DNA from: Alteromonas naphthalenivorans
GTDB lineage: Bacteria; Pseudomonadota; Gammaproteobacteria; Enterobacterales; Alteromonadaceae
DNA: 64,000 bases
NCBI RefSeq assembly: GCF_000213655.1
Contig: NC_015554.1
Span: 3,658,001-3,722,000, forward strand
Reading direction: 5' to 3'
Made by a program: the position numbers and the translations under genes. Each line of letters opens with the position of its first letter. Positions within the stretch are counted from its first letter, which is position 1. This document shows positions 1 to 64,000 of this stretch, in pieces. The notes under the pieces are model-generated. The model was not told the origin of the DNA. It made no database searches and saw nothing but the letters and a program-made list of their open reading frames with translations.

Positions 1-516
1 GCTTTAAGAAAATATGGCATTACTGCACCTATTGATGTGCATCTAATGGTGAAACCGGTTGATGACTTAATCGAAAAATTTGCCGATGCCGGTGCCAGTT
101 ATATTAGTTTTCACCCTGAAGCATCAGAGCATATCGACCGCTCACTACAGCTTATTATTGATGCAGGGTGTAAACCTGGCTTAGTCTTTAACCCTGCAAC
201 ACCTCTGCATTATCTGGATCATGTCATGGACAAGTTACACCATATCCTTATTATGTCGGTCAATCCGGGCTTTGGTGGACAAAAGTTTATTCCTAGCACT
301 TTAGATAAGGTGCGCGCCGTTAAGCAACGAGTGTTAGAAAGTGGTCACGATATAAGAATAGAAATTGACGGTGGCGTAAAAGTCGATAACATTCGCGCCA
401 TTGCTGAAGCTGGCGCTGATATGTTCGTAGCCGGTTCTGCTATTTTTTCCGAGCCAGATTATCGCGCAGTTATTGATGACATGCGCACTGAATTATCTCG
501 TCTTTCTAAGGCGTAA
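1..516 (+). CDS. rpe: Ribulose-phosphate 3-epimerase (5' end missing)
   Basis: Interconverts D-ribulose 5-phosphate and D-xylulose 5-phosphate in the pentose phosphate pathway (cytoplasm). The reading frame is open from base 1 ([17 protein letters not shown]), so the N-terminal part lies outside the window; about 172 residues remain of a family of roughly 220-230. Family signatures visible are DVHLMV, the metal-ligand stretch [19 protein letters not shown], the EIDGG metal-binding aspartate and the phosphate-binding end AGSAIF. It is followed 30 bases later by trpS in the same direction. In enterobacteria gph sits between rpe and trpS; it is absent from that position here. Confidence 0.97.
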
Positions 517-546
517 CTAAACAACGTTAACGTACAGGTACACATT

Positions 547-1554
547 ATGAGTAACAAGCCTATTGTATTAAGTGGCTGTCAGCCTTCTGGACAACTTACC
601 CTTGGTAATTACATGGGTGCGCTTAAGCAGTGGGTTTCCATGCAAGACGATCATGACTGCCTATATATGTTGGTCGATTTACATGCCATAACGGTTAGGC
701 AAGATCCTAAGCAGTTATTCGAAGCCTGTCTTGATGGCTTGGCATTATACCTAGCTTGCGGTATCGACCCAGAAAAAAGCACTTTATTCGTGCAGTCTCA
801 TGTACCTCAACATGCCCAGCTTTCATGGGTACTCAATTGCTACACGCAAATGGGTGAACTAAATCGCATGACGCAATTTAAAGATAAGTCAGCGAAAAAC
901 GAAAACAATATTAATGTTGGCCTCTATGGCTATCCGGTATTGATGGCAGCAGATATCTTAATGTACCAAGCTGACAAAGTACCCGTTGGCGACGACCAAA
1001 AACAGCATCTTGAGCTTACCCGTGATATCGCCAACCGAATGAACAACTTATACGGCGACATTTTGCGTGTACCAGAACCTCATATCCCAGAGTTCGGTGC
1101 CCGCATCATGAGCCTACAAGAGCCAGAAAAGAAGATGTCGAAGTCTGATGTTAACCCAAACAACTTCATTGGCTTGCTTGAAGATCCTAAAAAAATCACC
1201 AAGAAAATTAAGCGTGCGGTAACCGATTCAGACGAACAAGCGAACATTTACTTTAACCCTCAAGAAAAGCCCGGGGTATCAAACCTGCTTACCTTATTAT
1301 CACTATCAACAGGTAAGTCGATAGATGAATTAGTACCGGCCTACGAAGATAAAATGTATGGCCACTTAAAGGGTGACGTAGCAGAAGCGGTAGTGGGACT
1401 ACTAGAGCCAATTCAGCAACGCTATGCCGATATTCGTACGAATCGTGATTACTTAAACGATGTTATGCGAAATGGCGCCGAAAAAGCATCAGCCCGCGCA
1501 GAAGAAACCCTTAAAAAGGTGTATGAAGCTGTTGGTTTTATTCCAAAGCCTTAA
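547..1554 (+). CDS. trpS: Tryptophanyl-tRNA synthetase
   Basis: Charges tRNA-Trp with tryptophan. It is a class I aminoacyl-tRNA synthetase of 335 residues, normal for bacterial TrpS. The HIGH-equivalent is TLGNY at residues 18-22 after the PSG ATP-binding turn, and KMSKS is at 196-200. The ATG start gives the usual short N-terminus before the Rossmann strand ([11 protein letters not shown]). It probably shares a transcript with rpe just upstream and possibly pabA 30 bases downstream. Nothing in it looks unusual. Confidence 0.98.
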
Positions 1555-1584
1555 TTAGTGTTGCATTGAACAGGTTAGATTGCC

Positions 1585-2160
1585 GTGTTGCTGTTAATTG
1601 ATAATTTCGATTCATTTACTCACAATCTAGCCCGTTACCTTACTGAATTAGGTGCTTGCGTTAAAGTGGTGAGAAATAATGCCCTTAGCATTGCCGATAT
1701 AGAAGCCTTATCGCCAAGTCATTTAGTGATTTCACCCGGCCCCTGCACACCTAATGAGTCAGGAATTAGCGTAGAGGCAATTAAGCACTTCGCTGGGAAA
1801 ATTCCATTACTTGGTGTGTGCTTAGGCCATCAAGCCATCGGCCAGGTTTTTGGTGCTTCTGTTATCGGTGCAAAAGAAATTAAGCACGGCAAAACCTCTG
1901 CGCTCTTTCATAAAAACCGAGGCCTGTTTAATGGGTTTGAACAAGGTTACGCGGTAACTCGCTATCACTCATTGGTGCTTGATGAAAACCACTTCCCTAA
2001 CGTTCTAAATATAGATGCGTGGTGCGTGACTGATGACGGGGAAAAAGAAATTATGGGAATCTCTCATAACGCACTCCCTATCTGGGGTGTACAATTTCAC
2101 CCTGAATCCTTACTAACCGAGTATGGTCACGATATTTTAAATGCTTTTCTAAATGCCTAG
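1585..2160 (+). CDS. pabA: Aminodeoxychorismate/anthranilate synthase glutamine amidotransferase subunit
   Basis: Class I glutamine amidotransferase that supplies ammonia to chorismate aminating subunits (PabB, possibly TrpE) for folate or tryptophan synthesis. It has 191 residues and starts with GTG directly before LLLIDNFDSFT, the family's usual N-terminus. The catalytic triad is visible: Cys79 in GVCLGHQAIG, and His172 and Glu174 in FHPES. PabA and TrpG cannot be separated by motif alone. PabA is preferred because it sits two genes from argD/astC, like the pabA-argD neighbourhood of enterobacteria, and no trp biosynthetic genes are nearby. Confidence 0.93.
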   Translation: MLLLIDNFDSFTHNLARYLTELGACVKVVRNNALSIADIEALSPSHLVISPGPCTPNESGISVEAIKHFAGKIPLLGVCLGHQAIGQVFGASVIGAKEIKHGKTSALFHKNRGLFNGFEQGYAVTRYHSLVLDENHFPNVLNIDAWCVTDDGEKEIMGISHNALPIWGVQFHPESLLTEYGHDILNAFLNA

Positions 2161-2334
2161 GCCTTGACTCTTAGTTATTCTGCCAAGGGTTCAGAATAAA
2201 CTTAAGCTATATGGCTTCCTGCCGATAAAAAGTTCTGCAGTTACTCGCATTTGGCGTTGTTTTTGTTTACTTTTTATAGGTTAATCAACAAAGCGCCTTT
2301 GTAAGTAGATATATTTAGGAATTAGGGCGACCCA

Positions 2335-3558
2335 ATGCACGGCATCTATGAACAGACGCTAGAACAGTTACTTAGCAGGAGCTACTTTGAGATGACGACC
2401 CCAGCATCGACCCCGCCGCCTATCGATGAGCGCTTTGAGAGCCTATTAATTTCTCCAGAGCTTGCGATGAAAATGCTGGGGAAGCGTGGTCCTGGTGAAA
2501 TCAGCTTTGAACAATCTGAACAAGGCGACGCCCGCAGGCAGTTACTTCACGTAGAAAAAGTCGCTATTGAGAATAAGCGCCTAAAAGCGCAGTCTGATGC
2601 CTCATATACCGAAACAGTTAATCATTACTTGCATGAAGTCTTATTAGGTGAGCTTACCGAGCAGCTATCGTTTACCTCCGACGTTTTCAACAACACATTA
2701 AATTTAAGTGATGACACGGGTGCTTTACTCGACGCGCTATCGGTACGCGCGGCATCGGTATCAAAACTAGAACCTATTGCAGCTAACTTACCTTGGCTTT
2801 ATGACGAGTTGATGCAAGTCGTGAACTCTCCGGCTTTTAGAAGACGAGACTCCAAAGGTAGGGTAATCGTGGTGGAAACTTTCAGAACGGCACTTAGCTT
2901 CTTAGGCATTGAGAATTTACGCCTGCTTATTCCTTCTCTTATTGTAAAACGTGCCATGCCTCAGGTAACCGACCCGTACCCTTGCATTAAACTTAAACTC
3001 ACTCAGTTTGCGCACGGCACGGCGGTATCCGCTAGGCACCTCGCGCCGCACTATAAGCTTAACCCGGTTCAGGCTTATAGTTTTGGTATGCTCAGTCAAT
3101 TAGGTCGCTGTGCCATCATCCGGTTGTACTTCAAGTTGTTTGATAAGGTGCAGCTTCACCTGTTGACCGAAAGCCAAAAAGACAAAGAGCGCATGCGTCA
3201 TGAAGCTTTATTAAAGCTGGCACCATCGGCGAATTACCTAATTGCATTACAAGATGAATATGCTGATGCATTATCCGCCGACCTTATTGAAAACATGATG
3301 TTGAAACGCTTATTTATTGGTGATGCGATGCGTCAATGTGCCAACAGAGAGCCCTGTGAAGTAGGCTCCATGGCTAAGCTTCTACATCAAGCTCGCACCT
3401 ATTCGAAGGTAAGAATGCTGCATCAATCACGTATGATTGAAGTGGCAGAGGTAAAACCAATGATTAAAGAACAAGAATATCCATCAGGTGCATTGGAAAA
3501 ACTAAGATCTGTTGATATTTTCACCCTTCCTTTATCAAGGGAGGAAGAAAACAGCTAA
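2335..3558 (+). CDS. HDOD-domain regulatory protein
   Basis: A 407-residue cytoplasmic protein. Residues about 130-335 look like an HDOD domain, a non-catalytic relative of HD phosphohydrolases found in signalling proteins: repeated alpha-helices with FRTALSFLGIENLRLLIPSL, then HGTAVSARHLAP and YSFGMLSQLGRCAII, where an active HD domain would carry metal-ligand histidines. No GGDEF, EAL or receiver domain is attached, and the N-terminal ~100 residues are not recognised. The ATG at 2335 follows an AGG-rich stretch at 2317-2327. It stands alone between pabA and the AST genes. Its target is unknown; HDOD proteins often act in c-di-GMP, motility or stress signalling. Confidence 0.8.
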   Translation: MHGIYEQTLEQLLSRSYFEMTTPASTPPPIDERFESLLISPELAMKMLGKRGPGEISFEQSEQGDARRQLLHVEKVAIENKRLKAQSDASYTETVNHYLHEVLLGELTEQLSFTSDVFNNTLNLSDDTGALLDALSVRAASVSKLEPIAANLPWLYDELMQVVNSPAFRRRDSKGRVIVVETFRTALSFLGIENLRLLIPSLIVKRAMPQVTDPYPCIKLKLTQFAHGTAVSARHLAPHYKLNPVQAYSFGMLSQLGRCAIIRLYFKLFDKVQLHLLTESQKDKERMRHEALLKLAPSANYLIALQDEYADALSADLIENMMLKRLFIGDAMRQCANREPCEVGSMAKLLHQARTYSKVRMLHQSRMIEVAEVKPMIKEQEYPSGALEKLRSVDIFTLPLSREEENS

Positions 3559-5092
<1,534 letters not shown>

Positions 5093-5116
5093 ACGCCAAT
5101 TTAGCGAGTAGCGAAC

Positions 5117-6154
5117 ATGAATATAATTCGCCCTATTACACAAGCTGATTACCAGGCTTTGTACGACATTGCAGTAGAATCAGGTATTGGGTTTACCTCG
5201 TTGCCGGTTAACGATGATCTGCTGCATAGAAAAGTCGACCGTGCGCAAGAAGCTTTCACCAAAGCTAACGTGACTCAACCCGGTGATGAGTCGTACCTGT
5301 TTGTTATGGAAGATACGACCACCGGCGAAGTAGTGGGCACTTCAGGTATTGAAGCAGCCGTAGGTATCGATGATGCGTTTTACCACTATCACTTGAGTAA
5401 AGTGGTACATGCCTCTCGCGAGCTAAACATTCACAATACGGTTGAAATTCTCACCTTTTGTAATGACTACACGGGCGTGACTGAGATTTGTACGCTGTTT
5501 TTAAGAGAACAAGCCCGAGGCGGAATAAACGGGCGTTTTCTATCGAAAGTACGCTTTTTATTTATGATGGAGCACCGTGAACGCTTCTCTGAAACTATTA
5601 TTGCCGAAATGCGTGGTGTAAGTGATGAAGAAGGCCGTTCGCCTTTTTGGGAATGGCTTGAAACCCACTTTTTCTCAATGGACTTTCCTACTGCCGACTA
5701 CTTAACCGGTATTGGTAATAAGGTGTTTATTGCAGAACTGATGCCTAAATACCCTATTTACGTCAATTTATTAAGTAAAGAAGCACAGGCGGTTATTGGT
5801 CAGGTTCATGACAAAACACGCCCCGCTCTGCAGTTACTTGAAGGCGAGGGATTTAGTTGTCGCGGATACGTCGATATTTTTGATGCAGGTCCTACGGTAG
5901 AGGCCAATCTCAGTCATATCCGAACGGCACAGTCTAGCTTAAAAATGCCAATTGTTATTGATGACGCGGCGGCGGCACAAGGCCAAACCCACTACATCAT
6001 CAACACCTCTGTTGCAGACTTTCGCGCGGTAGCCACCGAAATAGGGGTTAACGAAGAGCAAAATATTGCCGTGCTTTCGCGTCAGGCTGCAGCCGCTCTG
6101 AATGTGCAAGAGGGCGACTATGTTCGTCTTGCACCTGTAAAGTTCAGAGACTAA
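5117..6154 (+). CDS. astA: Arginine N-succinyltransferase
   Basis: First enzyme of the AST pathway; it moves succinyl from succinyl-CoA to the alpha-amino group of L-arginine. It has 345 residues, the usual family length, and starts MNIIRPITQADYQALYDIA. Recognisable AstA features are SGIGFTSLP near the N-terminus, TLFLREQARGGINGRFLSKVRFLFM in the centre (split here only for naming) and a C-terminal portion ending VRLAPVKFRD. It lies between astC and astD, 25 and 16 bases away, so the three are surely co-transcribed. The pathway genes astB and astE are not in the window. Confidence 0.96.
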   Translation: MNIIRPITQADYQALYDIAVESGIGFTSLPVNDDLLHRKVDRAQEAFTKANVTQPGDESYLFVMEDTTTGEVVGTSGIEAAVGIDDAFYHYHLSKVVHASRELNIHNTVEILTFCNDYTGVTEICTLFLREQARGGINGRFLSKVRFLFMMEHRERFSETIIAEMRGVSDEEGRSPFWEWLETHFFSMDFPTADYLTGIGNKVFIAELMPKYPIYVNLLSKEAQAVIGQVHDKTRPALQLLEGEGFSCRGYVDIFDAGPTVEANLSHIRTAQSSLKMPIVIDDAAAAQGQTHYIINTSVADFRAVATEIGVNEEQNIAVLSRQAAAALNVQEGDYVRLAPVKFRD

Positions 6155-6170
6155 TTGAAGGACACTTTAT

Positions 6171-7640
6171 ATGTTACATACACATTTTATCGACGGACAA
6201 TGGGTGACCGGTGAAGGTCACGACCTAACCTCAATCGATCCCGCTAAAAACCAGGTTATTTGGGAAGGTAAGTCAGCCTCCCCTAGCCAAATTGACTTAG
6301 CAGTGAAAGCCGCTCGTGCCGCTGCCCCTGCATGGGGAATGCTGACGGTTGAAGAACGTTTAAGCATTATTAAGGTTTACGGCGAAAAATTAGGCGAAGC
6401 GAAAGCGCACCTAGCTAAAGTGATGGCAAAAGAAACTGGCAAACCTGAGTGGGAAACGGCCACAGAAGTGGGCGCTATGATGGGCAAAATCGCTATTTCT
6501 GAAAAAGCATATTTCGAACGTACCGGCAATGTGGAAAACCCTATGCCTGTAGGTAAAGCCTTCATTCGCCATAAAGCCCATGGTGTTGTAGCCGTATTCG
6601 GCCCGTATAATTTCCCTGGCCACTTACCTAATGGTCACATTGTACCTGCGCTTATTGCAGGCAATACCGTGGTATTTAAACCAAGCGACTTGACCCCTAT
6701 GGTTGCCGAAGAAATGGTTAAGCTATGGGAACAAGCAGGCTTGCCCGCTGGCGTACTTAATTTAGTACAAGGTGAAGTTGAAACCGGTAAAGCGCTTGCG
6801 TCACACAATGGTATTGATGGGTTATTCTTTACCGGAAGTTCACGTACGGGCAAAATTTTGCACGAACAGTTTGCGGGTCATCCCGGTAAAATTTTAGCCC
6901 TAGAAATGGGCGGAAATAATCCGTTAATTGTGAAAGACGTAGCCGATATTGATGGTGCGGTTCACGACATCGTGCAGTCAGCCTTTATTACGTCAGGTCA
7001 ACGTTGCACCTGTGCGCGCCGTTTGTTTTTGCCTGCCAATGCACAAGGTGATGCCACATTAGCCCGTCTTCTTGAAGTCACTAAAAATATCAAAATTGAT
7101 GACTATGACGCAGAAGATCAGCCTTTCATGGGCGCAATGATTTCAGCCAATGCTGCAGCATCTATGGTTAAAGCGCAGCAAGACCTTGAAGCCTTAGGCG
7201 GCAAGGTGTTATTGCGATTAGAACAGCCTGATACTCAAAAGGGGTTCGCCACGCCAGGTATTATTGATGTCACTGACATGCTGTCTGAATTGCCTGATGA
7301 AGAGCACTTCGGCCCATTGCTTAAGGTTATTCGCTACACCGACTTTGATAGCGCAATTGAAGAAGCGAACAATACCAGCTTTGGCTTATCGGCAGGATTG
7401 CTAGCTGATAGCGAAGAAGACTACCGTTACTTTTTTGCACGTATTCGTGCAGGCATTGTTAACTGGAACCGCCCTATTACGGGTGCAAGCAGTGCAGCAC
7501 CGTTTGGTGGCATTGGTGAAAGTGGAAACCATCGCGCCAGTGCATTTTATGCCGCCGACTACTGTGCGTTTCCTGTCGCCTCGGTAGAGCTTGAAAAAGT
7601 GACCTTGCCGGGCAAATTAAGCCCAGGCCTAACACTTTAA
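6171..7640 (+). CDS. astD: N-succinylglutamate 5-semialdehyde dehydrogenase
   Basis: NAD-dependent aldehyde dehydrogenase that oxidises succinylglutamic semialdehyde to succinylglutamate in arginine catabolism. It has 489 residues. The catalytic nucleophile is Cys279 in SGQRCTC and the general-base glutamate lies in [24 protein letters not shown] and FTGSSRTGK form the Rossmann cofactor site. The QRCTCARRL active-site context and the operon position after astC-astA support AstD over other aldehyde dehydrogenases. A hairpin terminator follows at 7657. Confidence 0.96.
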
Positions 7641-7656
7641 ACAAACCAATTCAGAC

Positions 7657-7682
7657 AAAGCCGCTATTAATAGCGGCTTTAT
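7657..7682 (+). terminator. Hairpin terminator after astD
   Basis: Perfect 10-bp stem AAAGCCGCTA/TAGCGGCTTT around a short AT loop, followed by an imperfect T tract. It lies in the 58-base gap between astD and the DUF1338 gene, so it may only attenuate transcription into the latter. Confidence 0.7.
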
Positions 7683-7698
7683 TTATAGGACACACCCC

Positions 7699-8505
7699 AT
7701 GCATAACAATATCGATACGCTTTTTGCCAATATGTGGGACGATTATGTTGCAATTACCCCTTCAGCTCACAAAATTCATGCCCTGCTTGCGGATGAAGAA
7801 AGCACAAATAACATTGTTAACGACCATGTAGCTTTTAGAACCTTTGCAGTAGATAAAACCGCGCTTAAAAAATTGGCCGCTCACTTTCTTGCCCTTGGAT
7901 ATACCGAAATGGGTGATTATAATTTCGAAGCGAAGAAGCTAACCGCTAAGCATTTCGAGCACCCTGATGACACAAAACCAAAAGTCTTCATCAGCGAGTT
8001 GAGAGTGAACGAACTGTCTGACAATGCACAAGCCATAATTCAAAAGCTTGTAGCGCAAATGGATGCCGATGTCGTGACTGCTGATAACTTCCTTTATTCA
8101 GGCCGTCACTGGGATATCAGCAAAGCCGATTACGATGCTCTGCTTAATGAATCAGAATATGCAGCGTGGTTGGCGGCATGGGGATTTCGCGCTAATCACT
8201 TCACGGTTAGCGTGAATCATTTAGGGCAAACTGATGAGCTTTCAGACGTAAATACGCGCTTAAAAGAAGCCGGTTTTGTGCTAAACACCTCTGGCGGCGA
8301 AATAAAGGGTGGGCCTGAGGTCTTCTTAGCGCAGTCATCTACAATGGCCGATCGGGCACCTGTGAATTTCTCTGACGAGACCGCTGCCATTCCAAGTTGT
8401 TTCTACGAATTTGCACAGCGTTATAACATGCCTAATGGCAAACGCTACCAAGGCTTTGTGGCAGCTTCCGCAGATAAGATATTTGAAAGCACTAACGCCA
8501 GTTAA
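7699..8505 (+). CDS. DUF1338 family protein (VOC-like metalloprotein)
   Basis: A 268-residue cytoplasmic protein of the DUF1338 family. A longer, distantly related member (HglS/YdcJ) is an Fe(II) 2-oxoadipate dioxygenase/decarboxylase of lysine breakdown; this short form has no established reaction known to me. Candidate metal-binding positions are the His in NDHVAFRTF near residue 43 and the histidines of NHFTVSVNHL. The start ATG follows ATAGGACACACCCC. It comes directly after the AST operon in the same direction, across a hairpin, which suggests but does not prove a role in amino-acid or keto-acid catabolism. It shares a convergent end region with the GGDEF-EAL gene. Confidence 0.85.
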   Translation: MHNNIDTLFANMWDDYVAITPSAHKIHALLADEESTNNIVNDHVAFRTFAVDKTALKKLAAHFLALGYTEMGDYNFEAKKLTAKHFEHPDDTKPKVFISELRVNELSDNAQAIIQKLVAQMDADVVTADNFLYSGRHWDISKADYDALLNESEYAAWLAAWGFRANHFTVSVNHLGQTDELSDVNTRLKEAGFVLNTSGGEIKGGPEVFLAQSSTMADRAPVNFSDETAAIPSCFYEFAQRYNMPNGKRYQGFVAASADKIFESTNAS

Positions 8506-8564
8506 CGTTTTGATGCGTTGAATCGGCGCAGTCTGAACAACAAAGAATTTAAATGGGATGAATA

Positions 8565-8590
8565 AAGGGGCGAAAGCCCTTTTATTTTCT
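8565..8590 (+). terminator. Hairpin terminator after the DUF1338 gene
   Basis: GGGC-GAAA-GCCC stem with a stable GAAA tetraloop followed by TTTTATTTT. It sits at the convergent end of the DUF1338 gene and the minus-strand GGDEF-EAL gene. Confidence 0.65.
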
Positions 8591-10753
8591 GCTAGGGAAC
8601 GTATCTGACAAGTTTGTATGCCTTGCAAGGAACTGATCATAAGGCATAGGTTTATCGAAATAAAAACCCTGCATGAGGTTCACGTCAGCATTTTCCATAA
8701 AGGGTAAGTAAGACTCCTGCTCTACCCCTTCCACCACAATTTCAATCTGCAACCTATTGAGCATGGCCACCAAACCACAGAAAAGCGCATTCGCTTTACT
8801 GTTGTTATGGATATCCTTAACCAAGCTCCTGTCCACTTTAACGACTTCAAAATGAAAGTTTCGAAGGTAACTTAAGGAAGAAAAGCCACTGCCAAAATCG
8901 TCAAGTGAAAGGCGGAAGCCAACTTCACGCAGACTATTTAGCGCGGCAAGCGCGGCTTTTTCATCACGGATAAAAATAGACTCGGTGAGTTCAAGTTCAA
9001 TCATGTTGGTTCGCACCGAACTATCATTACAAATTTTCGTGGCTTGGGCGGGGAAATCGGTGTCTAGCATTTGGTTAACACTGATATTAATTGAAAGCGG
9101 AATGCTCTCTCCTTGCTGCGCTTCCATCATCGCAATATAGTCACATGCGGCTTCCAGCGCTTGCAAGCCAATCTGGCAGTCTAGGTCGTGCGCTTCAGCG
9201 ATGGGAATAAATACCAGAGGAGGTACAACACCGTGCAAACCAGATATCCACCTGCAAAGCACTTCTCCGCCTTTCAAATTGCCCTGTAAGTCATACTTGC
9301 CTTGAATATAATAATCGAGCAAGTTTTTTTCGATAGCTTTACGCAAGTCGTTAACCATACTGACCTGTTGCGACATTCTCTCATAAAGCCCATCCTCATA
9401 GACATTCACTTGGCCTTTACCAAGTTTTTTGGCGTGATACATTGCCGCATCTGCGCATTGTACAACGCCTTCAATACTGTCATTGTGTTCGGGAAATTTG
9501 GCAATACCGATACTTGCGGACAGTTTCAATTCGACCTTTTTAGTTACCACAACATCTTCTTCGATGAGCCGAATGAGCGCTTCGGATTTCTCCACCGCCC
9601 ATTCAATATTTTGTCTTGAAAGTACCGCAATAAACTCATCGCCTCCCCACCGCGCCACATCACCAAACGGACCAAATGAAGCGGTTAGCAATGCGGCAAC
9701 ACGCTGAAGCTCAACATCGCCTTTCTCATGACCCGCGGTATCATTAATCGCCTTGAAACCATCAAGGTCGATGAACACGACTAAAAAGTCGCCGTGGCTG
9801 TCGAAAAGTTGTTGGAAAATATCACGCAGGGCGCTGCGATTATTTAACCCAGTTAATTCATCGTACAGGGCAAGTTGCTTTAACCGAGCTTCATTGCGTT
9901 TGCGTTCACTAATATCCCGCATAGTGGCAATAAGCGATGATGAGGCTTCTAGGTAATTGTCAAACACCGATACGGATATATCAACCGCGGTATTCTCCCC
10001 CACTCTGGGTACAATAACAGACTCAAACCTAAGCTGTTTTTTATGCTCCAAGCTATTGGTATTTACCTTTTCACCCTTCAACAAATCATTAAGATTAAGA
10101 TTGATACAGGCCATTTTATCTGGCGCACCCACCAGCTTCACAAACGCCTCATTGCATTCGTTTATGCTTAAGCTAGGAGATAATACCAACATGGGTTCGC
10201 GAGAATTCGCAAAGGCTGATGCCATGAGTTGAAAGGATTGCTCTGCTTCCCTTTGCTGCGTTATATCTCTCGTGGTTCCCACTATTTGTAAGGCTTCACC
10301 ACTACTACCACGCTTAAGTACACGCCCTCTTAGGCGCACCCACTGCAACTGGCCTTGTATGCTCATACGAAAGGAAAGTTCTATGCGTTCGCGCCCACCA
10401 TGAAGCGCCATCGACCATTGAAACTGTAAGTTTTCCAAGTCACCTTCATGCACTAACGCCATTAAGTCGATTGGGGTTCCGGACCAGGTAGACTCACTTT
10501 CTGAATTAAGTGAAAACGCACGAATATCAATGATGTCGTGGCTCGCCTGCCAATCCCAAAACGACTCTTGCGATGCCCATAATGCGAGTTCTAACTTTTT
10601 CTGGGATTGCTGACTGAAAAGGAGTGAATTGTATAGCTCGTCAGCTTTTAGCAACAGCAAGGATTCTGCATTTTCTCTTGCTGTTTTTTCACGCTGAAGC
10701 CGCCTTTCTAAGCTTTTTAATTTTTCTTCTAGAGGATCTAGATCGGCGCCCAC
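8582..10753 (-). CDS. PAS-GGDEF-EAL cyclic-di-GMP enzyme (H-NOX-associated)
   Basis: A 723-residue soluble bifunctional c-di-GMP enzyme. Order: a coiled coil (1-60), two PAS-like sensor regions (~60-180 and ~180-300), GGDEF (~300-460) and EAL (~475-715). The GGDEF motif (WGGDEF) is intact but no RxxD inhibitory site precedes it. The EAL signature reads EVL; LSINISVNQM, LELTES, LDDFGSGFSS, VKVDRSLV and EGVEQ keep the residues needed for c-di-GMP hydrolysis. The gene starts 3 bases after the H-NOX gene ends, so they form a tight operon. Shewanella woodyi uses such a pair (H-NOX with HaCE), in which NO-bound H-NOX shifts the enzyme towards c-di-GMP breakdown; the same role is inferred here. Confidence 0.93.
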   Translation of the reverse strand: MGADLDPLEEKLKSLERRLQREKTARENAESLLLLKADELYNSLLFSQQSQKKLELALWASQESFWDWQASHDIIDIRAFSLNSESESTWSGTPIDLMALVHEGDLENLQFQWSMALHGGRERIELSFRMSIQGQLQWVRLRGRVLKRGSSGEALQIVGTTRDITQQREAEQSFQLMASAFANSREPMLVLSPSLSINECNEAFVKLVGAPDKMACINLNLNDLLKGEKVNTNSLEHKKQLRFESVIVPRVGENTAVDISVSVFDNYLEASSSLIATMRDISERKRNEARLKQLALYDELTGLNNRSALRDIFQQLFDSHGDFLVVFIDLDGFKAINDTAGHEKGDVELQRVAALLTASFGPFGDVARWGGDEFIAVLSRQNIEWAVEKSEALIRLIEEDVVVTKKVELKLSASIGIAKFPEHNDSIEGVVQCADAAMYHAKKLGKGQVNVYEDGLYERMSQQVSMVNDLRKAIEKNLLDYYIQGKYDLQGNLKGGEVLCRWISGLHGVVPPLVFIPIAEAHDLDCQIGLQALEAACDYIAMMEAQQGESIPLSINISVNQMLDTDFPAQATKICNDSSVRTNMIELELTESIFIRDEKAALAALNSLREVGFRLSLDDFGSGFSSLSYLRNFHFEVVKVDRSLVKDIHNNSKANALFCGLVAMLNRLQIEIVVEGVEQESYLPFMENADVNLMQGFYFDKPMPYDQFLARHTNLSDTFPSRK

Positions 10754-10756
10754 CGG

Positions 10757-11293
10757 CTACACAACCTGAATACTAAATTCGTAAGTATGAGGGAATGACA
10801 TTTGATGAGTTTCGCGTTCTAGCGTGCAATCGAAGTGCGCAGCGGCTGCATCCATTAACCCTTCAGCAAGGGGATACAGTTCCCGTTCCGAGAAGTAGCG
10901 CAAGCGCATACTATTATCGGTTCTAGATATAACGGTAAACCTAGGCAAATCAGCATCTGGATAGAGTTTGCGCACTTGAACATGAATGTCACCATCAAGG
11001 TGTTCTAGCAACTGTAAAATGTCTTTCGTGTCTGCAAGTACATTGCCATGTACTGCCGCTAGCTTACCAAAAAGATAAACCCCAAAATCGTACAGCAGTT
11101 CATTAACCGACTTACCGGTTTTCGCAGTAAGGATAGATAATATTTTCTGCATTTCTTCAAAAGGATAATAGCCGACCGCAGTATAGGCTCCATCGTTTGT
11201 TAACTCAGCTTCAACAATCACTTCGTCAGCAAATTCAGGCGATACTTTTTCTTCTAGCATGTCTACGAGCGAAGTAAATACAAACCCTAACAT
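10757..11293 (-). CDS. H-NOX heme nitric oxide sensor
   Basis: A 178-residue stand-alone H-NOX (heme NO/oxygen binding) protein. The proximal heme histidine is His104 (DIHVQVRKLYP) and the diagnostic YxSxR motif is Tyr133-Ser135-Arg137 (RYFSERE). Length is standard. Bacterial stand-alone H-NOX proteins bind NO and regulate a cognate histidine kinase or c-di-GMP enzyme encoded beside them; here the partner is the PAS-GGDEF-EAL gene 3 bases downstream. The role in biofilm or dispersal control is inferred. There is no membrane segment. Upstream, 60 bases separate it from parC, which reads in the same direction. Confidence 0.92.
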   Translation of the reverse strand: MLGFVFTSLVDMLEEKVSPEFADEVIVEAELTNDGAYTAVGYYPFEEMQKILSILTAKTGKSVNELLYDFGVYLFGKLAAVHGNVLADTKDILQLLEHLDGDIHVQVRKLYPDADLPRFTVISRTDNSMRLRYFSERELYPLAEGLMDAAAAHFDCTLERETHQMSFPHTYEFSIQVV

Positions 11294-11353
11294 ACGGTCT
11301 CCTTATACAATTAATAATAGTGTAGTTCAGTCACACCCAACGACAACCAATGT

Positions 11354-13660
11354 TTAGGAAATATCATTCTCTTGGGCATCTGAACTATCGTCACTTGAAG
11401 CGCTTTGATTTTGCACCACTTCAACACTATCCACCCGCTGTAAACCTCGAGGTAACTTGTTTCCTCTTCGTCCTCGCTCTCCATAATAGTGTTCTAAATC
11501 TGAAGCAGACAAGGTCATATTACGTTTACCCGCGGTCACTTTTAATGAAGCGCCATCAGGCACTACCGCCAATACAGTCACAAACTCTTCGCGGGATTGC
11601 GCTTTGGCACCAGGAATATTAATCAGCTTATTCCCTTTTCCTTTACCTAGGCTTGGCAAGTCTTTAAGTGGGAACAGCAACATACGCCCTTCGTTCGAGA
11701 TGGTTAAACACCAATCTGACTCAGGGTTAGTGACAGGTTTAGGCTTCATTACCTTGGCGGCCTTTGGCAAAGAAAGATATGCTTTCCCCGCCTTATTTTT
11801 GCTCACCATATCTTTGAATGTGCCTACGAAGCCGTAGCCAGCATCGGAGCCAACCAAAAACTTAGCCTCGTCGGATGCCATAATAACGTGTTCAAACGAC
11901 TCACCACCTACCAAGGCAAAACGCCCTGTCAGCGGTTCCCCCTGACTCCGCGCCGATGGCAATCCATGGGCATCACAGGAGAAAGTACGTCCCGAGGAAT
12001 CCATAAATACCGCAGGTTGATTACTTTTCCCTTCTGCACTTGATAGATAGCCATCACCCGCTTTGTAGCTTAATCCCTCGGCATCAATGTCATAACCTTT
12101 GGCGCATCGTGCCCACCCTTTTTCTGATAACACGACGGTAACTGATTCAGCTGGCACGAGTTCTTTTTCAGACAATGCTTTCGCTTCACCGCGCTCAACA
12201 ATAGGTGAACGTCTATCATCACCATACTTTTCAGCATCGGCGAGAATTTCTTTCTTAATCAGGGTTTTTAAGCGGCGATCTGAGCCTAGCAAGGTTTGCA
12301 ATTTATCACGCTCTGCTGCCAACTCATCTTGCTCGCCCTTAATTTTCATTTCTTCAAGTTTGGCTAAATGACGAAGCTTTAATTCTAGTATTGCTTCTGC
12401 CTGCTTATCGCTAAGCGAAAACCGCGAGATTAACTCTTGCTTGGGCTTTTCGTAGGTACGGATAATCTCGATAACTTCATCGATATTCAAAAAGGCAATG
12501 AGCAAGCCTTCTAAAATATGTAAACGAGCCAGCACTTTGTCTAATCGGTACTGAAGACGACGGGTAACTGTCTCTTTTCGGTAAACCAACCATTCAGATA
12601 AGATAGTACGAAGATCTTTAACCTTAGGACGACCATCCAAACCAATCATGTTTAGGTTTACGCGATAGTTCTTTTCTAAATCGGTAGTCGCAAACAAATG
12701 CTGCATTAACTGAGCAGTATCGATACGGTTTGAACGCGGCGTAATAAGTAAGCGGGTAGGGTTTTCGTGATCTGACTCGTCGCGTAAATCGCTAACCATT
12801 GGCAGCTTTTTAGCCTGCATCTGCCCTGCGATTTGCTCTAAAATTTTACCACCTGATGCCTGGTGAGGCAGCGCCGTAACAACAATATCGCCATTTTCTT
12901 CGTGGAACACCGCACGCATTTTAATTGAGCCGCGGCCGGTTTCGTACAGTTTACGAATATCAGCTTTAGGCGTAATAACTTCAGCTTCGGTAGGATAGTC
13001 TGGCCCATTAACGTGCTCTAGCACATCGCTAAGCTCTGCTTTGCTGTTGTCGAGCAACATGGCACAGGCATAAGCCAATTCACGCACATTATGTGGTGGA
13101 ATATCTGTTGCCATACCAACAGCAATACCGGTAACGCCATTAAGCAAGATATGCGGCAAACGAGCGGGTAGCACACAAGGCTCTTCTAATGTGCCATCGA
13201 AATTGGGGGTCCAATCGACGGTGCCTTGACCTAATTCATCCAATAAAACTTCTGAAAAACGAGAAAGTTTAGCCTCGGTATATCGCATGGCAGCGAAAGA
13301 TTTAGGGTCGTCTGGCGCTCCCCAGTTTCCTTGCCCATCTACCAAGGGGTAGCGATAAGAAAAGGGCTGCGCCATCAATACCATGGCTTCATAACACGCG
13401 GAATCTCCATGAGGATGAAACTTACCTAATACATCCCCTACCGTTCTAGCTGATTTTTTGTACTTAGCATTAGCGCTCAGTCCCAAGTCAGACATGGCGT
13501 ATATAATGCGTCGTTGTACGGGCTTTAGGCCGTCAGCAATATGAGGTAGGGCACGGTCCATGATGACGTACATGGAATAGTTTAAGTAAGCGTCTTCGGT
13601 AAAGCGCCTTAAAGGCAGTTGTTCTACACCGTCGCGGTTAATAATAATCTCGTCGCTCAT
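11354..13660 (-). CDS. parC: DNA topoisomerase IV subunit A
   Basis: Subunit A of topoisomerase IV, which decatenates daughter chromosomes with ParE. It has 768 residues: breakage-reunion domain with catalytic Tyr127 ([10 protein letters not shown]), then coiled coil and a C-terminal beta-pinwheel. The quinolone-resistance region carries Ser87 and Glu91 (HGDSACYE), which are the usual sensitive-type residues. ParC rather than GyrA is favoured by length and by the absence of a recognisable GyrA box in the C-terminal domain. parE is not adjacent. The H-NOX gene follows on the same strand. Confidence 0.96.
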
Positions 13661-13954
13661 GATAATTTTTTCGTTTTGTTATTTTCACAATACAGCGTTA
13701 ATGCCAAGCATTTAGTTTATTTAAACAGGTAGCAGCGTTAACGAACGGCGTGTTTATGTGGAAGTGTTTACCCACAAAATAGGACTTTTTATTAAGCCTT
13801 CAATGTTTCTATTGTGGGGCAAACTAGGGGCTAGTGCAATAATCACTATTAGGTTAACTCAGTATAGCGATAGACGTAAATGCCTCAATCTTTTGTACAA
13901 TTGTCCGCCAGAGTGGTTTAATAAGAATAGAAGAAGATTAAGAAGCTATTCAGG

Positions 13955-16900
13955 ATGTATTTGTTTCGAATTTTTACACTGCTGTGCGCATTACTTTGGC
14001 TTATCGCCCCTCAATCAACACACGCTCAGCATATTGAGCAACTTTTCGATGAAGATGCTTCTTTAGACCTCTCCGACTCCCTGTACTATTTATACGAAAC
14101 CAATCTGCCACTCACAATAAACGATGTGAGTAGACGGCGCAGCGACTTTCGAATGCATCCCTATAGTAATCCCAATTTTGGATTCAGAGATAAAGGAATG
14201 TGGTTATTAACGTCATTTTCCAACGTGTCAAACCAAGAGAACTGGGTATTTTCTATCAATTTTAGCCAACTCGACAAAGTCGATTTCTATTTGGTTAAAA
14301 ATGGCGAAGTATTGCAGCAAAGCCATCAGGGGAAATCTCAAAAAGAGCAAATTTTTCGCATTCCTACATTACGGGTAAAGCTTGCCAACGCTGAACGGGT
14401 AGATTTATTCATACGTGTTGAAAGCCAATCATCAAGTCTTATTACGCCACTACGAGTGCAACCTGAGCCAGTTCATAGCAGTTCGTTCCAAATGGACAGC
14501 CTAATGTGGGGTTTGTTTTACGGGGGGTTGCTGATACTGGCGGTCTATAACCTTGTGCTGTATTTCGGGGTTCGCGAGCGCAGTCTTATTGCCTACGTGG
14601 GCTATATATGCGCCGTTATTCTTTGGCAATTTATTTGGGGCGGCCATATCCACCTGCTGTTTTCAGGGGGAATACCCTATTGGCTTGTTGGCCACACTGA
14701 ACTGATATTTGTGATCATAGGTATCTCATCCGGTTTTTTTACCGTGAGCTTTCTTGAGACCAAAAAGAACGCCAAGGCTGCACATCCTGTCATTGTTTTG
14801 TTATTGGCAGTACAAATGGTTATTGGGGTAGTTTGTTTTCTGGGGGTGCTTCCTTCTATCTGGAAGAATAACTTGGTTTATGGTGTAGGTCTAATCGCAA
14901 TTTGTAGTTATATATTTGCCGGTATTGAAGCCTTCATTAACCGCTTCCAACCTGCCCGATACTTTATATTTGCTTGGGGTATGCTGGCCTCTGGTGCCAT
15001 TATTGGCATGCTAAGTTTAATTGGCGTACTCCCCTCAAACGACTTCACCACTTACTGTTTCCAAGTGGGTGTATTTTTAGAATCTGGGCTGTTTTCTTTC
15101 GCGCTAATGGAAAAAAGTAGAAGCCAACTTGAGCATGAGGTTGAGCAAGCCACCGATGATTTACGCAATAATATGGAGCTCATTGAAGAGCAAAACGCAC
15201 GCTTAGATATTGCCCGTAAAGACGCAATTAAAGCCAGTAATGTGAAATCGCAATTTCTTGCCAATATGAGCCATGAAATACGTACGCCTCTTAACGGTAT
15301 TCTAGGGTTTAGCCGAGAACTCACCCATGCCTCTTTGCCGTCTGATCAACAAGAGCAAGTGCGAATTATCAATACTGCCGCTGATAACTTGCTGACTATA
15401 GTGAACGATGTTTTAGACTTCTCTAAGATTGAAGCCGGTAAGCTGCAAATCAACAACCAACCATTTTCACCCAATACTTTATTGGAAGAAATGGTGACAA
15501 TTATGGCGAAGTCTTCCCATTCTAAAAAGTTAGAATTTGTTTTCGACCTAGCGCCCTTGCCAGAAAAGTTAATAGGTGATGTGTTCAGAATAAAGCAAAT
15601 TTTGAACAACCTGCTTGGCAACGCCTTAAAATTCACCCCTTCCGGTACGATTACCCTAGCAGTTAAAGGCCGCCCGCTTTTGCACGGAATTCATGAAATT
15701 GAAATCACCGTTGAAGATACGGGTATCGGTATAAACCGGCAGGACAGAAAGAAACTCTTTAATGCGTTTTCTCAAGTAGATGACTCGATAAACCGAAACT
15801 ACCAAGGGACAGGATTAGGCTTGGTAATTAGTCGAGAGCTAGTTCGACTCATGCGAGGCGACTTAACCCTCAAAAGTACGCCAAGACAAGGTTCCACCTT
15901 CGTGGTTACCCTCAGAACCAATCACTTAAGCCAGAAATATGCATTGAGTGCTGATACCGAGTGGCATGGAAAAAATGTGGTTATCTTCGACCCCATTCCG
16001 GCTACACGCCGTGCCAGCGCCTCTATGTTGAAGCAACTGGGTGCTAACGTAACCACGGTTGAATCCGTTGATTACCTTTCCAGACTATCGCTACAGTCAT
16101 CTTCCACTGATTTTTTTATGGCAACAGTGCCGGTATCAAAAATGGACAAGCGGGATGAGTTCTTAAGCCGCATTGTACAGTTTAATGCCACCAAGCGGGT
16201 GCTTTGGTATTCAGGCCCAGAGCCTTTTACTCAATACCCAAGTTTGTCTCAGCACTTTCATACTCAAATACGCATGCCGATGACGCTAAGTAAGCTCGAT
16301 GGCTTAGTGAATAATAAGAAAGCGGTGCCAAGAAATCCGCTTCAAGATAAGTTGAATACCCTTCCACCGGCAAGAATTCTAGCCGTGGATGATATGGATA
16401 TGAACCTCAAGTTACTGCATACCTGGCTTGATAACTCACCTATATCATTAGTGACCACAACCAGTGGCGAAGACGCGGTTAATCAGTGCCAAACCCAAGA
16501 GTTCGACTTGATATTAATGGATGTTCAAATGCCTATTATGGATGGGCTTCAAGCGTCTCGAGCGATAAGGAAAACGACGCTGAACATGGGCACACCTATT
16601 ATTGCGGTAACCGCCCATGCCTTTAAAGAAGAACAAGAAAGGTTATTGGCTTCCGGCATGGACGACTATTTGCCCAAACCCATTGAGATAGGTTCACTGG
16701 TAGATCTTATTCGTTCGTGGTGTCATGTCACAGAGCCAGGGCACATTCTATTACCTTCATTAGACTGGCAGCTTGCGTTAAAGCGCGCACACCAAAACCA
16801 TGAAGCAGCAAAAGAATTACTTGAAGACTTTATTACTATGGCGCCAGAGATGCTAATGACCTTGAGGGCGCTGTGGAATAAAAAAGATTACGCAGAGCTT

Positions 16901-17086
16901 AAACTCGAAATTCATAAGTTACACGGAGCATGCTGTTATATAGGCGCCCCGCGATTGCAAAGCTTAGCAGATGAGCTCGAAAGCGCCCTTAAACTAGGGC
17001 AACATTTTCTAGTTGCTGAGAATCTACCGCTGTTACTTGATGAAATTGAGCGAGTCTGCTCTGAAGGGCAGACGCGCGCGGGCTAG
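13955..17086 (+). CDS. 7TMR-DISM hybrid sensor histidine kinase
   Basis: A 1043-residue inner-membrane phosphorelay kinase. Order: signal peptide (1-25), periplasmic 7TMR-DISMED2 ligand-binding domain (~40-170), seven-helix 7TMR-DISM region (~180-390), coiled coil, HisKA with His440 (NMSHEIRTPLNG), HATPase (DTGIGI, GTGLGLVIS), a degenerate receiver-like region (~665-790), a true receiver with Asp856 (ILMDVQMP) and a C-terminal Hpt with His987 (IHKLHGACCYIG). It resembles BarA-type tripartite kinases with a DISM input; that domain often senses carbohydrates or other small ligands. No response-regulator gene is adjacent, so the output partner is elsewhere. Confidence 0.93.
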   Translation: MYLFRIFTLLCALLWLIAPQSTHAQHIEQLFDEDASLDLSDSLYYLYETNLPLTINDVSRRRSDFRMHPYSNPNFGFRDKGMWLLTSFSNVSNQENWVFSINFSQLDKVDFYLVKNGEVLQQSHQGKSQKEQIFRIPTLRVKLANAERVDLFIRVESQSSSLITPLRVQPEPVHSSSFQMDSLMWGLFYGGLLILAVYNLVLYFGVRERSLIAYVGYICAVILWQFIWGGHIHLLFSGGIPYWLVGHTELIFVIIGISSGFFTVSFLETKKNAKAAHPVIVLLLAVQMVIGVVCFLGVLPSIWKNNLVYGVGLIAICSYIFAGIEAFINRFQPARYFIFAWGMLASGAIIGMLSLIGVLPSNDFTTYCFQVGVFLESGLFSFALMEKSRSQLEHEVEQATDDLRNNMELIEEQNARLDIARKDAIKASNVKSQFLANMSHEIRTPLNGILGFSRELTHASLPSDQQEQVRIINTAADNLLTIVNDVLDFSKIEAGKLQINNQPFSPNTLLEEMVTIMAKSSHSKKLEFVFDLAPLPEKLIGDVFRIKQILNNLLGNALKFTPSGTITLAVKGRPLLHGIHEIEITVEDTGIGINRQDRKKLFNAFSQVDDSINRNYQGTGLGLVISRELVRLMRGDLTLKSTPRQGSTFVVTLRTNHLSQKYALSADTEWHGKNVVIFDPIPATRRASASMLKQLGANVTTVESVDYLSRLSLQSSSTDFFMATVPVSKMDKRDEFLSRIVQFNATKRVLWYSGPEPFTQYPSLSQHFHTQIRMPMTLSKLDGLVNNKKAVPRNPLQDKLNTLPPARILAVDDMDMNLKLLHTWLDNSPISLVTTTSGEDAVNQCQTQEFDLILMDVQMPIMDGLQASRAIRKTTLNMGTPIIAVTAHAFKEEQERLLASGMDDYLPKPIEIGSLVDLIRSWCHVTEPGHILLPSLDWQLALKRAHQNHEAAKELLEDFITMAPEMLMTLRALWNKKDYAELKLEIHKLHGACCYIGAPRLQSLADELESALKLGQHFLVAENLPLLLDEIERVCSEGQTRAG

Positions 17087-17097
17087 CTTAACCCGGG

Positions 17098-17793
17098 TTA
17101 TTGAACCTTATTGGTTCTGCGGGCGGCTTGGCATTGAGAAATAAGCGCAGCAAATTCTTCTGGGGTTCTATCTATGTCAGAGGTAGCAATAAACACGTCA
17201 TAGCCTAGGCGCTTGCGAAGCTCTGCCATACGGTTTGCCAACATGGCTTTTACCCCAGTGAGTACTGTGCCATTGTTCAACGTGAAATGATTGTCATCGA
17301 ACATAGACTCTTCGTAGCAACTTCCCGTTGCACACCCTTCATTGGTGTTATGCAGCAACAAAGGTCGCTGCTCCATAAGCAAATGGGTGGCTAAACGTGG
17401 CGATATACTGGTTAGAAACTCGGTATAGTCTTTTAATTTAAACCCCACGGTTTCAAGCCCTACATGCTCTAATCCTTGTCGTACTCTCGGGCAGTCTGCC
17501 CGTTGTAGGTTTTCCCAATGTATCCGCCAGCTGCCCAACCGGTGGCGATAGGTAATTACCTCTGTGGTCATTTCTAGGCTGAATTCAGGTTCTCGAATTT
17601 TAAAGTAGCCCACCAATAAAGTAACTAATGCGGCACTGGTGATCAAAATACCCGCAAGGAAAAGCCAATCAGGGAGCAATACAAACCAAAGCGCTGCAAA
17701 CACTAGCCCTGCACAACCAATAACGATACTGGTTATACCGTTACTTTTTGACGCGGCTCGAATAAGAATAGGTTCAGGGTTATTGCCAGACAT
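17098..17793 (-). CDS. DUF2982 membrane protein
   Basis: About 231 residues, resembling the DUF2982 family seen mainly in Alteromonadales and Shewanella; its function is unknown. Two adjacent transmembrane helices (~20-65) are followed by a cytoplasmic domain containing GSWRIHWENLQRADCPRVRQG and a Cys-rich loop (GCATGSCYEES). The frame is open to an ATG at 17805 (prefix MCTC), but MSGNNPEP at 17793 fits better as a start. The 5' end overlaps a 47-codon ORF by 14 bases, which suggests translational coupling. It converges with the hybrid kinase gene, 11 bases apart. Confidence 0.8.
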   Translation of the reverse strand: MSGNNPEPILIRAASKSNGITSIVIGCAGLVFAALWFVLLPDWLFLAGILITSAALVTLLVGYFKIREPEFSLEMTTEVITYRHRLGSWRIHWENLQRADCPRVRQGLEHVGLETVGFKLKDYTEFLTSISPRLATHLLMEQRPLLLHNTNEGCATGSCYEESMFDDNHFTLNNGTVLTGVKAMLANRMAELRKRLGYDVFIATSDIDRTPEEFAALISQCQAARRTNKVQ

Positions 17794-17923
17794 ACAGGTA
17801 CACAACCAACATAATTAAGGCCCACAGCACATAAAGTCGAATACGCTGGCAGACGGCACAGTCTGTCTTCCACCAGCTAAAATGGCGTGTTGGCGCATTT
17901 CGTTTATTCTGATTTTTACGCAT
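17780..17923 (-). CDS. Small Cys/Trp-rich membrane protein ORF (47 aa)
   Basis: A 47-codon ATG ORF reading MRKNQNKRNAPTRHFSWWKT, then DCAVCQRIRLYVLWALIM and LVVYLYVWQ. It has a very basic N-terminus, a CxxC pair and one predicted transmembrane helix, which is the pattern of a real small membrane protein rather than chance. Its stop overlaps the start of the DUF2982 gene by 14 bases, so the two could be coupled. No strong Shine-Dalgarno sequence precedes the ATG, which lowers confidence. Function unknown. Confidence 0.5.
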   Translation of the reverse strand: MRKNQNKRNAPTRHFSWWKTDCAVCQRIRLYVLWALIMLVVYLYVWQ

Positions 17924-17978
17924 AAACAGGCAAACAGATTAATAATTAACACAGTTTACCTGTTTATAACGCGTGTTG

Positions 17979-20900
17979 TTAGGCCAGATGTCGATAGCGG
18001 TAGCGCTGAAATGCTGCCACCACGGTGGGGGTAAACACTAACGATAATATGACAGAGAAGCCCACGCCACCGGCCAGCACGACAGCAAGAGGCGGCCAGA
18101 AGCTTCCTTCACTGAAGAGCAATAACGGGATTAACCCACCCACCGTGGTAAAGGTGGTGGAAAGTATGTGTCGACTACACCCCATGGTTTCTTGCACGAT
18201 TGCAGCGATATTTCCATGTTTAGCCTCTGCGTTTGCATTTATCGCCGCAATAACCACGATGGAGCCATTTATCGCAACCCCGATTAACCCAGCAGAGCCT
18301 AATAGGGGGTTAAAGCCAATCGGTAAGCCTGATAACCATAAACTAAACATGCCAAGCCCTACTGACAGTATCGCTACCAATACAATCACCCCCGCCATAC
18401 GCAAGCTCGTAAAGGTTAGAATGAGAGTAGTCAGCATGAGCACAAGAAGTACCGGTGCATAAGTCCCCAACTGGCCCATTGCCCGTTGTTGTTCATCTGC
18501 ATCCCCTGCAAGGTGAATACGATACCCTTCTGGCAACACTAAGCTGTCGTTTAGCTTCTGTCTTAACGTGTTACTGGCATCAACGGGGGGCACATTCGGC
18601 AAAAGGTAAGCCTGAATACGATTGACCCGCTCGCCATCTTGTCGAGTAATACTGCTGATAGACGGTGCTAGTGTTAACGAAGCCACTGCACCTAACGACG
18701 ACCAGTTTATAGCGCTATTTGCTGAACTGTCTCCTGCCACCGGAATAGGCATGGAGTTTATGCCCGCCACATCTTGTCGGAAGCTATCTGATAATCTTAC
18801 GCGCACAGGAATTTCTTCCGTGCTTTCCAAAACTGAACCACCAGCAAGCCCTGAAAAGTTAATTTGCATCTGACTCGCTAAATCGGAAAGGCTCAAGCCA
18901 AGGTAGGACAATGTATCGCTTGAGGCATCAACATTAAGTTCTGGCTCACCCATGGTGATACTGGCTGTAGATTGGGAAATACCGGGTACTGATGACATTA
19001 AAAATCGAACTTGCTGACCTAATTCATTCAATATGTCTAAATCGGGCCCGAAAATTTCTACTTCTACCGGCGCAGCAATAGGCGGACCTTGTCCAAATGC
19101 ACGCACCACAATTTGAACTTCAGGGAAGGTATCATCAAGATGATGTTGCAAACGTCCAATTAATTTGGCCGCCTCTTCTACCGTATGCGTTGTTACAACG
19201 GCATTGGAAAAGTTGGGTAAATTATCACGTGTCATGATTTGGTTGTAATACACTGAAGGAGCAGAACCTCCTACTAACCATGTCACTTGTTTAACCCCTT
19301 CGTTTTCGCGAATAACACTGTCGACTTTGTGGGTGTAAGCGAGTGTGTTGCCTATGCTACTGCCCTCTTTCGTCCACATATAAACTTCGAACTGGTCTCT
19401 ATCAGCGCTGGGGAAAAATACGTTTGCCAACGTACCTGAAAGTACAAAACCCGAGATACAAAACACAAGCACTAAAGGTAAGACTAAAATCGGTCGTGCA
19501 ATCCACGCGGCTAAATGTACGCGAAACGCTTGGCTTAATTTAGGGGCTTGTAACCCCACTTGCCACCAATGTTTATTCGCCATATTTTCAGCCTGTTCAC
19601 CTTTAGGGAGAAAGCGAGCGGCTAATGCTGCAATTACTGTCAGCGATATAAACAACGAGCCGATTAGTGCCATCACCACGCTTATAGCAATAGGCCCAAC
19701 AAAATCCCCAATGTTACCGTTTAGCAGAAAAATAGGCATGAAGCCCAATATGGTGGTAAGTGTAGAGGCCAGTAAGGGCGCAAAAAGGTGAGAGACACTT
19801 TTGGCCATTGCACCAACCCGAGTGGCTGATGGGTCTTGTAAATTGATCCTAATTTCATCGGTAATAACAATGGCGTTATCGATTAATAGTCCAATGGCGA
19901 TGATCATGCCGAAGATGGACATTTGGTGAATTTGCTCGTTGTAAAAGTTAAGAGAGAACAACGCAAATGACGCACATAACGGAAGCGCTAACCCCACTAT
20001 CCACGATGCTTTAAACCCCATAAAGAGTAATATAACAAACATGACTACCGCACAACCCATTAATAGGTTGCCTGATAGTTCGGCTAAGCGATTGCCGGTA
20101 TATTTATTCTGCTCAAAAGCAATGTCGGCTGTTACCGTGCCTTTAAATTCCCGATTGAAACTATCAACCACGGTTAGCGCATCGTTGGTCCACACATCGG
20201 CACGTAGCGAGGTTTGCATACGGGCAGCAACGAAGATAACTTCCTCTCCATCAAGCACACCAATGTCAGAACGAGGGGTCACATACCCATGGGATACCGT
20301 TGCAACGTCTTCTACACGTAAATAACGACCATCTTGATTCGCCAGCGGGATAGCAGACACCATCGCCACCCCATCCAACCCTTTCGCGACTGTGAAGCGT
20401 AAATTTGTGCTTTCAGTGTCCAGCACACCTGCAGGAAGTTTAGGATCGGCGTTACTAATGATATTGCTGACTTGCCCAAGGTTTAGGCCGGTTGCCGCGA
20501 GTTTATCTGGGGAGATACTTACGCTAATTTCTTCTTCGGGGGCACCATAAATACGTACCAACTCGGTGCCGTGTACATTACGAAGTCTATCGGTGAGTTC
20601 TTCCGCTAACCGCCCCGTAAGGGTAAGTGATGTGGTATCAGGGTGCGACGCTTTTAATGCTAACAATAATGTAAATGCAGTGGCACCGCGCTTTTCATCG
20701 AATATAGGCGAACCTGCGCCTTCTGGAAAACCTGCTGATGCTTCGCCTATAGCGTCTCGTATTTCACTGAATAACTGTTCGTTACTGCTGCTATCAATCC
20801 AATCTTGGGTTTCAATATTAATGACTGAAATACCAGCTCTTGAGGTAGATTTAACTTCCTTTATTTCAAAGATTTCACGTAGCTTATCTTCTATTACATC

Positions 20901-21125
20901 ACTGACAAGCGCTTCCACCCGCTCAGCCGAAGCCCCTGGGTAGGACGTGATCACAAGGGCATTTCGGGTATCAATTCTAGGGTCTTCTAAGCGCGGTAAA
21001 TTACCTAGCGCAGACATGCCCGCAACGAGCAATATCACTAAGCTTAAAACGAGTAAGTGAGGTCGTCGATAGAATAAGGTATACCATGGGTACTTTTTAT
21101 CGGTATCAAATAGCATAGGGTTCAT
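17979..21125 (-). CDS. RND efflux transporter permease
   Basis: Inner-membrane proton-driven pump of the RND superfamily (HAE1/AcrB-like), 1048 residues, the normal size. It has one N-terminal helix (~26-46), a large periplasmic porter loop, a helix bundle containing the IGLLIDNAIVITDEIR stretch typical of RND TM4, a second porter loop and the C-terminal helix bundle. Its ATG overlaps the stop of the membrane fusion gene by 4 bases, giving one operon. No outer-membrane channel gene is present, so it presumably uses a shared TolC. Substrates are unknown. Regulation is probably by the divergent TetR. Confidence 0.94.
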   Translation of the reverse strand: MNPMLFDTDKKYPWYTLFYRRPHLLVLSLVILLVAGMSALGNLPRLEDPRIDTRNALVITSYPGASAERVEALVSDVIEDKLREIFEIKEVKSTSRAGISVINIETQDWIDSSSNEQLFSEIRDAIGEASAGFPEGAGSPIFDEKRGATAFTLLLALKASHPDTTSLTLTGRLAEELTDRLRNVHGTELVRIYGAPEEEISVSISPDKLAATGLNLGQVSNIISNADPKLPAGVLDTESTNLRFTVAKGLDGVAMVSAIPLANQDGRYLRVEDVATVSHGYVTPRSDIGVLDGEEVIFVAARMQTSLRADVWTNDALTVVDSFNREFKGTVTADIAFEQNKYTGNRLAELSGNLLMGCAVVMFVILLFMGFKASWIVGLALPLCASFALFSLNFYNEQIHQMSIFGMIIAIGLLIDNAIVITDEIRINLQDPSATRVGAMAKSVSHLFAPLLASTLTTILGFMPIFLLNGNIGDFVGPIAISVVMALIGSLFISLTVIAALAARFLPKGEQAENMANKHWWQVGLQAPKLSQAFRVHLAAWIARPILVLPLVLVFCISGFVLSGTLANVFFPSADRDQFEVYMWTKEGSSIGNTLAYTHKVDSVIRENEGVKQVTWLVGGSAPSVYYNQIMTRDNLPNFSNAVVTTHTVEEAAKLIGRLQHHLDDTFPEVQIVVRAFGQGPPIAAPVEVEIFGPDLDILNELGQQVRFLMSSVPGISQSTASITMGEPELNVDASSDTLSYLGLSLSDLASQMQINFSGLAGGSVLESTEEIPVRVRLSDSFRQDVAGINSMPIPVAGDSSANSAINWSSLGAVASLTLAPSISSITRQDGERVNRIQAYLLPNVPPVDASNTLRQKLNDSLVLPEGYRIHLAGDADEQQRAMGQLGTYAPVLLVLMLTTLILTFTSLRMAGVIVLVAILSVGLGMFSLWLSGLPIGFNPLLGSAGLIGVAINGSIVVIAAINANAEAKHGNIAAIVQETMGCSRHILSTTFTTVGGLIPLLLFSEGSFWPPLAVVLAGGVGFSVILSLVFTPTVVAAFQRYRYRHLA

Positions 21126-22276
21126 CGCGTTACTCCATCAGCGCTATTCACATCACCCTCACTCAATTTAACCGCTTGCCCTGGCGACAGCTTATGCGTT
21201 CCACTTGTTACTAAGCGGTCGCCTTCACTTAATGCGCCGCGTACAAAGGCACGCTCACCGCCGGTATAAATAACTTCAACGGTTCTACTTTCAAGGTTAA
21301 GCGTCTCTTGTTCTGTCACTACGAACACGCGCCATAGCCCTCGTAAACCATTGCTAAGCGCACTAGCAGGTATCCAACTGCCGTTGCTATCGCCGTGACG
21401 TTGCCCTATCAAGGTGGCAAGATCGCCCGGTCGTAAGCCAGCATTACTCGATAAATTAACCAGAATATCAACAGTACGGGTTTGTCTGTTGCGTACAGGA
21501 GAAAGTTGGCTCACCGTTGCTTCAATATTTAACGCATCAACATTAAGGGCTACCTTTTCACCTACTCGAAATAGAGAGACCATATCTGCTGGCACCGCAA
21601 AGCGGGCTTGTAAAGGGGCATCGCTGGTAAGACTAAGCAAAGCAGCCCCTGCAGCGACAACACTACCTTCATCAAAGTAACGCGCACTGATTGTGCCTGA
21701 AAAAGGCGCGAGCAATTCTGTTTTAGCTTGCTCTACATCTAGACTGTCAATGTTTGCTTCAATTTCTTTTACCTGTGCGCTCGCAGCAGCCGTATTGGCT
21801 TTCACTTCATCTAAACGTTGCGACGATTCTAGTTTTTCCTCCACCAGCACAGTCACCCGTTTTTCACTGAGCTCTGCTAACGTTAAATCTGCACGGGTAC
21901 GTTCTAACGTTGCATTTAATTCCACAAGACGCGCAGACAACCTGTCATTGTCTAGCTTGGCGAGTACATCACCTTTTTGAACCGTATCGCCTTCATCAGC
22001 GAAAATTGCTATGACTTGACCACTGGTATCAAAAGACACATCCGCCGCTTTGGGAGATTCAATGAGTCCATAAATTTTCACCGGCATTTCAAAACCGTTT
22101 TGTACCGTAACGCGCTTAGTTGAAACCGCAGTAAGTGGATGCTCGGCAAGTTTTTGTGTCGCGCCATTTAGCCCGGCAGCAAACAGCAGAAGCGTTAAAC
22201 CAACAACGAAGATAGCGATAGCAGCATACAGTGCTGTCGATGCCCCTTTTCCTTGTTCAGTAGACTCAATTGTCAT
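21122..22276 (-). CDS. RND efflux periplasmic adaptor (membrane fusion protein)
   Basis: A 384-residue HlyD/AcrA-type adaptor that links the inner-membrane pump to an outer-membrane channel. There is an N-terminal membrane anchor (~15-37), not a lipobox; then a lipoyl half-motif (GQVIAIFADEGDTVQKGDVLAKLD), an alpha-hairpin (~105-185), the second lipoyl half (APFSGTISARYFDEGSVVAAG), a beta-barrel and a membrane-proximal domain. It overlaps the permease start by 4 bases. Transcription starts in the region shared with the divergent TetR gene, which contains a 15-bp palindrome. Confidence 0.93.
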   Translation of the reverse strand: MTIESTEQGKGASTALYAAIAIFVVGLTLLLFAAGLNGATQKLAEHPLTAVSTKRVTVQNGFEMPVKIYGLIESPKAADVSFDTSGQVIAIFADEGDTVQKGDVLAKLDNDRLSARLVELNATLERTRADLTLAELSEKRVTVLVEEKLESSQRLDEVKANTAAASAQVKEIEANIDSLDVEQAKTELLAPFSGTISARYFDEGSVVAAGAALLSLTSDAPLQARFAVPADMVSLFRVGEKVALNVDALNIEATVSQLSPVRNRQTRTVDILVNLSSNAGLRPGDLATLIGQRHGDSNGSWIPASALSNGLRGLWRVFVVTEQETLNLESRTVEVIYTGGERAFVRGALSEGDRLVTSGTHKLSPGQAVKLSEGDVNSADGVTR

Positions 22277-22353
22277 TTCATTTTCCTTGCTTCTGCAGGC
22301 TTATTTGCCTAGGCATATTTGGTAAACTATTTTTACTATGCTAGATTATAAAT

Positions 22354-22368
22354 ACTAGACCGTCTAGT
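22354..22368. promoter_or_regulatory. Probable TetR operator (15-bp palindrome)
   Basis: ACTAGAC-C-GTCTAGT is a perfect inverted repeat with a single central base. It lies in the 105-base gap between the RND adaptor gene (minus) and the TetR-family gene (plus), ending 13 bases before the TetR reading frame. The TAGACNGTCTA core is the type bound by many TetR-family efflux repressors. It would control both directions. Confidence 0.8.
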
Positions 22369-22381
22369 TTGATATTAAAAT

Positions 22382-23053
22382 TTGAGTGAGATTCCATTGC
22401 CTGAACAAAAAAACAAACGACAAGGCCGCCCCAAAAGCGAAGAAAAACATAACCTTATTCTTCATTCAGCGTCGTGTTTATTTATCGAAAATGGTTTCGC
22501 TAATACCTCAATGGATAATATTGCTAAGGCGTCTGGGGTATCAAAACAAACGGTTTATTCTCACTTCGATAATAAAGATGCCTTGTTTAAGGCCGCTATT
22601 ACGAAGAAATGCCAATCTTACCAACTAGATACCAATCTATTGATGCAAGGCACGAATGCTAACCTTCCGCTAAACCATTATTTAAAGCAGGTAGGTACGC
22701 AGTTCATCAGGTTGATACAAGATCCAGAGGCGGTTGCTGTTTTCCGATTGGTCATTGGTGAAGCGCAAAGCACACCTCATGTGGCAAAACTATTTTATGA
22801 TGCTGGACCTGGTGCATCGATAGAGGCCTTCTCTGAAGTCTTCTTCTTTTATGGTAAAGGCGCGCTAACGAAAGCTAACAGTGTGCAGTTGGCCATAGAC
22901 TTTTGCTCGTTGTTACAAAGCGACTTTCACAACAAATTGCTGTGCGGTGTTCAAGAGGCAATGCTTAATGAAGCAATTGGCGCTCATGTAGAAATTGCTG
23001 TCGAGAAAACCTTACTGCTATTTAATACTTATTGTACAAATAAAGACGAATAA
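22382..23053 (+). CDS. TetR/AcrR family transcriptional regulator
   Basis: A DNA-binding repressor-type protein of up to 223 residues. The N-terminal helix-turn-helix is clear: IAKASGVSKQTVYSHFDNKDALF (about 47-70), following GFANTSMDNI. The C-terminal ligand domain resembles the AcrR-C14 type. No ATG is available. The frame begins with TTG at 22382; another TTG at 22397 is better placed behind GAGTGAG (22384-22390) and may be the real start, giving 218 residues. It is divergent from the RND pump operon and most likely represses it and itself through the palindrome at 22354-22368. Confidence 0.92.
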   Translation: MSEIPLPEQKNKRQGRPKSEEKHNLILHSASCLFIENGFANTSMDNIAKASGVSKQTVYSHFDNKDALFKAAITKKCQSYQLDTNLLMQGTNANLPLNHYLKQVGTQFIRLIQDPEAVAVFRLVIGEAQSTPHVAKLFYDAGPGASIEAFSEVFFFYGKGALTKANSVQLAIDFCSLLQSDFHNKLLCGVQEAMLNEAIGAHVEIAVEKTLLLFNTYCTNKDE

Positions 23054-23138
23054 CTCACCATCTAGACGGCGACGAAGGATTACTTATTTCCTCGTTTGTT
23101 ATACACTACAGCCGTTTTTGTTGATGATTGAGTGACAC

Positions 23139-24170
23139 ATGTCTGACTTTACCGGTAATCATATTCTTTCGGTTAATCAATTCGATCGTGAGGCTATTGA
23201 GAAAGTATTCTCAGTTGCTGATTCCATGCAGCCCTATGCGAAACGCCAAAAGCGCACTACTGTGCTTGAAGGCGCCATCCTTGGTAATTTATTTTTCGAA
23301 CCTAGCACCCGGACTCGCGTCAGTTTCGGCACCGCGTTTAACCTTTTAGGTGGTGAAGTGCGTGAAACCACCGGCATGGCCAGTTCAGCCTTAGCGAAAG
23401 GCGAATCACTTTATGATACCGCCCGTGTACTGAGCGGTTACTCAGATATTATTGCCATGCGTCACCCTGCTGCGGGATCGGTAGCCGAGTTTGCAGAAGG
23501 CAGTCGTGTACCAGTGATTAACGGTGGTGACGGTGCTAATGAACACCCCACTCAAGCCTTACTCGATTTATTTACCATTAAACGTGAATTGGAATACCAT
23601 GGCCATGGTATTGATGGTTTGCATATCGCAATGATTGGCGACCTTCGTTACGGTAGAACCGTACACTCGTTGTCTCGCCTTTTATGCTTATTCAAAAATG
23701 TGCGCTTCACGCTAATATCGCCTAAAGAATTAGCCATGCCACAGCCAATTATCGATGCGATTGAAAATGCGGGGCATCAGCTTAATATAACGGAAACATT
23801 TGAAGGCAGTTTAGATGCCGACATTTGTTATCAAACCCGTATTCAGGAAGAGCGTTTTCCTTCTCAAGAAGAAGCCAATAAATACCGTGGGAAGTTCCGT
23901 TTAAACCACTCTATTTATACTCGCCATTTTCAGTCCAAAACTGTCATTATGCATCCACTTCCTCGAGATTCTCGTATAGAGGCTAACGAGCTAGATAACG
24001 ACCTAAATTTAAATCCAAACCTTGCCATATTCAGACAAACCGACAACGGCGTTCTCGTACGCATGGCGTTATTTGCGCTTACGTTAGGCGTTGAAGAGTT
24101 GTTGACTAAATATGAACGTGAAGTGGTATGGTTCAGCAACAAGAGCAATGAATTACATGCAAAAATCTGA
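23139..24170 (+). CDS. pyrB: Aspartate carbamoyltransferase catalytic subunit
   Basis: Second step of pyrimidine synthesis: carbamoyl phosphate plus aspartate gives carbamoyl-aspartate. It has 343 residues, longer than E. coli PyrB (about 310). STRTR at 56-60 binds carbamoyl phosphate; [28 protein letters not shown] and [10 protein letters not shown] are the other conserved elements. No pyrI regulatory gene follows; instead hemL overlaps the 3' end by 14 bases. No obvious pyrimidine attenuator (leader ORF with terminator) was seen in the 85-base upstream gap. Confidence 0.95.
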
Positions 24171-25440
24171 AGTCCTTTTTACCCGCGCCCAAAAAACCAT
24201 TCCTGGCGGTGTTAATTCACCCGTTCGCGCTTTTAAAGCCGTTGGCGGAACACCTCGTTTTATTACCAAGGCTGATGGCCCTTACATGTGGGACGCCGAT
24301 GGTAAACAGTATATCGATTACGTGCAATCGTGGGGCCCCATGGTATTGGGTCATAATAATCCACAAATTCGACAAGCGGTCATCGATGCCTCTGAATTCG
24401 GTCTTTCATTCGGTGCACCTACCGAAGCTGAAATCATTATGGCTGAAACGGTAAGTAAATTGGTGCCGTCAATGGAAATGGTACGCATGGTAAATTCAGG
24501 CACTGAAGCCACCATGTCCGCTATTCGTTTATCTCGCGGCTACACGGGTCGCAATAAAATCGTTAAATTTGAAGGCTGTTATCACGGACATGCCGACTCG
24601 TTGCTAGTAAAAGCGGGGTCAGGGGCATTGACCATGGGAGTGCCGAGTTCTCCTGGTGTACCTGCTAACGTGGCCGAGCACACCTTAACGGTTGAATATA
24701 ACAGTATAGAAAGTGTAAAGAATGTATTTAAGGCTCACGGAAACGACATTGCCTGTATAATTGTTGAGCCAGTTGCTGGTAATATGAACTGCATTCCACC
24801 TGTTGAAGGCTTTTTAGAAGGTCTTCGTGATGTGTGTGACGAATACGGTAGCCTTCTGATATTTGATGAAGTGATGACAGGTTTTCGGGTATCACGCGGT
24901 GGAGCACAAGAACGTTACGGCATAAAGCCAGACCTAACTTGCTTAGGTAAAGTGATTGGCGGCGGAATGCCGGTAGGTTGTTTCGGGGGTAGACGAGACA
25001 TTCTTACTCATATTGCGCCTACCGGCCCGGTTTATCAGGCCGGTACCTTGTCAGGTAATCCCGTAGCCATGGCTGCAGGTTTAGCTGCCATGCAACAGAT
25101 TCAGGAAGAAGGCCTTTACGAAGGCATCTTTGAAAATACCCAAGCACTTGCTGATGGCATGCAAGCCCTTGCCAACAAGCACGGTATTAAACTAAGTACT
25201 AATGTTGCCGGCAGTATGTTTGGGATATTCTTCACGGACATTGAGCGCGTGACTAATTATCAGCAGGCCATTAACTGCAATACAGAGCAGTTCAACAAAT
25301 TTTATCACGGCATGTTGGAGCAAGGTGTTTACTTGGCACCTGCCTCATACGAAGCTGGATTTGTATCTAAAGCGCATGATAAGGACATCATTGCGAAAAC
25401 TTTAGAAGCCGCTGACAAGGTGTTTGCAATGCTTAAATAA
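24157..25440 (+). CDS. hemL: Glutamate-1-semialdehyde 2,1-aminomutase
   Basis: PLP enzyme that converts glutamate 1-semialdehyde to 5-aminolevulinate in the C5 haem pathway. The ATG at 24157 ([20 protein letters not shown]) gives 427 residues, the normal length; the frame is open 15 codons further up, inside pyrB, but that extension is not conserved-looking. The PLP lysine is Lys265 in [28 protein letters not shown] and [11 protein letters not shown] are cofactor motifs. It overlaps pyrB by 14 bases, so it is probably translationally coupled to it. Confidence 0.96.
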
Positions 25441-25458
25441 TAACAATGGATAGGTATT

Positions 25459-26541
25459 TTGACGTCGACGGATTGGTTACTACTAAGTGTATTATTTTTA
25501 GTTTTTGCTTACAGTGTTGTCGTTACCGCTGTGCTGGTAAAGTATCGCCGGCACAGACTTAATAGACTTATTTACCGACAGCGACGTAAAGCAAAGTTAA
25601 AATCAGATTCCTCAGCCGAACAGCATAATCAACACGTTGCTGATGAAGCGTTAAGATTATCTCAAGCCTTTCAAAAATTTGTTCCTCAACAGTTTATCGA
25701 CCATATCACTAAAACCGGCTCAGGCCATATTGAGCTTGGTTATGCCGATGAGCAGGATGTAGCTATCCTTTTCTGCGACATTCGCGGTTTTACCGGCTTA
25801 TCAGAAAAAATGCGCCCACAGGAGCTTATGGGGTTTCTCAACTCGTATTTCCTACGTATGAATAAACCAATTCACGAGAACGGCGGGTTTATTGATAAGT
25901 TTATCGGCGATGCCATGATGGCATTGTTTGATCATCCAGGTGGTACCCCGCAAGATAAAGCTATTGACGCAATTAACGCTGCGATGGAATTACGCAAAAC
26001 CCTCGATTTTTACAATATTCGTCGTAAGCGTAAGGGCTTTGTTCCCATTAATGTGGGTGTGGGAATACACTATGGGCCTGTGGTAATGGGAACGGTAGGT
26101 TCTGATGACAGAATGGATACCACTGTTATTGGCGACAGCGTTAATATTGCTTGTCGTTTAGAAGCACTAGCGCCAAAGTACGGGGCTGACATTATTGTCA
26201 GTGCACAAGTACTTGAAGGAATGGGGGACAAGTTCCCTGTTAAAACGCGGCTTCTTGACTGGGTTCGGGTAAAAGGCCGCAAAGCCCCAATCCAAATTTA
26301 TGAGGTGCTAAGCCATTTACCACATCAACAGCAGGAAGAACGGTTTTCAGTTCAATCTAAAATTGCCGCCGGCCTAGCCTGTAGAATTGATAAAGAGTGG
26401 GATTTGGCTATAGCGCACTTTGAAGCGGCGTTAGCTATTTTTCCTCAAGACTCCTTGGCGAAGCACCATATCGATGTGTGTCGTATATATCAAAACATGC
26501 TGCTGCCAGATGACTGGGATGGCGCCTTAACTATACAGTAA
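25459..26541 (+). CDS. Membrane-anchored class III adenylate/guanylate cyclase
   Basis: A 360-residue protein with one N-terminal transmembrane helix (~6-28), a basic juxtamembrane stretch and a class III nucleotidyl cyclase domain (~90-285). Metal-binding aspartates lie in FCDIRGFTGLSE and FIDKFIGDAMMALFD, and the transition-state pair in GDSVNIACRLE. The C-terminal 75 residues look like a TPR-type helical tail (EWDLAIAHFEAALAIFPQDS). The lysine in FIDKF is typical of adenylate rather than guanylate specificity; this is inference. The start is a TTG at 25459, 18 bases after hemL, as no in-frame ATG is available. Confidence 0.9.
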   Translation: MTSTDWLLLSVLFLVFAYSVVVTAVLVKYRRHRLNRLIYRQRRKAKLKSDSSAEQHNQHVADEALRLSQAFQKFVPQQFIDHITKTGSGHIELGYADEQDVAILFCDIRGFTGLSEKMRPQELMGFLNSYFLRMNKPIHENGGFIDKFIGDAMMALFDHPGGTPQDKAIDAINAAMELRKTLDFYNIRRKRKGFVPINVGVGIHYGPVVMGTVGSDDRMDTTVIGDSVNIACRLEALAPKYGADIIVSAQVLEGMGDKFPVKTRLLDWVRVKGRKAPIQIYEVLSHLPHQQQEERFSVQSKIAAGLACRIDKEWDLAIAHFEAALAIFPQDSLAKHHIDVCRIYQNMLLPDDWDGALTIQ

Positions 26542-26554
26542 AGCCTCACCGACC

Positions 26555-27484
26555 CTATTCAGATTCTATATTTTTCGCCTGTTCGCGAATAAAGGTAACG
26601 GATGGCGCAAAAAAGGCAGCGCCAGTTTCCGCGTTGGTGAAATCTAACCAGCGGTCATAATCTCCATCACCATTGCCGTATATTTGGCTATGTAGCATGG
26701 CTTTAAAGGGCCTAGCACTGGCCGAACAACTCACGAACATTAGCCCTTGCGACACCATATCGCCATATGGCATACCTTGTTTAATCAGCCCCGCCTTACC
26801 ACTTTCAGTGGTAATTATATTGGCGCGAACACTATGAGAAGATTCAGACTGTTCAGCACTCACCAAGTTATGCTGCTGAGTGGTCCCCATCACCTGTTCT
26901 TGCTGCCGTGATGAAAGACTGTGCCAACGGCGTAAGTCATGCTTGTAGCGCTGTACGTGTAGATAACTTCCACCGCTAAAATCAGGATCGTTTTCATTGA
27001 CGATGGCAACCTCTCTGCGCTTCATTCCACGAGGGTTATCTGCGGCATACAAGTACCCGGTAAGATCCCGTCCATCAAGGTAACGAAAACCACGAATTTG
27101 CTCTACCATTTCTACATGTAATCGGAGTAAATCCATGACCTCGATGCCGATAGCATGGCAGATATCTAAACGGTCAGCCCTAATTTGAATAAACAAATCA
27201 CAGGGCATAGTAGGCGCACTTCTATCTTCACATTGCATATCAGGGAAAGGCATCAATTCTACTGGAATTAAGCCTGGGTACACTTCAGTCCAATAGCCAG
27301 TTCCAATAGCCACAACACCGGTCACCATAGCTTCGTAATGCTCAGACTCAAAGTGTTCGAATATATCTAACACGCGGGCAAGCTTCGCCCTTACCGCCTC
27401 ACTATCGTCATCAATAACGTTAAGCAGTAAATATTGCGCATGTAAATTAGGTTCTGCGCAAATCCCTTTTTGTGGTTGTGTCAT
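26555..27484 (-). CDS. Dyp-type haem peroxidase
   Basis: A cytoplasmic dye-decolorizing peroxidase of about 309 residues, YfeX-like, with no Tat or Sec signal. The GxxDG-type motif is in RYLDGRDLTGY with the catalytic Asp, and the proximal haem His is probably the one in ESSHSVRAN. The conserved YLHVQRYKHDLRRWHSLS region is present. The ATG at 27484 is preceded by AAGAG at suitable spacing; the frame also allows a GTG two codons up (27490). It lies 50 bases after ggt on the same strand. Substrate unknown; oxidative-stress or porphyrin-related roles are usual for the family. Confidence 0.93.
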   Translation of the reverse strand: MTQPQKGICAEPNLHAQYLLLNVIDDDSEAVRAKLARVLDIFEHFESEHYEAMVTGVVAIGTGYWTEVYPGLIPVELMPFPDMQCEDRSAPTMPCDLFIQIRADRLDICHAIGIEVMDLLRLHVEMVEQIRGFRYLDGRDLTGYLYAADNPRGMKRREVAIVNENDPDFSGGSYLHVQRYKHDLRRWHSLSSRQQEQVMGTTQQHNLVSAEQSESSHSVRANIITTESGKAGLIKQGMPYGDMVSQGLMFVSCSASARPFKAMLHSQIYGNGDGDYDRWLDFTNAETGAAFFAPSVTFIREQAKNIESE

Positions 27485-27534
27485 GGGCACTCTTATTGTT
27501 ATTTAACCATGGCGAACAATGATACGAGTGTGTA

Positions 27535-29214
27535 TTAGTAACCCGCAGCTTGCCCATCTTTTCGGCTTTCAGAAGCCCCAAAGTAAACGTTGCGCTTATC
27601 ATCCCACATAATTGCCTGATAGCCCCCAAAAGCACCAACAACGCGACGCAATGTGTGACCTCGCTCCATTAACTCTCGCTGTACTGTCTCATCAAATCCT
27701 GATTCTAGACTGATATAACCGCCATCAAGCATTAACTTACCTGTAGGCGAACTAGAGCCGCTGTGCAAAATACGCGGAGCATCACCCGCTTCTTGTAAAT
27801 TCATACCAAAATCGAGCATGTTCACAATAATTTGCGCATGCATTTGAGGCTGAGTACCTCCGCCCATTACACCGAAGCTTAAAAATGGTGCACCATTACG
27901 AGTAACAAATGCAGGGATAATGGTGTGAAATGGACGCTTTTCAGGCTTAAGTTCGTTGAAATGACCTTCTTCTAAGGTAAACATTTCACCACGATTTTGT
28001 AGTACAAAACCAAGCCCTGGGGGTGTCATTCCTGACCCCATACCGCGATAGTTACTTTGAATTAGCGATACCATATTACCGTCTTTATCGGCTACCGTTA
28101 AATAAACTGTATCGCCATCGTAAATACCTGCGTCTACACGTTCTGCGGCTTTAGCGCCGTTAATAAGCTGCTGACGTTCAGTGGCGTAATCTTTGGAAAT
28201 TAACCACTCAACTGGAATGTCGTTAAATGCGGGATCAGCATAGAACTTTGCGCGATCTTCAAATGCTAACTTTTTCGCTTCCACAAAGGTATGAATATAC
28301 TCGGCAGAATTAAAGCCCATGCCTTCAATGTCATAGCGCTCTAATATATTGAGTATTTGTAATGCCGCAATACCCTGCCCATTAGGGGGAAGCTCCCATA
28401 CATCGTAGCCGCGATAATTTGCTGATACCGGCTCTACCCATTCTGACGTATGCGACGCTAAATCAGCATAAGAAAGGTAGCCACCTTGCGACTTCATGTA
28501 AGCGTCAATATTTTGCGCAATGTCACCCTTATAAAAAGCATCTCGCCCGCCGGTGGCAATTTTTTCGTAGGTTACCGCGAGACCAGGGTTCTTAAAAACA
28601 TCCCCTTTTTTGGGGACTTTCCCATTAATAAGAAACGTTTCTGCAAACCCATCGTAATGACCTATTCTTTCGTTGTTCATTGCTAAATAATAAGCAACCA
28701 GTTCAGAAACAGGAAAGCCATTTTTGGCATATTCAATGGCCGGCGTGAGCAACGCTGTCATAGGTAACTTGCCAAACTTTTCATGTAGCATAAACCAGCC
28801 ATCTACGGCCCCAGGCACAGACACAGGCAGTGGCCCAAATTTAGGTATTTGCGCTAAACCTCTATCGTTAAACACTTGTTTGGTCAGCAGCTTAGGAGAG
28901 CGACCCGATGCGTTTAACCCAACTAACTTATTTTCCTTAGCATCCCATACTATTGCGAATAGATCGCCGCCTACACCTGCCCCTGTAGGTTCAACAAGCC
29001 CCAACATCGCGTTTGCAGCAATGGCGGCATCTACAGCACTACCGCCGCGTTTAAGAACATCGAGAGCCACTTGGGTAGCAAGAGGCTGGCTGGTCGCAGC
29101 CATACCATGTTGAGCAATAACTTCTGAACGACTCGCAAACGGCGCGCCGGTAACCCTATCGTACCCATAAGCCATTTGACTGACACACAGTAGTAACAAA
29201 CATCGCAACAGCAT
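27535..29214 (-). CDS. ggt: Gamma-glutamyltransferase
   Basis: A secreted N-terminal nucleophile hydrolase that cleaves gamma-glutamyl bonds of glutathione and related peptides. It has 559 residues with a signal peptide (~1-17). The autoprocessing/catalytic threonine is Thr369 (YDGDTVYLTVADKDGN). Other hallmarks are DAAIAANAMLGLVEPTGAGVGG, QSNYRGMGSGM and the small-subunit GVMGGGTQPQMH. The ATG follows AGGAAAG. It shares its direction with the Dyp peroxidase gene 50 bases downstream and may form a two-gene unit linked to glutathione or peroxide metabolism (inference). Confidence 0.95.
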   Translation of the reverse strand: MLLRCLLLLCVSQMAYGYDRVTGAPFASRSEVIAQHGMAATSQPLATQVALDVLKRGGSAVDAAIAANAMLGLVEPTGAGVGGDLFAIVWDAKENKLVGLNASGRSPKLLTKQVFNDRGLAQIPKFGPLPVSVPGAVDGWFMLHEKFGKLPMTALLTPAIEYAKNGFPVSELVAYYLAMNNERIGHYDGFAETFLINGKVPKKGDVFKNPGLAVTYEKIATGGRDAFYKGDIAQNIDAYMKSQGGYLSYADLASHTSEWVEPVSANYRGYDVWELPPNGQGIAALQILNILERYDIEGMGFNSAEYIHTFVEAKKLAFEDRAKFYADPAFNDIPVEWLISKDYATERQQLINGAKAAERVDAGIYDGDTVYLTVADKDGNMVSLIQSNYRGMGSGMTPPGLGFVLQNRGEMFTLEEGHFNELKPEKRPFHTIIPAFVTRNGAPFLSFGVMGGGTQPQMHAQIIVNMLDFGMNLQEAGDAPRILHSGSSSPTGKLMLDGGYISLESGFDETVQRELMERGHTLRRVVGAFGGYQAIMWDDKRNVYFGASESRKDGQAAGY

Positions 29215-29311
29215 GATTTACTTTCCTAATAAAAGAACAAACCTAATGTAGCATTATTGCTAACTAAGTAAATTATCAATAGTTTAGCGTTATTTTTAAC
29301 TTTATGAAAAA

Positions 29312-29339
29312 CGAAAAAAGCCCCGCAGATGCGGGGCTT
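29312..29339 (-). terminator. Rho-independent terminator of glnK-amtB
   Basis: AAGCCCCGC / GCGGGGCTT stem with a 4-base loop; on the minus strand it is followed by a T tract (the A run at 29314-29319). It lies 60 bases beyond the amtB stop. Confidence 0.9.
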
Positions 29340-29397
29340 AAGATTGGTGATACAGGCATTATCGTTATTATAAGTAATTTTGCCTGTTCAGACTTCC

Positions 29398-30645
29398 TTA
29401 CGTACGGCCGTTGGTGAAGTCAGGATAAGCTTCCAGACCACATTCACTCATATCAACACCGTCGAATTCTTCTTCTTCAGTTACACGAACACCAATAACG
29501 GCTTTAATCGCTAACCAAACAACTAGGCTTACTACAAACACCCAAACAAAGATGGTAGCAGCACCAATTAACTGACCCACAATGCTTGAACCGTCGTTAG
29601 TGAATGGAACAAGGATAAGACCAAGTAAACCAACCACACCGTGAACAGAGATAGCACCTACTGGATCATCAATTTTAAGTTTATCTAACGCTACAATGCT
29701 TAGTACTACTAAGATACCACCAAGGCCACCGAATAAGGTTGCTTGTAGTGGCGTAGGCGTTGAAGGCTCAGCGGTAATTGCTACCAAACCAGCTAGTGCA
29801 CCGTTAAGGGCCATAGTTAGGTCAGCTTTGCCAAACATAATGCGTGCTAAGATAAGCGCTGCAATACAACCGCCAGCGGCTGCGGCGTTAGTGTTCATAA
29901 ATACAATCGCAACCGCGTTTGCACTTTCAACTGTAGCAGTAGCAAGTACTGAACCACCGTTAAAGCCAAACCAACCCATCCATAAAATGAATGTACCTAG
30001 CGTAGCAAGTGGAAGGTTAGCACCTGGAATAGCGTTAACTTTACCGTCAGCAGTATATTTGCCTTTACGAGCACCTAGTACTAATACACCAGCTAATGCT
30101 GCAGCAGCACCTGCCATGTGAACAATACCAGAACCTGCAAAGTCAGAGAAACCAAGGTCACCAAGGGTGTACATGCCAAATACAGCTTCACCGCCCCACG
30201 TCCAAGCACCTTCCATCGGATAGATGAAACCAGTCATCACAACAGCGAATGCTAAGAAAGCCCAAAGCTTCATACGCTCAGCCACTGCACCAGAAACAAT
30301 AGACATTGCCGTTGCAACGAATACTACTTGGAAGAAGAAATCAGCAGAAGGTGCATACGTTGCCGCATCTTCAGCAACACCTGTTGCGCCGTCACCCATA
30401 ATTCCACCAAGGAACGGGCTCCACTCGCCGCCACCATACATGATGCCGTAACCGCAAATCATATACATGGTGCTAGCAATGGCAAATAACGCGATATTTT
30501 TAGTTAGAATTTCTGTCGTGTTTTTAGCGCGTACCAAACCAGCTTCTAGCATGGCGAAACCTGCCGCCATCCACATAACTAGTGCACCGCAGATTAAGAA
30601 GTAAAAGGTATCTAGTGCATACCCGAGTTCAAATGTAATTTCCAT
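29398..30645 (-). CDS. amtB: Ammonium transporter
   Basis: A trimeric inner-membrane ammonium channel of 415 residues with 11 expected helices. The N-terminus MEITFELGYALDTFYFLICGALVM (shortened here) is mature-like, with no separate signal. Pore and twin-histidine regions are recognisable: GAWTWGGE, DFAGSGIVHMAGAAAALAG with the first pore His, and VHGVVGLLG with the second. The C-terminal EEEEFDGVDMSECGLEAYPDF is the usual GlnK-contact tail. It lies 32 bases after glnK in the same operon, with GGAGAAAAG before its ATG. Confidence 0.96.
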   Translation of the reverse strand: MEITFELGYALDTFYFLICGALVMWMAAGFAMLEAGLVRAKNTTEILTKNIALFAIASTMYMICGYGIMYGGGEWSPFLGGIMGDGATGVAEDAATYAPSADFFFQVVFVATAMSIVSGAVAERMKLWAFLAFAVVMTGFIYPMEGAWTWGGEAVFGMYTLGDLGFSDFAGSGIVHMAGAAAALAGVLVLGARKGKYTADGKVNAIPGANLPLATLGTFILWMGWFGFNGGSVLATATVESANAVAIVFMNTNAAAAGGCIAALILARIMFGKADLTMALNGALAGLVAITAEPSTPTPLQATLFGGLGGILVVLSIVALDKLKIDDPVGAISVHGVVGLLGLILVPFTNDGSSIVGQLIGAATIFVWVFVVSLVVWLAIKAVIGVRVTEEEEFDGVDMSECGLEAYPDFTNGRT

Positions 30646-30677
30646 TATGCTTTTCTCCGCAAATTAATCGTTGTGGC

Positions 30678-31100
<423 letters not shown>

Positions 31101-31157
31101 TTAACGAATAAAAACAATAAGTTAACTAAAACGTGATGCATTTTGTTTACATTTATC

Positions 31158-31172
31158 GCACCAGACTGGTGC
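31158..31172. promoter_or_regulatory. NtrC (NRI) enhancer site
   Basis: GCACCAGACTGGTGC is a near-ideal NtrC dyad (GCACCA-N3-TGGTGC). It is 65-80 bases upstream of the sigma54 promoter, as expected for an enhancer. It also lies 70 bases upstream of the divergent gene at 31242. Confidence 0.85.
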
Positions 31173-31241
31173 ATAGCGCCATCAATGCCCAACTTTAGAG
31201 CGCAGTGAGTTAAATTAACTGAAAATAGCGATGAAATTAGG

Positions 31242-32144
31242 ATGGAACTAATTAGTAATGATGCGGGTCAGTTACTAGGTATGACAATTATCACACCTAT
31301 TATAGAGCCTGAGTATGTGCCTGAACGTGCGCAGGTTTTTCATGCGAGCAAGAAGGGTAAACTCGCAAAAGGCCTACTTATCTCAACCCTTTTACACCTA
31401 ATTGGGTTAGTAATAGTGATTTTCTTTACTACGTTTGAAAGCGGTGTAAAACCAGCACACAAGCCTGCCCCCATTAGTGCAACCTTGTATTACCCCCACG
31501 TTAGCGTAGAAAAAACCATTACAGAGGCACCTGAACCGGTAGAAGTTATCCCTCCCGTTGTTGAGCCTAACGTACCAGAAAGCCCCAAAGCAAAAGTGAC
31601 TGACACTGCCGAGCAAATAAAAGCGGTAGAGACTAAGCCAGTAGAAGCTAAACCCGCAGAAGCAAAACCCACAGAAGCAAAACAAGACAAGACTGCACCA
31701 AATACAGAAAGCACAATTACAGAAAATAACTCAACTGAAACCCCCTTGCCTGAAGCACCCGCGCCTACGATTTCCAATACCCAAGCTACTATCAACGCCT
31801 CGACAAGAAACCAGAAAGCTGGCAGTTTAAACTTGTCTCCACGGACCAGTGCCTCGCAATTTTTTAATCGAAGAGAGCAAGAAGAAATTGCTGAGGAAGG
31901 CTTAAGAGCGGCTGAAGCACATAGGCGGAAAATAGAAAGCCCAGATATTGTTGATACTCGAAAAGGTGAAGAGGACACGTCATATGAAGAACGACCAGTG
32001 AAAAAAGTAAATTGCTCCGGCACGACCAACAAAGCGCTTACCGTTTTAAGTGGTTGGACTGGCGGTACGCTTGAATGTAGCAAGGGCAGCGACTACGACC
32101 GCTTTATTGAAGCCCGCGTCGCTAAAGAGCCAGTGAAAGACTAG
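31242..32144 (+). CDS. TonB/TolA-like single-pass membrane protein of unknown function
   Basis: A 300-residue protein. It has an N-terminal cytoplasmic segment (~1-45), one transmembrane helix (~46-65, LLISTLLHLIGLVIVIFFTT), a long periplasmic Pro/Glu/Lys/Thr-rich stretch with EAKP-type repeats (~105-150), a charged helical part (~205-240) and a C-terminal region with two cysteines (VNCSG, LECSKG) that could pair. The N-terminal half is TonB-like, but the C-terminus lacks the TonB YP motif and folded domain. No ExbB/ExbD genes are near. It is divergent from glnK. Function not recognised. Confidence 0.75.
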   Translation: MELISNDAGQLLGMTIITPIIEPEYVPERAQVFHASKKGKLAKGLLISTLLHLIGLVIVIFFTTFESGVKPAHKPAPISATLYYPHVSVEKTITEAPEPVEVIPPVVEPNVPESPKAKVTDTAEQIKAVETKPVEAKPAEAKPTEAKQDKTAPNTESTITENNSTETPLPEAPAPTISNTQATINASTRNQKAGSLNLSPRTSASQFFNRREQEEIAEEGLRAAEAHRRKIESPDIVDTRKGEEDTSYEERPVKKVNCSGTTNKALTVLSGWTGGTLECSKGSDYDRFIEARVAKEPVKD

Positions 32145-32183
32145 CCGCTTAGACTCTAAGACCCTTTGAGTCCTTCTGATTAA

Positions 32184-33062
32184 TTAGGCATTTGCCGCTT
32201 GGCGTAGACGACGCTTCATGATGAGCGCTGGCACAGCATTGCTAATTAGCGCGCCTACCATAATAAGTACAATTGCTATTGAAATGGCGGTGGACAGTGT
32301 ACTTATTCCAAATAAAAATAGCGCAATACTGGAGATAACAGGTGTAGCAAAGCTTAGGCTCGCCAACAACTGGCGATTACCAAATTTAAGCCCAATATCC
32401 CACAAGTAAAACGCGCCACCTACAGGCCCAAGTCCTAGTAATATTGCACTTGCCCAAGCGTTAAATGAAAGGTCCCAATAGCTCGACTCTAGAGCTAGGT
32501 GGGAGCCCAGCGCTAGCACTGCTACTGCAATAGATATCCAGCCAATGTCTTCAACATCGCTTTTTGTGCCAGCCATAAACCACGAATAACCCGACCAAAT
32601 TAAGGCGCAAATAAATGCCAACCCGTAACCCAGTGTAAATTCGCTATTAAACTGAATGCTTTCCCCCCCTGTAACTAAAATTCCGCAACCAATAAAACCT
32701 AGTGCACCTCCAATTACAGCAAACAACCGTTGGTGCGCGTTAGCCACTGCAATACCCAGCAGTAACGGCCATAGATAGGCAATAAGACTTGCTTCAATAG
32801 GCGGTGCATAACGAAGGGCTAGAAAATAGCAAAAGTGAAATCCGAAGAGACCGCTGGTAGCCACTATCCATTGGGTAAGTGTTAGTTTAGGTAATGTAAA
32901 TAACGGCTCTCGCTTAATTAATCGCTTTAAAAAAAGCAATAGCGCAGAAACTGAAAAACAAATAAAAAGCAGCTGAAAAGGCGGCACTGACGATGCGTAA
33001 ACACCCAACACAGCTAATACGCCCCACGAAATGATGGCCACAAGCCCTATAAACGTTGCCAT
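32184..33062 (-). CDS. EamA/DMT family exporter
   Basis: About 292 residues with ten hydrophobic helices in two EamA repeats, as in drug/metabolite transporters of the RhaT/YdcZ type; likely an inner-membrane exporter of small metabolites, substrate unknown. The ATG at 33062 is preceded by AGG at a suitable distance; the frame also allows a TTG at 33086 (adding NFKNRQV). IEASLIAYLWPLLLG in the first repeat is typical of the family. It stands alone, convergent with the TonB-like gene. Confidence 0.88.
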   Translation of the reverse strand: MATFIGLVAIISWGVLAVLGVYASSVPPFQLLFICFSVSALLLFLKRLIKREPLFTLPKLTLTQWIVATSGLFGFHFCYFLALRYAPPIEASLIAYLWPLLLGIAVANAHQRLFAVIGGALGFIGCGILVTGGESIQFNSEFTLGYGLAFICALIWSGYSWFMAGTKSDVEDIGWISIAVAVLALGSHLALESSYWDLSFNAWASAILLGLGPVGGAFYLWDIGLKFGNRQLLASLSFATPVISSIALFLFGISTLSTAISIAIVLIMVGALISNAVPALIMKRRLRQAANA

Positions 33063-33291
33063 TACTTGCCTATTTTTAAAATTCAAGAAGCCTAAGCATA
33101 ACTGTAATTGTATATTCTATCTGTGCAGAAAAGGCGGTGTGGTTGATTTAAAAGCCTGATTTTCAGTTAAACTTTGCTGCGTTAATGAATACTGCGCTTT
33201 CACATATTTTGCGGGCCATTATTTTTCGGGCAAATACTACGGGAATAAATACTTAGCTTATGAAAGGAACTGATCATAGTTACCTTCCTGG

Positions 33292-34107
33292 CTATCGACG
33301 CTTAAAGTGCGTGGGTGGCATACCCACATGGTGTTTAAACCGACGGGTAAACGCAGACACATCGTCATACCCCACGTTTACCGCCACGGCAATAACAGGC
33401 ATATCTGTATTGCTCAGTAAGGCCCGTGCTTTCTCCATACGCACATTAATGAGGTATTCCCTTAGCCCCATCCCAGTAGCGGCTATAAAGCGCTTTTTAA
33501 ATTGTGTTGCGCCCACACAGGCAATTTTAGCAAGGGACGTGATAGTGTGTGGGTAGGCGACATCTTGGTGAATGCAAGAAAGCACTGGGATTATACGCTT
33601 ATCAGTGGCGACACCGCGTTGCTGCTGGGCTAAAAGTGCCGAGAACAAACTTAACATGGCGTCATTCTCATCATCAGTGATGTGATGCGTTAATTGCACT
33701 TCCACATACGCTAAAAACGCCTGCATGGGTGTGCTTATTTGAAAAATGGGAGCGCCTTTAGCGGGGTCAGAGGCATTAGCGGATAAGGAGCCTTTAACGG
33801 ATAAGGAGCCTTTAACGGATAAGGAGCCTTCAGCGGGTAAAGAGCCTTCTTCAAATAAATTGCCGCCAGCAATATTGTCCGGCACCGATTGCAAGTCCGC
33901 TACAATGAACTTCGCCTGCTCATCAGCAGTAAATCCATGAATGGCACCAGGTGCTATACAAATCCCCTCTCCCACTCCAACGCATCCACTGAAAGTATTA
34001 AGCGATATATCGATATGCCCGTTAAGTGGCAATACTAACTGGTAATAGTCATGAGCATGCATACACATAGTGCGAGTATAAGAACGAATAGATAATGACG
34101 GCTTCAC
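33292..34107 (-). CDS. AraC family transcriptional regulator with hexapeptide-repeat linker
   Basis: A 271-residue regulator. An N-terminal cupin-like ligand domain (~1-85, HAHDYYQLVLPLNG) and a C-terminal double helix-turn-helix (~175-270) with SLAKIACVGATQFKKRFIAATGMGLREY and VGYDDVSAFTRRFKHHVGMPP are clear. Between them, residues ~88-118 are imperfect copies of a six-residue unit around [AV][KE]GSLS, from an 18-bp DNA repeat. The start is GTG behind GAGG. It reads toward the EamA gene, a common regulator-exporter arrangement, so it may control that exporter (inference). Confidence 0.9.
   Translation of the reverse strand: MKPSLSIRSYTRTMCMHAHDYYQLVLPLNGHIDISLNTFSGCVGVGEGICIAPGAIHGFTADEQAKFIVADLQSVPDNIAGGNLFEEGSLPAEGSLSVKGSLSVKGSLSANASDPAKGAPIFQISTPMQAFLAYVEVQLTHHITDDENDAMLSLFSALLAQQQRGVATDKRIIPVLSCIHQDVAYPHTITSLAKIACVGATQFKKRFIAATGMGLREYLINVRMEKARALLSNTDMPVIAVAVNVGYDDVSAFTRRFKHHVGMPPTHFKRR
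33745..33852. repeat. 18-bp minisatellite inside the AraC-type gene
   Basis: Six consecutive 18-base units. The two at 33781-33798 and 33799-33816 are identical (GGATAAGGAGCCTTTAAC), the third at 33817 differs at two bases, and the outer units (33745, 33763, 33835) are more diverged. Length changes by whole units would keep the reading frame. Confidence 0.9.
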
Positions 34108-34276
34108 GATACCTCACAGTCATACATAGTGCTTAAGCTTACGTGCCTCTTATAAAAGTCATTAGGCGCAAAAACTCAATACGTTAAAAATTAGCTGTTA
34201 CTTTTTATACCTTAACATTGCCAACCTATGACAGTGCAACGTATGCTGCATTTTTGGTTTATGAAAGGAATGTGAC

Positions 34277-35194
34277 GTGGCCGCTGCGAACTTATTAGCC
34301 CTTCTCGATGATATCGCAACATTGATGGATGACATTGCTGTTATGTCGAAAGTGGCAGCAAAGAAAACTGCTGGTGTTCTGGGGGATGATTTGGCGCTTA
34401 ACGCTAACCAAGTACAGGGCGTGAAAGCTGACAGAGAATTACCCGTTGTGTGGGCCGTAGCAAAAGGCTCATTGCTAAATAAAGTTATATTGGTTCCTGC
34501 CGCCCTTCTTATTAGCGCTTTTGTGCCCTCGTTAATTACCGTACTTCTTGTACTAGGCGGACTCTATTTGTGCTTTGAAGGGGCTGAAAAGCTGCTTCAT
34601 AAATATTTACCTCATGATGATGAGTCAGCAGAACGTGAAGCCAGAATAAACGCCCTTGCTGATGAAAAAGTGGATATGGTCGCGTTTGAAAAAGAGAAAA
34701 TTAAAGGCGCTATTCGTACCGACTTCATTCTTTCAGCGGAAATTATTGTGATTGCACTAGGGAGTGTAACGGATGCCACTTTTACCACTCAAGTAGGCGT
34801 ATTGGTGGCGCTTAGCATTGCTATCACATTAGGGGTATACGGGCTGGTTGCTGGTATTGTCAAAATGGATGATGTAGGGCTGTATTTACTGCGTAAATCA
34901 CTCACGGGTACCATGAACACCCTCCAACGCTTCTTTGGCCGTGCACTGTTAATAGCCGCGCCCATTTTGATGAAAACCCTTGCAATAGTTGGCACCATTG
35001 CCATGTTTTTGGTGGGCGGCGGCATTCTTACTCACAACATTGGTTTTCTGCATCACGCCGCAGTGTGGTTCAGCGAACTCGCGCCATCAATAACGACCGT
35101 AATGGCGATTGCTGCCGATGGTCTTGCAGGTCTAGTCGCTGGCGCCGTTTTAGCCATCATCTTCACCCTAGCTTCTCGCTTACGCAAAAACTAA
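34277..35194 (+). CDS. DUF808 family inner-membrane protein (YedI-like)
   Basis: A 305-residue protein of the DUF808/YedI family, function unknown. Its start [43 protein letters not shown] (split: the family signature is DDIAVMSK and GDDLA) is very characteristic. It has about five to six membrane helices beginning near residue 75. The start is GTG at 34277 with AAGGA seven bases upstream. No operon partners; a weak hairpin follows at 35206. Confidence 0.9.
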
Positions 35195-35565
35195 ATGGTG
35201 TGTTTAAGGGGTAGAATCACTGCCCCTTACGTTTATTTAGCCAAATATGTATCTACTTACCTTATCCATATTCTCTGCTTTGCTGTGTCCCGCTTTAATT
35301 TTCATTTCCCACAATGATCAGCGTTAGTTATTTTGACCAAAACACATCCACAAACTAACTAAATATTAGTTAATTCGTTAATTTCGAAAACCTACCTTAA
35401 AAACAATAAAAATAAAAAATCATAATAATCATTAATTTAACTAATTATAAAAAGATGGCACATCCCTCGCTATAAACTAATTGTTAATTGATAACGACTT
35501 AATAAATAACTGCCAAGCAGTCCGATTTAGTGCAGTGACTTACTTTTACTCATAGGAGATGAACC
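35195..35565. other. AT-rich intergenic region
   Basis: About 370 bases with no convincing ORF. It holds a weak hairpin, AAGGGG (35206-35211) with CCCCTT (35223-35228), followed by ACGTTTATTT, a possible terminator for the DUF808 gene. The stretch 35330-35470 is very AT-rich and probably holds the promoter of the secreted-protein gene at 35566. Confidence 0.5.
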
Positions 35566-35853
35566 ATGTTTACCAACAAAAAATTACTTACTGCGCTGAT
35601 TCTAAGTACTGCATTTACAGCCACCACTGCAATGGCGGATGAACCAACAAGTAACCTACTATCGCAAACCGATTATTTAGTGGCTAGTGCAATGGCTGAT
35701 GTAAAACAAGATATGACGATAGGCATCACGTATGACGTATTAACGGCCAGTCATACTTTTGAGCCGAATGCGGCAGAAGCCAGCACTTTAATTGCAGATA
35801 TTACGATTACGCCAATGAAAAGTGATGAGTTTCAAAACGATAACGACGCGTAA
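35566..35853 (+). CDS. Small secreted protein of unknown function
   Basis: A 95-residue protein with a classical signal peptide (1-24, cleavage likely after TAMA-D). The mature part (~71 residues) is acidic and contains no cysteine or known domain. The ATG follows ATAGGAGATGAACC, a good ribosome-binding site. Its stop codon overlaps the AAGGAGG site of the next, 35-codon gene, so the two are coupled. Not recognised; possibly periplasmic. Confidence 0.75.
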   Translation: MFTNKKLLTALILSTAFTATTAMADEPTSNLLSQTDYLVASAMADVKQDMTIGITYDVLTASHTFEPNAAEASTLIADITITPMKSDEFQNDNDA

Positions 35854-35863
35854 GGAGGCAGGT

Positions 35864-35971
35864 ATGCTAACCGCTAGCGCATTATTTATGTTGGTCTTGG
35901 CACCCGTAGCAGCATTTGCACTTAGCGCTGTAGTGTTTTCAACAGCGCGATATATGTTAGACCAGTTTTAG
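35864..35971 (+). CDS. 35-aa single-helix membrane protein
   Basis: ATG ORF of 35 codons: MLTASALFMLVLAPVAAFAL followed by SAVVFSTARYMLDQF. It is one long hydrophobic helix with a short charged tail. A strong Shine-Dalgarno sequence AAGGAGG (35852-35858) begins in the stop codon of the secreted-protein gene, 5 bases before the ATG, which argues strongly for real, coupled translation. A strong hairpin terminator follows at 36012. Function unknown; a small membrane regulator or partner of the upstream product is plausible. Confidence 0.65.
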   Translation: MLTASALFMLVLAPVAAFALSAVVFSTARYMLDQF

Positions 35972-36011
35972 TACTACTTTTAAAGTTTAGCCTACTCCCT
36001 GGGGCTTTTTC

Positions 36012-36068
36012 AGGAGGCAATAAAAAGCATATTGAGTTGGATGCTTTTTACTGCCTACCTGTTTTTTT
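36012..36068 (+). terminator. Long hairpin terminator
   Basis: About 19 bp of stem (36012-36030, AGGAGGCAATAAAAAGCAT, with 36041-36060) and a 10-base loop, followed by GTTTTTTT. It ends the small-gene pair at 35566-35971 and abuts the convergent PBP1b stop. Confidence 0.8.
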
Positions 36069-38412
36069 ATCCAAATATTCTTTCCCACCAGCTTTTCTTT
36101 TCGCCTTCTTTTTCTCCATCAGGCTTCACTGCTTTACCAGAACAATCTTGTTGCGCAGGCGGTAACACATCTAGAATAGCTGGTACACTCATGCTTCCGG
36201 CACATCCGGCAATCACTACCGCGCCGGTCTTCGCGTCAAAGTGCGCAATACCCAAACCATCTGGAAAGCGGCGAGATAAAGACTTAGGTGATTGAGACTT
36301 CATATAATTAATAAACACCGGTAAGGCACCACTGGCACCGGTTAAATTTACTGGCAAGTTATCATCATTGCCGACCCACACAGTCACCACGTTGTTACGG
36401 TCAAAGCCGCTGAACCAACTATCACGATAATCGTCAGTAGTACCGGTTTTACCCGCCATATTCACGTTACCAAAGTTGGCACCTATTTGTTTTGCCGTTC
36501 CATCTATCGTGACTTTGTAAAGTGCATAGTTCAGTAAGTAAGTAGCAGCTTCGTCGGTTCGCTGCGCATAAAATTCGGCCTTTTTCCATAACAGTGCATT
36601 GTCAGCGGTTACGACTGAGCTCACTGTATGAAGGGGAACATAGCGCCCGCCGTTCGATAATGTTTGGTACATTTGGTTGGTAACAAACGGCGTTAACTCT
36701 ACCGCCCCTAACGTGAGAGAAGGCACCAAATTGACCTGAGAGGTAACGCCTAGTCGCGCAATAGTGTCAGCAATAACATCCAGCCCAACTTGCATGCCTA
36801 AATTAACGGTAGGCACATTCAAAGATTCAACCAATCCTTGAATAAGCGGCACTTGCCCTCTGAATTCTTTATCGTAATTTAATGGTGACCATTGCTGTCC
36901 ATTACGGCTTTCTAGCGTAATAGGCTCATCTTCAAGTGGCGTGGCTAAATTAAACTGGGTTGGATCTTCAAGGGCTGATAAATACACCGCAGGTTTAATT
37001 AATGAACCGATTGGACGCTTCGCTCCTAACGCTCGGTTAAACCCTTTAAATGAGTAGTCTTTACCGCCAACAATGGCGCGCACTTCGCCTTTAGCACTGT
37101 CGGTCACAACCATCGCGCCTTGAAGGGGATTTTTCCTGTTCGTTTGTAAACTGGCAATCGTACCAGAGAGGGCTTTTTCTGCCCGGCGCTGAGCCACGAT
37201 ATCTAACGTGGTAAACACTTTTACGCCCGAGTCACGCAAGCTTGAATCGGCTAGAATATCTGCAAGCTCTCGTCTTACCTGCTCCATAAAAGCAGGATGT
37301 TTGCCGCTGGCCAAACTAGCGCCACTGGCCAAACCTAACGGCATATTAATCGCCCGCTCATATTGGCTGCGGTCGATTTCATTTTCGTCAAATAACATAC
37401 GCAACACCAAGTCTCGGCGCTCTTTGACGCGCTCGGGGTGTTTACGTGGATTGTAATAAGAAGGGCCTTTGATAATAGCCACAAGCGTTGCTATTTCAGT
37501 TGTGCTCAGTTCATTCGCTGGGCGGTCGAAGTAGAAATAACTAGCCAGCCCGAAACCGTGCACCGCCATGTCTCCATTTTGCCCTAAGAAGACTTCATTT
37601 AAATAGGCTTGAATGATTTCCGATTTGGAATACCTTGCGTCTATGATCACCGCCATAATGGCTTCTTTCGCTTTACGCACAATCGAGCGCTCACGGGTTA
37701 GAAACATATTTTTGACTAATTGCTGGGTAAGCGTGCTACCACCTTGTACGGTTCTGCCCGCCGCAATATTTGCTAATAGCGCCCGTAATATAGATAAAGG
37801 AGCTACACCGTGGTGATTATAAAAATTGCGATCTTCCACCAGCGTTAACGCTTTTGGCAGCATATCGGGAATAGTATCCAGTGTGACCAACATTCTGTCT
37901 TCCTGACTACCGCTGACCATGCGCGTAACTAACCACGGCTCAAGTTTTACAGTGCCAAATGGGCGAGTTTGCGTTCTGTCTTGAATCAGACTAATCCGGC
38001 TGCCTTGCCAAGTTATCTCTAAATGACGAAGCCCTTCTGCGCCTTCAGGAAAATGAAACGCACGGCGCTGAATATTTAAAATGCCATTTCGATAACTGTA
38101 CTCGCCGCTACCATCTGCCTCATTAACTTTGCGATATCCTAACAAGGTTAATTCATCAATCACTTCGGTGGGAGTAATTTCCTGCCCTTTACTGAGTTCT
38201 AAGGGGCGGGCAAATATCTGCGCAGGAACTTCCCACTTATTGCCTGAAAACTCATGTTTAATTTGCGCATCTAAGTAAAAAGCATAGGCGCCAAGTACCA
38301 CAACGCCTATCAGAAATAAGCGCAAGAAAAGCTTCATTATTGAAAAAGATTTAGGTTTGGATGCCGCTTTTGATTGTTTTTTTGCCACTTTTTTTGCCAC
38401 TGAGAATGCCAT
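36067..38412 (-). CDS. mrcB: Bifunctional penicillin-binding protein 1B
   Basis: Class A PBP that polymerises glycan strands and crosslinks peptides at the inner membrane. The ATG at 38412 gives about 781 residues; the frame is open 32 codons further without PBP-like sequence. Order: basic cytoplasmic tail, one helix (~24-42), UB2H domain (~85-165, the LpoB contact in E. coli), GT51 glycosyltransferase with LVEDRNFYNHHGV, then transpeptidase with SxxK in GSLIKPAVY, SxN in ESLNVPTVN and KTG in AGKTGTTDDY. The UB2H domain identifies PBP1B rather than PBP1A. No strong ribosome site is visible. Confidence 0.95.
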   Translation of the reverse strand: MAFSVAKKVAKKQSKAASKPKSFSIMKLFLRLFLIGVVVLGAYAFYLDAQIKHEFSGNKWEVPAQIFARPLELSKGQEITPTEVIDELTLLGYRKVNEADGSGEYSYRNGILNIQRRAFHFPEGAEGLRHLEITWQGSRISLIQDRTQTRPFGTVKLEPWLVTRMVSGSQEDRMLVTLDTIPDMLPKALTLVEDRNFYNHHGVAPLSILRALLANIAAGRTVQGGSTLTQQLVKNMFLTRERSIVRKAKEAIMAVIIDARYSKSEIIQAYLNEVFLGQNGDMAVHGFGLASYFYFDRPANELSTTEIATLVAIIKGPSYYNPRKHPERVKERRDLVLRMLFDENEIDRSQYERAINMPLGLASGASLASGKHPAFMEQVRRELADILADSSLRDSGVKVFTTLDIVAQRRAEKALSGTIASLQTNRKNPLQGAMVVTDSAKGEVRAIVGGKDYSFKGFNRALGAKRPIGSLIKPAVYLSALEDPTQFNLATPLEDEPITLESRNGQQWSPLNYDKEFRGQVPLIQGLVESLNVPTVNLGMQVGLDVIADTIARLGVTSQVNLVPSLTLGAVELTPFVTNQMYQTLSNGGRYVPLHTVSSVVTADNALLWKKAEFYAQRTDEAATYLLNYALYKVTIDGTAKQIGANFGNVNMAGKTGTTDDYRDSWFSGFDRNNVVTVWVGNDDNLPVNLTGASGALPVFINYMKSQSPKSLSRRFPDGLGIAHFDAKTGAVVIAGCAGSMSVPAILDVLPPAQQDCSGKAVKPDGEKEGEKKSWWERIFG

Positions 38413-38638
38413 GATATGAAGCTGAAAAAATTGTGCAGCTTTCTGAACACAATTTCCAGCGAATGCTGAAGAATTTTGTAGCAGCATATAAACAACTGTG
38501 TGCTGCACACTCTGAAGTTAGCGAACACTACCACTGCTCCCCCTCGGCAACAACTACAAAAATAGCGCCACGCTAAAATCAATCGTTTCAATGTTACCAA
38601 CCGTAGTAATGTTGAATGCTTACACTCAAGGAGAAATT

Positions 38639-38842
38639 ATGACATCTGAAAATAAGGCGAGCTCTATTGCCAATATGGAAGGGTTACAATCGGCTATCGT
38701 AGCGGGAGAAAAGGCCAGAGTGAAAGAGCTGTTAGAGGGTCGTTCGTTAGATGAACTTCAAAAAGGGTATTTAATCGAGCTTGCTGAATTAAACAACGAT
38801 GGCGACATTGTTGGTATTTTAAAACAAGCGCCTACAGCTTAA
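38639..38842 (+). CDS. Conserved-looking 67-aa protein of unknown function
   Basis: ATG at 38639 behind an excellent AAGGAG (38628-38633). The 67 residues are helical and charged (ENKASSIANMEGLQSAIVAG, then EKARVKELLEGRSLDELQKG), with no membrane segment or cysteine. The reading frame continues 16 codons upstream, but the ribosome site fixes this start. It is divergent from mrcB, sharing a ~225-base promoter region. Function not recognised. Confidence 0.7.
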   Translation: MTSENKASSIANMEGLQSAIVAGEKARVKELLEGRSLDELQKGYLIELAELNNDGDIVGILKQAPTA

Positions 38843-38969
38843 CGCCCCAAGGTAGGTTTACATATTGTTACGTATCATCTGCCATAAACCTTAGCGCATC
38901 ATTGAATTATACTCGCGTTTTACAGTCACATTGAGATAGCATGTGTGCTCGCAATACAGGAATTGAATT

Positions 38970-40196
38970 ATGGGTTTAAAGGGTAAAGGGAAGCAGTGGG
39001 TTACTGCAGTATCAATGATGTCAGCACTGCTATCAGGGCTTTGCAGCACGACTGCAATGGCCGATGAGGCGTTTTCCATATGTACCTCTCAACTTGCCAA
39101 CAAAGCACTTGAGCAAGGTGTCAGTCAAGAGACTGTCGATACCATTTTCCCCTCATTAGTATACCAAGCTCGTGTAATAGAGCTTGATAGAAGCCAACCA
39201 GAATTCGTTCAAACCTTTCCAGGCTACTTTAGTAAACGTGTAACCGATTGGCGCACGAACAAGGGCCAGGAAATGTACGAGAAGCATAAGGACTTGCTGC
39301 ACAAATTAAGTGACAAGTACGGTGTGCCGCCGCACTACTTGCTGGCCTTCTGGGGGCTTGAAACTAACTTTGGTAATTACAAAGGCAAAATGCCTGTTCT
39401 TGATTCGTTAGCCACGCTTGCTTGCGATCCCCGAAGAAGCAAATACTTTACCCAAGAGCTTTTGGTAGCAGTGAAGTTATTTGAGCGTGAGTCACTCACC
39501 CGTGAGGAAATGGTAGGTTCTTGGGCTGGCGCTATGGGTCATACCCAATTTATGCCGTCGGCTTATACCCATTACGCGGTAGATGGCGACAATGACGGTC
39601 AAATCAACTTATGGAATAGTGAAGAAGATGCGCTAACCTCTGCGGCCAACTTTCTTGCGAGTTTAGGCTGGCAACGAGGCTTTCGTTGGGGCCGGGAAGT
39701 GCAGCTTCCTGAAGGTTTCGATTATCAACTTTCTGGTTATAAGAACCGCCGTACATTGAGCCAGTGGAGCGAACTAGGCGTGAAACAAGCCGATGCTAGC
39801 CCATTAGGCGACGACGATACCAAAGCATATGTGGTGGTTCCTGCAGGACATGCAGGCCCAGCATTTGTGGGTTACCAGAACTTTCGCGTGATCATGCGTT
39901 GGAATAATTCAGAGTTTTACGCCATTGCGGTAGGCGTATTAGCCGATAGAATTTCAGGAGCATCCGGGATTATTGCTCCCCTACCTGATTTACCCGCTTA
40001 CAGCCGCAACGATATTATTGGCTTACAGAAAAAACTGAATGACCGCGGCTTCGATGTTGGTACACCCGATGGAATAATTGGCCCAGCCACTCGCGAAGGT
40101 ATCCGCAACTATCAAATAGCAAACGATATGATTGCTGATGGCTTTCCGGGCCTTAATGTGATGCAGTCTTTGAACTTAGTTGATAAGAGTGCTTAG
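38970..40196 (+). CDS. Lytic murein transglycosylase (MltB-like) with peptidoglycan-binding domain
   Basis: A periplasmic enzyme that cleaves peptidoglycan to 1,6-anhydro-muropeptides. It has 408 residues: signal peptide (1-31, cleaved near AMADEAF, no lipobox), SLT_2 catalytic domain (~36-325) with the catalytic Glu in FWGLETNFGNYKG and GSWAGAMGHTQFMPS, and a C-terminal PG_binding_1 domain (~340-400: LQKKLNDRGFDVGTPDGIIGPATREGI). Soluble MltB paralogues with this C-terminal domain are common in proteobacteria. It originally converged on hrpB, whose displaced 3' end begins 29 bases downstream. Confidence 0.93.
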   Translation: MGLKGKGKQWVTAVSMMSALLSGLCSTTAMADEAFSICTSQLANKALEQGVSQETVDTIFPSLVYQARVIELDRSQPEFVQTFPGYFSKRVTDWRTNKGQEMYEKHKDLLHKLSDKYGVPPHYLLAFWGLETNFGNYKGKMPVLDSLATLACDPRRSKYFTQELLVAVKLFERESLTREEMVGSWAGAMGHTQFMPSAYTHYAVDGDNDGQINLWNSEEDALTSAANFLASLGWQRGFRWGREVQLPEGFDYQLSGYKNRRTLSQWSELGVKQADASPLGDDDTKAYVVVPAGHAGPAFVGYQNFRVIMRWNNSEFYAIAVGVLADRISGASGIIAPLPDLPAYSRNDIIGLQKKLNDRGFDVGTPDGIIGPATREGIRNYQIANDMIADGFPGLNVMQSLNLVDKSA

Positions 40197-40224
40197 CCGC
40201 TTTTAAAAGGCTTTACTTGCCCCG

Positions 40225-40293
40225 TTAGCTCATCGCCCTCTTTGTTTTGGCGGTGGGTTTAGCGGTAGCTGGTTCGTCTGGCCAAAAGTGCTT
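40225..40293 (-). pseudogene. hrpB: Displaced 3' end of hrpB
   Basis: Read on the minus strand, these bases encode KHFWPDEPATAKPTAKTKRA-MS-stop. This is the typical HrpB C-terminus (RYPKH-x-WPDDP followed by a basic tail). The main hrpB frame loses homology exactly after RYPK at 52759, 12.5 kb away. Joining the two pieces through the shared CCAAGC (GCTTGG on the plus strand) restores ...RYPKHFWPDEP... without a gap. This fragment marks the left boundary of the mobile element. Confidence 0.95.
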
Positions 40294-40295
40294 GG
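40290..40295. repeat. 6-bp direct repeat at the left element junction
   Basis: GCTTGG, identical and in the same orientation as 52758-52763. It is the only sequence common to both hrpB junctions; one copy is consumed when the uninterrupted gene is rebuilt. Six base pairs is the spacer/overlap size I recall for SE-type elements. Confidence 0.85.
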
Positions 40296-40312
40296 CAATG
40301 TGAATAATCAAA
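40296..40312 (+). repeat. Left terminal inverted repeat of the element
   Basis: CAATGTGAATAATCAAA. Aligned with the minus-strand right end TTATGCGAAGAATGGAA, 11 of 17 positions agree (shared pattern ATG-y-GAA-k-AAT-nn-AA), starting immediately next to the 6-bp direct repeat. It is the probable outer recombinase-binding site. Confidence 0.75.
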
Positions 40313-40315
40313 CTC

Positions 40316-40496
40316 GTTGACAGCTACCTTAAGCCCTTATTATCAATAGGTGCAAGCCCATTCAATATATTATCCGTTGACAAGTCAACATAATCCTATT
40401 GTTGACACTCTATTCCCTCCCAGTTGACAGTGACTAATTTAAAGTTGACAGATTAATAGCATGTACGTTGACATAATTATCATCCGTGCGTTGACA
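40316..40496 (+). repeat. Left-end array of seven GTTGACA repeats
   Basis: Exact GTTGACA at 40316, 40376, 40401, 40423, 40444, 40467 and 40490, all on the plus strand pointing into the element. The last six are 21-25 bases apart, about two helical turns, so bound proteins would lie on one face. The copy at 40376 is half of an inverted repeat GTTGAC-AA-GTCAAC. No ORF covers the array. The motif contains the -35 hexamer TTGACA but no -10 box is suitably placed, so a binding array is more likely than promoters. Confidence 0.85.
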
Positions 40497-40519
40497 AAAA
40501 TAGAGAGAAATACATTTCT

Positions 40520-40613
40520 GTTACCCAGTAACATTATTGTACCTACTTACTAATTACATTTTCTGTTACCCAGTAACGTAAATGCAATTTATAGTTTTTT
40601 GTTACCCAGTAAC
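40520..40613. repeat. Three copies of palindrome GTTACCCAGTAAC
   Basis: GTTAC-CCA-GTAAC at 40520-40532, 40565-40577 and 40601-40613, with conserved flanks (TTTCT before, AT-rich after, two of three followed by TAAATG). A fourth copy is at 43198-43210 near the start of the third cargo gene. It is placed like an operator for the cargo genes or a small repeat family; no match is recognised. Confidence 0.8.
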
Positions 40614-40744
40614 ATAAATGCGCTAAACCTTACTTCAATCGCACTGTCCTTATTGGGGTAAACCAATGTTAGTTATGATTGACTATTCGAGTCTCAGCTA
40701 ACAATATATTTAGTCAGTCTTACATTTTATTGAAAAAAGCCTTT

Positions 40745-41374
40745 ATGAATAATGAAATAAAACAAAACTTCGAAGAAAAGATCAGGCTTGTCCTTATAGA
40801 GTTAAAATCGACACTTGAAGAAAATTTTGAGTTAATGCTTCGACGTCATGCGGCAGATGGTTTAGTTCGTTCAGGAAACACGATCAAAGCCACAATGGAT
40901 ATGATTTCAAGACATACATCCGAGCTTTATGATGAAATTCTTGCCTATTTAGACGTGCTCTCAATTCATTACTACTCTTTATTAGAAAGTGATGTCTCAA
41001 ATCTTGCAAGCAAAGCACAAGCTCAATTAAAAGTTGAAACAATAGCTAAGTTTAAGAAAAGTACTGAACTCGCAGGAAATCCAAGCTTATATGAAAGAAT
41101 GCTCCCAGATTTGGAAGCTGAAATGGCAAAAAATTTAGCGACTTTTCAGAATGCACTCAATGCTAAGGTATTGGAAATTAAGCATAGCACTTATAAATCG
41201 CCTTACGAAAAACTACTTTGGATTTTTGAAGCTATACTGCTTGCTATTTCAATATTTCTTGCTGGCATGTGGTTTAAAGATCCAGAAGGAAATTACGAAC
41301 CAATACTTATTGGCTTAGGGTTAATTATGCCATTGGTTTATTTGTTAATTAGGCGAGTATCAAAAAGTAACTAA
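40745..41374 (+). CDS. Cargo protein 1: coiled-coil protein with two C-terminal membrane helices
   Basis: 209 residues from the ATG at 40745 (MNNEIKQNFEEKIRLVLIEL); the frame opens 22 codons earlier at a TTG. It has a long helical, charged N-terminal part (~1-160) with no catalytic motif, then two membrane helices (~163-183 and ~188-205) and a short basic tail. The ribosome site is weak. It is the first gene of the element's left side, downstream of the GTTGACA and GTTACCCAGTAAC arrays. Not recognised. Membrane-tethered coiled-coil proteins are common effectors in phage defence, but no other defence signature is present. Confidence 0.65.
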   Translation: MNNEIKQNFEEKIRLVLIELKSTLEENFELMLRRHAADGLVRSGNTIKATMDMISRHTSELYDEILAYLDVLSIHYYSLLESDVSNLASKAQAQLKVETIAKFKKSTELAGNPSLYERMLPDLEAEMAKNLATFQNALNAKVLEIKHSTYKSPYEKLLWIFEAILLAISIFLAGMWFKDPEGNYEPILIGLGLIMPLVYLLIRRVSKSN

Positions 41375-41451
41375 CCAAGTGTGGATTTTTTCAGATTGAT
41401 GAAAAATGTTTCGAAACAACTTATACAACGCATAAAAAGGGGCACACGGTA

Positions 41452-42069
41452 ATGGAAGATATAAAAGAGATTTCAATTTTGAGCAAGGGAATAGCTGCAC
41501 TTCTTTTCCTTGCCGCACTCGGTCACACTAGCGCCACTCTTTTGCCTATCCTTGCAGACCAGCAGCCTTCCAGTCCCGCAATGACTAAAGTTTTAGGATT
41601 TGTTCTATGGTATGGCTTATTCTTCATGGTCATTATGTCATGGAGGGGTAAAAAAAAGCTTATAGGCTTTATTACTGGGGCCGCAATAGGATTCGCAGTC
41701 TATTTTGTTCTAGGAATGTCGGTTGGTTATAATAATGCTGAAACACGAGCGATAGAGCAAGCAGTTCAAAACAGCAACGCGGGTCTGCCTATCATGATCG
41801 ATGACTCAACACGCCTTGATAGAGTAGCGATAGATCAAAAAAATAAGAGATACACCTACTTCATATCTATTATAGATTTAACTGCAAGTGAAATAGACAT
41901 ATCAATCATGAATCAGCACTTTTTTGAAAATACCAAACCACAGTCTTGCCAAAACGAACAACTAAAAGTATTTTTTGGTGAGGGATACAGCATTAACTAC
42001 AGCTATTTCGACAAAGCTAACTCATATATTGTTGAGTACACCGTACAACCAAAAGATTGCATGGGATAA
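41452..42069 (+). CDS. Cargo protein 2: three-helix membrane protein with soluble tail
   Basis: 205 residues. There are three hydrophobic segments (~10-32, ~46-63 and ~70-92) followed by a soluble C-terminal domain (~95-205) with two cysteines (SCQNEQ, KDCMG) that could pair outside the cytoplasm. The ATG lies 10 bases after AAGGGG. It follows cargo gene 1 by 77 bases in the same direction. The product is not recognised; there are no enzymatic motifs. Confidence 0.65.
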   Translation: MEDIKEISILSKGIAALLFLAALGHTSATLLPILADQQPSSPAMTKVLGFVLWYGLFFMVIMSWRGKKKLIGFITGAAIGFAVYFVLGMSVGYNNAETRAIEQAVQNSNAGLPIMIDDSTRLDRVAIDQKNKRYTYFISIIDLTASEIDISIMNQHFFENTKPQSCQNEQLKVFFGEGYSINYSYFDKANSYIVEYTVQPKDCMG

Positions 42070-42194
42070 CTGAAACTCGACATATAGTGTTTCAGACTTG
42101 AAGTCTGTAATAAAAATAACTCCGTACTGCCACTTCTCCAAATATGAGTATGCCGGAGCTATCTATGATTCAGGACCGAACCGACTAGCTATAA

Positions 42195-43070
42195 CTATAT
42201 GATAGCACTAATTATAACTGCGAGAGCAAGTGCCCATATCGCGGTAATTATGCTCTTTAATGGTAATTGCAGATTCGTTATTACTTGAAGTAATTGCTGA
42301 TGCGCGACTTGCTCAGGTATAGACTCATGCTCATCAATGATGGTATCAGCGAACTCTTCTTCACTATCATCAGGTTCGTTCGTTTCCTGAGGACCAACAG
42401 TTGATGAGAGGCTTACGCCAGAAACAAATGCAGTTGCACCGTCATTTATAACCAAATCTCGTGAATGATATGGCTCACGCAAGCTATCATCTACTTCATA
42501 AGTAAACGACGCTAACTCTGAGTAGACTTCAAGTTTGGCATCACTATCTAAATCATATCGCTCTGCAAGCGCGTGTACTTGCGCTTCTGGCATATACATT
42601 TCAAAGATGATGTCATCTTCACCCGGATCATAATTCATTCTAAAGCAACTGCCCCAAAAGACTCCTTGGTTTATAACTTGCTTTTCGTTGTCCTTTGGAT
42701 CTCTGGCTGGCTCGCCAGACCTCAGGTTGACCTTTATAGACCCTTTCGGTCTGACTATTATGAATTCATCATTCTTATCGGTTTCATCTAAGCAATATAT
42801 ATTGTCAGCGAATTTTTCGTAATCGACTTGCCCAGAAATAATAATCTCGGTACTGACGTCGGCGGTGATTTGTTTTTCTGGTGTGTTTTTTAACTTGCCT
42901 GAAAAATCATAGTCTTTTTTGTGGGTTTTGAGGCTTGTTATGACTTTGACGTTTTGAAGAGGCAATGCTATCGAATTTAACCGCCTTTCCCATTTAAAGT
43001 TATGTTTTTCGTCTACTTGTAGATATTCCGTCTCCGAGACCTTCCTTAATAGTTTTCCACTTGAGAACAA
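42195..43070 (-). CDS. Cargo protein 3: tail-anchored protein of unknown function
   Basis: 291 residues ending in a single C-terminal membrane helix (~272-291, SIITAIWALALAVIISAII), so it is a tail-anchored cytoplasmic protein. The soluble part is acidic, predicted mostly beta, with no known motif. The start is TTG behind a strong GGAGG (43076-43080), 5 bases away. It converges with cargo gene 2; the 125-base gap between them holds nothing evident. A GTTACCCAGTAAC palindrome lies 128 bases upstream of the start. Not recognised. Confidence 0.65.
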   Translation of the reverse strand: MFSSGKLLRKVSETEYLQVDEKHNFKWERRLNSIALPLQNVKVITSLKTHKKDYDFSGKLKNTPEKQITADVSTEIIISGQVDYEKFADNIYCLDETDKNDEFIIVRPKGSIKVNLRSGEPARDPKDNEKQVINQGVFWGSCFRMNYDPGEDDIIFEMYMPEAQVHALAERYDLDSDAKLEVYSELASFTYEVDDSLREPYHSRDLVINDGATAFVSGVSLSSTVGPQETNEPDDSEEEFADTIIDEHESIPEQVAHQQLLQVITNLQLPLKSIITAIWALALAVIISAII

Positions 43071-43197
43071 ATTAACCTCCCTTTTATATTATTATGTATT
43101 TTAGACGTAATACTAGCCAAACAAATCTGCTAAGCAAAGGTGATTCAGATTTACGTGCATAGTAAAGATCCCTCCCCCTAAATTTCTGTTACCCAGT

Positions 43198-43210
43198 AAC
43201 ATTAATTAAT
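43198..43210. repeat. Fourth copy of GTTACCCAGTAAC
   Basis: Identical to the three copies at 40520-40613, with the same TTTCT left flank and ATTAA right flank. It lies between cargo gene 3 (divergent from it) and the left end of the IS21-type element, which supports a regulatory role for the cargo block. Confidence 0.8.
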
Positions 43211-43507
43211 AATGCCTCTCATCATAACCCTCTTCAATCACGCCTGAGGATTCTAATTTCTTTATTAGACCAGAGAAGCTCGTGACATTTGCATATTCTC
43301 ATGCATCGCGATCACCTAATACCATCTAAGCCGATCACCTAATACTATCCATCGCGATCACTCAATACCATCGATGCAGATCACTTTTTGGTCAAAATGG
43401 TATTGAGTGATCGGCTTGAATGGTATCGTTCAATTTATACTCATTTTTGTCTATCCAGTAGGTGTTTTTAACCGTTATCCTTTTCATTTTTGATGATGAG
43501 AATAACC

Positions 43508-45053
43508 ATGCCAACGGCACCTATTTCAATGCGTAAACTTAAAGAGATTTTAAGACTAAAATACGACTGTAAACTCAGTCATCGAAAGATAGCAAACAGC
43601 TTATCTATTTCACCTTCAATTGTTTCTAAATATGCCTGTAAATCAGCAGAGTTAGGTATCACTTGCTGGCCACTTGATGAAAAATGGGATGATCATTCTC
43701 TGCAACGAGCATTCTTCAAAACAAAGCCCCGACTAAAAGGCTTTAGTATTCCTGACTGGTTGTTAGTTCAGCAGGAGCTGCGACCCAAAACCATGACGCT
43801 ATTGCTGCTTTGGCAAGAATACAAAGAGCGACACGAGGAAGGATTTTACAGTTACACCCACTTCTGCCGACAGTACAAGGCATGGCTTAAATGTCAAAAA
43901 CCGTCCATGCGACAAAACCATAAAGCAGGTGAAAAACTGTTTGTTGATTACTGCGGCCCAACTATGAATATTGTTGATGCTAGTACAGGTGAATACCGTA
44001 CAGCTCAAGTGTTTGTCGCAGTTATGGGCGCATCTAATTATACGTATGCGGAGGCAACGTATAGCCAAAAAGCTAGAAGATTGGGTGATGAGTCATGCTC
44101 GTTGTTTTGAGTTTCTTGGTGGTGTGCCAGAGCTGGTAATCCCTGACAACTTAAAAAGTGCGGTAACTAAACCTTGTCGATATGAGCCTGATTTAAATCC
44201 AACCTACCAACAATTGGCGACACACTACAATACGGTCATTGTGCCTGCTAGACCTTATAAGCCCAAGGATAAAGCCAAAGCAGAAGTGGGTGTGCAAATT
44301 GTCGAACGCTGGATAATGGCACGGCTTCGCAATGAAAGCTTCTTTAGCTTGCGCCAATTAAACCTAAAGATACAAAAACTGCTTGTCGACTTAAACCAGC
44401 GGAAAATGAAGAAGCACCCTGGTTCAAGGCTCAGTCAGTTTGAATCCATTGATAAACCTGCTCTCAAACCACTACCCACACAGGCTTACAGTTACACCTT
44501 AGTCAAACAAGTAAGCGTGCATATTGATTATCATGTCGAAGTTGAAAAACACTACTACTCAGTACCTCATACCTTGATCAAACAAAAGCTTGAAGCCCAT
44601 GCCACAGGTCAACTGGTGACACTTTACCATCAGGGTGTTCAAGTAGCCGTTCATCCAAGATCACACCGAGAAGGTGCACACACTACGCTTGATCTACATA
44701 TGCCAATAGCTCATCAAAAGCAGCAGCAATGGACACCACAACGGTTCGAGCGTTGGGCAGCTAAGTTCGGTGGTTCAACGGAGCAGTTTGTTATGCAATT
44801 GATGCAAGCTAAAAAGCATCCAGAACAAAGCTACCGTGCTTGTATGGGGTTATTAAGCCTAGGTAAGAAGTTTACTGACCAACGTCTTGAAGCAGCCTGT
44901 CATCGCGCATTAGCCACAGGTGTTACTCGCGTAAAACAAGTAAAAAACATTTTAGAAAAGGGCTTGGATAAGCAACCCTTGCCACAAGCTCAAGGTGATT
45001 TACTACAAGATATTGATCATAAAAATATCCGCGGCAACAACTATTACCATTAA
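43508..45053 (+). pseudogene. istA: istA transposase, frameshifted
   Basis: IS21-family DDE transposase. The N-terminal part (MPTAPISMRKLKEILRLKYD, HTH, then [11 protein letters not shown] with a catalytic Asp) runs in one frame to a stop at 44110. The C-terminal part ([20 protein letters not shown] and [11 protein letters not shown] onwards) continues in the +1 frame to 45053. The break is at about 44068-44072 (CAAAAAGCTAGAAG), where one extra base separates TYSQK from LEDW. Shifting back would need +1 movement, unlike the -1 slippage of IS elements, so inactivation (or a base-calling error) is more likely than programmed frameshifting. Confidence 0.88.
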
Positions 45054-45081
45054 TCAAAACTAACAAACCAAAGGAAATCTT

Positions 45082-45814
45082 ATGCAAAATATCAATCAAC
45101 AAGTCAATAACCAGTTAAGTAACTTAAAGCTAAGCGGTATACGTGATGCACTATTGCAGCAATATGAGCAACCCAATCTATACGTAGAACAAAGTTTCGA
45201 AGAGCGGCTAAGTTTATTGCTTGAGCATGAAATAACACAGCGTGACCAGCGTAAAATTGATCGCTTAACTCGTCAAGCAAAGTTCAGAGTTGGCGGCACA
45301 CTGGCTCAACTAAACTATGGCGCAGCACGACAACTCGATAAAACTCAGATCCGTTCATTAGCACAAGGTGAATGGCTTCGCCTTCATCAAAACATCTTGA
45401 TCACGGGCGCAACGGGGTGTGGCAAAACTTACCTCGCTTGCGCGCTTGGTCAAAACCACTGCCAACAAGGGAGTAGCGTTTATTATTTTAGGCTTAAAGA
45501 GCTATTAGAAAAGATGTTCTTAGCGCAAGCCGATGGTAGTTATCGAAAACTGATCAACAAGCTTAGCTCTGCCAATTTACTGATCCTAGATGATTGGGGG
45601 ATTAGAGCCATTAACAGCTCAACAACGCAGTGATTTACTGGAATTAATTGATGCGAGATATGACACAAAATCGACCTTAATTGCCAGCCAATTACCGATA
45701 GAAAATTGGTATGAAATGATCGGAGAATCGACACATGCTGATGCGATCCTAGATCGGCTTGTTCACGGAGCAATAAAGTTGGAATTAAAAGGCGAATCGA
45801 TGCGAAAAAACTAA
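45082..45814 (+). pseudogene. istB: istB helper ATPase, frameshifted
   Basis: AAA+ ATPase that assists IstA. Walker A is in ITGATGCGKTYLACAL and Walker B in LLILDDWG. After DDWG the frame runs into a stop at 45633, while the normal continuation LEPLTAQQRSDLLELIDARY resumes in the +1 frame to 45814. One extra G in a G5 run at 45596-45600 explains the break. AAAGGAAATC precedes the ATG. Together with the istA frameshift it indicates a non-autonomous copy. Confidence 0.88.
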
Positions 45815-45918
45815 ATTCCTTGACTGATGGCGATCACTCAAGTTAGATTTTACTAAGGTCTACTGGCAGACAAAAAAGTGATCGGCTTGAATAGTATTGA
45901 CCGATCGGCTTCATGGTA

Positions 45919-46515
45919 TTACGCAACATTCGCATCAGCCATTAATCGAGTCAAGTCATCATGGTTTTGCTTCATCTCGATTAAGAGCGCATCCCATGTT
46001 TTATTTTGCTTGCGACGAGTTAGTTGTTCAAAAAGCTTAAGTTCAATAGAGATTTGTTTTTTACGCTTTTGGCGCTTGTGTATGCTTTGACGTTTACTTG
46101 CCTGATAGCGTTTCCAGAAGTCTGGGCCAAGCGCATCAATCGCTTCTTGAAGTTTATCTATATCTTCTTGCTGGGCTTTGACTTCACTCTCTTGCGCTTC
46201 TTTAATCGCTTTTATTAACTCTTGCCCTTTCTCTTCAGAGACGCCATCACCAGCTAATTGTTCGAACAATTCGTCAACTTTTTCTTTAACCCACTTAGAA
46301 GATCGAGTTACTGAATATCCTTTGCTGTTAAGGTAATTCACCACTTCCTTAAGGTGCTCTCTGGCATCAAAATCGTACTGAAATTCGTCTTTGTATTTGT
46401 ATGTTTCAAAGCACAAATCGAATACAACTTCATGGATATTGTCTTCTGAAATACGCTTGGGCTTGCGACCAAATCTTTGATAGCTTTCGATGCTGATCTG
46501 TTCTTGTTCGCTCAT
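45919..46515 (-). CDS. Charged helical protein of unknown function at the end of the recombinase operon
   Basis: 198 residues, soluble, highly charged and mostly helical with a long coiled coil (~85-160) and a basic segment (KRQSIHKRQKRKKQ). It lies 99 bases downstream of the 145-aa gene on the same strand, so it may belong to the same transcript. Its last codons (MADANVA-stop, with TAA at 45919-45921) lie within or against the IS21 right terminus, so the natural C-terminus may have been cut by that insertion. Not recognised; possibly a DNA-binding accessory protein. Confidence 0.6.
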   Translation of the reverse strand: MSEQEQISIESYQRFGRKPKRISEDNIHEVVFDLCFETYKYKDEFQYDFDAREHLKEVVNYLNSKGYSVTRSSKWVKEKVDELFEQLAGDGVSEEKGQELIKAIKEAQESEVKAQQEDIDKLQEAIDALGPDFWKRYQASKRQSIHKRQKRKKQISIELKLFEQLTRRKQNKTWDALLIEMKQNHDDLTRLMADANVA

Positions 46516-46614
46516 AAAGTACTCCTGACTTTTAAAATGTGCTAACGCGCTTCGCTTGTTGAATCCCTGCTGAATGTAAAAGCAAGTTTTACAATCACCA
46601 GCGATTGACTGTTA

Positions 46615-47052
46615 TCAGTGCCTTGAACCCATTTGAACCGGGATGACTTTTCCACTTTTCAAGTCTCGATTTTCTTTCTCAAGCTCTCTGCCTCGCTCTA
46701 CCAGCTTTAGGTTATCAGCCATCATGATGTGAAGCTTGTACGTAAGTTCTTTAATCAGTTCGGCGTCTTTTTCTTTTTGCTGCTGTAACTTCTCGTTTTG
46801 CCTTTGAAGAACGCTTTTACCCTTTTTAGCAGGTTGACTAGCGACAGTCGCTTTATGATCTTTAAGCCTGTCTACAATTGCTTTGAATTTGTCTCTGTCT
46901 TGCTTGATGTAGCCTTTGCTAACAGTGCCAGCTTCACGCTCTATCAGGCCAAATGTGATCTCGTCATAACTGTTAGCGTCAACATTAACTGTTTCTCCGA
47001 CAATTAAGCGCTCCAGAGCTTCTTCACATGCTTTAAGTTTATCATCTGCCAT
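46615..47052 (-). CDS. Small coiled-coil protein, candidate SE auxiliary protein (Srap-like)
   Basis: 145 residues. A globular N-terminal half (~1-75, with GLIEREAGTVSKGYIKQDRD, HTH-like) precedes a long coiled coil (~85-135, QRQNEKLQQQKEKDAELIKE). It starts 3 bases after the 695-aa recombinase gene ends, so it is the fourth gene of the right-end operon. Its size, order and coiled coil fit the small auxiliary gene of SE elements and also TnpC of Tn554-type elements. The assignment rests on position; no enzymatic motif is present. Confidence 0.65.
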   Translation of the reverse strand: MADDKLKACEEALERLIVGETVNVDANSYDEITFGLIEREAGTVSKGYIKQDRDKFKAIVDRLKDHKATVASQPAKKGKSVLQRQNEKLQQQKEKDAELIKELTYKLHIMMADNLKLVERGRELEKENRDLKSGKVIPVQMGSRH

Positions 47053-47055
47053 AAC

Positions 47056-49143
47056 CTATACCTCTGCCGCCTCTGAAGGCTCTCTGTTTATCCTGTGCTT
47101 TTTAAACTTAACTAGTTCGTCTAGATTCGCCTTAGTTAATTGATGCTCACCAGAATCTTCTTCATATAGCTCAAGCTCTTCTGTGGTTAGCTCTATTTCT
47201 CGATCAACGTTAGATTCTTTAATAATTGCCCCTTCACACGTTAGGCAGCTAGTAAAGTCACCAAGCATAAAGCTGTCACAATCACCGACCTTGGTACAAC
47301 CGCCTAAGAGGGTTTCTCGGTAGGCAAATTCACCTTTTTCCACTTTCTTGACGGTCTCTTCCCTTACCTCTGTAATCAGTACTTCGCCATTACGGAGTGC
47401 TTCGTTTTGTCGCTCAATGTATGAACCCGTTTTGCCATAGAGCGGTTCATCACTACCAAGGATGTCTGAAAGCACTCGGTCAGCCATGTTGTATGGGATA
47501 CCTGTACGAAACTCTTTGATGATATGCTCTGGCGGCAACTCATATTTGCCCGTCTTCTCATTGAAGTAACCGAAGATAGACTCAGCCTTTTCAAAGTTGT
47601 TACTGTAATAGCGCGTCATGGCTCGTGTAACATGCTTTAATTGGGCTTTAAGCGATGCCTCAGAGACAAAGCCTGCATTGCTGGCATAGTACGCTAGAGA
47701 GCGCCTAAATTGATGGCTGTGAAGAGGCCACACTTCACCTATTTGATACTTCTCTTCCAATAAGAAATCTCTTTCATCATCACTGTTATTTAGCTCTTTA
47801 AAGTCAAGCTCTGTGATGACAAGGTCTTTCAACCATGACGGTTTGTGCCGCTCTCTGAATGTAGCAGGATAGATTTCTGAGATTTGTTTGTTTACCTTTA
47901 TAAATTCGGTGGTTGTAAATAGCCAGTCATCTTTCAGATTTAAGTTATGGAGAGCGCTTAATCCTTTATGAATCCTCTCCAATACCGCTACTGCCATCTT
48001 CACTTCATCTGGCGCAGACCAAGATACCTTAACCCTTTGTCCTGTAAACTTAGTTGTAGATGAGATAACCTCAACCACTTTTTTCTTATCAATGACTTTA
48101 CCATCTTTAGCCTTCACTTCTTCTGAACAAACAGATTTTGAAATCGATTTAGGCTTCATACGCTGCACTTCTTGGTTACGCATGCCTGTAAAATAATGAA
48201 GTGTTAATTTGCAAATGTACTGTATTTTAGCAAGTACTTTTTGAAGTTCATTGCGATTAGAAACACCAAATTCACCCTTAAAAAGTTTATTTAGTCCATG
48301 CCCTTTTAACGCTTGACTCATATCGGGACGCCATTGTGCTGTGCCACCCACAGCTAATGCTTTTTGTCTCTCGTGAGACAGGCCGTAATAAGGATCTTTA
48401 AATTTGGCTAAGAAAGCAGCTATGCGTCGAGAATACTTATGTATGTGCTTGATATCACTTTCTAAATGATCTCCAATTAGCAAGTATATACGTTGTGGAA
48501 TTATTACAGTTTGGTCATTGTCGAGTCGGTCAATGTCCACATCTGCTATTGCTGTGACATCAAATCTAAGTATTGACTCACCAAGAAACAACAACCCATT
48601 GACTAGTGCTTTTGCTTTGCTATTGAAGGCAGGTTTTTGGTGTTCTGTGACAAATAAAGCGAATAGTCTTTCATCTGAGAACAATTCCTTTAAGGTTACT
48701 TCGCCTAAAGTAGGGATCTCACTCAACCTAATACAGTATTTGGCTGCTTTTGATAAGACGATAAAATAATTGTATAACGTACTCACGGCCAGCATTCCTG
48801 TGTGGCCTGCGGGTCTTGAATACATCAGATGAAACAAAATGATCTTCATCTCATTGATAATTGCACTTGTATGTGGGCAGATACTCCCTTCTGTAATTGT
48901 TTCGAAGTTAAAAACGCTTATTCGATTAGCGCTTAATCGATAAGGGTTAAAGTCCCAAACGTTATCGCCAAACATTGCCGTAACCTTGTTGTTCGTATCT
49001 CTGCACAGCACAAAGTCATGCGGTATTTCGAGTTCAACTGATTTATCAAATGATAGCGAATCAGGAGCAAGGGCATCTGTTAGTTCGTCTGCGTTAAAGC
49101 ATGTATTTTCCAGCGTTTTTAGTCTTTCATTTAGATTAGGCAC
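47056..49143 (-). CDS. Tyrosine recombinase, catalytic (IntB-like)
   Basis: A 695-residue site-specific recombinase. Arg322 (YFTGMRNQEV), His477-x-x-Arg480 (HSHQFRRSLAYY), His504 (LKHVTRAMTRYY) and Tyr512/513 make a complete R-H-R-H-Y set. A C-terminal cysteine cluster (~630-660: GGCTKVGDC, then SCLTCEG) suggests a zinc-binding tail. Very long compared with phage integrases (~350-400), as in the multi-recombinase elements. Its start overlaps the 634-aa gene by 8 bases. Likely role: one of the two active recombinases that excise or integrate the element. Confidence 0.88.
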   Translation of the reverse strand: MPNLNERLKTLENTCFNADELTDALAPDSLSFDKSVELEIPHDFVLCRDTNNKVTAMFGDNVWDFNPYRLSANRISVFNFETITEGSICPHTSAIINEMKIILFHLMYSRPAGHTGMLAVSTLYNYFIVLSKAAKYCIRLSEIPTLGEVTLKELFSDERLFALFVTEHQKPAFNSKAKALVNGLLFLGESILRFDVTAIADVDIDRLDNDQTVIIPQRIYLLIGDHLESDIKHIHKYSRRIAAFLAKFKDPYYGLSHERQKALAVGGTAQWRPDMSQALKGHGLNKLFKGEFGVSNRNELQKVLAKIQYICKLTLHYFTGMRNQEVQRMKPKSISKSVCSEEVKAKDGKVIDKKKVVEVISSTTKFTGQRVKVSWSAPDEVKMAVAVLERIHKGLSALHNLNLKDDWLFTTTEFIKVNKQISEIYPATFRERHKPSWLKDLVITELDFKELNNSDDERDFLLEEKYQIGEVWPLHSHQFRRSLAYYASNAGFVSEASLKAQLKHVTRAMTRYYSNNFEKAESIFGYFNEKTGKYELPPEHIIKEFRTGIPYNMADRVLSDILGSDEPLYGKTGSYIERQNEALRNGEVLITEVREETVKKVEKGEFAYRETLLGGCTKVGDCDSFMLGDFTSCLTCEGAIIKESNVDREIELTTEELELYEEDSGEHQLTKANLDELVKFKKHRINREPSEAAEV

Positions 49144-51040
49144 TAGCGATCACCCCCATTCGTTCATACTGGTCTAATCTTCGCTCCCAAAAAGGGGTTA
49201 ATATTCCGGTAACCATCACTTTTTTCTCCACCCACTCTATCATGGCTTGATGGTCAGCAGATTTTTCGCCCACGGATTTTAATATCTCATTGATGCGGAT
49301 TGAGAGGGTCTGGAACTTTTCTTCGGCATGGTTAAAATCCGGTGATTCATTTCTAACTATGTCTATAACTCGAAGTACACTGTAGAGCTTATGTACATCT
49401 TCTTCGTCAGCGTGACAACTGTATTTGGCGCAGAATAAGCAGCCATACTGGGTTTTGCAGTCTGGTTCGATTGGAGGGTTATCTATCTCTGACTCAGGCA
49501 CACCTTCTTCAACACAGTGGCCCGTTGTAATTTTTTTACTGTGCTTGCCTGTTAAATCTACATGCTTTCTTGCTTTTTTAACTGCTTCCCAATGAGCTTG
49601 AAACTCCTTTGCCTGTCTTTCTGGCGTGGTTTCAGTGTAATCCGACGTGTTTGTTTCTTCAGTGTGATTTAATAAAGAAGCCCTTGTTTTCAAGTTTACT
49701 TCTAACTGGTTGAGTATTAAGTTTTTATACTTTCTTGCAGGGCAAGAAGTTATATCCTTCAAATCATTAGACAAGTAGATACCTCGAACCCTATCAAAAT
49801 ATCTATTGAAGCCTCGCCCACTTCTGAGCTGCCTTGGCTCTATCGTGTTGCCAGACCCGGTAGTAAAAAACAAGTACTTACACTCTGTTCCGTTTAAGAT
49901 CCATTTTCTGACTTCAAGATACTCTTTAAATAATTTGTATCCATAGATATTACCCAAGTTATATGAAACCTCTCTGCCTTTAGCCCGAAGTTTAATCGCC
50001 CTGAAATCATTGCTGAACTTGTCTTTTTCATACTCAAAATTTTCTGAATATTCTAGTTGCTTTACTTCGGATGGTTGAGCACCTGTTAGTAAGATAAAAA
50101 TTTTCATATAGGCTTGCATGCTCAAGGTTGCAAAATCTATACGCCTTTCATGCCGTTTGTCTTTGTTTACTTCTTCGAAGTTAGATACCCTGTCGCTGTA
50201 ATCCGATTTCAAACCATGATTTACAGTATCTTTCCACTCGTCGAACGTGGCCAGCCTCCCTTGTTCAAAGTTGTAAATGCCACGATGGAATGTCGTGAAA
50301 GGTGTTTTGACGTTACCTCCTTGAGACTGAAATACAAACGCTTCATAATCAGGCATTTTCAGCTTTATCGGGAAGTCTTTCTCTTCAATAACAAATGATT
50401 TTAGCTGTCTTGCCAAAGCTATTGCTGTTTGTATGAAGGTCATGAAATGCTGCTCTTTAGGCGGCTTTGTGCGATTGCGCTGACGTGGTATCGGATTGAT
50501 ACGTTCAACTATGAAAGCTGCTTCATCTTTTCCGAAACAGAGCCTAATGAGTGTTCTAAAAGTACCTTGCCAAAGAGATGCTTGGCCATTTGACATATCT
50601 TCCATTTTAAGTTGATGCCTCCACTCATTACTTAAATTTTTATAGGCATGGCGGCATTTCTGAGGACTTTCCATAAAATCAGCAAAGCCAAGCTGGTCAC
50701 AGGCATCAATAACACTTTTGAAGTTGTCAAAATAAGTCTCTCTAGTGGTATCTTGATATTTTGTACTTGAAAGGTAATCAAAAAGAGCTTCTAGCATATC
50801 GAGTCTCTCTCTTCTAAAAGAACTAAGAACAACAGGAGTAGGATCTGCTGCCTCCTTCCACATATTGTAAGTAAATCTTCTTTTCGAAAAAGCTAGACTT
50901 CCGATATCAATTGGAGATGCGCGAACAGCTTCATCCAGTTTCAGCCTGACGTTCTCAGGATGATCAATATCTCCTCTTAGCTGAGCAGGAGTTAATACAA
51001 CGGTCTCTCTTATGACCATATTTGCTTCATTTAACGACAC
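49136..51040 (-). CDS. Tyrosine-recombinase-like protein without catalytic residues (CoreA-like)
   Basis: 634 residues. It has the fold-level pattern of the flanking recombinases, but the catalytic Arg is Gln322 (LLTGAQPSEVKQLEY, against TGMRNQEV in the next gene) and no HxxR box or tyrosine motif could be found. A C-terminal Cys/His cluster (~540-560: DCKTQYGCLFCAKYSCHAD) probably binds zinc. The ATG is 2 bases after the 508-aa gene and the 3' end overlaps the 695-aa gene by 8 bases. A structural or DNA-bridging role beside two active recombinases is inferred, as for the non-catalytic core member of SEs. Confidence 0.8.
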   Translation of the reverse strand: MSLNEANMVIRETVVLTPAQLRGDIDHPENVRLKLDEAVRASPIDIGSLAFSKRRFTYNMWKEAADPTPVVLSSFRRERLDMLEALFDYLSSTKYQDTTRETYFDNFKSVIDACDQLGFADFMESPQKCRHAYKNLSNEWRHQLKMEDMSNGQASLWQGTFRTLIRLCFGKDEAAFIVERINPIPRQRNRTKPPKEQHFMTFIQTAIALARQLKSFVIEEKDFPIKLKMPDYEAFVFQSQGGNVKTPFTTFHRGIYNFEQGRLATFDEWKDTVNHGLKSDYSDRVSNFEEVNKDKRHERRIDFATLSMQAYMKIFILLTGAQPSEVKQLEYSENFEYEKDKFSNDFRAIKLRAKGREVSYNLGNIYGYKLFKEYLEVRKWILNGTECKYLFFTTGSGNTIEPRQLRSGRGFNRYFDRVRGIYLSNDLKDITSCPARKYKNLILNQLEVNLKTRASLLNHTEETNTSDYTETTPERQAKEFQAHWEAVKKARKHVDLTGKHSKKITTGHCVEEGVPESEIDNPPIEPDCKTQYGCLFCAKYSCHADEEDVHKLYSVLRVIDIVRNESPDFNHAEEKFQTLSIRINEILKSVGEKSADHQAMIEWVEKKVMVTGILTPFWERRLDQYERMGVIASA

Positions 51041-51042
51041 TG

Positions 51043-52569
51043 TTACTTCTCCTCTCCAGTGCTATTGAACTCTTCATCAAAGTCCCTAAAAACAAAGTCT
51101 TCAAAGGCATTTTGAGCTTCCTGACGCTCGTCAAAGTTCTCGAACAAATTAAGGTATGACTGTGTGACTTTAATATCTCTGTGACAGAGCCTAACCATCA
51201 CATCTCGCAGTATCATGTCAAAACGTCTGGGACGCTCTTGAATCCCTTTTTCAACCTTGTATTCCTCAATCTTTATTAACGTCTCGTAATAGCGCAGTGC
51301 ATAGGTTGCTCTTAACCAGTGGAATACAAAGTCTTTCGGGAAGTCCTCTGAAGCAAAACGCTCAATCTTCTTGCATAGCACATCTGTGCGTTTACCCTTG
51401 GGACGTGAGTCCTTTCGCATTACTTTGTAACGTGGGTCATTCTTTGCCATGTAGTGGCAATTACCCTGTTCAGAAATGAAGATATACATATCTTCGTCAG
51501 CAATAGGCTCTAAATCAGGATGTTCTTCCGCATAATTTTCCTGAAATTTTGCTCTGCGCTTTTTAGCAACACTGCTATTTGCATATACCTCTAGCTCTTC
51601 CGCCAGACCTTTTGGTATGTAGAACGTATATTTCCTATCGAATTTTGTATCTATTCCTGTGCCGGGGCCTGCGGTAATACGATATGTTCTATCTTTCTCA
51701 ATCAGCGCCTCTGTTTTAAATAGCTCAAGATGCTTCATTCGTAGTGTTAGGACTGTTTGTTTTCTGACACCTGTATATAATGCTAGCTGGGCTATTAAAC
51801 GCTCCTCTACGCTGAATTCATCTCGTTTTAATATGCCAACGATTTCTTCACGCTCACCTTTTGCTAACGGCCTTAGATCTTCACCCTCGTCTCGTACTTT
51901 GCCAGAAGAGACAGGCGCTGATTCTTTAGATACAGAGACAGTTTGATTTCGCTTCTTTCTCTCAACTGAAGCTGAGCCAGTTGCGGTGTCAAAGAAATGA
52001 GTGTAATCCTGAGCCATATCAACTCTATCAATATCATTTTCATAACCCGGCTGTTTGAATAGCCAATCGAAAAAGTAATAGACTTTGCCCGTTCTCAAAT
52101 TGATTGAGCCAGCAGCTACACGGCCACTGTCAACCATGTTATTAAAATATCTATAAGATGGTCTGTTTTTAGCTCTACGCTGTGAGAAGTCTAAATAGTC
52201 GATACCTTGATTTTCACAGAAAATAAGATAATCAAGCAGGTAAGTAGCAGTAGATTGAATTGCGTCGGTTTCTGAGCCGAGCTTTTTAAAATCAGATGCT
52301 AGATGCCAAAGGTACATATTGGCTTCTTTCCAAGGCCGCCCATCTTTATGCAGCAAAAATGGAAAGTTATAAACGGAATCGTCTGGAGCAATCCTTGAAT
52401 CCATCGGCGTGTAAAAATAGGAGTATTCTTTTTCTACACCCCCCTCTTCAGCGGCATGCTTAACAACTTGCGGCAATGCATGCGAGGGCACTCTATCAAA
52501 ATAGATATCAGCACTTACATCCTTGGTTCTTCGGATAAAGGTGATTCTCTGCGCTTTGGATAACTCCAT
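51043..52569 (-). CDS. Tyrosine recombinase, catalytic (IntA-like)
   Basis: A 508-residue recombinase. An N-terminal SAM-like DNA-binding part (~85-185) precedes the catalytic domain with Arg269 (LYTGVRKQTVLTL), His417-x-x-Arg420 (FHWLRATYALRYY), His463 (LCHRDIKVTQSYLN) and the nucleophile Tyr472. The ATG is preceded by CAGGAGCAG. It is the first gene of the right-end operon and reads inward from the element's right terminus. A perfect TATAAT (52611-52616, minus strand) lies upstream, with a GTTGACA at the expected start of transcription. Confidence 0.9.
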   Translation of the reverse strand: MELSKAQRITFIRRTKDVSADIYFDRVPSHALPQVVKHAAEEGGVEKEYSYFYTPMDSRIAPDDSVYNFPFLLHKDGRPWKEANMYLWHLASDFKKLGSETDAIQSTATYLLDYLIFCENQGIDYLDFSQRRAKNRPSYRYFNNMVDSGRVAAGSINLRTGKVYYFFDWLFKQPGYENDIDRVDMAQDYTHFFDTATGSASVERKKRNQTVSVSKESAPVSSGKVRDEGEDLRPLAKGEREEIVGILKRDEFSVEERLIAQLALYTGVRKQTVLTLRMKHLELFKTEALIEKDRTYRITAGPGTGIDTKFDRKYTFYIPKGLAEELEVYANSSVAKKRRAKFQENYAEEHPDLEPIADEDMYIFISEQGNCHYMAKNDPRYKVMRKDSRPKGKRTDVLCKKIERFASEDFPKDFVFHWLRATYALRYYETLIKIEEYKVEKGIQERPRRFDMILRDVMVRLCHRDIKVTQSYLNLFENFDERQEAQNAFEDFVFRDFDEEFNSTGEEK

Positions 52570-52599
52570 TATTTACTGCTCCTGACAAATGTGAAGTAC

Positions 52600-52740
52600 T
52601 GTCAACGAGCATTATAGTTCCTTTTCTTCGGTCAACAAATATTTTGTTCACCTTCTTTTATCAACTTTATTTTTACTTCCCCTTTTATTTTTTGACCTCT
52701 TTGTGTCAACAACTTTCTCACTTCCCTTTACCTTGTCAAC
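52600..52740 (-). repeat. Right-end array of GTTGACA repeats
   Basis: On the minus strand, exact GTTGACA at 52600-52606, 52704-52710 and 52734-52740, with one-mismatch copies GTTGACC (52630-52636) and GTTGATA (52659-52665). Spacing is near 30 bases or a multiple of 15. The orientation mirrors the left array, so both point into the element. The array overlaps the recombinase promoter region and is also translated as VDK/VDT in the altered hrpB tail. Confidence 0.8.
52611..52616 (-). promoter_or_regulatory. -10 box of the recombinase operon (putative)
   Basis: Perfect TATAAT on the minus strand, 42 bases upstream of the first recombinase ATG. A weak -35 (TTTGTT) lies 17 bases upstream. The GTTGACA copy at 52600-52606 would cover the transcription start, which suggests autoregulation by whichever element protein binds the repeat. 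Confidence 0.45.
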
Positions 52741-55344
52741 TTCCATTCTTCGCATAAGCTTGGGGTAGCGTCCTTTCATTTCTTTTTGAATCGCTAAATA
52801 ACTGCCTGTCCAGAACCCCGCTAAATCTTTAGTGGTTTGAAGTGGTCGTCCTGCTGGCGACAATAGCTCATAAACAATATTGGTTCTGCCACCCGCCACC
52901 GTCAGTGGGGCAGTTTGGCTGTACATCTCTTGCATTCTAACCGCTAACACCACATCACCGTTATCGCGATACTCAAGTGCAGCATCACGCCCTGTGGGTA
53001 TCGGTAAATGAGTTGGTAATAGTGAAGCAAGGGCGTCTTGCTGCGGCCAACTAAGTGCATTATTTAGCGTATTTTTCCATGGCAACTTTTGTAGTTTCGC
53101 CAAAGACTCACATCGACTTAAAGGCTCAATTAATGCCTCTTTTGCATTGTACATTAATGCCGGCAAAGACTGAGGCCACGGGTCTGGTTTATCGAACGCC
53201 TGCGGCTGAGGTAAATTCAACGATGCGGCAAGTTTAAGTCTGTTCCACCATTGCCAATCACCTTCCGTTAGTGGCCACTCACTTACTGGAATGTTCTCTA
53301 AATATTCAAACCATGCATAAGCAGTCTGTTTTTTCCAAAAGCGATTATCTTGTTGTTTCTCTTGCCCTGATACGGGCTCACTGGCTAAGTCGATGGCATG
53401 AAAACCGGCAATCACCCGTGCTTCCATAGCCTTTTTTGCCACGTTGTAACGTACTTGCTTTTTGCTAGTAAACTCATTTGGGAACACGGCACGAAGCAGG
53501 GCTTCATTAATTGGCTGGACTAACCTGAACTTCACCGTATTTCCAGTTTGCTGACCATGTAAAACGGCCAACCACTGTTCAGGGGAATGCTGCTCTAATT
53601 CGCCCCCCTTGCCACTGGCGAGCTTATATCCACTTTGCTGAGGCTTTCCTTGCATATTTCCTTGCGTGGCCCCTTGCCCTTTCTGATTTCCATTTGCCTT
53701 TCCGTTGGCCTTATCAGATGCTTGCCCCCGATAAAACGCCACCCGCTGAGGAAAGGCAATAGCAATACAAAGCGCCAATGCTTCTTCGTCTATGCCGTTA
53801 ATGTCCAAATCGTTCGCCGTAAGACCAACATATTTTGCATATTTAGATGCTTGCTGATGAAGCTGTTTGCGCGTTTGCCCATCAAGGTTCAACAGCGCAT
53901 CAATAACATAAATTTGTGTAAACTGTCCGCCTAAGTTTTCGGCCAATGCCACCACAAAAGGCGCAGCACATTTAAGTTTCCTTTGCATTGCAGGCTCTAC
54001 CCCTTCAACACCTTGCTCGCAGCGTATTAATAAATTCGCCAAATTTGGATGGCAGGGTATGTCGGACAGTTTACGCCCATAAGGGGTTATTATTTGGTTG
54101 TCATCAAGTTCTTTTAGGGCATCAATGGCGGTTAAGTTATTACCAGCCACCTTCAGCTGTGCATTAGTTGGCTGGGTTAACATCGCCAACGATGAGGGCG
54201 TAGCGCCCCATTGCAAGGCATCGAGCAATAAGGACGACACATCTTCTCGCAATACTTGCGGGGCATTATGCTGCGCCATACGCTCAAAACTACTTTGGCT
54301 GCATAACCGGTAGCAATCGCCCGCGCTAACCCGTCCCGCTCGCCCAGCCCGTTGAATAGCCGATGCGCGGGATATACGCTGTTGCATTAACTGGGTAAAA
54401 CCACTGGAAGGGTTATATTGCGCTTGATTCTCCCACATACTGTCTACCACCACCTTAACCCCTTCAATGGTTAAGCTGGTTTCGGCAATATTGGTGGCGA
54501 GAATAATTTTACGTCGCCCTTGTGGATCAGGGTTGATAGCGGCTTGTTGGGCTTCTTTGCTCATCGCCCCAAAAAGTGTGTGCAATGCCACATCATATTT
54601 ATCTTCCAGCGTAGAAAGTCGTTGTGCCACCCCTCGAATGGCTCCGCTTCCTGGCAAGAAGACCAGTACATCACCTTGGTGTTGAGAAAATGCTCGGGTA
54701 GTCATTTCTGCGGTGGCGCTAACCACCTCATGGGCGAGCACATCTTTGCTGTAATGCATAGTAACGGGGAAAGTTCGCCCTTTTGCATCGAGGTTAATGG
54801 CAGGCACAGCCCCGTGATTATCCATTAATGCAGTAAGCGGCTCTACATCAAGGGTGGCCGACATAACGACTAGGCGGAGATCTTCTCGCAAGCCAGCTTG
54901 TACGTCGAGGGCTAGCGCTAAACCGAAGTCGCTATGAATGCTGCGCTCATGAAATTCATCAAATATAATGGCCGATACCCCAGCAAGTTCAGGGTCAGAC
55001 TGAATCATTCTGGCGAGTATACCTTCGGTAATGAGTTCAAGACGGGTGTTCTTTCCTACCTTACTTTCACCTTTAATACGGTAACCTACTGTGTCGCCCA
55101 CTTTTTCATTAAGTATGCCTGCCAGATAATTCGCCAAATTCCGTACGACTACGCGGCGAGGCTGCATCAACAACACTTTACCCTGTGGTATCGCGCTTAA
55201 TAGAGAAAGTGGTAGCACCGTAGACTTACCTGCACCCGGCGGTGCACCTATGATAAGGTTGTTTTCGCTAATCGCCTTGTTAACCGGTTCAATAAGCTGG
55301 GCTGCGGGTAAATGTAATAACAGCTGTAACATAAAGGTTTGCAA
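52648..55344 (-). CDS. hrpB: ATP-dependent helicase HrpB, C-terminus replaced by mobile-element sequence
   Basis: DEAH/DExH-box helicase of 898 residues: Walker A GAPPGAGKST (33-42), DEFH box (129-132), VVMSAT motif III, the helicase C domain with QRAGRAGRVSAG, and HA2/HrpB_C regions. A low-complexity Lys/Gly/Asn/Gln insert occurs at ~545-580. Residues 1-862 end at RYPK; the last 36 residues (LMRRMEVDKVKGSEKVVDTK and the basic remainder) are encoded by the mobile element, with the GTTGACA repeats read as VDK/VDT. The native 21 residues with the conserved WPDEP motif are stranded at 40225. The protein is probably still made; effect on function unknown. Confidence 0.93.
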   Translation of the reverse strand: MQTFMLQLLLHLPAAQLIEPVNKAISENNLIIGAPPGAGKSTVLPLSLLSAIPQGKVLLMQPRRVVVRNLANYLAGILNEKVGDTVGYRIKGESKVGKNTRLELITEGILARMIQSDPELAGVSAIIFDEFHERSIHSDFGLALALDVQAGLREDLRLVVMSATLDVEPLTALMDNHGAVPAINLDAKGRTFPVTMHYSKDVLAHEVVSATAEMTTRAFSQHQGDVLVFLPGSGAIRGVAQRLSTLEDKYDVALHTLFGAMSKEAQQAAINPDPQGRRKIILATNIAETSLTIEGVKVVVDSMWENQAQYNPSSGFTQLMQQRISRASAIQRAGRAGRVSAGDCYRLCSQSSFERMAQHNAPQVLREDVSSLLLDALQWGATPSSLAMLTQPTNAQLKVAGNNLTAIDALKELDDNQIITPYGRKLSDIPCHPNLANLLIRCEQGVEGVEPAMQRKLKCAAPFVVALAENLGGQFTQIYVIDALLNLDGQTRKQLHQQASKYAKYVGLTANDLDINGIDEEALALCIAIAFPQRVAFYRGQASDKANGKANGNQKGQGATQGNMQGKPQQSGYKLASGKGGELEQHSPEQWLAVLHGQQTGNTVKFRLVQPINEALLRAVFPNEFTSKKQVRYNVAKKAMEARVIAGFHAIDLASEPVSGQEKQQDNRFWKKQTAYAWFEYLENIPVSEWPLTEGDWQWWNRLKLAASLNLPQPQAFDKPDPWPQSLPALMYNAKEALIEPLSRCESLAKLQKLPWKNTLNNALSWPQQDALASLLPTHLPIPTGRDAALEYRDNGDVVLAVRMQEMYSQTAPLTVAGGRTNIVYELLSPAGRPLQTTKDLAGFWTGSYLAIQKEMKGRYPKLMRRMEVDKVKGSEKVVDTKRSKNKRGSKNKVDKRR
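52741..52757 (-). repeat. Right terminal inverted repeat of the element
   Basis: Minus-strand TTATGCGAAGAATGGAA, next to the 6-bp direct repeat. It is the partner of 40296-40312, and GTTGACA follows at once on the inside (52734-52740). Confidence 0.75.
52758..52763. repeat. 6-bp direct repeat at the right element junction
   Basis: GCTTGG, matching 40290-40295. It lies within the hrpB codons for P-K. Confidence 0.85.
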
Positions 55345-55493
55345 TACCTAGATAAACTTCTCACACTATTGTACTTGAATTTACCTGTAGCAGAAGTTTT
55401 GCATTACGTTAAAACAAGCACGGCTAGACTAAGCACAGCTAAATAGAGACACCTGACGATATGTCCATTTGGGTTTAAACAATTTTTCTATTA

Positions 55494-55511
55494 ACTAGGG
55501 CGTGTTGACTT
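55494..55511 (+). repeat. Shared 18-mer upstream of thpR
   Basis: ACTAGGGCGTGTTGACTT. It matches 58175-58192 (ACTAGGGCGGGTTGACCT) at 16 of 18 positions and lies 26 bases before the thpR start, the other being 46 bases before the oligopeptidase start. It may be a common promoter-proximal motif or the remnant of a small repeat or IS terminus. Confidence 0.5.
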
Positions 55512-55537
55512 CATTACACGTAGATAGAGGAGTGGGT

Positions 55538-56221
55538 ATGCGTTGTTTCATTGGTTTAGATTTACATTCAACAGAAAAATTAGCCCTTGATAGTTGGCGG
55601 CAACAAGCCCTCCCAGAGGTGACAGCCCGCAACATGTTCAACCTTTCTGAGGGCCGAGCCCACAATGAAGGTAGAGGGAACGAAGGCAGGCGGGGCAAGG
55701 GTAAAGAGAGCAAAGGTAAAAGACGTGACTCAGGCGCATCCCAACCTTATGCGGTTAACGCAGCCAATTACCATATGACCTTAAGTTTTCTCGGCCACAT
55801 TACTCACCGACAGCATGAGGCGTTAGTCGCCGAACTAGATACGCTAATACATGCACCATTTTCACTAACCTTAGACACTACTGGTATTTGGAACGGCCCT
55901 AAGATTCTCTTTGCCGCACCACAATCACCGCCAGCAGAGCTCATGGCCTTAGCAAAATCTACCCGCAAGGCCGCCAGAGCAGCAGCTATAGAGGTTGATG
56001 GTAAAGGGTTTTCGCCCCATGTTACCGTTATTCGAAAAGCCACGGCGGCGCTTCCTGTGCCTTTGTATACACCTCATGTAGAGATGCATGCCTCGGCGTT
56101 CCACCTTTTTGAATCTGTCTCTACACCGCAAGGGGTTACATACCCCGTTAGGCAAAGTTGGAATTTAAAGCACAATATGTCAGTGCGTGAGAAGCTACGC
56201 CGAGGAATTAATGATGAGTAG
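55538..56221 (+). CDS. thpR: RNA 2',3'-cyclic phosphodiesterase (2H family)
   Basis: Hydrolyses 2',3'-cyclic phosphates on RNA ends (2'-5' RNA ligase-like fold). It has 227 residues from the ATG at 55538, behind AGAGGAG; the frame extends 12 codons upstream. The two HxT motifs are HMTLSFLG and HVTVIRKA. An unusual Gly/Arg/Lys/Glu-rich insertion (~40-65, HNEGRGNEGRRGKGKESKGK) separates the first strand from the first HxT motif, so the protein is longer than typical (~180). It is divergent from hrpB. Confidence 0.9.
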   Translation: MRCFIGLDLHSTEKLALDSWRQQALPEVTARNMFNLSEGRAHNEGRGNEGRRGKGKESKGKRRDSGASQPYAVNAANYHMTLSFLGHITHRQHEALVAELDTLIHAPFSLTLDTTGIWNGPKILFAAPQSPPAELMALAKSTRKAARAAAIEVDGKGFSPHVTVIRKATAALPVPLYTPHVEMHASAFHLFESVSTPQGVTYPVRQSWNLKHNMSVREKLRRGINDE

Positions 56222-56360
56222 TTGGTTAACGATCATTCATCGGGTGATATTATTTATAGCAAAATAGCCTATTTCAGTTAGGCTTTTTAAGCCCAAAAAC
56301 CTTTACATCACTGGCGTAGCTGGGTAAAAAGGGGGTCTTATTTAGTGAGACCTCAATTCC

Positions 56361-57215
56361 ATGCAACAAACGTTTCGATTAGTAATAGATTGCCCTGACC
56401 AAATTGGCTTAGTTGCCAGTGTTTCTCAGTTTTTAGCTAGCCATGGTGCCACCATCGTTGAAGCTAACCATCACACCGATTTACAAACCGGTAGATTCTT
56501 TATGCGCCACGAAATTGGTGCCGATTCTATTGGGTTAGATTACGACAGCTTTTTAGCAGAATTTGCGCCTTTGGCGAACGAATTTCAAATGAATTGGAAA
56601 CTCTCTGATTCGAGTAAGAAGCAGCGCGTTGCCTTACTGGGTAGCGTGGAATCTCACTGTATGGTTGATTTACTGCATCGCTGGCACACCGGTGAGCTTG
56701 ATTGCGATATTCCGTGCATTATTGGCAACCATCCACAAATGAAGCAATTTGCCGATTGGTATAAAGTGCCGTTTCATTGGGTAGACTTTAAAGCGTTGGG
56801 CAAAGAAGCGGCTTTTGCGCAAATCTCAACCTTATTGGAAGAGTATAAAATTGACCTAACAGTGCTTGCCCGCTTCATGCAGATTTTGCCAGATACGCTA
56901 TGCCAACAACTTCAAGGTAAAGCAATTAACATTCACCATAGTTTCTTACCGAGCTTTGCAGGGGCTAAACCCTACCAACAAGCTTACGATCGCGGTGTTA
57001 AGTTAATTGGGGCAACCTGCCATTACGTCACCAAAGACCTAGACGAAGGCCCTATTATTGAGCAAAGCGTTAAGCGTATTAGCCACAGTGATAGCGCGGT
57101 TGATATGGTGAGAAAAGGGAAGGACTGTGAAGTAACCGCCCTTGCCCATGGCGTGCGTTATCATTTGGAAGACCGCGTGATTATTCATCGCAATAAAACC
57201 GTGGTATTTGCATAA
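56361..57215 (+). CDS. purU: Formyltetrahydrofolate deformylase
   Basis: Hydrolyses 10-formyl-THF to formate and THF, balancing one-carbon pools and supplying formate to PurT. It has 284 residues: N-terminal ACT regulatory domain (~6-80, DCPDQIGLVASVSQFLASHG) and formyltransferase catalytic domain (~88-284) with the N-H-D triad in IIGNHP, IHHSFLPSF and DLDEGPI. Length is normal. It is monocistronic, with a strong terminator at 57246. Confidence 0.96.
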   Translation: MQQTFRLVIDCPDQIGLVASVSQFLASHGATIVEANHHTDLQTGRFFMRHEIGADSIGLDYDSFLAEFAPLANEFQMNWKLSDSSKKQRVALLGSVESHCMVDLLHRWHTGELDCDIPCIIGNHPQMKQFADWYKVPFHWVDFKALGKEAAFAQISTLLEEYKIDLTVLARFMQILPDTLCQQLQGKAINIHHSFLPSFAGAKPYQQAYDRGVKLIGATCHYVTKDLDEGPIIEQSVKRISHSDSAVDMVRKGKDCEVTALAHGVRYHLEDRVIIHRNKTVVFA

Positions 57216-57245
57216 GACACTGTTTTATAAATTCCGCAGCAAGAT

Positions 57246-57282
57246 AAAAAAGCCAGACGAGAGTGACTCGTCTGGCTTTTTT
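57246..57282 (+). terminator. Rho-independent terminator after purU
   Basis: 11-bp perfect stem AGCCAGACGAG/CTCGTCTGGCT with a 5-base loop and a run of six T; the A run on the left makes it potentially bidirectional. Confidence 0.92.
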
Positions 57283-57399
57283 GATTCTGACAAGCATGAA
57301 CACGTTTACTTTATGACACTGTAACCTACGTACAGGGCTCAATTTCAGCCTTTCGCGCTCACCCTCTTTTGTAGCCTAAATTTGCCCGCTTATCTGGCT

Positions 57400-57918
57400 T
57401 TACAACGACAGCGCAGCAAGTTGCCTACGTAACTTAACGTAATACCACGCATTGGAAATAGCGAATAAGGCTTCGGTAATCGCCAGGCCCCATGTTTGAG
57501 TAGCCACGCCGTATACCGTAAAGTTAACCGAGCCAATTATCATACAAGTACGCAGCCCTGCTTCTTTGCAGTGTAACTCACCAAAGCGATATACCATGAA
57601 AGTCAGTACTGGCATAAGTTCTAGTAGCCCTGTCTTACCCGTAAGGGTATTTATACTTGCCACCAGTACGGTCATTAAAGCCAAAATAATGTAAGTTGCA
57701 TACGCGGGTAAAAGCTTTTGAGTGACTACCCGATAGGTGGTACTCATCCCCGCCACCATAATCACTACTACCCCACCCCACGCTTGCTCGAAAGCAAGTA
57801 AACTGGCTAGCGCCACACACAACCCTAAATTCAAAAATAAAAGCTTGCGCTCTGTATTGGACCAAAACGATCCAATAGCAAACAATACAGGGATTGTATG
57901 AAGCAATAATTCAAACAC
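57400..57918 (-). CDS. YgjV family inner-membrane protein
   Basis: 172 residues, about six hydrophobic helices filling most of the chain, resembling the YgjV family (bacterial inner membrane protein of unknown function). SFWSNTERKLLFLNLG near the N-terminus and the closing SNAWYYVKLRRQLAAL are typical. It stands alone, convergent with purU across the terminator. Confidence 0.8.
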   Translation of the reverse strand: MFELLLHTIPVLFAIGSFWSNTERKLLFLNLGLCVALASLLAFEQAWGGVVVIMVAGMSTTYRVVTQKLLPAYATYIILALMTVLVASINTLTGKTGLLELMPVLTFMVYRFGELHCKEAGLRTCMIIGSVNFTVYGVATQTWGLAITEALFAISNAWYYVKLRRQLAALSL

Positions 57919-58238
57919 GCCAATGCTCCTTTATAGATAACAAATGAGTCAAAAAATAACCGTTCTTTAATGGCGCGAAGTGTAGTGATTAGCTAAAAAC
58001 TTTCAATGGTTTTTTTGGGCTTTTCGATGAATGTCATTTAGGTGCTACGACTCGCATTCTCGTTGGTCTAGCGGGTTATTACGTTAAGAGACATTTAAGT
58101 TAGTTTTACAATGGCATAGTATTGAATGTGTGAGATTTTAATTAACGCTTCAATCGTTGGTATTGATCTGCTCTACTAGGGCGGGTTGACCTAACGACAA
58201 GAAAAATAAAAGAAATCATAATAAGACAGGAAATAATA
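57919..58238. other. Intergenic region between ygjV and the M3 peptidase gene
   Basis: 320 bases with divergent promoters presumably inside. The only distinctive feature is the 18-mer at 58175-58192, shared with the thpR upstream region. No small ORF with a good ribosome site was seen. Confidence 0.5.
58175..58192 (+). repeat. Shared 18-mer upstream of the M3 oligopeptidase gene
   Basis: ACTAGGGCGGGTTGACCT, partner of 55494-55511 (16 of 18 identical). Confidence 0.5.
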
Positions 58239-60446
58239 ATGGGAAAATTTAAAACGTCGCTTACCGCGATGGCGGTAGTGCTTGCACTCGGTGCTTGTTC
58301 TGAGCAAAAAGCGCCTCAGACAACGTCTGTAGATACTGCTGAAACCCCCGCAATGCAGGAAAACCAACAGTTCGACAATGTACTCCTTCAAGAATTCAAA
58401 GGCCCCTATGGTGGCGTTCCGGCTTTCGATAAAATGAAACTGGAAGATTTGAAACCTGCCCTTGAAAAAGCAATGGAACTCAAACTTAAAGAGATTGATG
58501 AAATTGCGAATAACCCCGAGCCACCTACGTTTGAAAACGTAATTGTGGCTATGGAACGTTCAGGTAGCGAGCTTAGCCGCGTATTTCGTTACTACGGCAT
58601 TTGGAGTGCGAATAAATCAAGTCCTGAATTTCGTGCAATCCAAGTAGAAATGTCACCCAAGTTGTCAGCATTTTCTACCAAAATCACACAAAACGAAAAG
58701 TTATTCGAACGTGTTAAAGCGGTTTATGAGTCAGAAGAACTATCGACATTAACCGAAGAAGAACAGCGCATTACTTGGATGACTTATAACGACTTCGCCC
58801 GCAATGGCGCGACGTTGGACAGCGAAGCGAAAAAGCGTTATGCCGCCATTAACGAAGAGTTAGCAACCCTCTATACGTCGTTCTCAAATAACGTACTGGC
58901 GGATGAAGAGAACTACGTAACCTATATTACTGAAGACCAATTAGGTGGCTTGCCTGAATCTTTCGTAAAAGGCGCTAAATCTGCCGCCCAGAGCCGTGGT
59001 GAGCCGGATAAATATGCAATAACAAACACCCGTTCTTCAATGGATCCGTTCCTAACCTACTCTACTAACCGTGAATTACGCGAAAAAGTATGGAACACCT
59101 ATTACAGCCGTGGCGATAACGCTGATGAGTTCGACAATAACGAAACCATTAAGCGCATTTTAACCTTACGTGATGAGCGCGTTGAATTACTCGGGTATGA
59201 AAACTATGCCCAGTGGCGCTTAGAAGACCGTATGGCAAAGAACCCTGAAAACGCCATGGATCTTATGATGAAGGTTTGGCCCGCTGCCATTGCACGTGTT
59301 GAACAAGAAGTGGCCGATATGCAAGCCATTGCTGACGCTGAAGGCGCTGATATCACTATTGCCCCGTGGGACTATCGTTTTTATGCCGAGAAAGTTCGCC
59401 AAGCCAAGTACGACCTAGACTCAAACGAAGTGAAGCAATACCTGCAGCTAGATAAACTGCGCGATGCTATGTTCTACGTTGCTGGTCGTTTGTTTAATTT
59501 CAACTTTACCCCAGTGGAAGAAGGTAAAGTGCCTGTATTCCACGAAGACGTTAAAGTATGGGAAGTGACCGATAAAGATTCCGGTGAACACATTGGTTTA
59601 TGGTACTTAGATCCGTTTTCTCGCAAAGGTAAACGCTCTGGTGCATGGGCAACAACCTATCGCTCTTCAACAACCTTCGACGGCAAAAAGACGGTGTTGT
59701 CTTCTAACAACTCTAACTTCGTAAAAGGGGCTGAAGGCGAACCCACTCTCATTTCATTTGATGATGCAGAAACCTATTTCCACGAATTTGGTCATGCACT
59801 GCATTTCTTATCTGCTGATGTGAAATACCCTTCTTCACACTCAGGCGTACGTGATTACACTGAGTTCCAGTCGCAACTATTAGAGCGCTGGTTAACCACC
59901 GACGAAGTTATTAATCAATTCTTAGTACACTATCAAACGGGTGAACCTATTCCTGCTGAACTTGTTGCTAAGATTAAGAAGGCATCAACCTTTAATGAAG
60001 GCTTCAAAACCACTGAATATATGGCTTCTGCTATCATGGATTTGAAGTACCATACCACTGATCCAGCGACTATTGAGCCCGATACCTTTGAACGTGAAGA
60101 GCTGACAAAACTCGGTATGCCCGAAGAGATTGTTATGCGTCACCGCACACCTCACTTTGGTCACGTGTTCTCGGGTGAAGGTTATGCCGCCGCGTATTAT
60201 GGTTATATGTGGGCAGAAGTGCTGACCGCTGATGCATCAGAAGCCTTTATGGAAGCACCGGGTGGATTTTACGACGAAGAAGTGGGCAATCGCTTAGTGA
60301 AGTACCTCTTTTCGGTTCGTAATGCGATGGATCCAGCTGAAGCTTATCGTAAATTCCGTGGCCGCGATGCCAAAGTTGACGCATTAATGCGCGACAGAGG
60401 TTTTCCAATCCCCGAAGATAAAAGCAAAGACAAAAGCGAAAATTAA
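58239..60446 (+). CDS. M3 family peptidyl-dipeptidase (Dcp-like lipoprotein)
   Basis: Zinc metallopeptidase of 735 residues. The signal peptide ends in a lipobox (LGAC, Cys20), so the mature enzyme is a membrane-anchored lipoprotein facing the periplasm. The zinc-binding HExxH is in YFHEFGHALHF, and the third ligand Glu lies ~25 residues later (DYTEFQSQ). Peptidyl-dipeptidase Dcp cleaves C-terminal dipeptides; oligopeptidase A is the alternative, but the lipobox and sequence type favour Dcp-like. AGGAAATAATA precedes the ATG, and a hairpin terminator follows. Confidence 0.93.
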   Translation: MGKFKTSLTAMAVVLALGACSEQKAPQTTSVDTAETPAMQENQQFDNVLLQEFKGPYGGVPAFDKMKLEDLKPALEKAMELKLKEIDEIANNPEPPTFENVIVAMERSGSELSRVFRYYGIWSANKSSPEFRAIQVEMSPKLSAFSTKITQNEKLFERVKAVYESEELSTLTEEEQRITWMTYNDFARNGATLDSEAKKRYAAINEELATLYTSFSNNVLADEENYVTYITEDQLGGLPESFVKGAKSAAQSRGEPDKYAITNTRSSMDPFLTYSTNRELREKVWNTYYSRGDNADEFDNNETIKRILTLRDERVELLGYENYAQWRLEDRMAKNPENAMDLMMKVWPAAIARVEQEVADMQAIADAEGADITIAPWDYRFYAEKVRQAKYDLDSNEVKQYLQLDKLRDAMFYVAGRLFNFNFTPVEEGKVPVFHEDVKVWEVTDKDSGEHIGLWYLDPFSRKGKRSGAWATTYRSSTTFDGKKTVLSSNNSNFVKGAEGEPTLISFDDAETYFHEFGHALHFLSADVKYPSSHSGVRDYTEFQSQLLERWLTTDEVINQFLVHYQTGEPIPAELVAKIKKASTFNEGFKTTEYMASAIMDLKYHTTDPATIEPDTFEREELTKLGMPEEIVMRHRTPHFGHVFSGEGYAAAYYGYMWAEVLTADASEAFMEAPGGFYDEEVGNRLVKYLFSVRNAMDPAEAYRKFRGRDAKVDALMRDRGFPIPEDKSKDKSEN

Positions 60447-60771
60447 TCGTTAAACCTACCTAAACAAGCCGCGAAGTTGAGAAATTCACCTCATTTCGCG
60501 GCTTTTTCTTGACCTTTCGGTCAATTTAACTTCAAAATCAATTTATCGGTTTTATACGTCGATAGTATAATACTTCGCGTTTTTCTGCCGATACAAAAAC
60601 ATAATAAAAATAAAGCTAGTGCGAACTACCTCTCCTCGTGTTTCATCACGTGATTAATAACCTGCAACTAAGCAGTAAAGTAGACGCCAACAGTAATAAC
60701 CCAACGCCCAAGACGTGACTGTGCCTGCAGTGCAGCGTCGTTTTTCAGCAGTCAAAATATGGTCGAAAGTT
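60447..60771. other. Intergenic region before the chemotaxis receptor gene
   Basis: 325 bases holding the terminator at 60466 and then AT-rich sequence. The receptor frame is open from 60715 but the ATG at 60772 is a better start, so 60511-60771 is probably promoter and leader. Confidence 0.5.
60466..60510 (+). terminator. Hairpin terminator after the M3 peptidase gene
   Basis: AAGCCGCGAA and TTCGCGGCTT form a 10-bp stem over an 18-base loop, followed by TTTCTT. Confidence 0.8.
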
Positions 60772-62682
60772 ATGACTTTGAGTATTAAACAAAAATTAAT
60801 TATTTCACTAATGGTCGCCGTGTTGGCAGCCTCAATCTTGGTAGGCTCAATTAGCCAATGGATAGCCCGAGATTTAGTAAAAGAAAACATGGAACAGCTT
60901 CAACTTCCTTCACTGTTGAAGCAAATTGGCAATCAGGTCGATAGAGAAGCCAGTGTGATGCTTTCTGTTGCCCATGGTATTGCATCCAATCCTGACATTT
61001 TAGCTTGGTCAGCCGCTGGCGCTGATAGTTCAGGTGAAAAGCGACTTATCGCTTATCTGAACGATATCGTGAATTTCAACGACTTAACCGTAGCCTCTTT
61101 CGTCGATAGAAAAACCACTAAGTATTGGAATCAAGACGGTTTTTTACGCGTGCTGAAAAACGATGAATTCGATGGATGGTTCTTTGCTTACCGTGATAGT
61201 GGTACGCCAATTTCACTTAGCTTGTATAACGAACCTGGCCAAGGTTATAGATTGTTCGCTAACTTCCAACAAACCGCAGGCCGAGGCATGTCTGGTGTTG
61301 CGAAGTCTGTTGACGAGCTATTAGATATTATTAACGCGGTAAAAATTGCTCAAACCGGCTTCGTGTATTTAGTTGATGGCGAGGGCACTATTATTGCCCA
61401 CCCTGATACTAGCCTTTTAGGAAAATCCAAACTAAGCGCCATTAGTGGCACAAATGCTTCACGGACTTTACTGCAACAACGTGATTTTGCGATGGCAACC
61501 AGTGAAGTAAACGCCGATGACGTCCTTTTTGCTAGTACGTATGTAGAAAAATCCGGTTGGTACGTGGTGGCGCAAGTACCCGAGCAAGAGCTTTATGCCT
61601 CATTAAATGCAGGCAGTCGTCAGATCATTTTATGGTCTATTGCCATCGCGGGCCTGTTTGCGCTGCTTGGAATTTGGCTGGCATCGTCTCTCACCAAACC
61701 TATCGAATCTCTAGCTGATATTTTCCAGCAACTTGATAAAGGACAAGGCGATTTACGTTCAAGAATTGACGTACCAGAACAAAAAGAAACCGCTCGACTG
61801 GTTGAAGGCTTCAATAGTTTTATCGATCATCTTCACAGTACTATTGCATCGGTAGCTAAAACTAGCCAAGCCCTTAAAGCCTCAGCTCAAGAAGTGGCCA
61901 GCCAATCTCAGCAAAATGAACGTTCTACTCGTAGTCAGCGAGACCAAACCATGCAGGCCGCAACAGCGTTAACTGAAATGGGCAGCACGGTCACTGAAGT
62001 CGCACAGTCTGCTACTTATGCTGCGCAAAATGCGAATCGTGCGACTGAAAGCTCGCAAGAAGGTCGCCTATTTACTCAAAAAGCGGTGCACGCAATATCG
62101 AACCTTTCTACCCAAGTAGAAAGTGTGTCTGAGGTTATCCAGTCTCTTGATGAGCACACTGCGGCTATCGGCGGCATACTTGATACAATTCGCAGCATTT
62201 CAGAGCAAACTAATTTACTTGCGTTGAATGCAGCGATAGAAGCCGCTCGGGCTGGCGATCATGGCAGAGGCTTCTCGGTTGTGGCCGATGAAGTTCGCAC
62301 ACTGGCTCAGCGTGCAGCTGCCGCCACCGATGAGATACAGATCAAGATTGATAAGTTCCAACTCGACTCCAAAACGGCAGTTTCTCAAATGCAAGATAGC
62401 AAAGCTCAAACCAAAGACGTGGTTGGCGCTACCGATGATATCGATAAACTTTTGCAGAAAATTGCCGAGGAAATCGTGCTGATTAATGATGTGAATACCC
62501 AAGTGGCCACCGCTACAGAGCAACAAGCGACCGTCGTTGAAGATATTAGCCGGAGTATTAATGAGATAAGTTCATCGAGTGATGAAACCCTTAATGCCAC
62601 ACATGTGTTAGTAGGCGTTAGCGAGAAGCTAGACGAACTAGCAAACGAACTGGCTCAAGAGGTTAGTCAGTTTAAGTTATGA
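60772..62682 (+). CDS. Methyl-accepting chemotaxis protein
   Basis: A 636-residue transmembrane chemoreceptor. The ATG at 60772 gives [20 protein letters not shown]; a GTG 19 codons earlier is possible. It has TM1 (~10-30), a periplasmic double-Cache sensor (~35-285, with [16 protein letters not shown]), TM2 (~285-305), HAMP (~305-360, [14 protein letters not shown]) and a signalling domain whose hairpin tip is [20 protein letters not shown]. No C-terminal pentapeptide for CheR/CheB tethering. Ligand unknown; Cache domains commonly bind amino or organic acids. Confidence 0.94.
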
Positions 62683-62709
62683 GATTAGTTTTATTTCAAT
62701 ACTGCTTGG

Positions 62710-63297
62710 CTAGAACGCAATAGCGTATTGCAGTTTAACTTGGTTGTCGTGGGCTTTGCTCCACGGCAACTGGATTGTTGCGCTGTCCGACTTCCATGAC
62801 TCTCTAGAAGCCGCAACCGTGAGCGTGTGTCTTTCTTCCATTAGAGGAACTTCAAAATACACACTAGCCGTCGTACTAGTAGGGAGTTGAATCACTTCGG
62901 CAACGGGAATGGAAATTTCATGTTCAGGACGAATTTTGTGGCTTAACCCAACCCGGTAACTTCCTTTATCCCACCAACTCACCACCTCAAATTCATGGCT
63001 TTTAACCCGCTGAGCGAGTACCCCATAATCGAGTAAGCCTTTGTTATAGTGAACAATGGCTTCCACATTGAAGCGTTTAGTGAATTGCTGATTGACCACT
63101 AACTGATATTGCTTCTGCTTACAGCCTTTAAATCTAATTTTGTTTTTAGATAACGCGATGGAAAAAGTATCATCCAAACTTACATATTCACTCAACCACT
63201 GTTCAGCATCTTCTATCGCTGAGGCAGAGACAGATATCGATACCCATGCACTTTGAAGCGCTGTAAGCATCACTATAAGCTGAGAGAATCTACGCAT
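62710..63297 (-). CDS. Secreted protein of unknown function
   Basis: 195 residues with a signal peptide (1-27, cleavage near SASA-IED). The mature part is mostly predicted beta-strand, ends in an aromatic residue (KLQYAIAF) and has one cysteine. The terminal Phe and alternating pattern could suit a small outer-membrane beta-barrel, but the length is at the lower limit; a periplasmic beta protein is equally possible. It converges with the chemoreceptor, 27 bases apart, and is followed upstream by the partial gene at 63414 on the same strand. Confidence 0.7.
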   Translation of the reverse strand: MRRFSQLIVMLTALQSAWVSISVSASAIEDAEQWLSEYVSLDDTFSIALSKNKIRFKGCKQKQYQLVVNQQFTKRFNVEAIVHYNKGLLDYGVLAQRVKSHEFEVVSWWDKGSYRVGLSHKIRPEHEISIPVAEVIQLPTSTTASVYFEVPLMEERHTLTVAASRESWKSDSATIQLPWSKAHDNQVKLQYAIAF

Positions 63298-63413
63298 TAA
63301 ACCGGTTACCTAATATGCAAAAGCAGAGTAGAACCTTATATAACCACGAAGTGTAAAACGTGGGAATTAGCCATTATGCTAACTCCCGTCAAGTGATTAA
63401 AATATAGACTAAT

Positions 63414-64000
63414 TTATTTTTGAATGATTTTAACTTCGGTAAGCGATGCCTTGCGATGCCCAGCAGCTTCTTCTGAAAACCAGTAATTGCCGTTGTCATC
63501 AACACATACACCCTCTACTTGTTTATAAGCAGGTAACGGCCAGATATTAATAGGAACAAACTGATTATCAACCTGGGCCATGAAAGTATCAAAGTTCCCA
63601 AAGGGGTCAGATTTATAGCCCACAATGACGTATAGATTACGAGCGGCATCGTAATCTGCGCCAGTAATAACACCCGGTAAACCTTCGATATGCGCAAACG
63701 CGGTTAGTGTCTGGGGCTCTGTAGATTCATTAACTTCATACACTTTAGCCACACCGGTACGCCAGCTTTTCGAGAACAGTATTAACTTTCCGTTGGCATA
63801 CGTCATGGCCTCTGAATCAAAGTCATGGGCATAAGGCATGTTGCTACTTGGATTGTTGCCTTCATAGGCTACTGTCATTGTGACTATATCGTTAAGGTCA
63901 TTTTTATTGACCTTATATATAGTAAGACTCTCACGACGGCCCTTGTTGTTGCCAACATCCGCAACATACCAATGCGTTGAACTTGCTGTAACCGCTTCCC
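63414..64000 (-). CDS. Partial beta-propeller-like protein (5' end outside window)
   Basis: The frame is open from the window edge to the stop at 63414, at least 195 residues; an internal ATG at 63878 is not the start because coding-type sequence continues above it (HWYVADVGNNKGRRESLTIY). Repeated blade-like segments are seen: VADVGNN..RESLTIYKV, HDFDSEAMTYANGKLILFSK, ITGADYDAARNLYVIVGY and VEGVCVDDNGNYWFSEE. These resemble six-bladed propellers of the esterase/phytase-like type. Enzymatic function cannot be judged from this part. Confidence 0.75.
   Translation of the reverse strand, partial: EAVTASSTHWYVADVGNNKGRRESLTIYKVNKNDLNDIVTMTVAYEGNNPSSNMPYAHDFDSEAMTYANGKLILFSKSWRTGVAKVYEVNESTEPQTLTAFAHIEGLPGVITGADYDAARNLYVIVGYKSDPFGNFDTFMAQVDNQFVPINIWPLPAYKQVEGVCVDDNGNYWFSEEAAGHRKASLTEVKIIQK

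Follow-up and report, generated by a model that had tools for sequence, protein, structure and literature searches.

A probable SE-class integrative element at the end of hrpB in a marine Alteromonas, and its relatives in the same attachment site

Introduction

Among the closest described systems are SE-6283 and SE-6945 of Vibrio alfacsensis, which share the gene order intA-tfp-intB-srap, a 6-bp spacer and imperfect inverted ends (PMC9345347, PMC10214605). Strand bias has been published for those SEs that were tested (PMC10214605). A preliminary description of the locus studied here called such elements little described outside Vibrio, which was wrong: PMC10214605 reports SEs in 19.6% of Alteromonas replicons, as well as in Pseudomonas, Shewanella and others, with none found in Betaproteobacteria. 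No end sites beyond short core repeats are described in the available parts of the papers on SEs and on the GInt genomic islands.

Results and Discussion

The element is precisely inserted at the end of hrpB

In the window, i.e., the whole 64,000-nucleotide stretch of DNA that was analysed, a 12.5-kb mobile element (40296-52757) is precisely inserted at the end of hrpB, a helicase gene, in a marine Alteromonas (Table 1). The preliminary description had claimed a precise insertion with a 6-bp direct repeat, imperfect inverted termini, and a four-gene operon at one end, and all of these were borne out: GCTTGG stands at either border, terminus C' matches terminus C imperfectly in inverted orientation, and the operon encodes a catalytic recombinase, a non-catalytic recombinase-fold protein, a large catalytic recombinase and a small helical protein. 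Its claim of new cargo and unusual end arrays also holds. The last 36 codons of hrpB are now supplied by the element end, the first base of the first such codon lying in the 6-bp core, and the exact empty site was found in five close relatives, at the hrpB codons RYPK|H. As printed for SE insertions (PMC10214605), the split attB is kept, imperfect inverted repeats lie at the joint, and the spacer is 6 bp.

Table 1. Features of the element and its insertion site (coordinates of the window)
Feature	Coordinates	Strand	Basis
Native 3' tail of hrpB, detached, adjoining attR: HFWPDEPATAKPTAKTKRAMS + stop	40225..40289	-	
attR 6-bp repeat GCTTGG (CCAAGC on the operon strand), distal border	40290..40295		
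Terminus C', CAATGTGAATAATCA, imperfect inverted match of C	40296..40310	+	
attR array, 7 GTTGACA	40316..40496	+	
Three imperfect palindromes, TGTTACTGGGTAACA (minus strand)	40511..40617		
Three cargo genes: 231 aa (+), 205 aa (+), 291 aa (-)	40679..43070		
IS21-family insertion, istA and istB frames broken; limits approximate	43295..45925	+	
Fifth gene after P4, end cut by the IS	45919..46515	-	
P4, small auxiliary protein, Srap position	46615..47052	-	
P3, large catalytic tyrosine recombinase, IntB position	47056..49143	-	
P2, tyrosine-recombinase-fold protein, Tfp position	49136..51040	-	motifs + structure model
P1, catalytic tyrosine recombinase, IntA position	51043..52569	-	motifs
attL array	52600..52740	-	
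Target gene hrpB	52648..55344	-	
Terminus C, TTATGCGAAGAATGG	52743..52757	-	
attL 6-bp repeat, proximal border	52758..52763		

The window element shows the order intA-tfp-intB-srap, with intA adjoining attL. Motif inspection showed that P2 lacks the first Arg and the His of HxxR, and its structure model predicts a tyrosine-recombinase fold; in the model of P4 there is a long C-terminal helix. Among the eight element proteins scanned, P1 alone had a Pfam match and none had an NCBIfam match.

Related elements occupy the same site in hrpB

Seven hrpB-inserted members were compared, namely the window element and those of Alteromonas lipotrueiana, a Pseudoalteromonas (G661), and four further genomes (G016, G001, G1079 and G1117). 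One element is present in two distant species: the A. lipotrueiana copy lies in the same site and is 98.1% identical over 6,938 bp (about 100 bp of them hrpB), and the flanks are 64-76% identical in eight aligned segments, one of which takes in the attR end. A spare hrpB was found in the cargo of four of the seven, as SE-6283 is reported to carry a copy of its own target gene, bcp. Because their operon does not adjoin attL, and P1 of G001 is broken, G016 and G001 may be composite or decayed elements. Five other loci in which hrpB ends in HNW(D/E)LP (L051-L053, L062 and L063) were considered as occupied sites and rejected; the endings were read as natural tails since ordinary chromosomal genes adjoin in three genomes and only a short ORF lies within 1.5 kb in the other two.

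All seven elements fell into one supported clade (100/100), but they are not monophyletic: plasmid operons stand among them. These operons (P. aeruginosa p382, P. amygdali pPlaYM7902A, S. stutzeri p1_PM101005 and Vibrio sp. SCSIO 43139) are the nearest found outside the hrpB set, with 30-42% identity to P1-P3; they lie on plasmids and, as far as looked at, not in hrpB. The grouping of seven hrpB-inserted elements within one clade, and the spare hrpB in part of them, are new here. The set indicates that elements repeatedly enter the same conserved gene and are still tolerated.

TTGAC arrays are kept at set distances from the ends

At attR of the window element, TTGAC occurs at 22, 82, 107, 129, 150, 173 and 196 from the element end; at attL it occurs at 19, 49, 123 and 153, with a degenerate GTTGAT at about 94. 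The attR sites at 22/23 and at 102-108 were present in all seven hrpB elements, that at 127-129 in six and that at 81/82 in five. Compared with the window element, the DNA between the attR sites was alike in A. lipotrueiana (z 14.4) and G661 (z 5.6); in the four divergent members its similarity to that of the window element was no greater than shuffled DNA gives (z from -1.1 to 1.1). G1079 has three of the window element's four array positions, matched by 92 of 3,000 random placements, and G1117 only two (620 of 3,000). The attL arrays were weak in G016 (63 of 2,000 shuffles) and G001 (182 of 2,000). We conclude that TTGAC arrays are kept at set distances from the ends, strongly in five members and partially in two, which is new here. 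Upstream of P1, the plasmid operons have two or three TTGAC. Unlike the hrpB elements, SE-6283 has no TTGAC array upstream of its intA, and no k-mer was repeated three times upstream of the intA of another published element, SE-PaeBT2436 (intA end only).

TTGACA is also the sigma-70 -35 hexamer, and the P1 start has two of the attL sites within 70 bp, as would be expected if the arrays were regulatory operators or -35-like boxes and not recombination arm sites. However, the larger array is that at attR, 12 kb away from the operon start, and the site-to-terminus distances are kept in several divergent members. Furthermore, a promoter scan of 52540-52800 yielded a single candidate; its TTCACA belongs to neither array, and it scored no better than shuffles. 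A regulatory role in place of a recombination role therefore seems unlikely. The arrays, at set distances from both ends, are concrete substrates for footprinting and spacing tests.

The core hexamers tend to differ between attL and attR

The core reads CNAARC in all 58 hrpB loci without a recognised element. Among the seven inserted elements, a native-like 6-bp core was found at attL in six and at attR in two (p 0.051, one-sided Fisher; the rows are not independent and one attR base of G661 is unread). The exception at attL was G1079, with the non-native hexamer CAAATC. In the window element both hexamers are CCAAGC, and in A. lipotrueiana the hexamers at the two ends are unlike each other, CCAAGC on the attL side and CGAATC on the other. 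The asymmetry points toward the SE model, which predicts the target's hexamer at attL and the donor's at attR, although drift of the non-coding attR hexamer may also be its source.

A split attB with a 6-bp overlap is common to tyrosine recombinases at large, and could mark an ordinary cut-and-paste island, where exchange of both strands leaves an empty site behind and mismatch repair or mutation makes the hexamers differ. The attL hexamer of G1079 and the borderline p value fit such an island. Against it, the three recombinase genes stand in SE order, the departures of attR from the hrpB reading are confined to six bases with the adjoining hrpB tail still readable, and strand bias is on record for the SEs tested so far in print (PMC10214605); we regard such an island as quite improbable. 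With its unlike end hexamers, A. lipotrueiana PS_109 would allow strand bias to be read from one PCR product.

The element probably belongs to the SE class in a broad sense

The preliminary description placed the element among SEs and proposed comparing its proteins with those of SE-6945 and SE-6283. In that comparison P3 matched SE-6283 (E 8e-17), and P2 and P4 gave no significant match. SE-PaeBT2436, recognised by the accessions given in PMC10214605 (WP_034039553.1, Tfp; WP_023443007.1, Srap), has the same gene order and was similar in P1 (E 1e-14), P3 (E 3e-15) and, weakly, P2 (E 3e-5). In the P3 tree it falls on the window element's side but in a separate clade, and its Srap was not significantly similar to P4 (E 1.5). 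P4 had no significant match among the three published SEs (best E 0.77), and its position, size and modelled helix agree with Srap. The trees place the element far from SE-6283 and SE-6945, whose target genes are other than hrpB, and a grouping of five hrpB elements solely with SE-6283, SE-6945 and their group was rejected in trees that left out SE-PaeBT2436, G1079 and G1117 (AU p 0.005 for P3 and 8e-6 for P2). P2 relatives in Paraburkholderia, a betaproteobacterium, also count against SE membership.

GInt (Tn6571-type) genomic islands likewise have a four-gene operon, with three recombinase-fold proteins and a small protein, and an end-of-gene target as printed for them; moreover, those relatives of the Stutzerimonas P2 that are named belong to the pseudomonads, a group in which GInts are common (PMC10214605). 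The lack of a P2 or P4 match to SE-6283 and the presence of Betaproteobacteria among the relatives also spoke for GInt membership. We rejected it because the reference, one element at the 3' end of E. coli ssb taken by location and gene order rather than accession, differs in both gene order and sequence, and because SE-PaeBT2436 falls on the window element's side of the tree. The reference order ginA-ginB-ginC-ginD is catalytic-catalytic-non-catalytic-small, with the non-catalytic gene third, whereas that of the window element is second. The reference proteins had no significant match to those of the window element (best E 2.6), and their best match to any compared operon was P1 of SE-PaeBT2436 (E 0.003). 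The accessions printed for GinC and GinD are WP_014595881.1 and WP_043942113.1. A GInt origin is thus very unlikely. Three other classes were rejected: RIT elements have three catalytic recombinases of 315-410 aa (table in PMC10214605), whereas P1, P2 and P3 are 508, 634 and 695 aa and P2 is non-catalytic by motif; the Tn554 family has TnpA, TnpB and TnpC without a Tfp counterpart (PMC10214605), and P2 is present here; and no conjugation or mobilization genes of an ICE or IME were found by Pfam or NCBIfam among the eight proteins scanned.

Given the gene order, the 6-bp spacer, the split attB, the similarity of P1, P3 and weakly P2, and the differences from GInt, we consider the element probably an SE in the broad sense. 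Its branch would be one that returns again and again to a single attachment site, at hrpB codons RYPK|H. The preliminary assignment is upheld to that extent; close kinship with SE-6283 and SE-6945 is not, and P4 is unmatched.

A possible mechanism

In an SE of this kind, P1 and P3 would carry out cleavage and single-strand exchange at the 6-bp core, with P2, which has the recombinase fold and lacks the full active site, and P4 in putative architectural roles. The TTGAC arrays may be arm-type sites through which both ends are brought into a single asymmetric complex; the window element has about five of them at attL and seven at attR, and divergent members have fewer. Strand exchange would join the ends with the attL-side hexamer, and replication would then yield a circle while the donor copy stays. 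On entry, the circle's hexamer would pass to the new attR and the target's hexamer would remain at attL. An in-frame substitute tail from the element end, 36 residues long here, or the spare hrpB of the cargo could keep the broken hrpB usable.

We tentatively suggest that the hrpB elements might be the first SEs whose end architecture can be read. In this view a TTGAC ruler, with five sites at one end and up to seven at the other, would be bound by P4 or by P2, the dead recombinase, and the resulting asymmetric complex would pick the exchanged strand, coupled to rescue of the target gene by a coded tail or spare hrpB. Such a complex would explain the strand bias. The arrays bear on how SEs pick one strand and on how tyrosine recombinases let them copy themselves.

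Cargo

The three cargo genes next to attR had no Pfam, NCBIfam, PADLOC or PHROG match, and other genes stand in their place in the A. lipotrueiana copy. A fourth copy of the TGTTACTGGGTAACA palindrome lies at 43179-43204; GTTACTGGGTAAC was not found elsewhere in the genome. The IS21-family insertion is missing from the A. lipotrueiana copy, in which the fifth gene after P4 encodes 222 aa.

The element sits in the last codons of hrpB

The hexamer GCTTGG was found on both sides of the 12,462-bp element. In operon orientation, the proximal border beside P1 and hrpB (attL) reads TACC-CCAAGC-TTATGCGAAGAATGG and the distal border (attR) reads TTCACATTG-CCAAGC-ACTTTTGG. In the five Alteromonas genomes whose hrpB is most similar (91 to 92% protein identity), the site is intact and reads through the codons for RYPKHFWPDEPATA, and the element therefore sits in the last codons of this gene, confirming the precise insertion with a 6-bp direct repeat claimed in the preliminary description. 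The core hexamer was the same as ours in four of these five sites. The native tail of the interrupted hrpB is now separated from the gene, next to attR, and 36 element-coded residues end the gene in its place (RYPK-LMRRMEVDKV...KVDKRR). The element may in this way rescue the hrpB that it breaks.

The same element was found in the same hrpB site of Alteromonas lipotrueiana PS_109 (contig NZ_JAESDK010000006.1, L003). Starting at the hrpB border and reaching as far as the fifth gene, 6,938 bp of the two copies matched at 98.1%, compared with 64 to 76% for the flanks in eight aligned segments, one including the attR end. In the A. lipotrueiana copy the IS21 insertion is absent and the cargo differs. 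Homology ends at window positions 43206 and 40584, with a palindrome, TGTTACTGGGTAACA, adjoining each. All four copies of the palindrome core, GTTACTGGGTAAC, that the window's 4.97-Mb genome contains are inside the element; in A. lipotrueiana, two copies were in the element and one elsewhere. Cargo may thus be exchanged between the palindromes.

Coordinates of the element and of related features
Feature	Position	Remark
Element	40296-52757	
P2 residues 507-545	49406-49522	Cys/His cluster
Palindromes TGTTACTGGGTAACA	40511-40617, 43179-43204; L003:16650-16730	cargo borders, where the two elements start to diverge
IS21-family element	43295-45925	inserted in fifth gene; istA and istB frames broken
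Second IS21-family copy	L028:17291-19001	99.8% over 1,712 bp; near second SE-type operon; istB frame whole
Second SE-type operon, window's genome	G000:C1 about 4730477-4735877 (L028:5478-10878)	
Shortened yifB/comM-like genes	L087:7238-8221, L070:13705-14670	beside related operons

Seven elements share the target gene

P2 searches matched 4 of 59 genomes of the genus (E 1e-3), 6 of 295 of the order (E <= 1e-3), 3 of 369 of the class (E 1e-10) and 4 of 398 of the phylum (E 1e-20), the window's genome counted each time, and 3 of 108 Pseudoalteromonas genomes (E 1e-30). Elements in the end of hrpB numbered seven (table below), and the element is present in distant hosts. In the stretches seen, hrpB was not beside the related-P2 operons of genomes G087, G472, G668, G704, G806 and G974, nor beside the second in the window's genome. 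Some related operons adjoin shortened genes that, from their sequence, we take to be yifB/comM-like, perhaps another target gene. The seven hrpB elements and four plasmid operons formed one supported clade (100/100), within which the seven made no clade of their own.

A second, intact-looking hrpB was carried inside four of the seven (G661, G016, G001 and G1079); our element and the A. lipotrueiana copy showed none, nor did the seen stretch of G1117. In excerpts of PMC9345347, bcp carried by SE-6283 is a printed precedent for such a spare target gene. Excerpts of PMC8373256 mention Pseudomonas aeruginosa islands in hrpB. No paper on hrpB-targeting strand-biased circularizing integrative elements (SEs) was found among the matches listed from the open-licence literature.

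Core hexamers and TTGAC positions, counted inward (attR, within 215 bases)
Element	attL core	attR core	attL TTGAC	attR TTGAC
Ours	CCAAGC	CCAAGC	19, 49, 123, 153; degenerate near 94	22, 82, 107, 129, 150, 173, 196
A. lipotrueiana	CCAAGC	CGAATC	19, 49, 94, 123, 153	23, 82, 107, 129, 150, 174, 197
G661 (Pseudoalteromonas HM-SA03)	CAAAAC	NGAAAC (one base unread; counted native-like)	19, 49, 88, 118, 223	22, 81, 107, 129, 150, 174
G016	CGAAAC	CAAATC	20, 51	23, 82, 108, 129, 150
G001	CGAAGC	CATCCC	20, 47	22, 104, 128, 170
G1079	CAAATC (exception)	CGAACG	20, 47	23, 81, 107, 138
G1117	CGAAAC	ACAACG	46	22, 102, 127, 169

The core was CNAARC in 58/58 hrpB loci without a recognised element (the best 30 matches in each of two sets, 59 Alteromonas genomes and 108 Pseudoalteromonas genomes, ours and G1079 set aside). 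A readable hrpB tail followed every attR hexamer. The hexamer pattern, native-like at attL more than at attR, fits what the SE model asks for (one-sided Fisher, p 0.051, over rows that are not independent). Some Alteromonas HrpB proteins (L051, L052, L053, L062, L063) end in HNW(D/E)LP, a tail also coded by the G001 element end; the G1117 element-end tail starts with this motif.

TTGAC positions are kept at the ends

The shuffle test of the arrays took in five members: ours, A. lipotrueiana, G661, G016 and G001. The counts of ours, A. lipotrueiana and G661, and those at attR of G016 and G001, were reached in 0 or 1 of 2,000 Markov-shuffled ends; the attL arrays of G016 and G001 were weak (63 and 182 of 2,000). 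Compared with our attR, positions common within 3 bases were 5/5 for G016 (0 of 3,000 random placements), 4/4 for G001 (3 of 3,000), 3/4 for G1079 (92 of 3,000) and 2/4 for G1117 (620 of 3,000), and G001 and G1117 had 4/4 in common with each other (0 of 3,000). The DNA between the sites in G016, G001, G1079 and G1117 was no more similar to ours than shuffled DNA. The positions are therefore conserved even though the intervening sequence is not; this is clear for G016 and G001 and less so for G1079 and G1117. No TTGAC-type end arrays are described in excerpts of PMC10214605, PMC9345347 or PMC5385486.

The element falls between published SEs

Outside the hrpB set, the operons nearest to P1-P3 were on Vibrio, Pseudomonas and Stutzerimonas plasmids (30 to 42% in operon comparisons). 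In the same comparisons P1-P3 were far from SE-6283, and SE-6283, SE-6945 and their kin were separated from our P3 and P2 in trees. This distance had once suggested a Tn6571-type island (GInt), an identity made unlikely by two anchors, an E. coli ssb operon and SE-PaeBT2436. For the first, 5,376 E. coli records matched an ssb-yjcB query, and in 4,946 of them 80% or more of the query lay at a single location; B20127 and AVS0968, two of the remaining records, were inspected and have one four-gene operon at the ssb 3' end, with identical protein accessions. In this operon the non-catalytic protein is coded by the third gene, which agrees with what is printed for GInts (PMC5385486, in excerpt), and the operon's proteins had no significant match to ours. 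At the E. coli ssb 3' end (L132, L133), the anti-phage gene avs4 follows the GInt-type operon.

For the second anchor, the SE-PaeBT2436 accessions given in excerpts of PMC10214605, WP_034039553.1 and WP_023443007.1, both occur in a Klebsiella plasmid record. The SE-PaeBT2436 proteins matched ours in P1, P3 and, weakly, P2, with no match in P4. In the P3 tree SE-PaeBT2436 fell on the same side as our element. The main split thus runs through the three published SEs, and our element is placed between them. From these protein comparisons, we class it as an SE as excerpts of PMC10214605 use the term, far from the type members. The SE membership first proposed thus held in this broad sense, through P1, P3 and weakly P2, and not as closeness to SE-6283 and SE-6945. 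The view that SEs are little described outside Vibrio had to be dropped: excerpts of PMC10214605 give them for 19.6% of Alteromonas replicons, and occurrence in Alteromonas is therefore not new. The second SE-type operon in the window's genome lay in the SE-PaeBT2436 clade and shared 62 to 75% identity with an operon on P. aeruginosa pWTJH6.

Proposed mechanism

The element would move by strand-biased copy-out followed by copy-in, with the TTGAC arrays as putative arm sites and P2 and P4 as probable helpers. C509, C528, C534, C537, C542 and H543 of P2 were invariant in an 18-sequence alignment, forming a Cys/His cluster that resembles a metal site.
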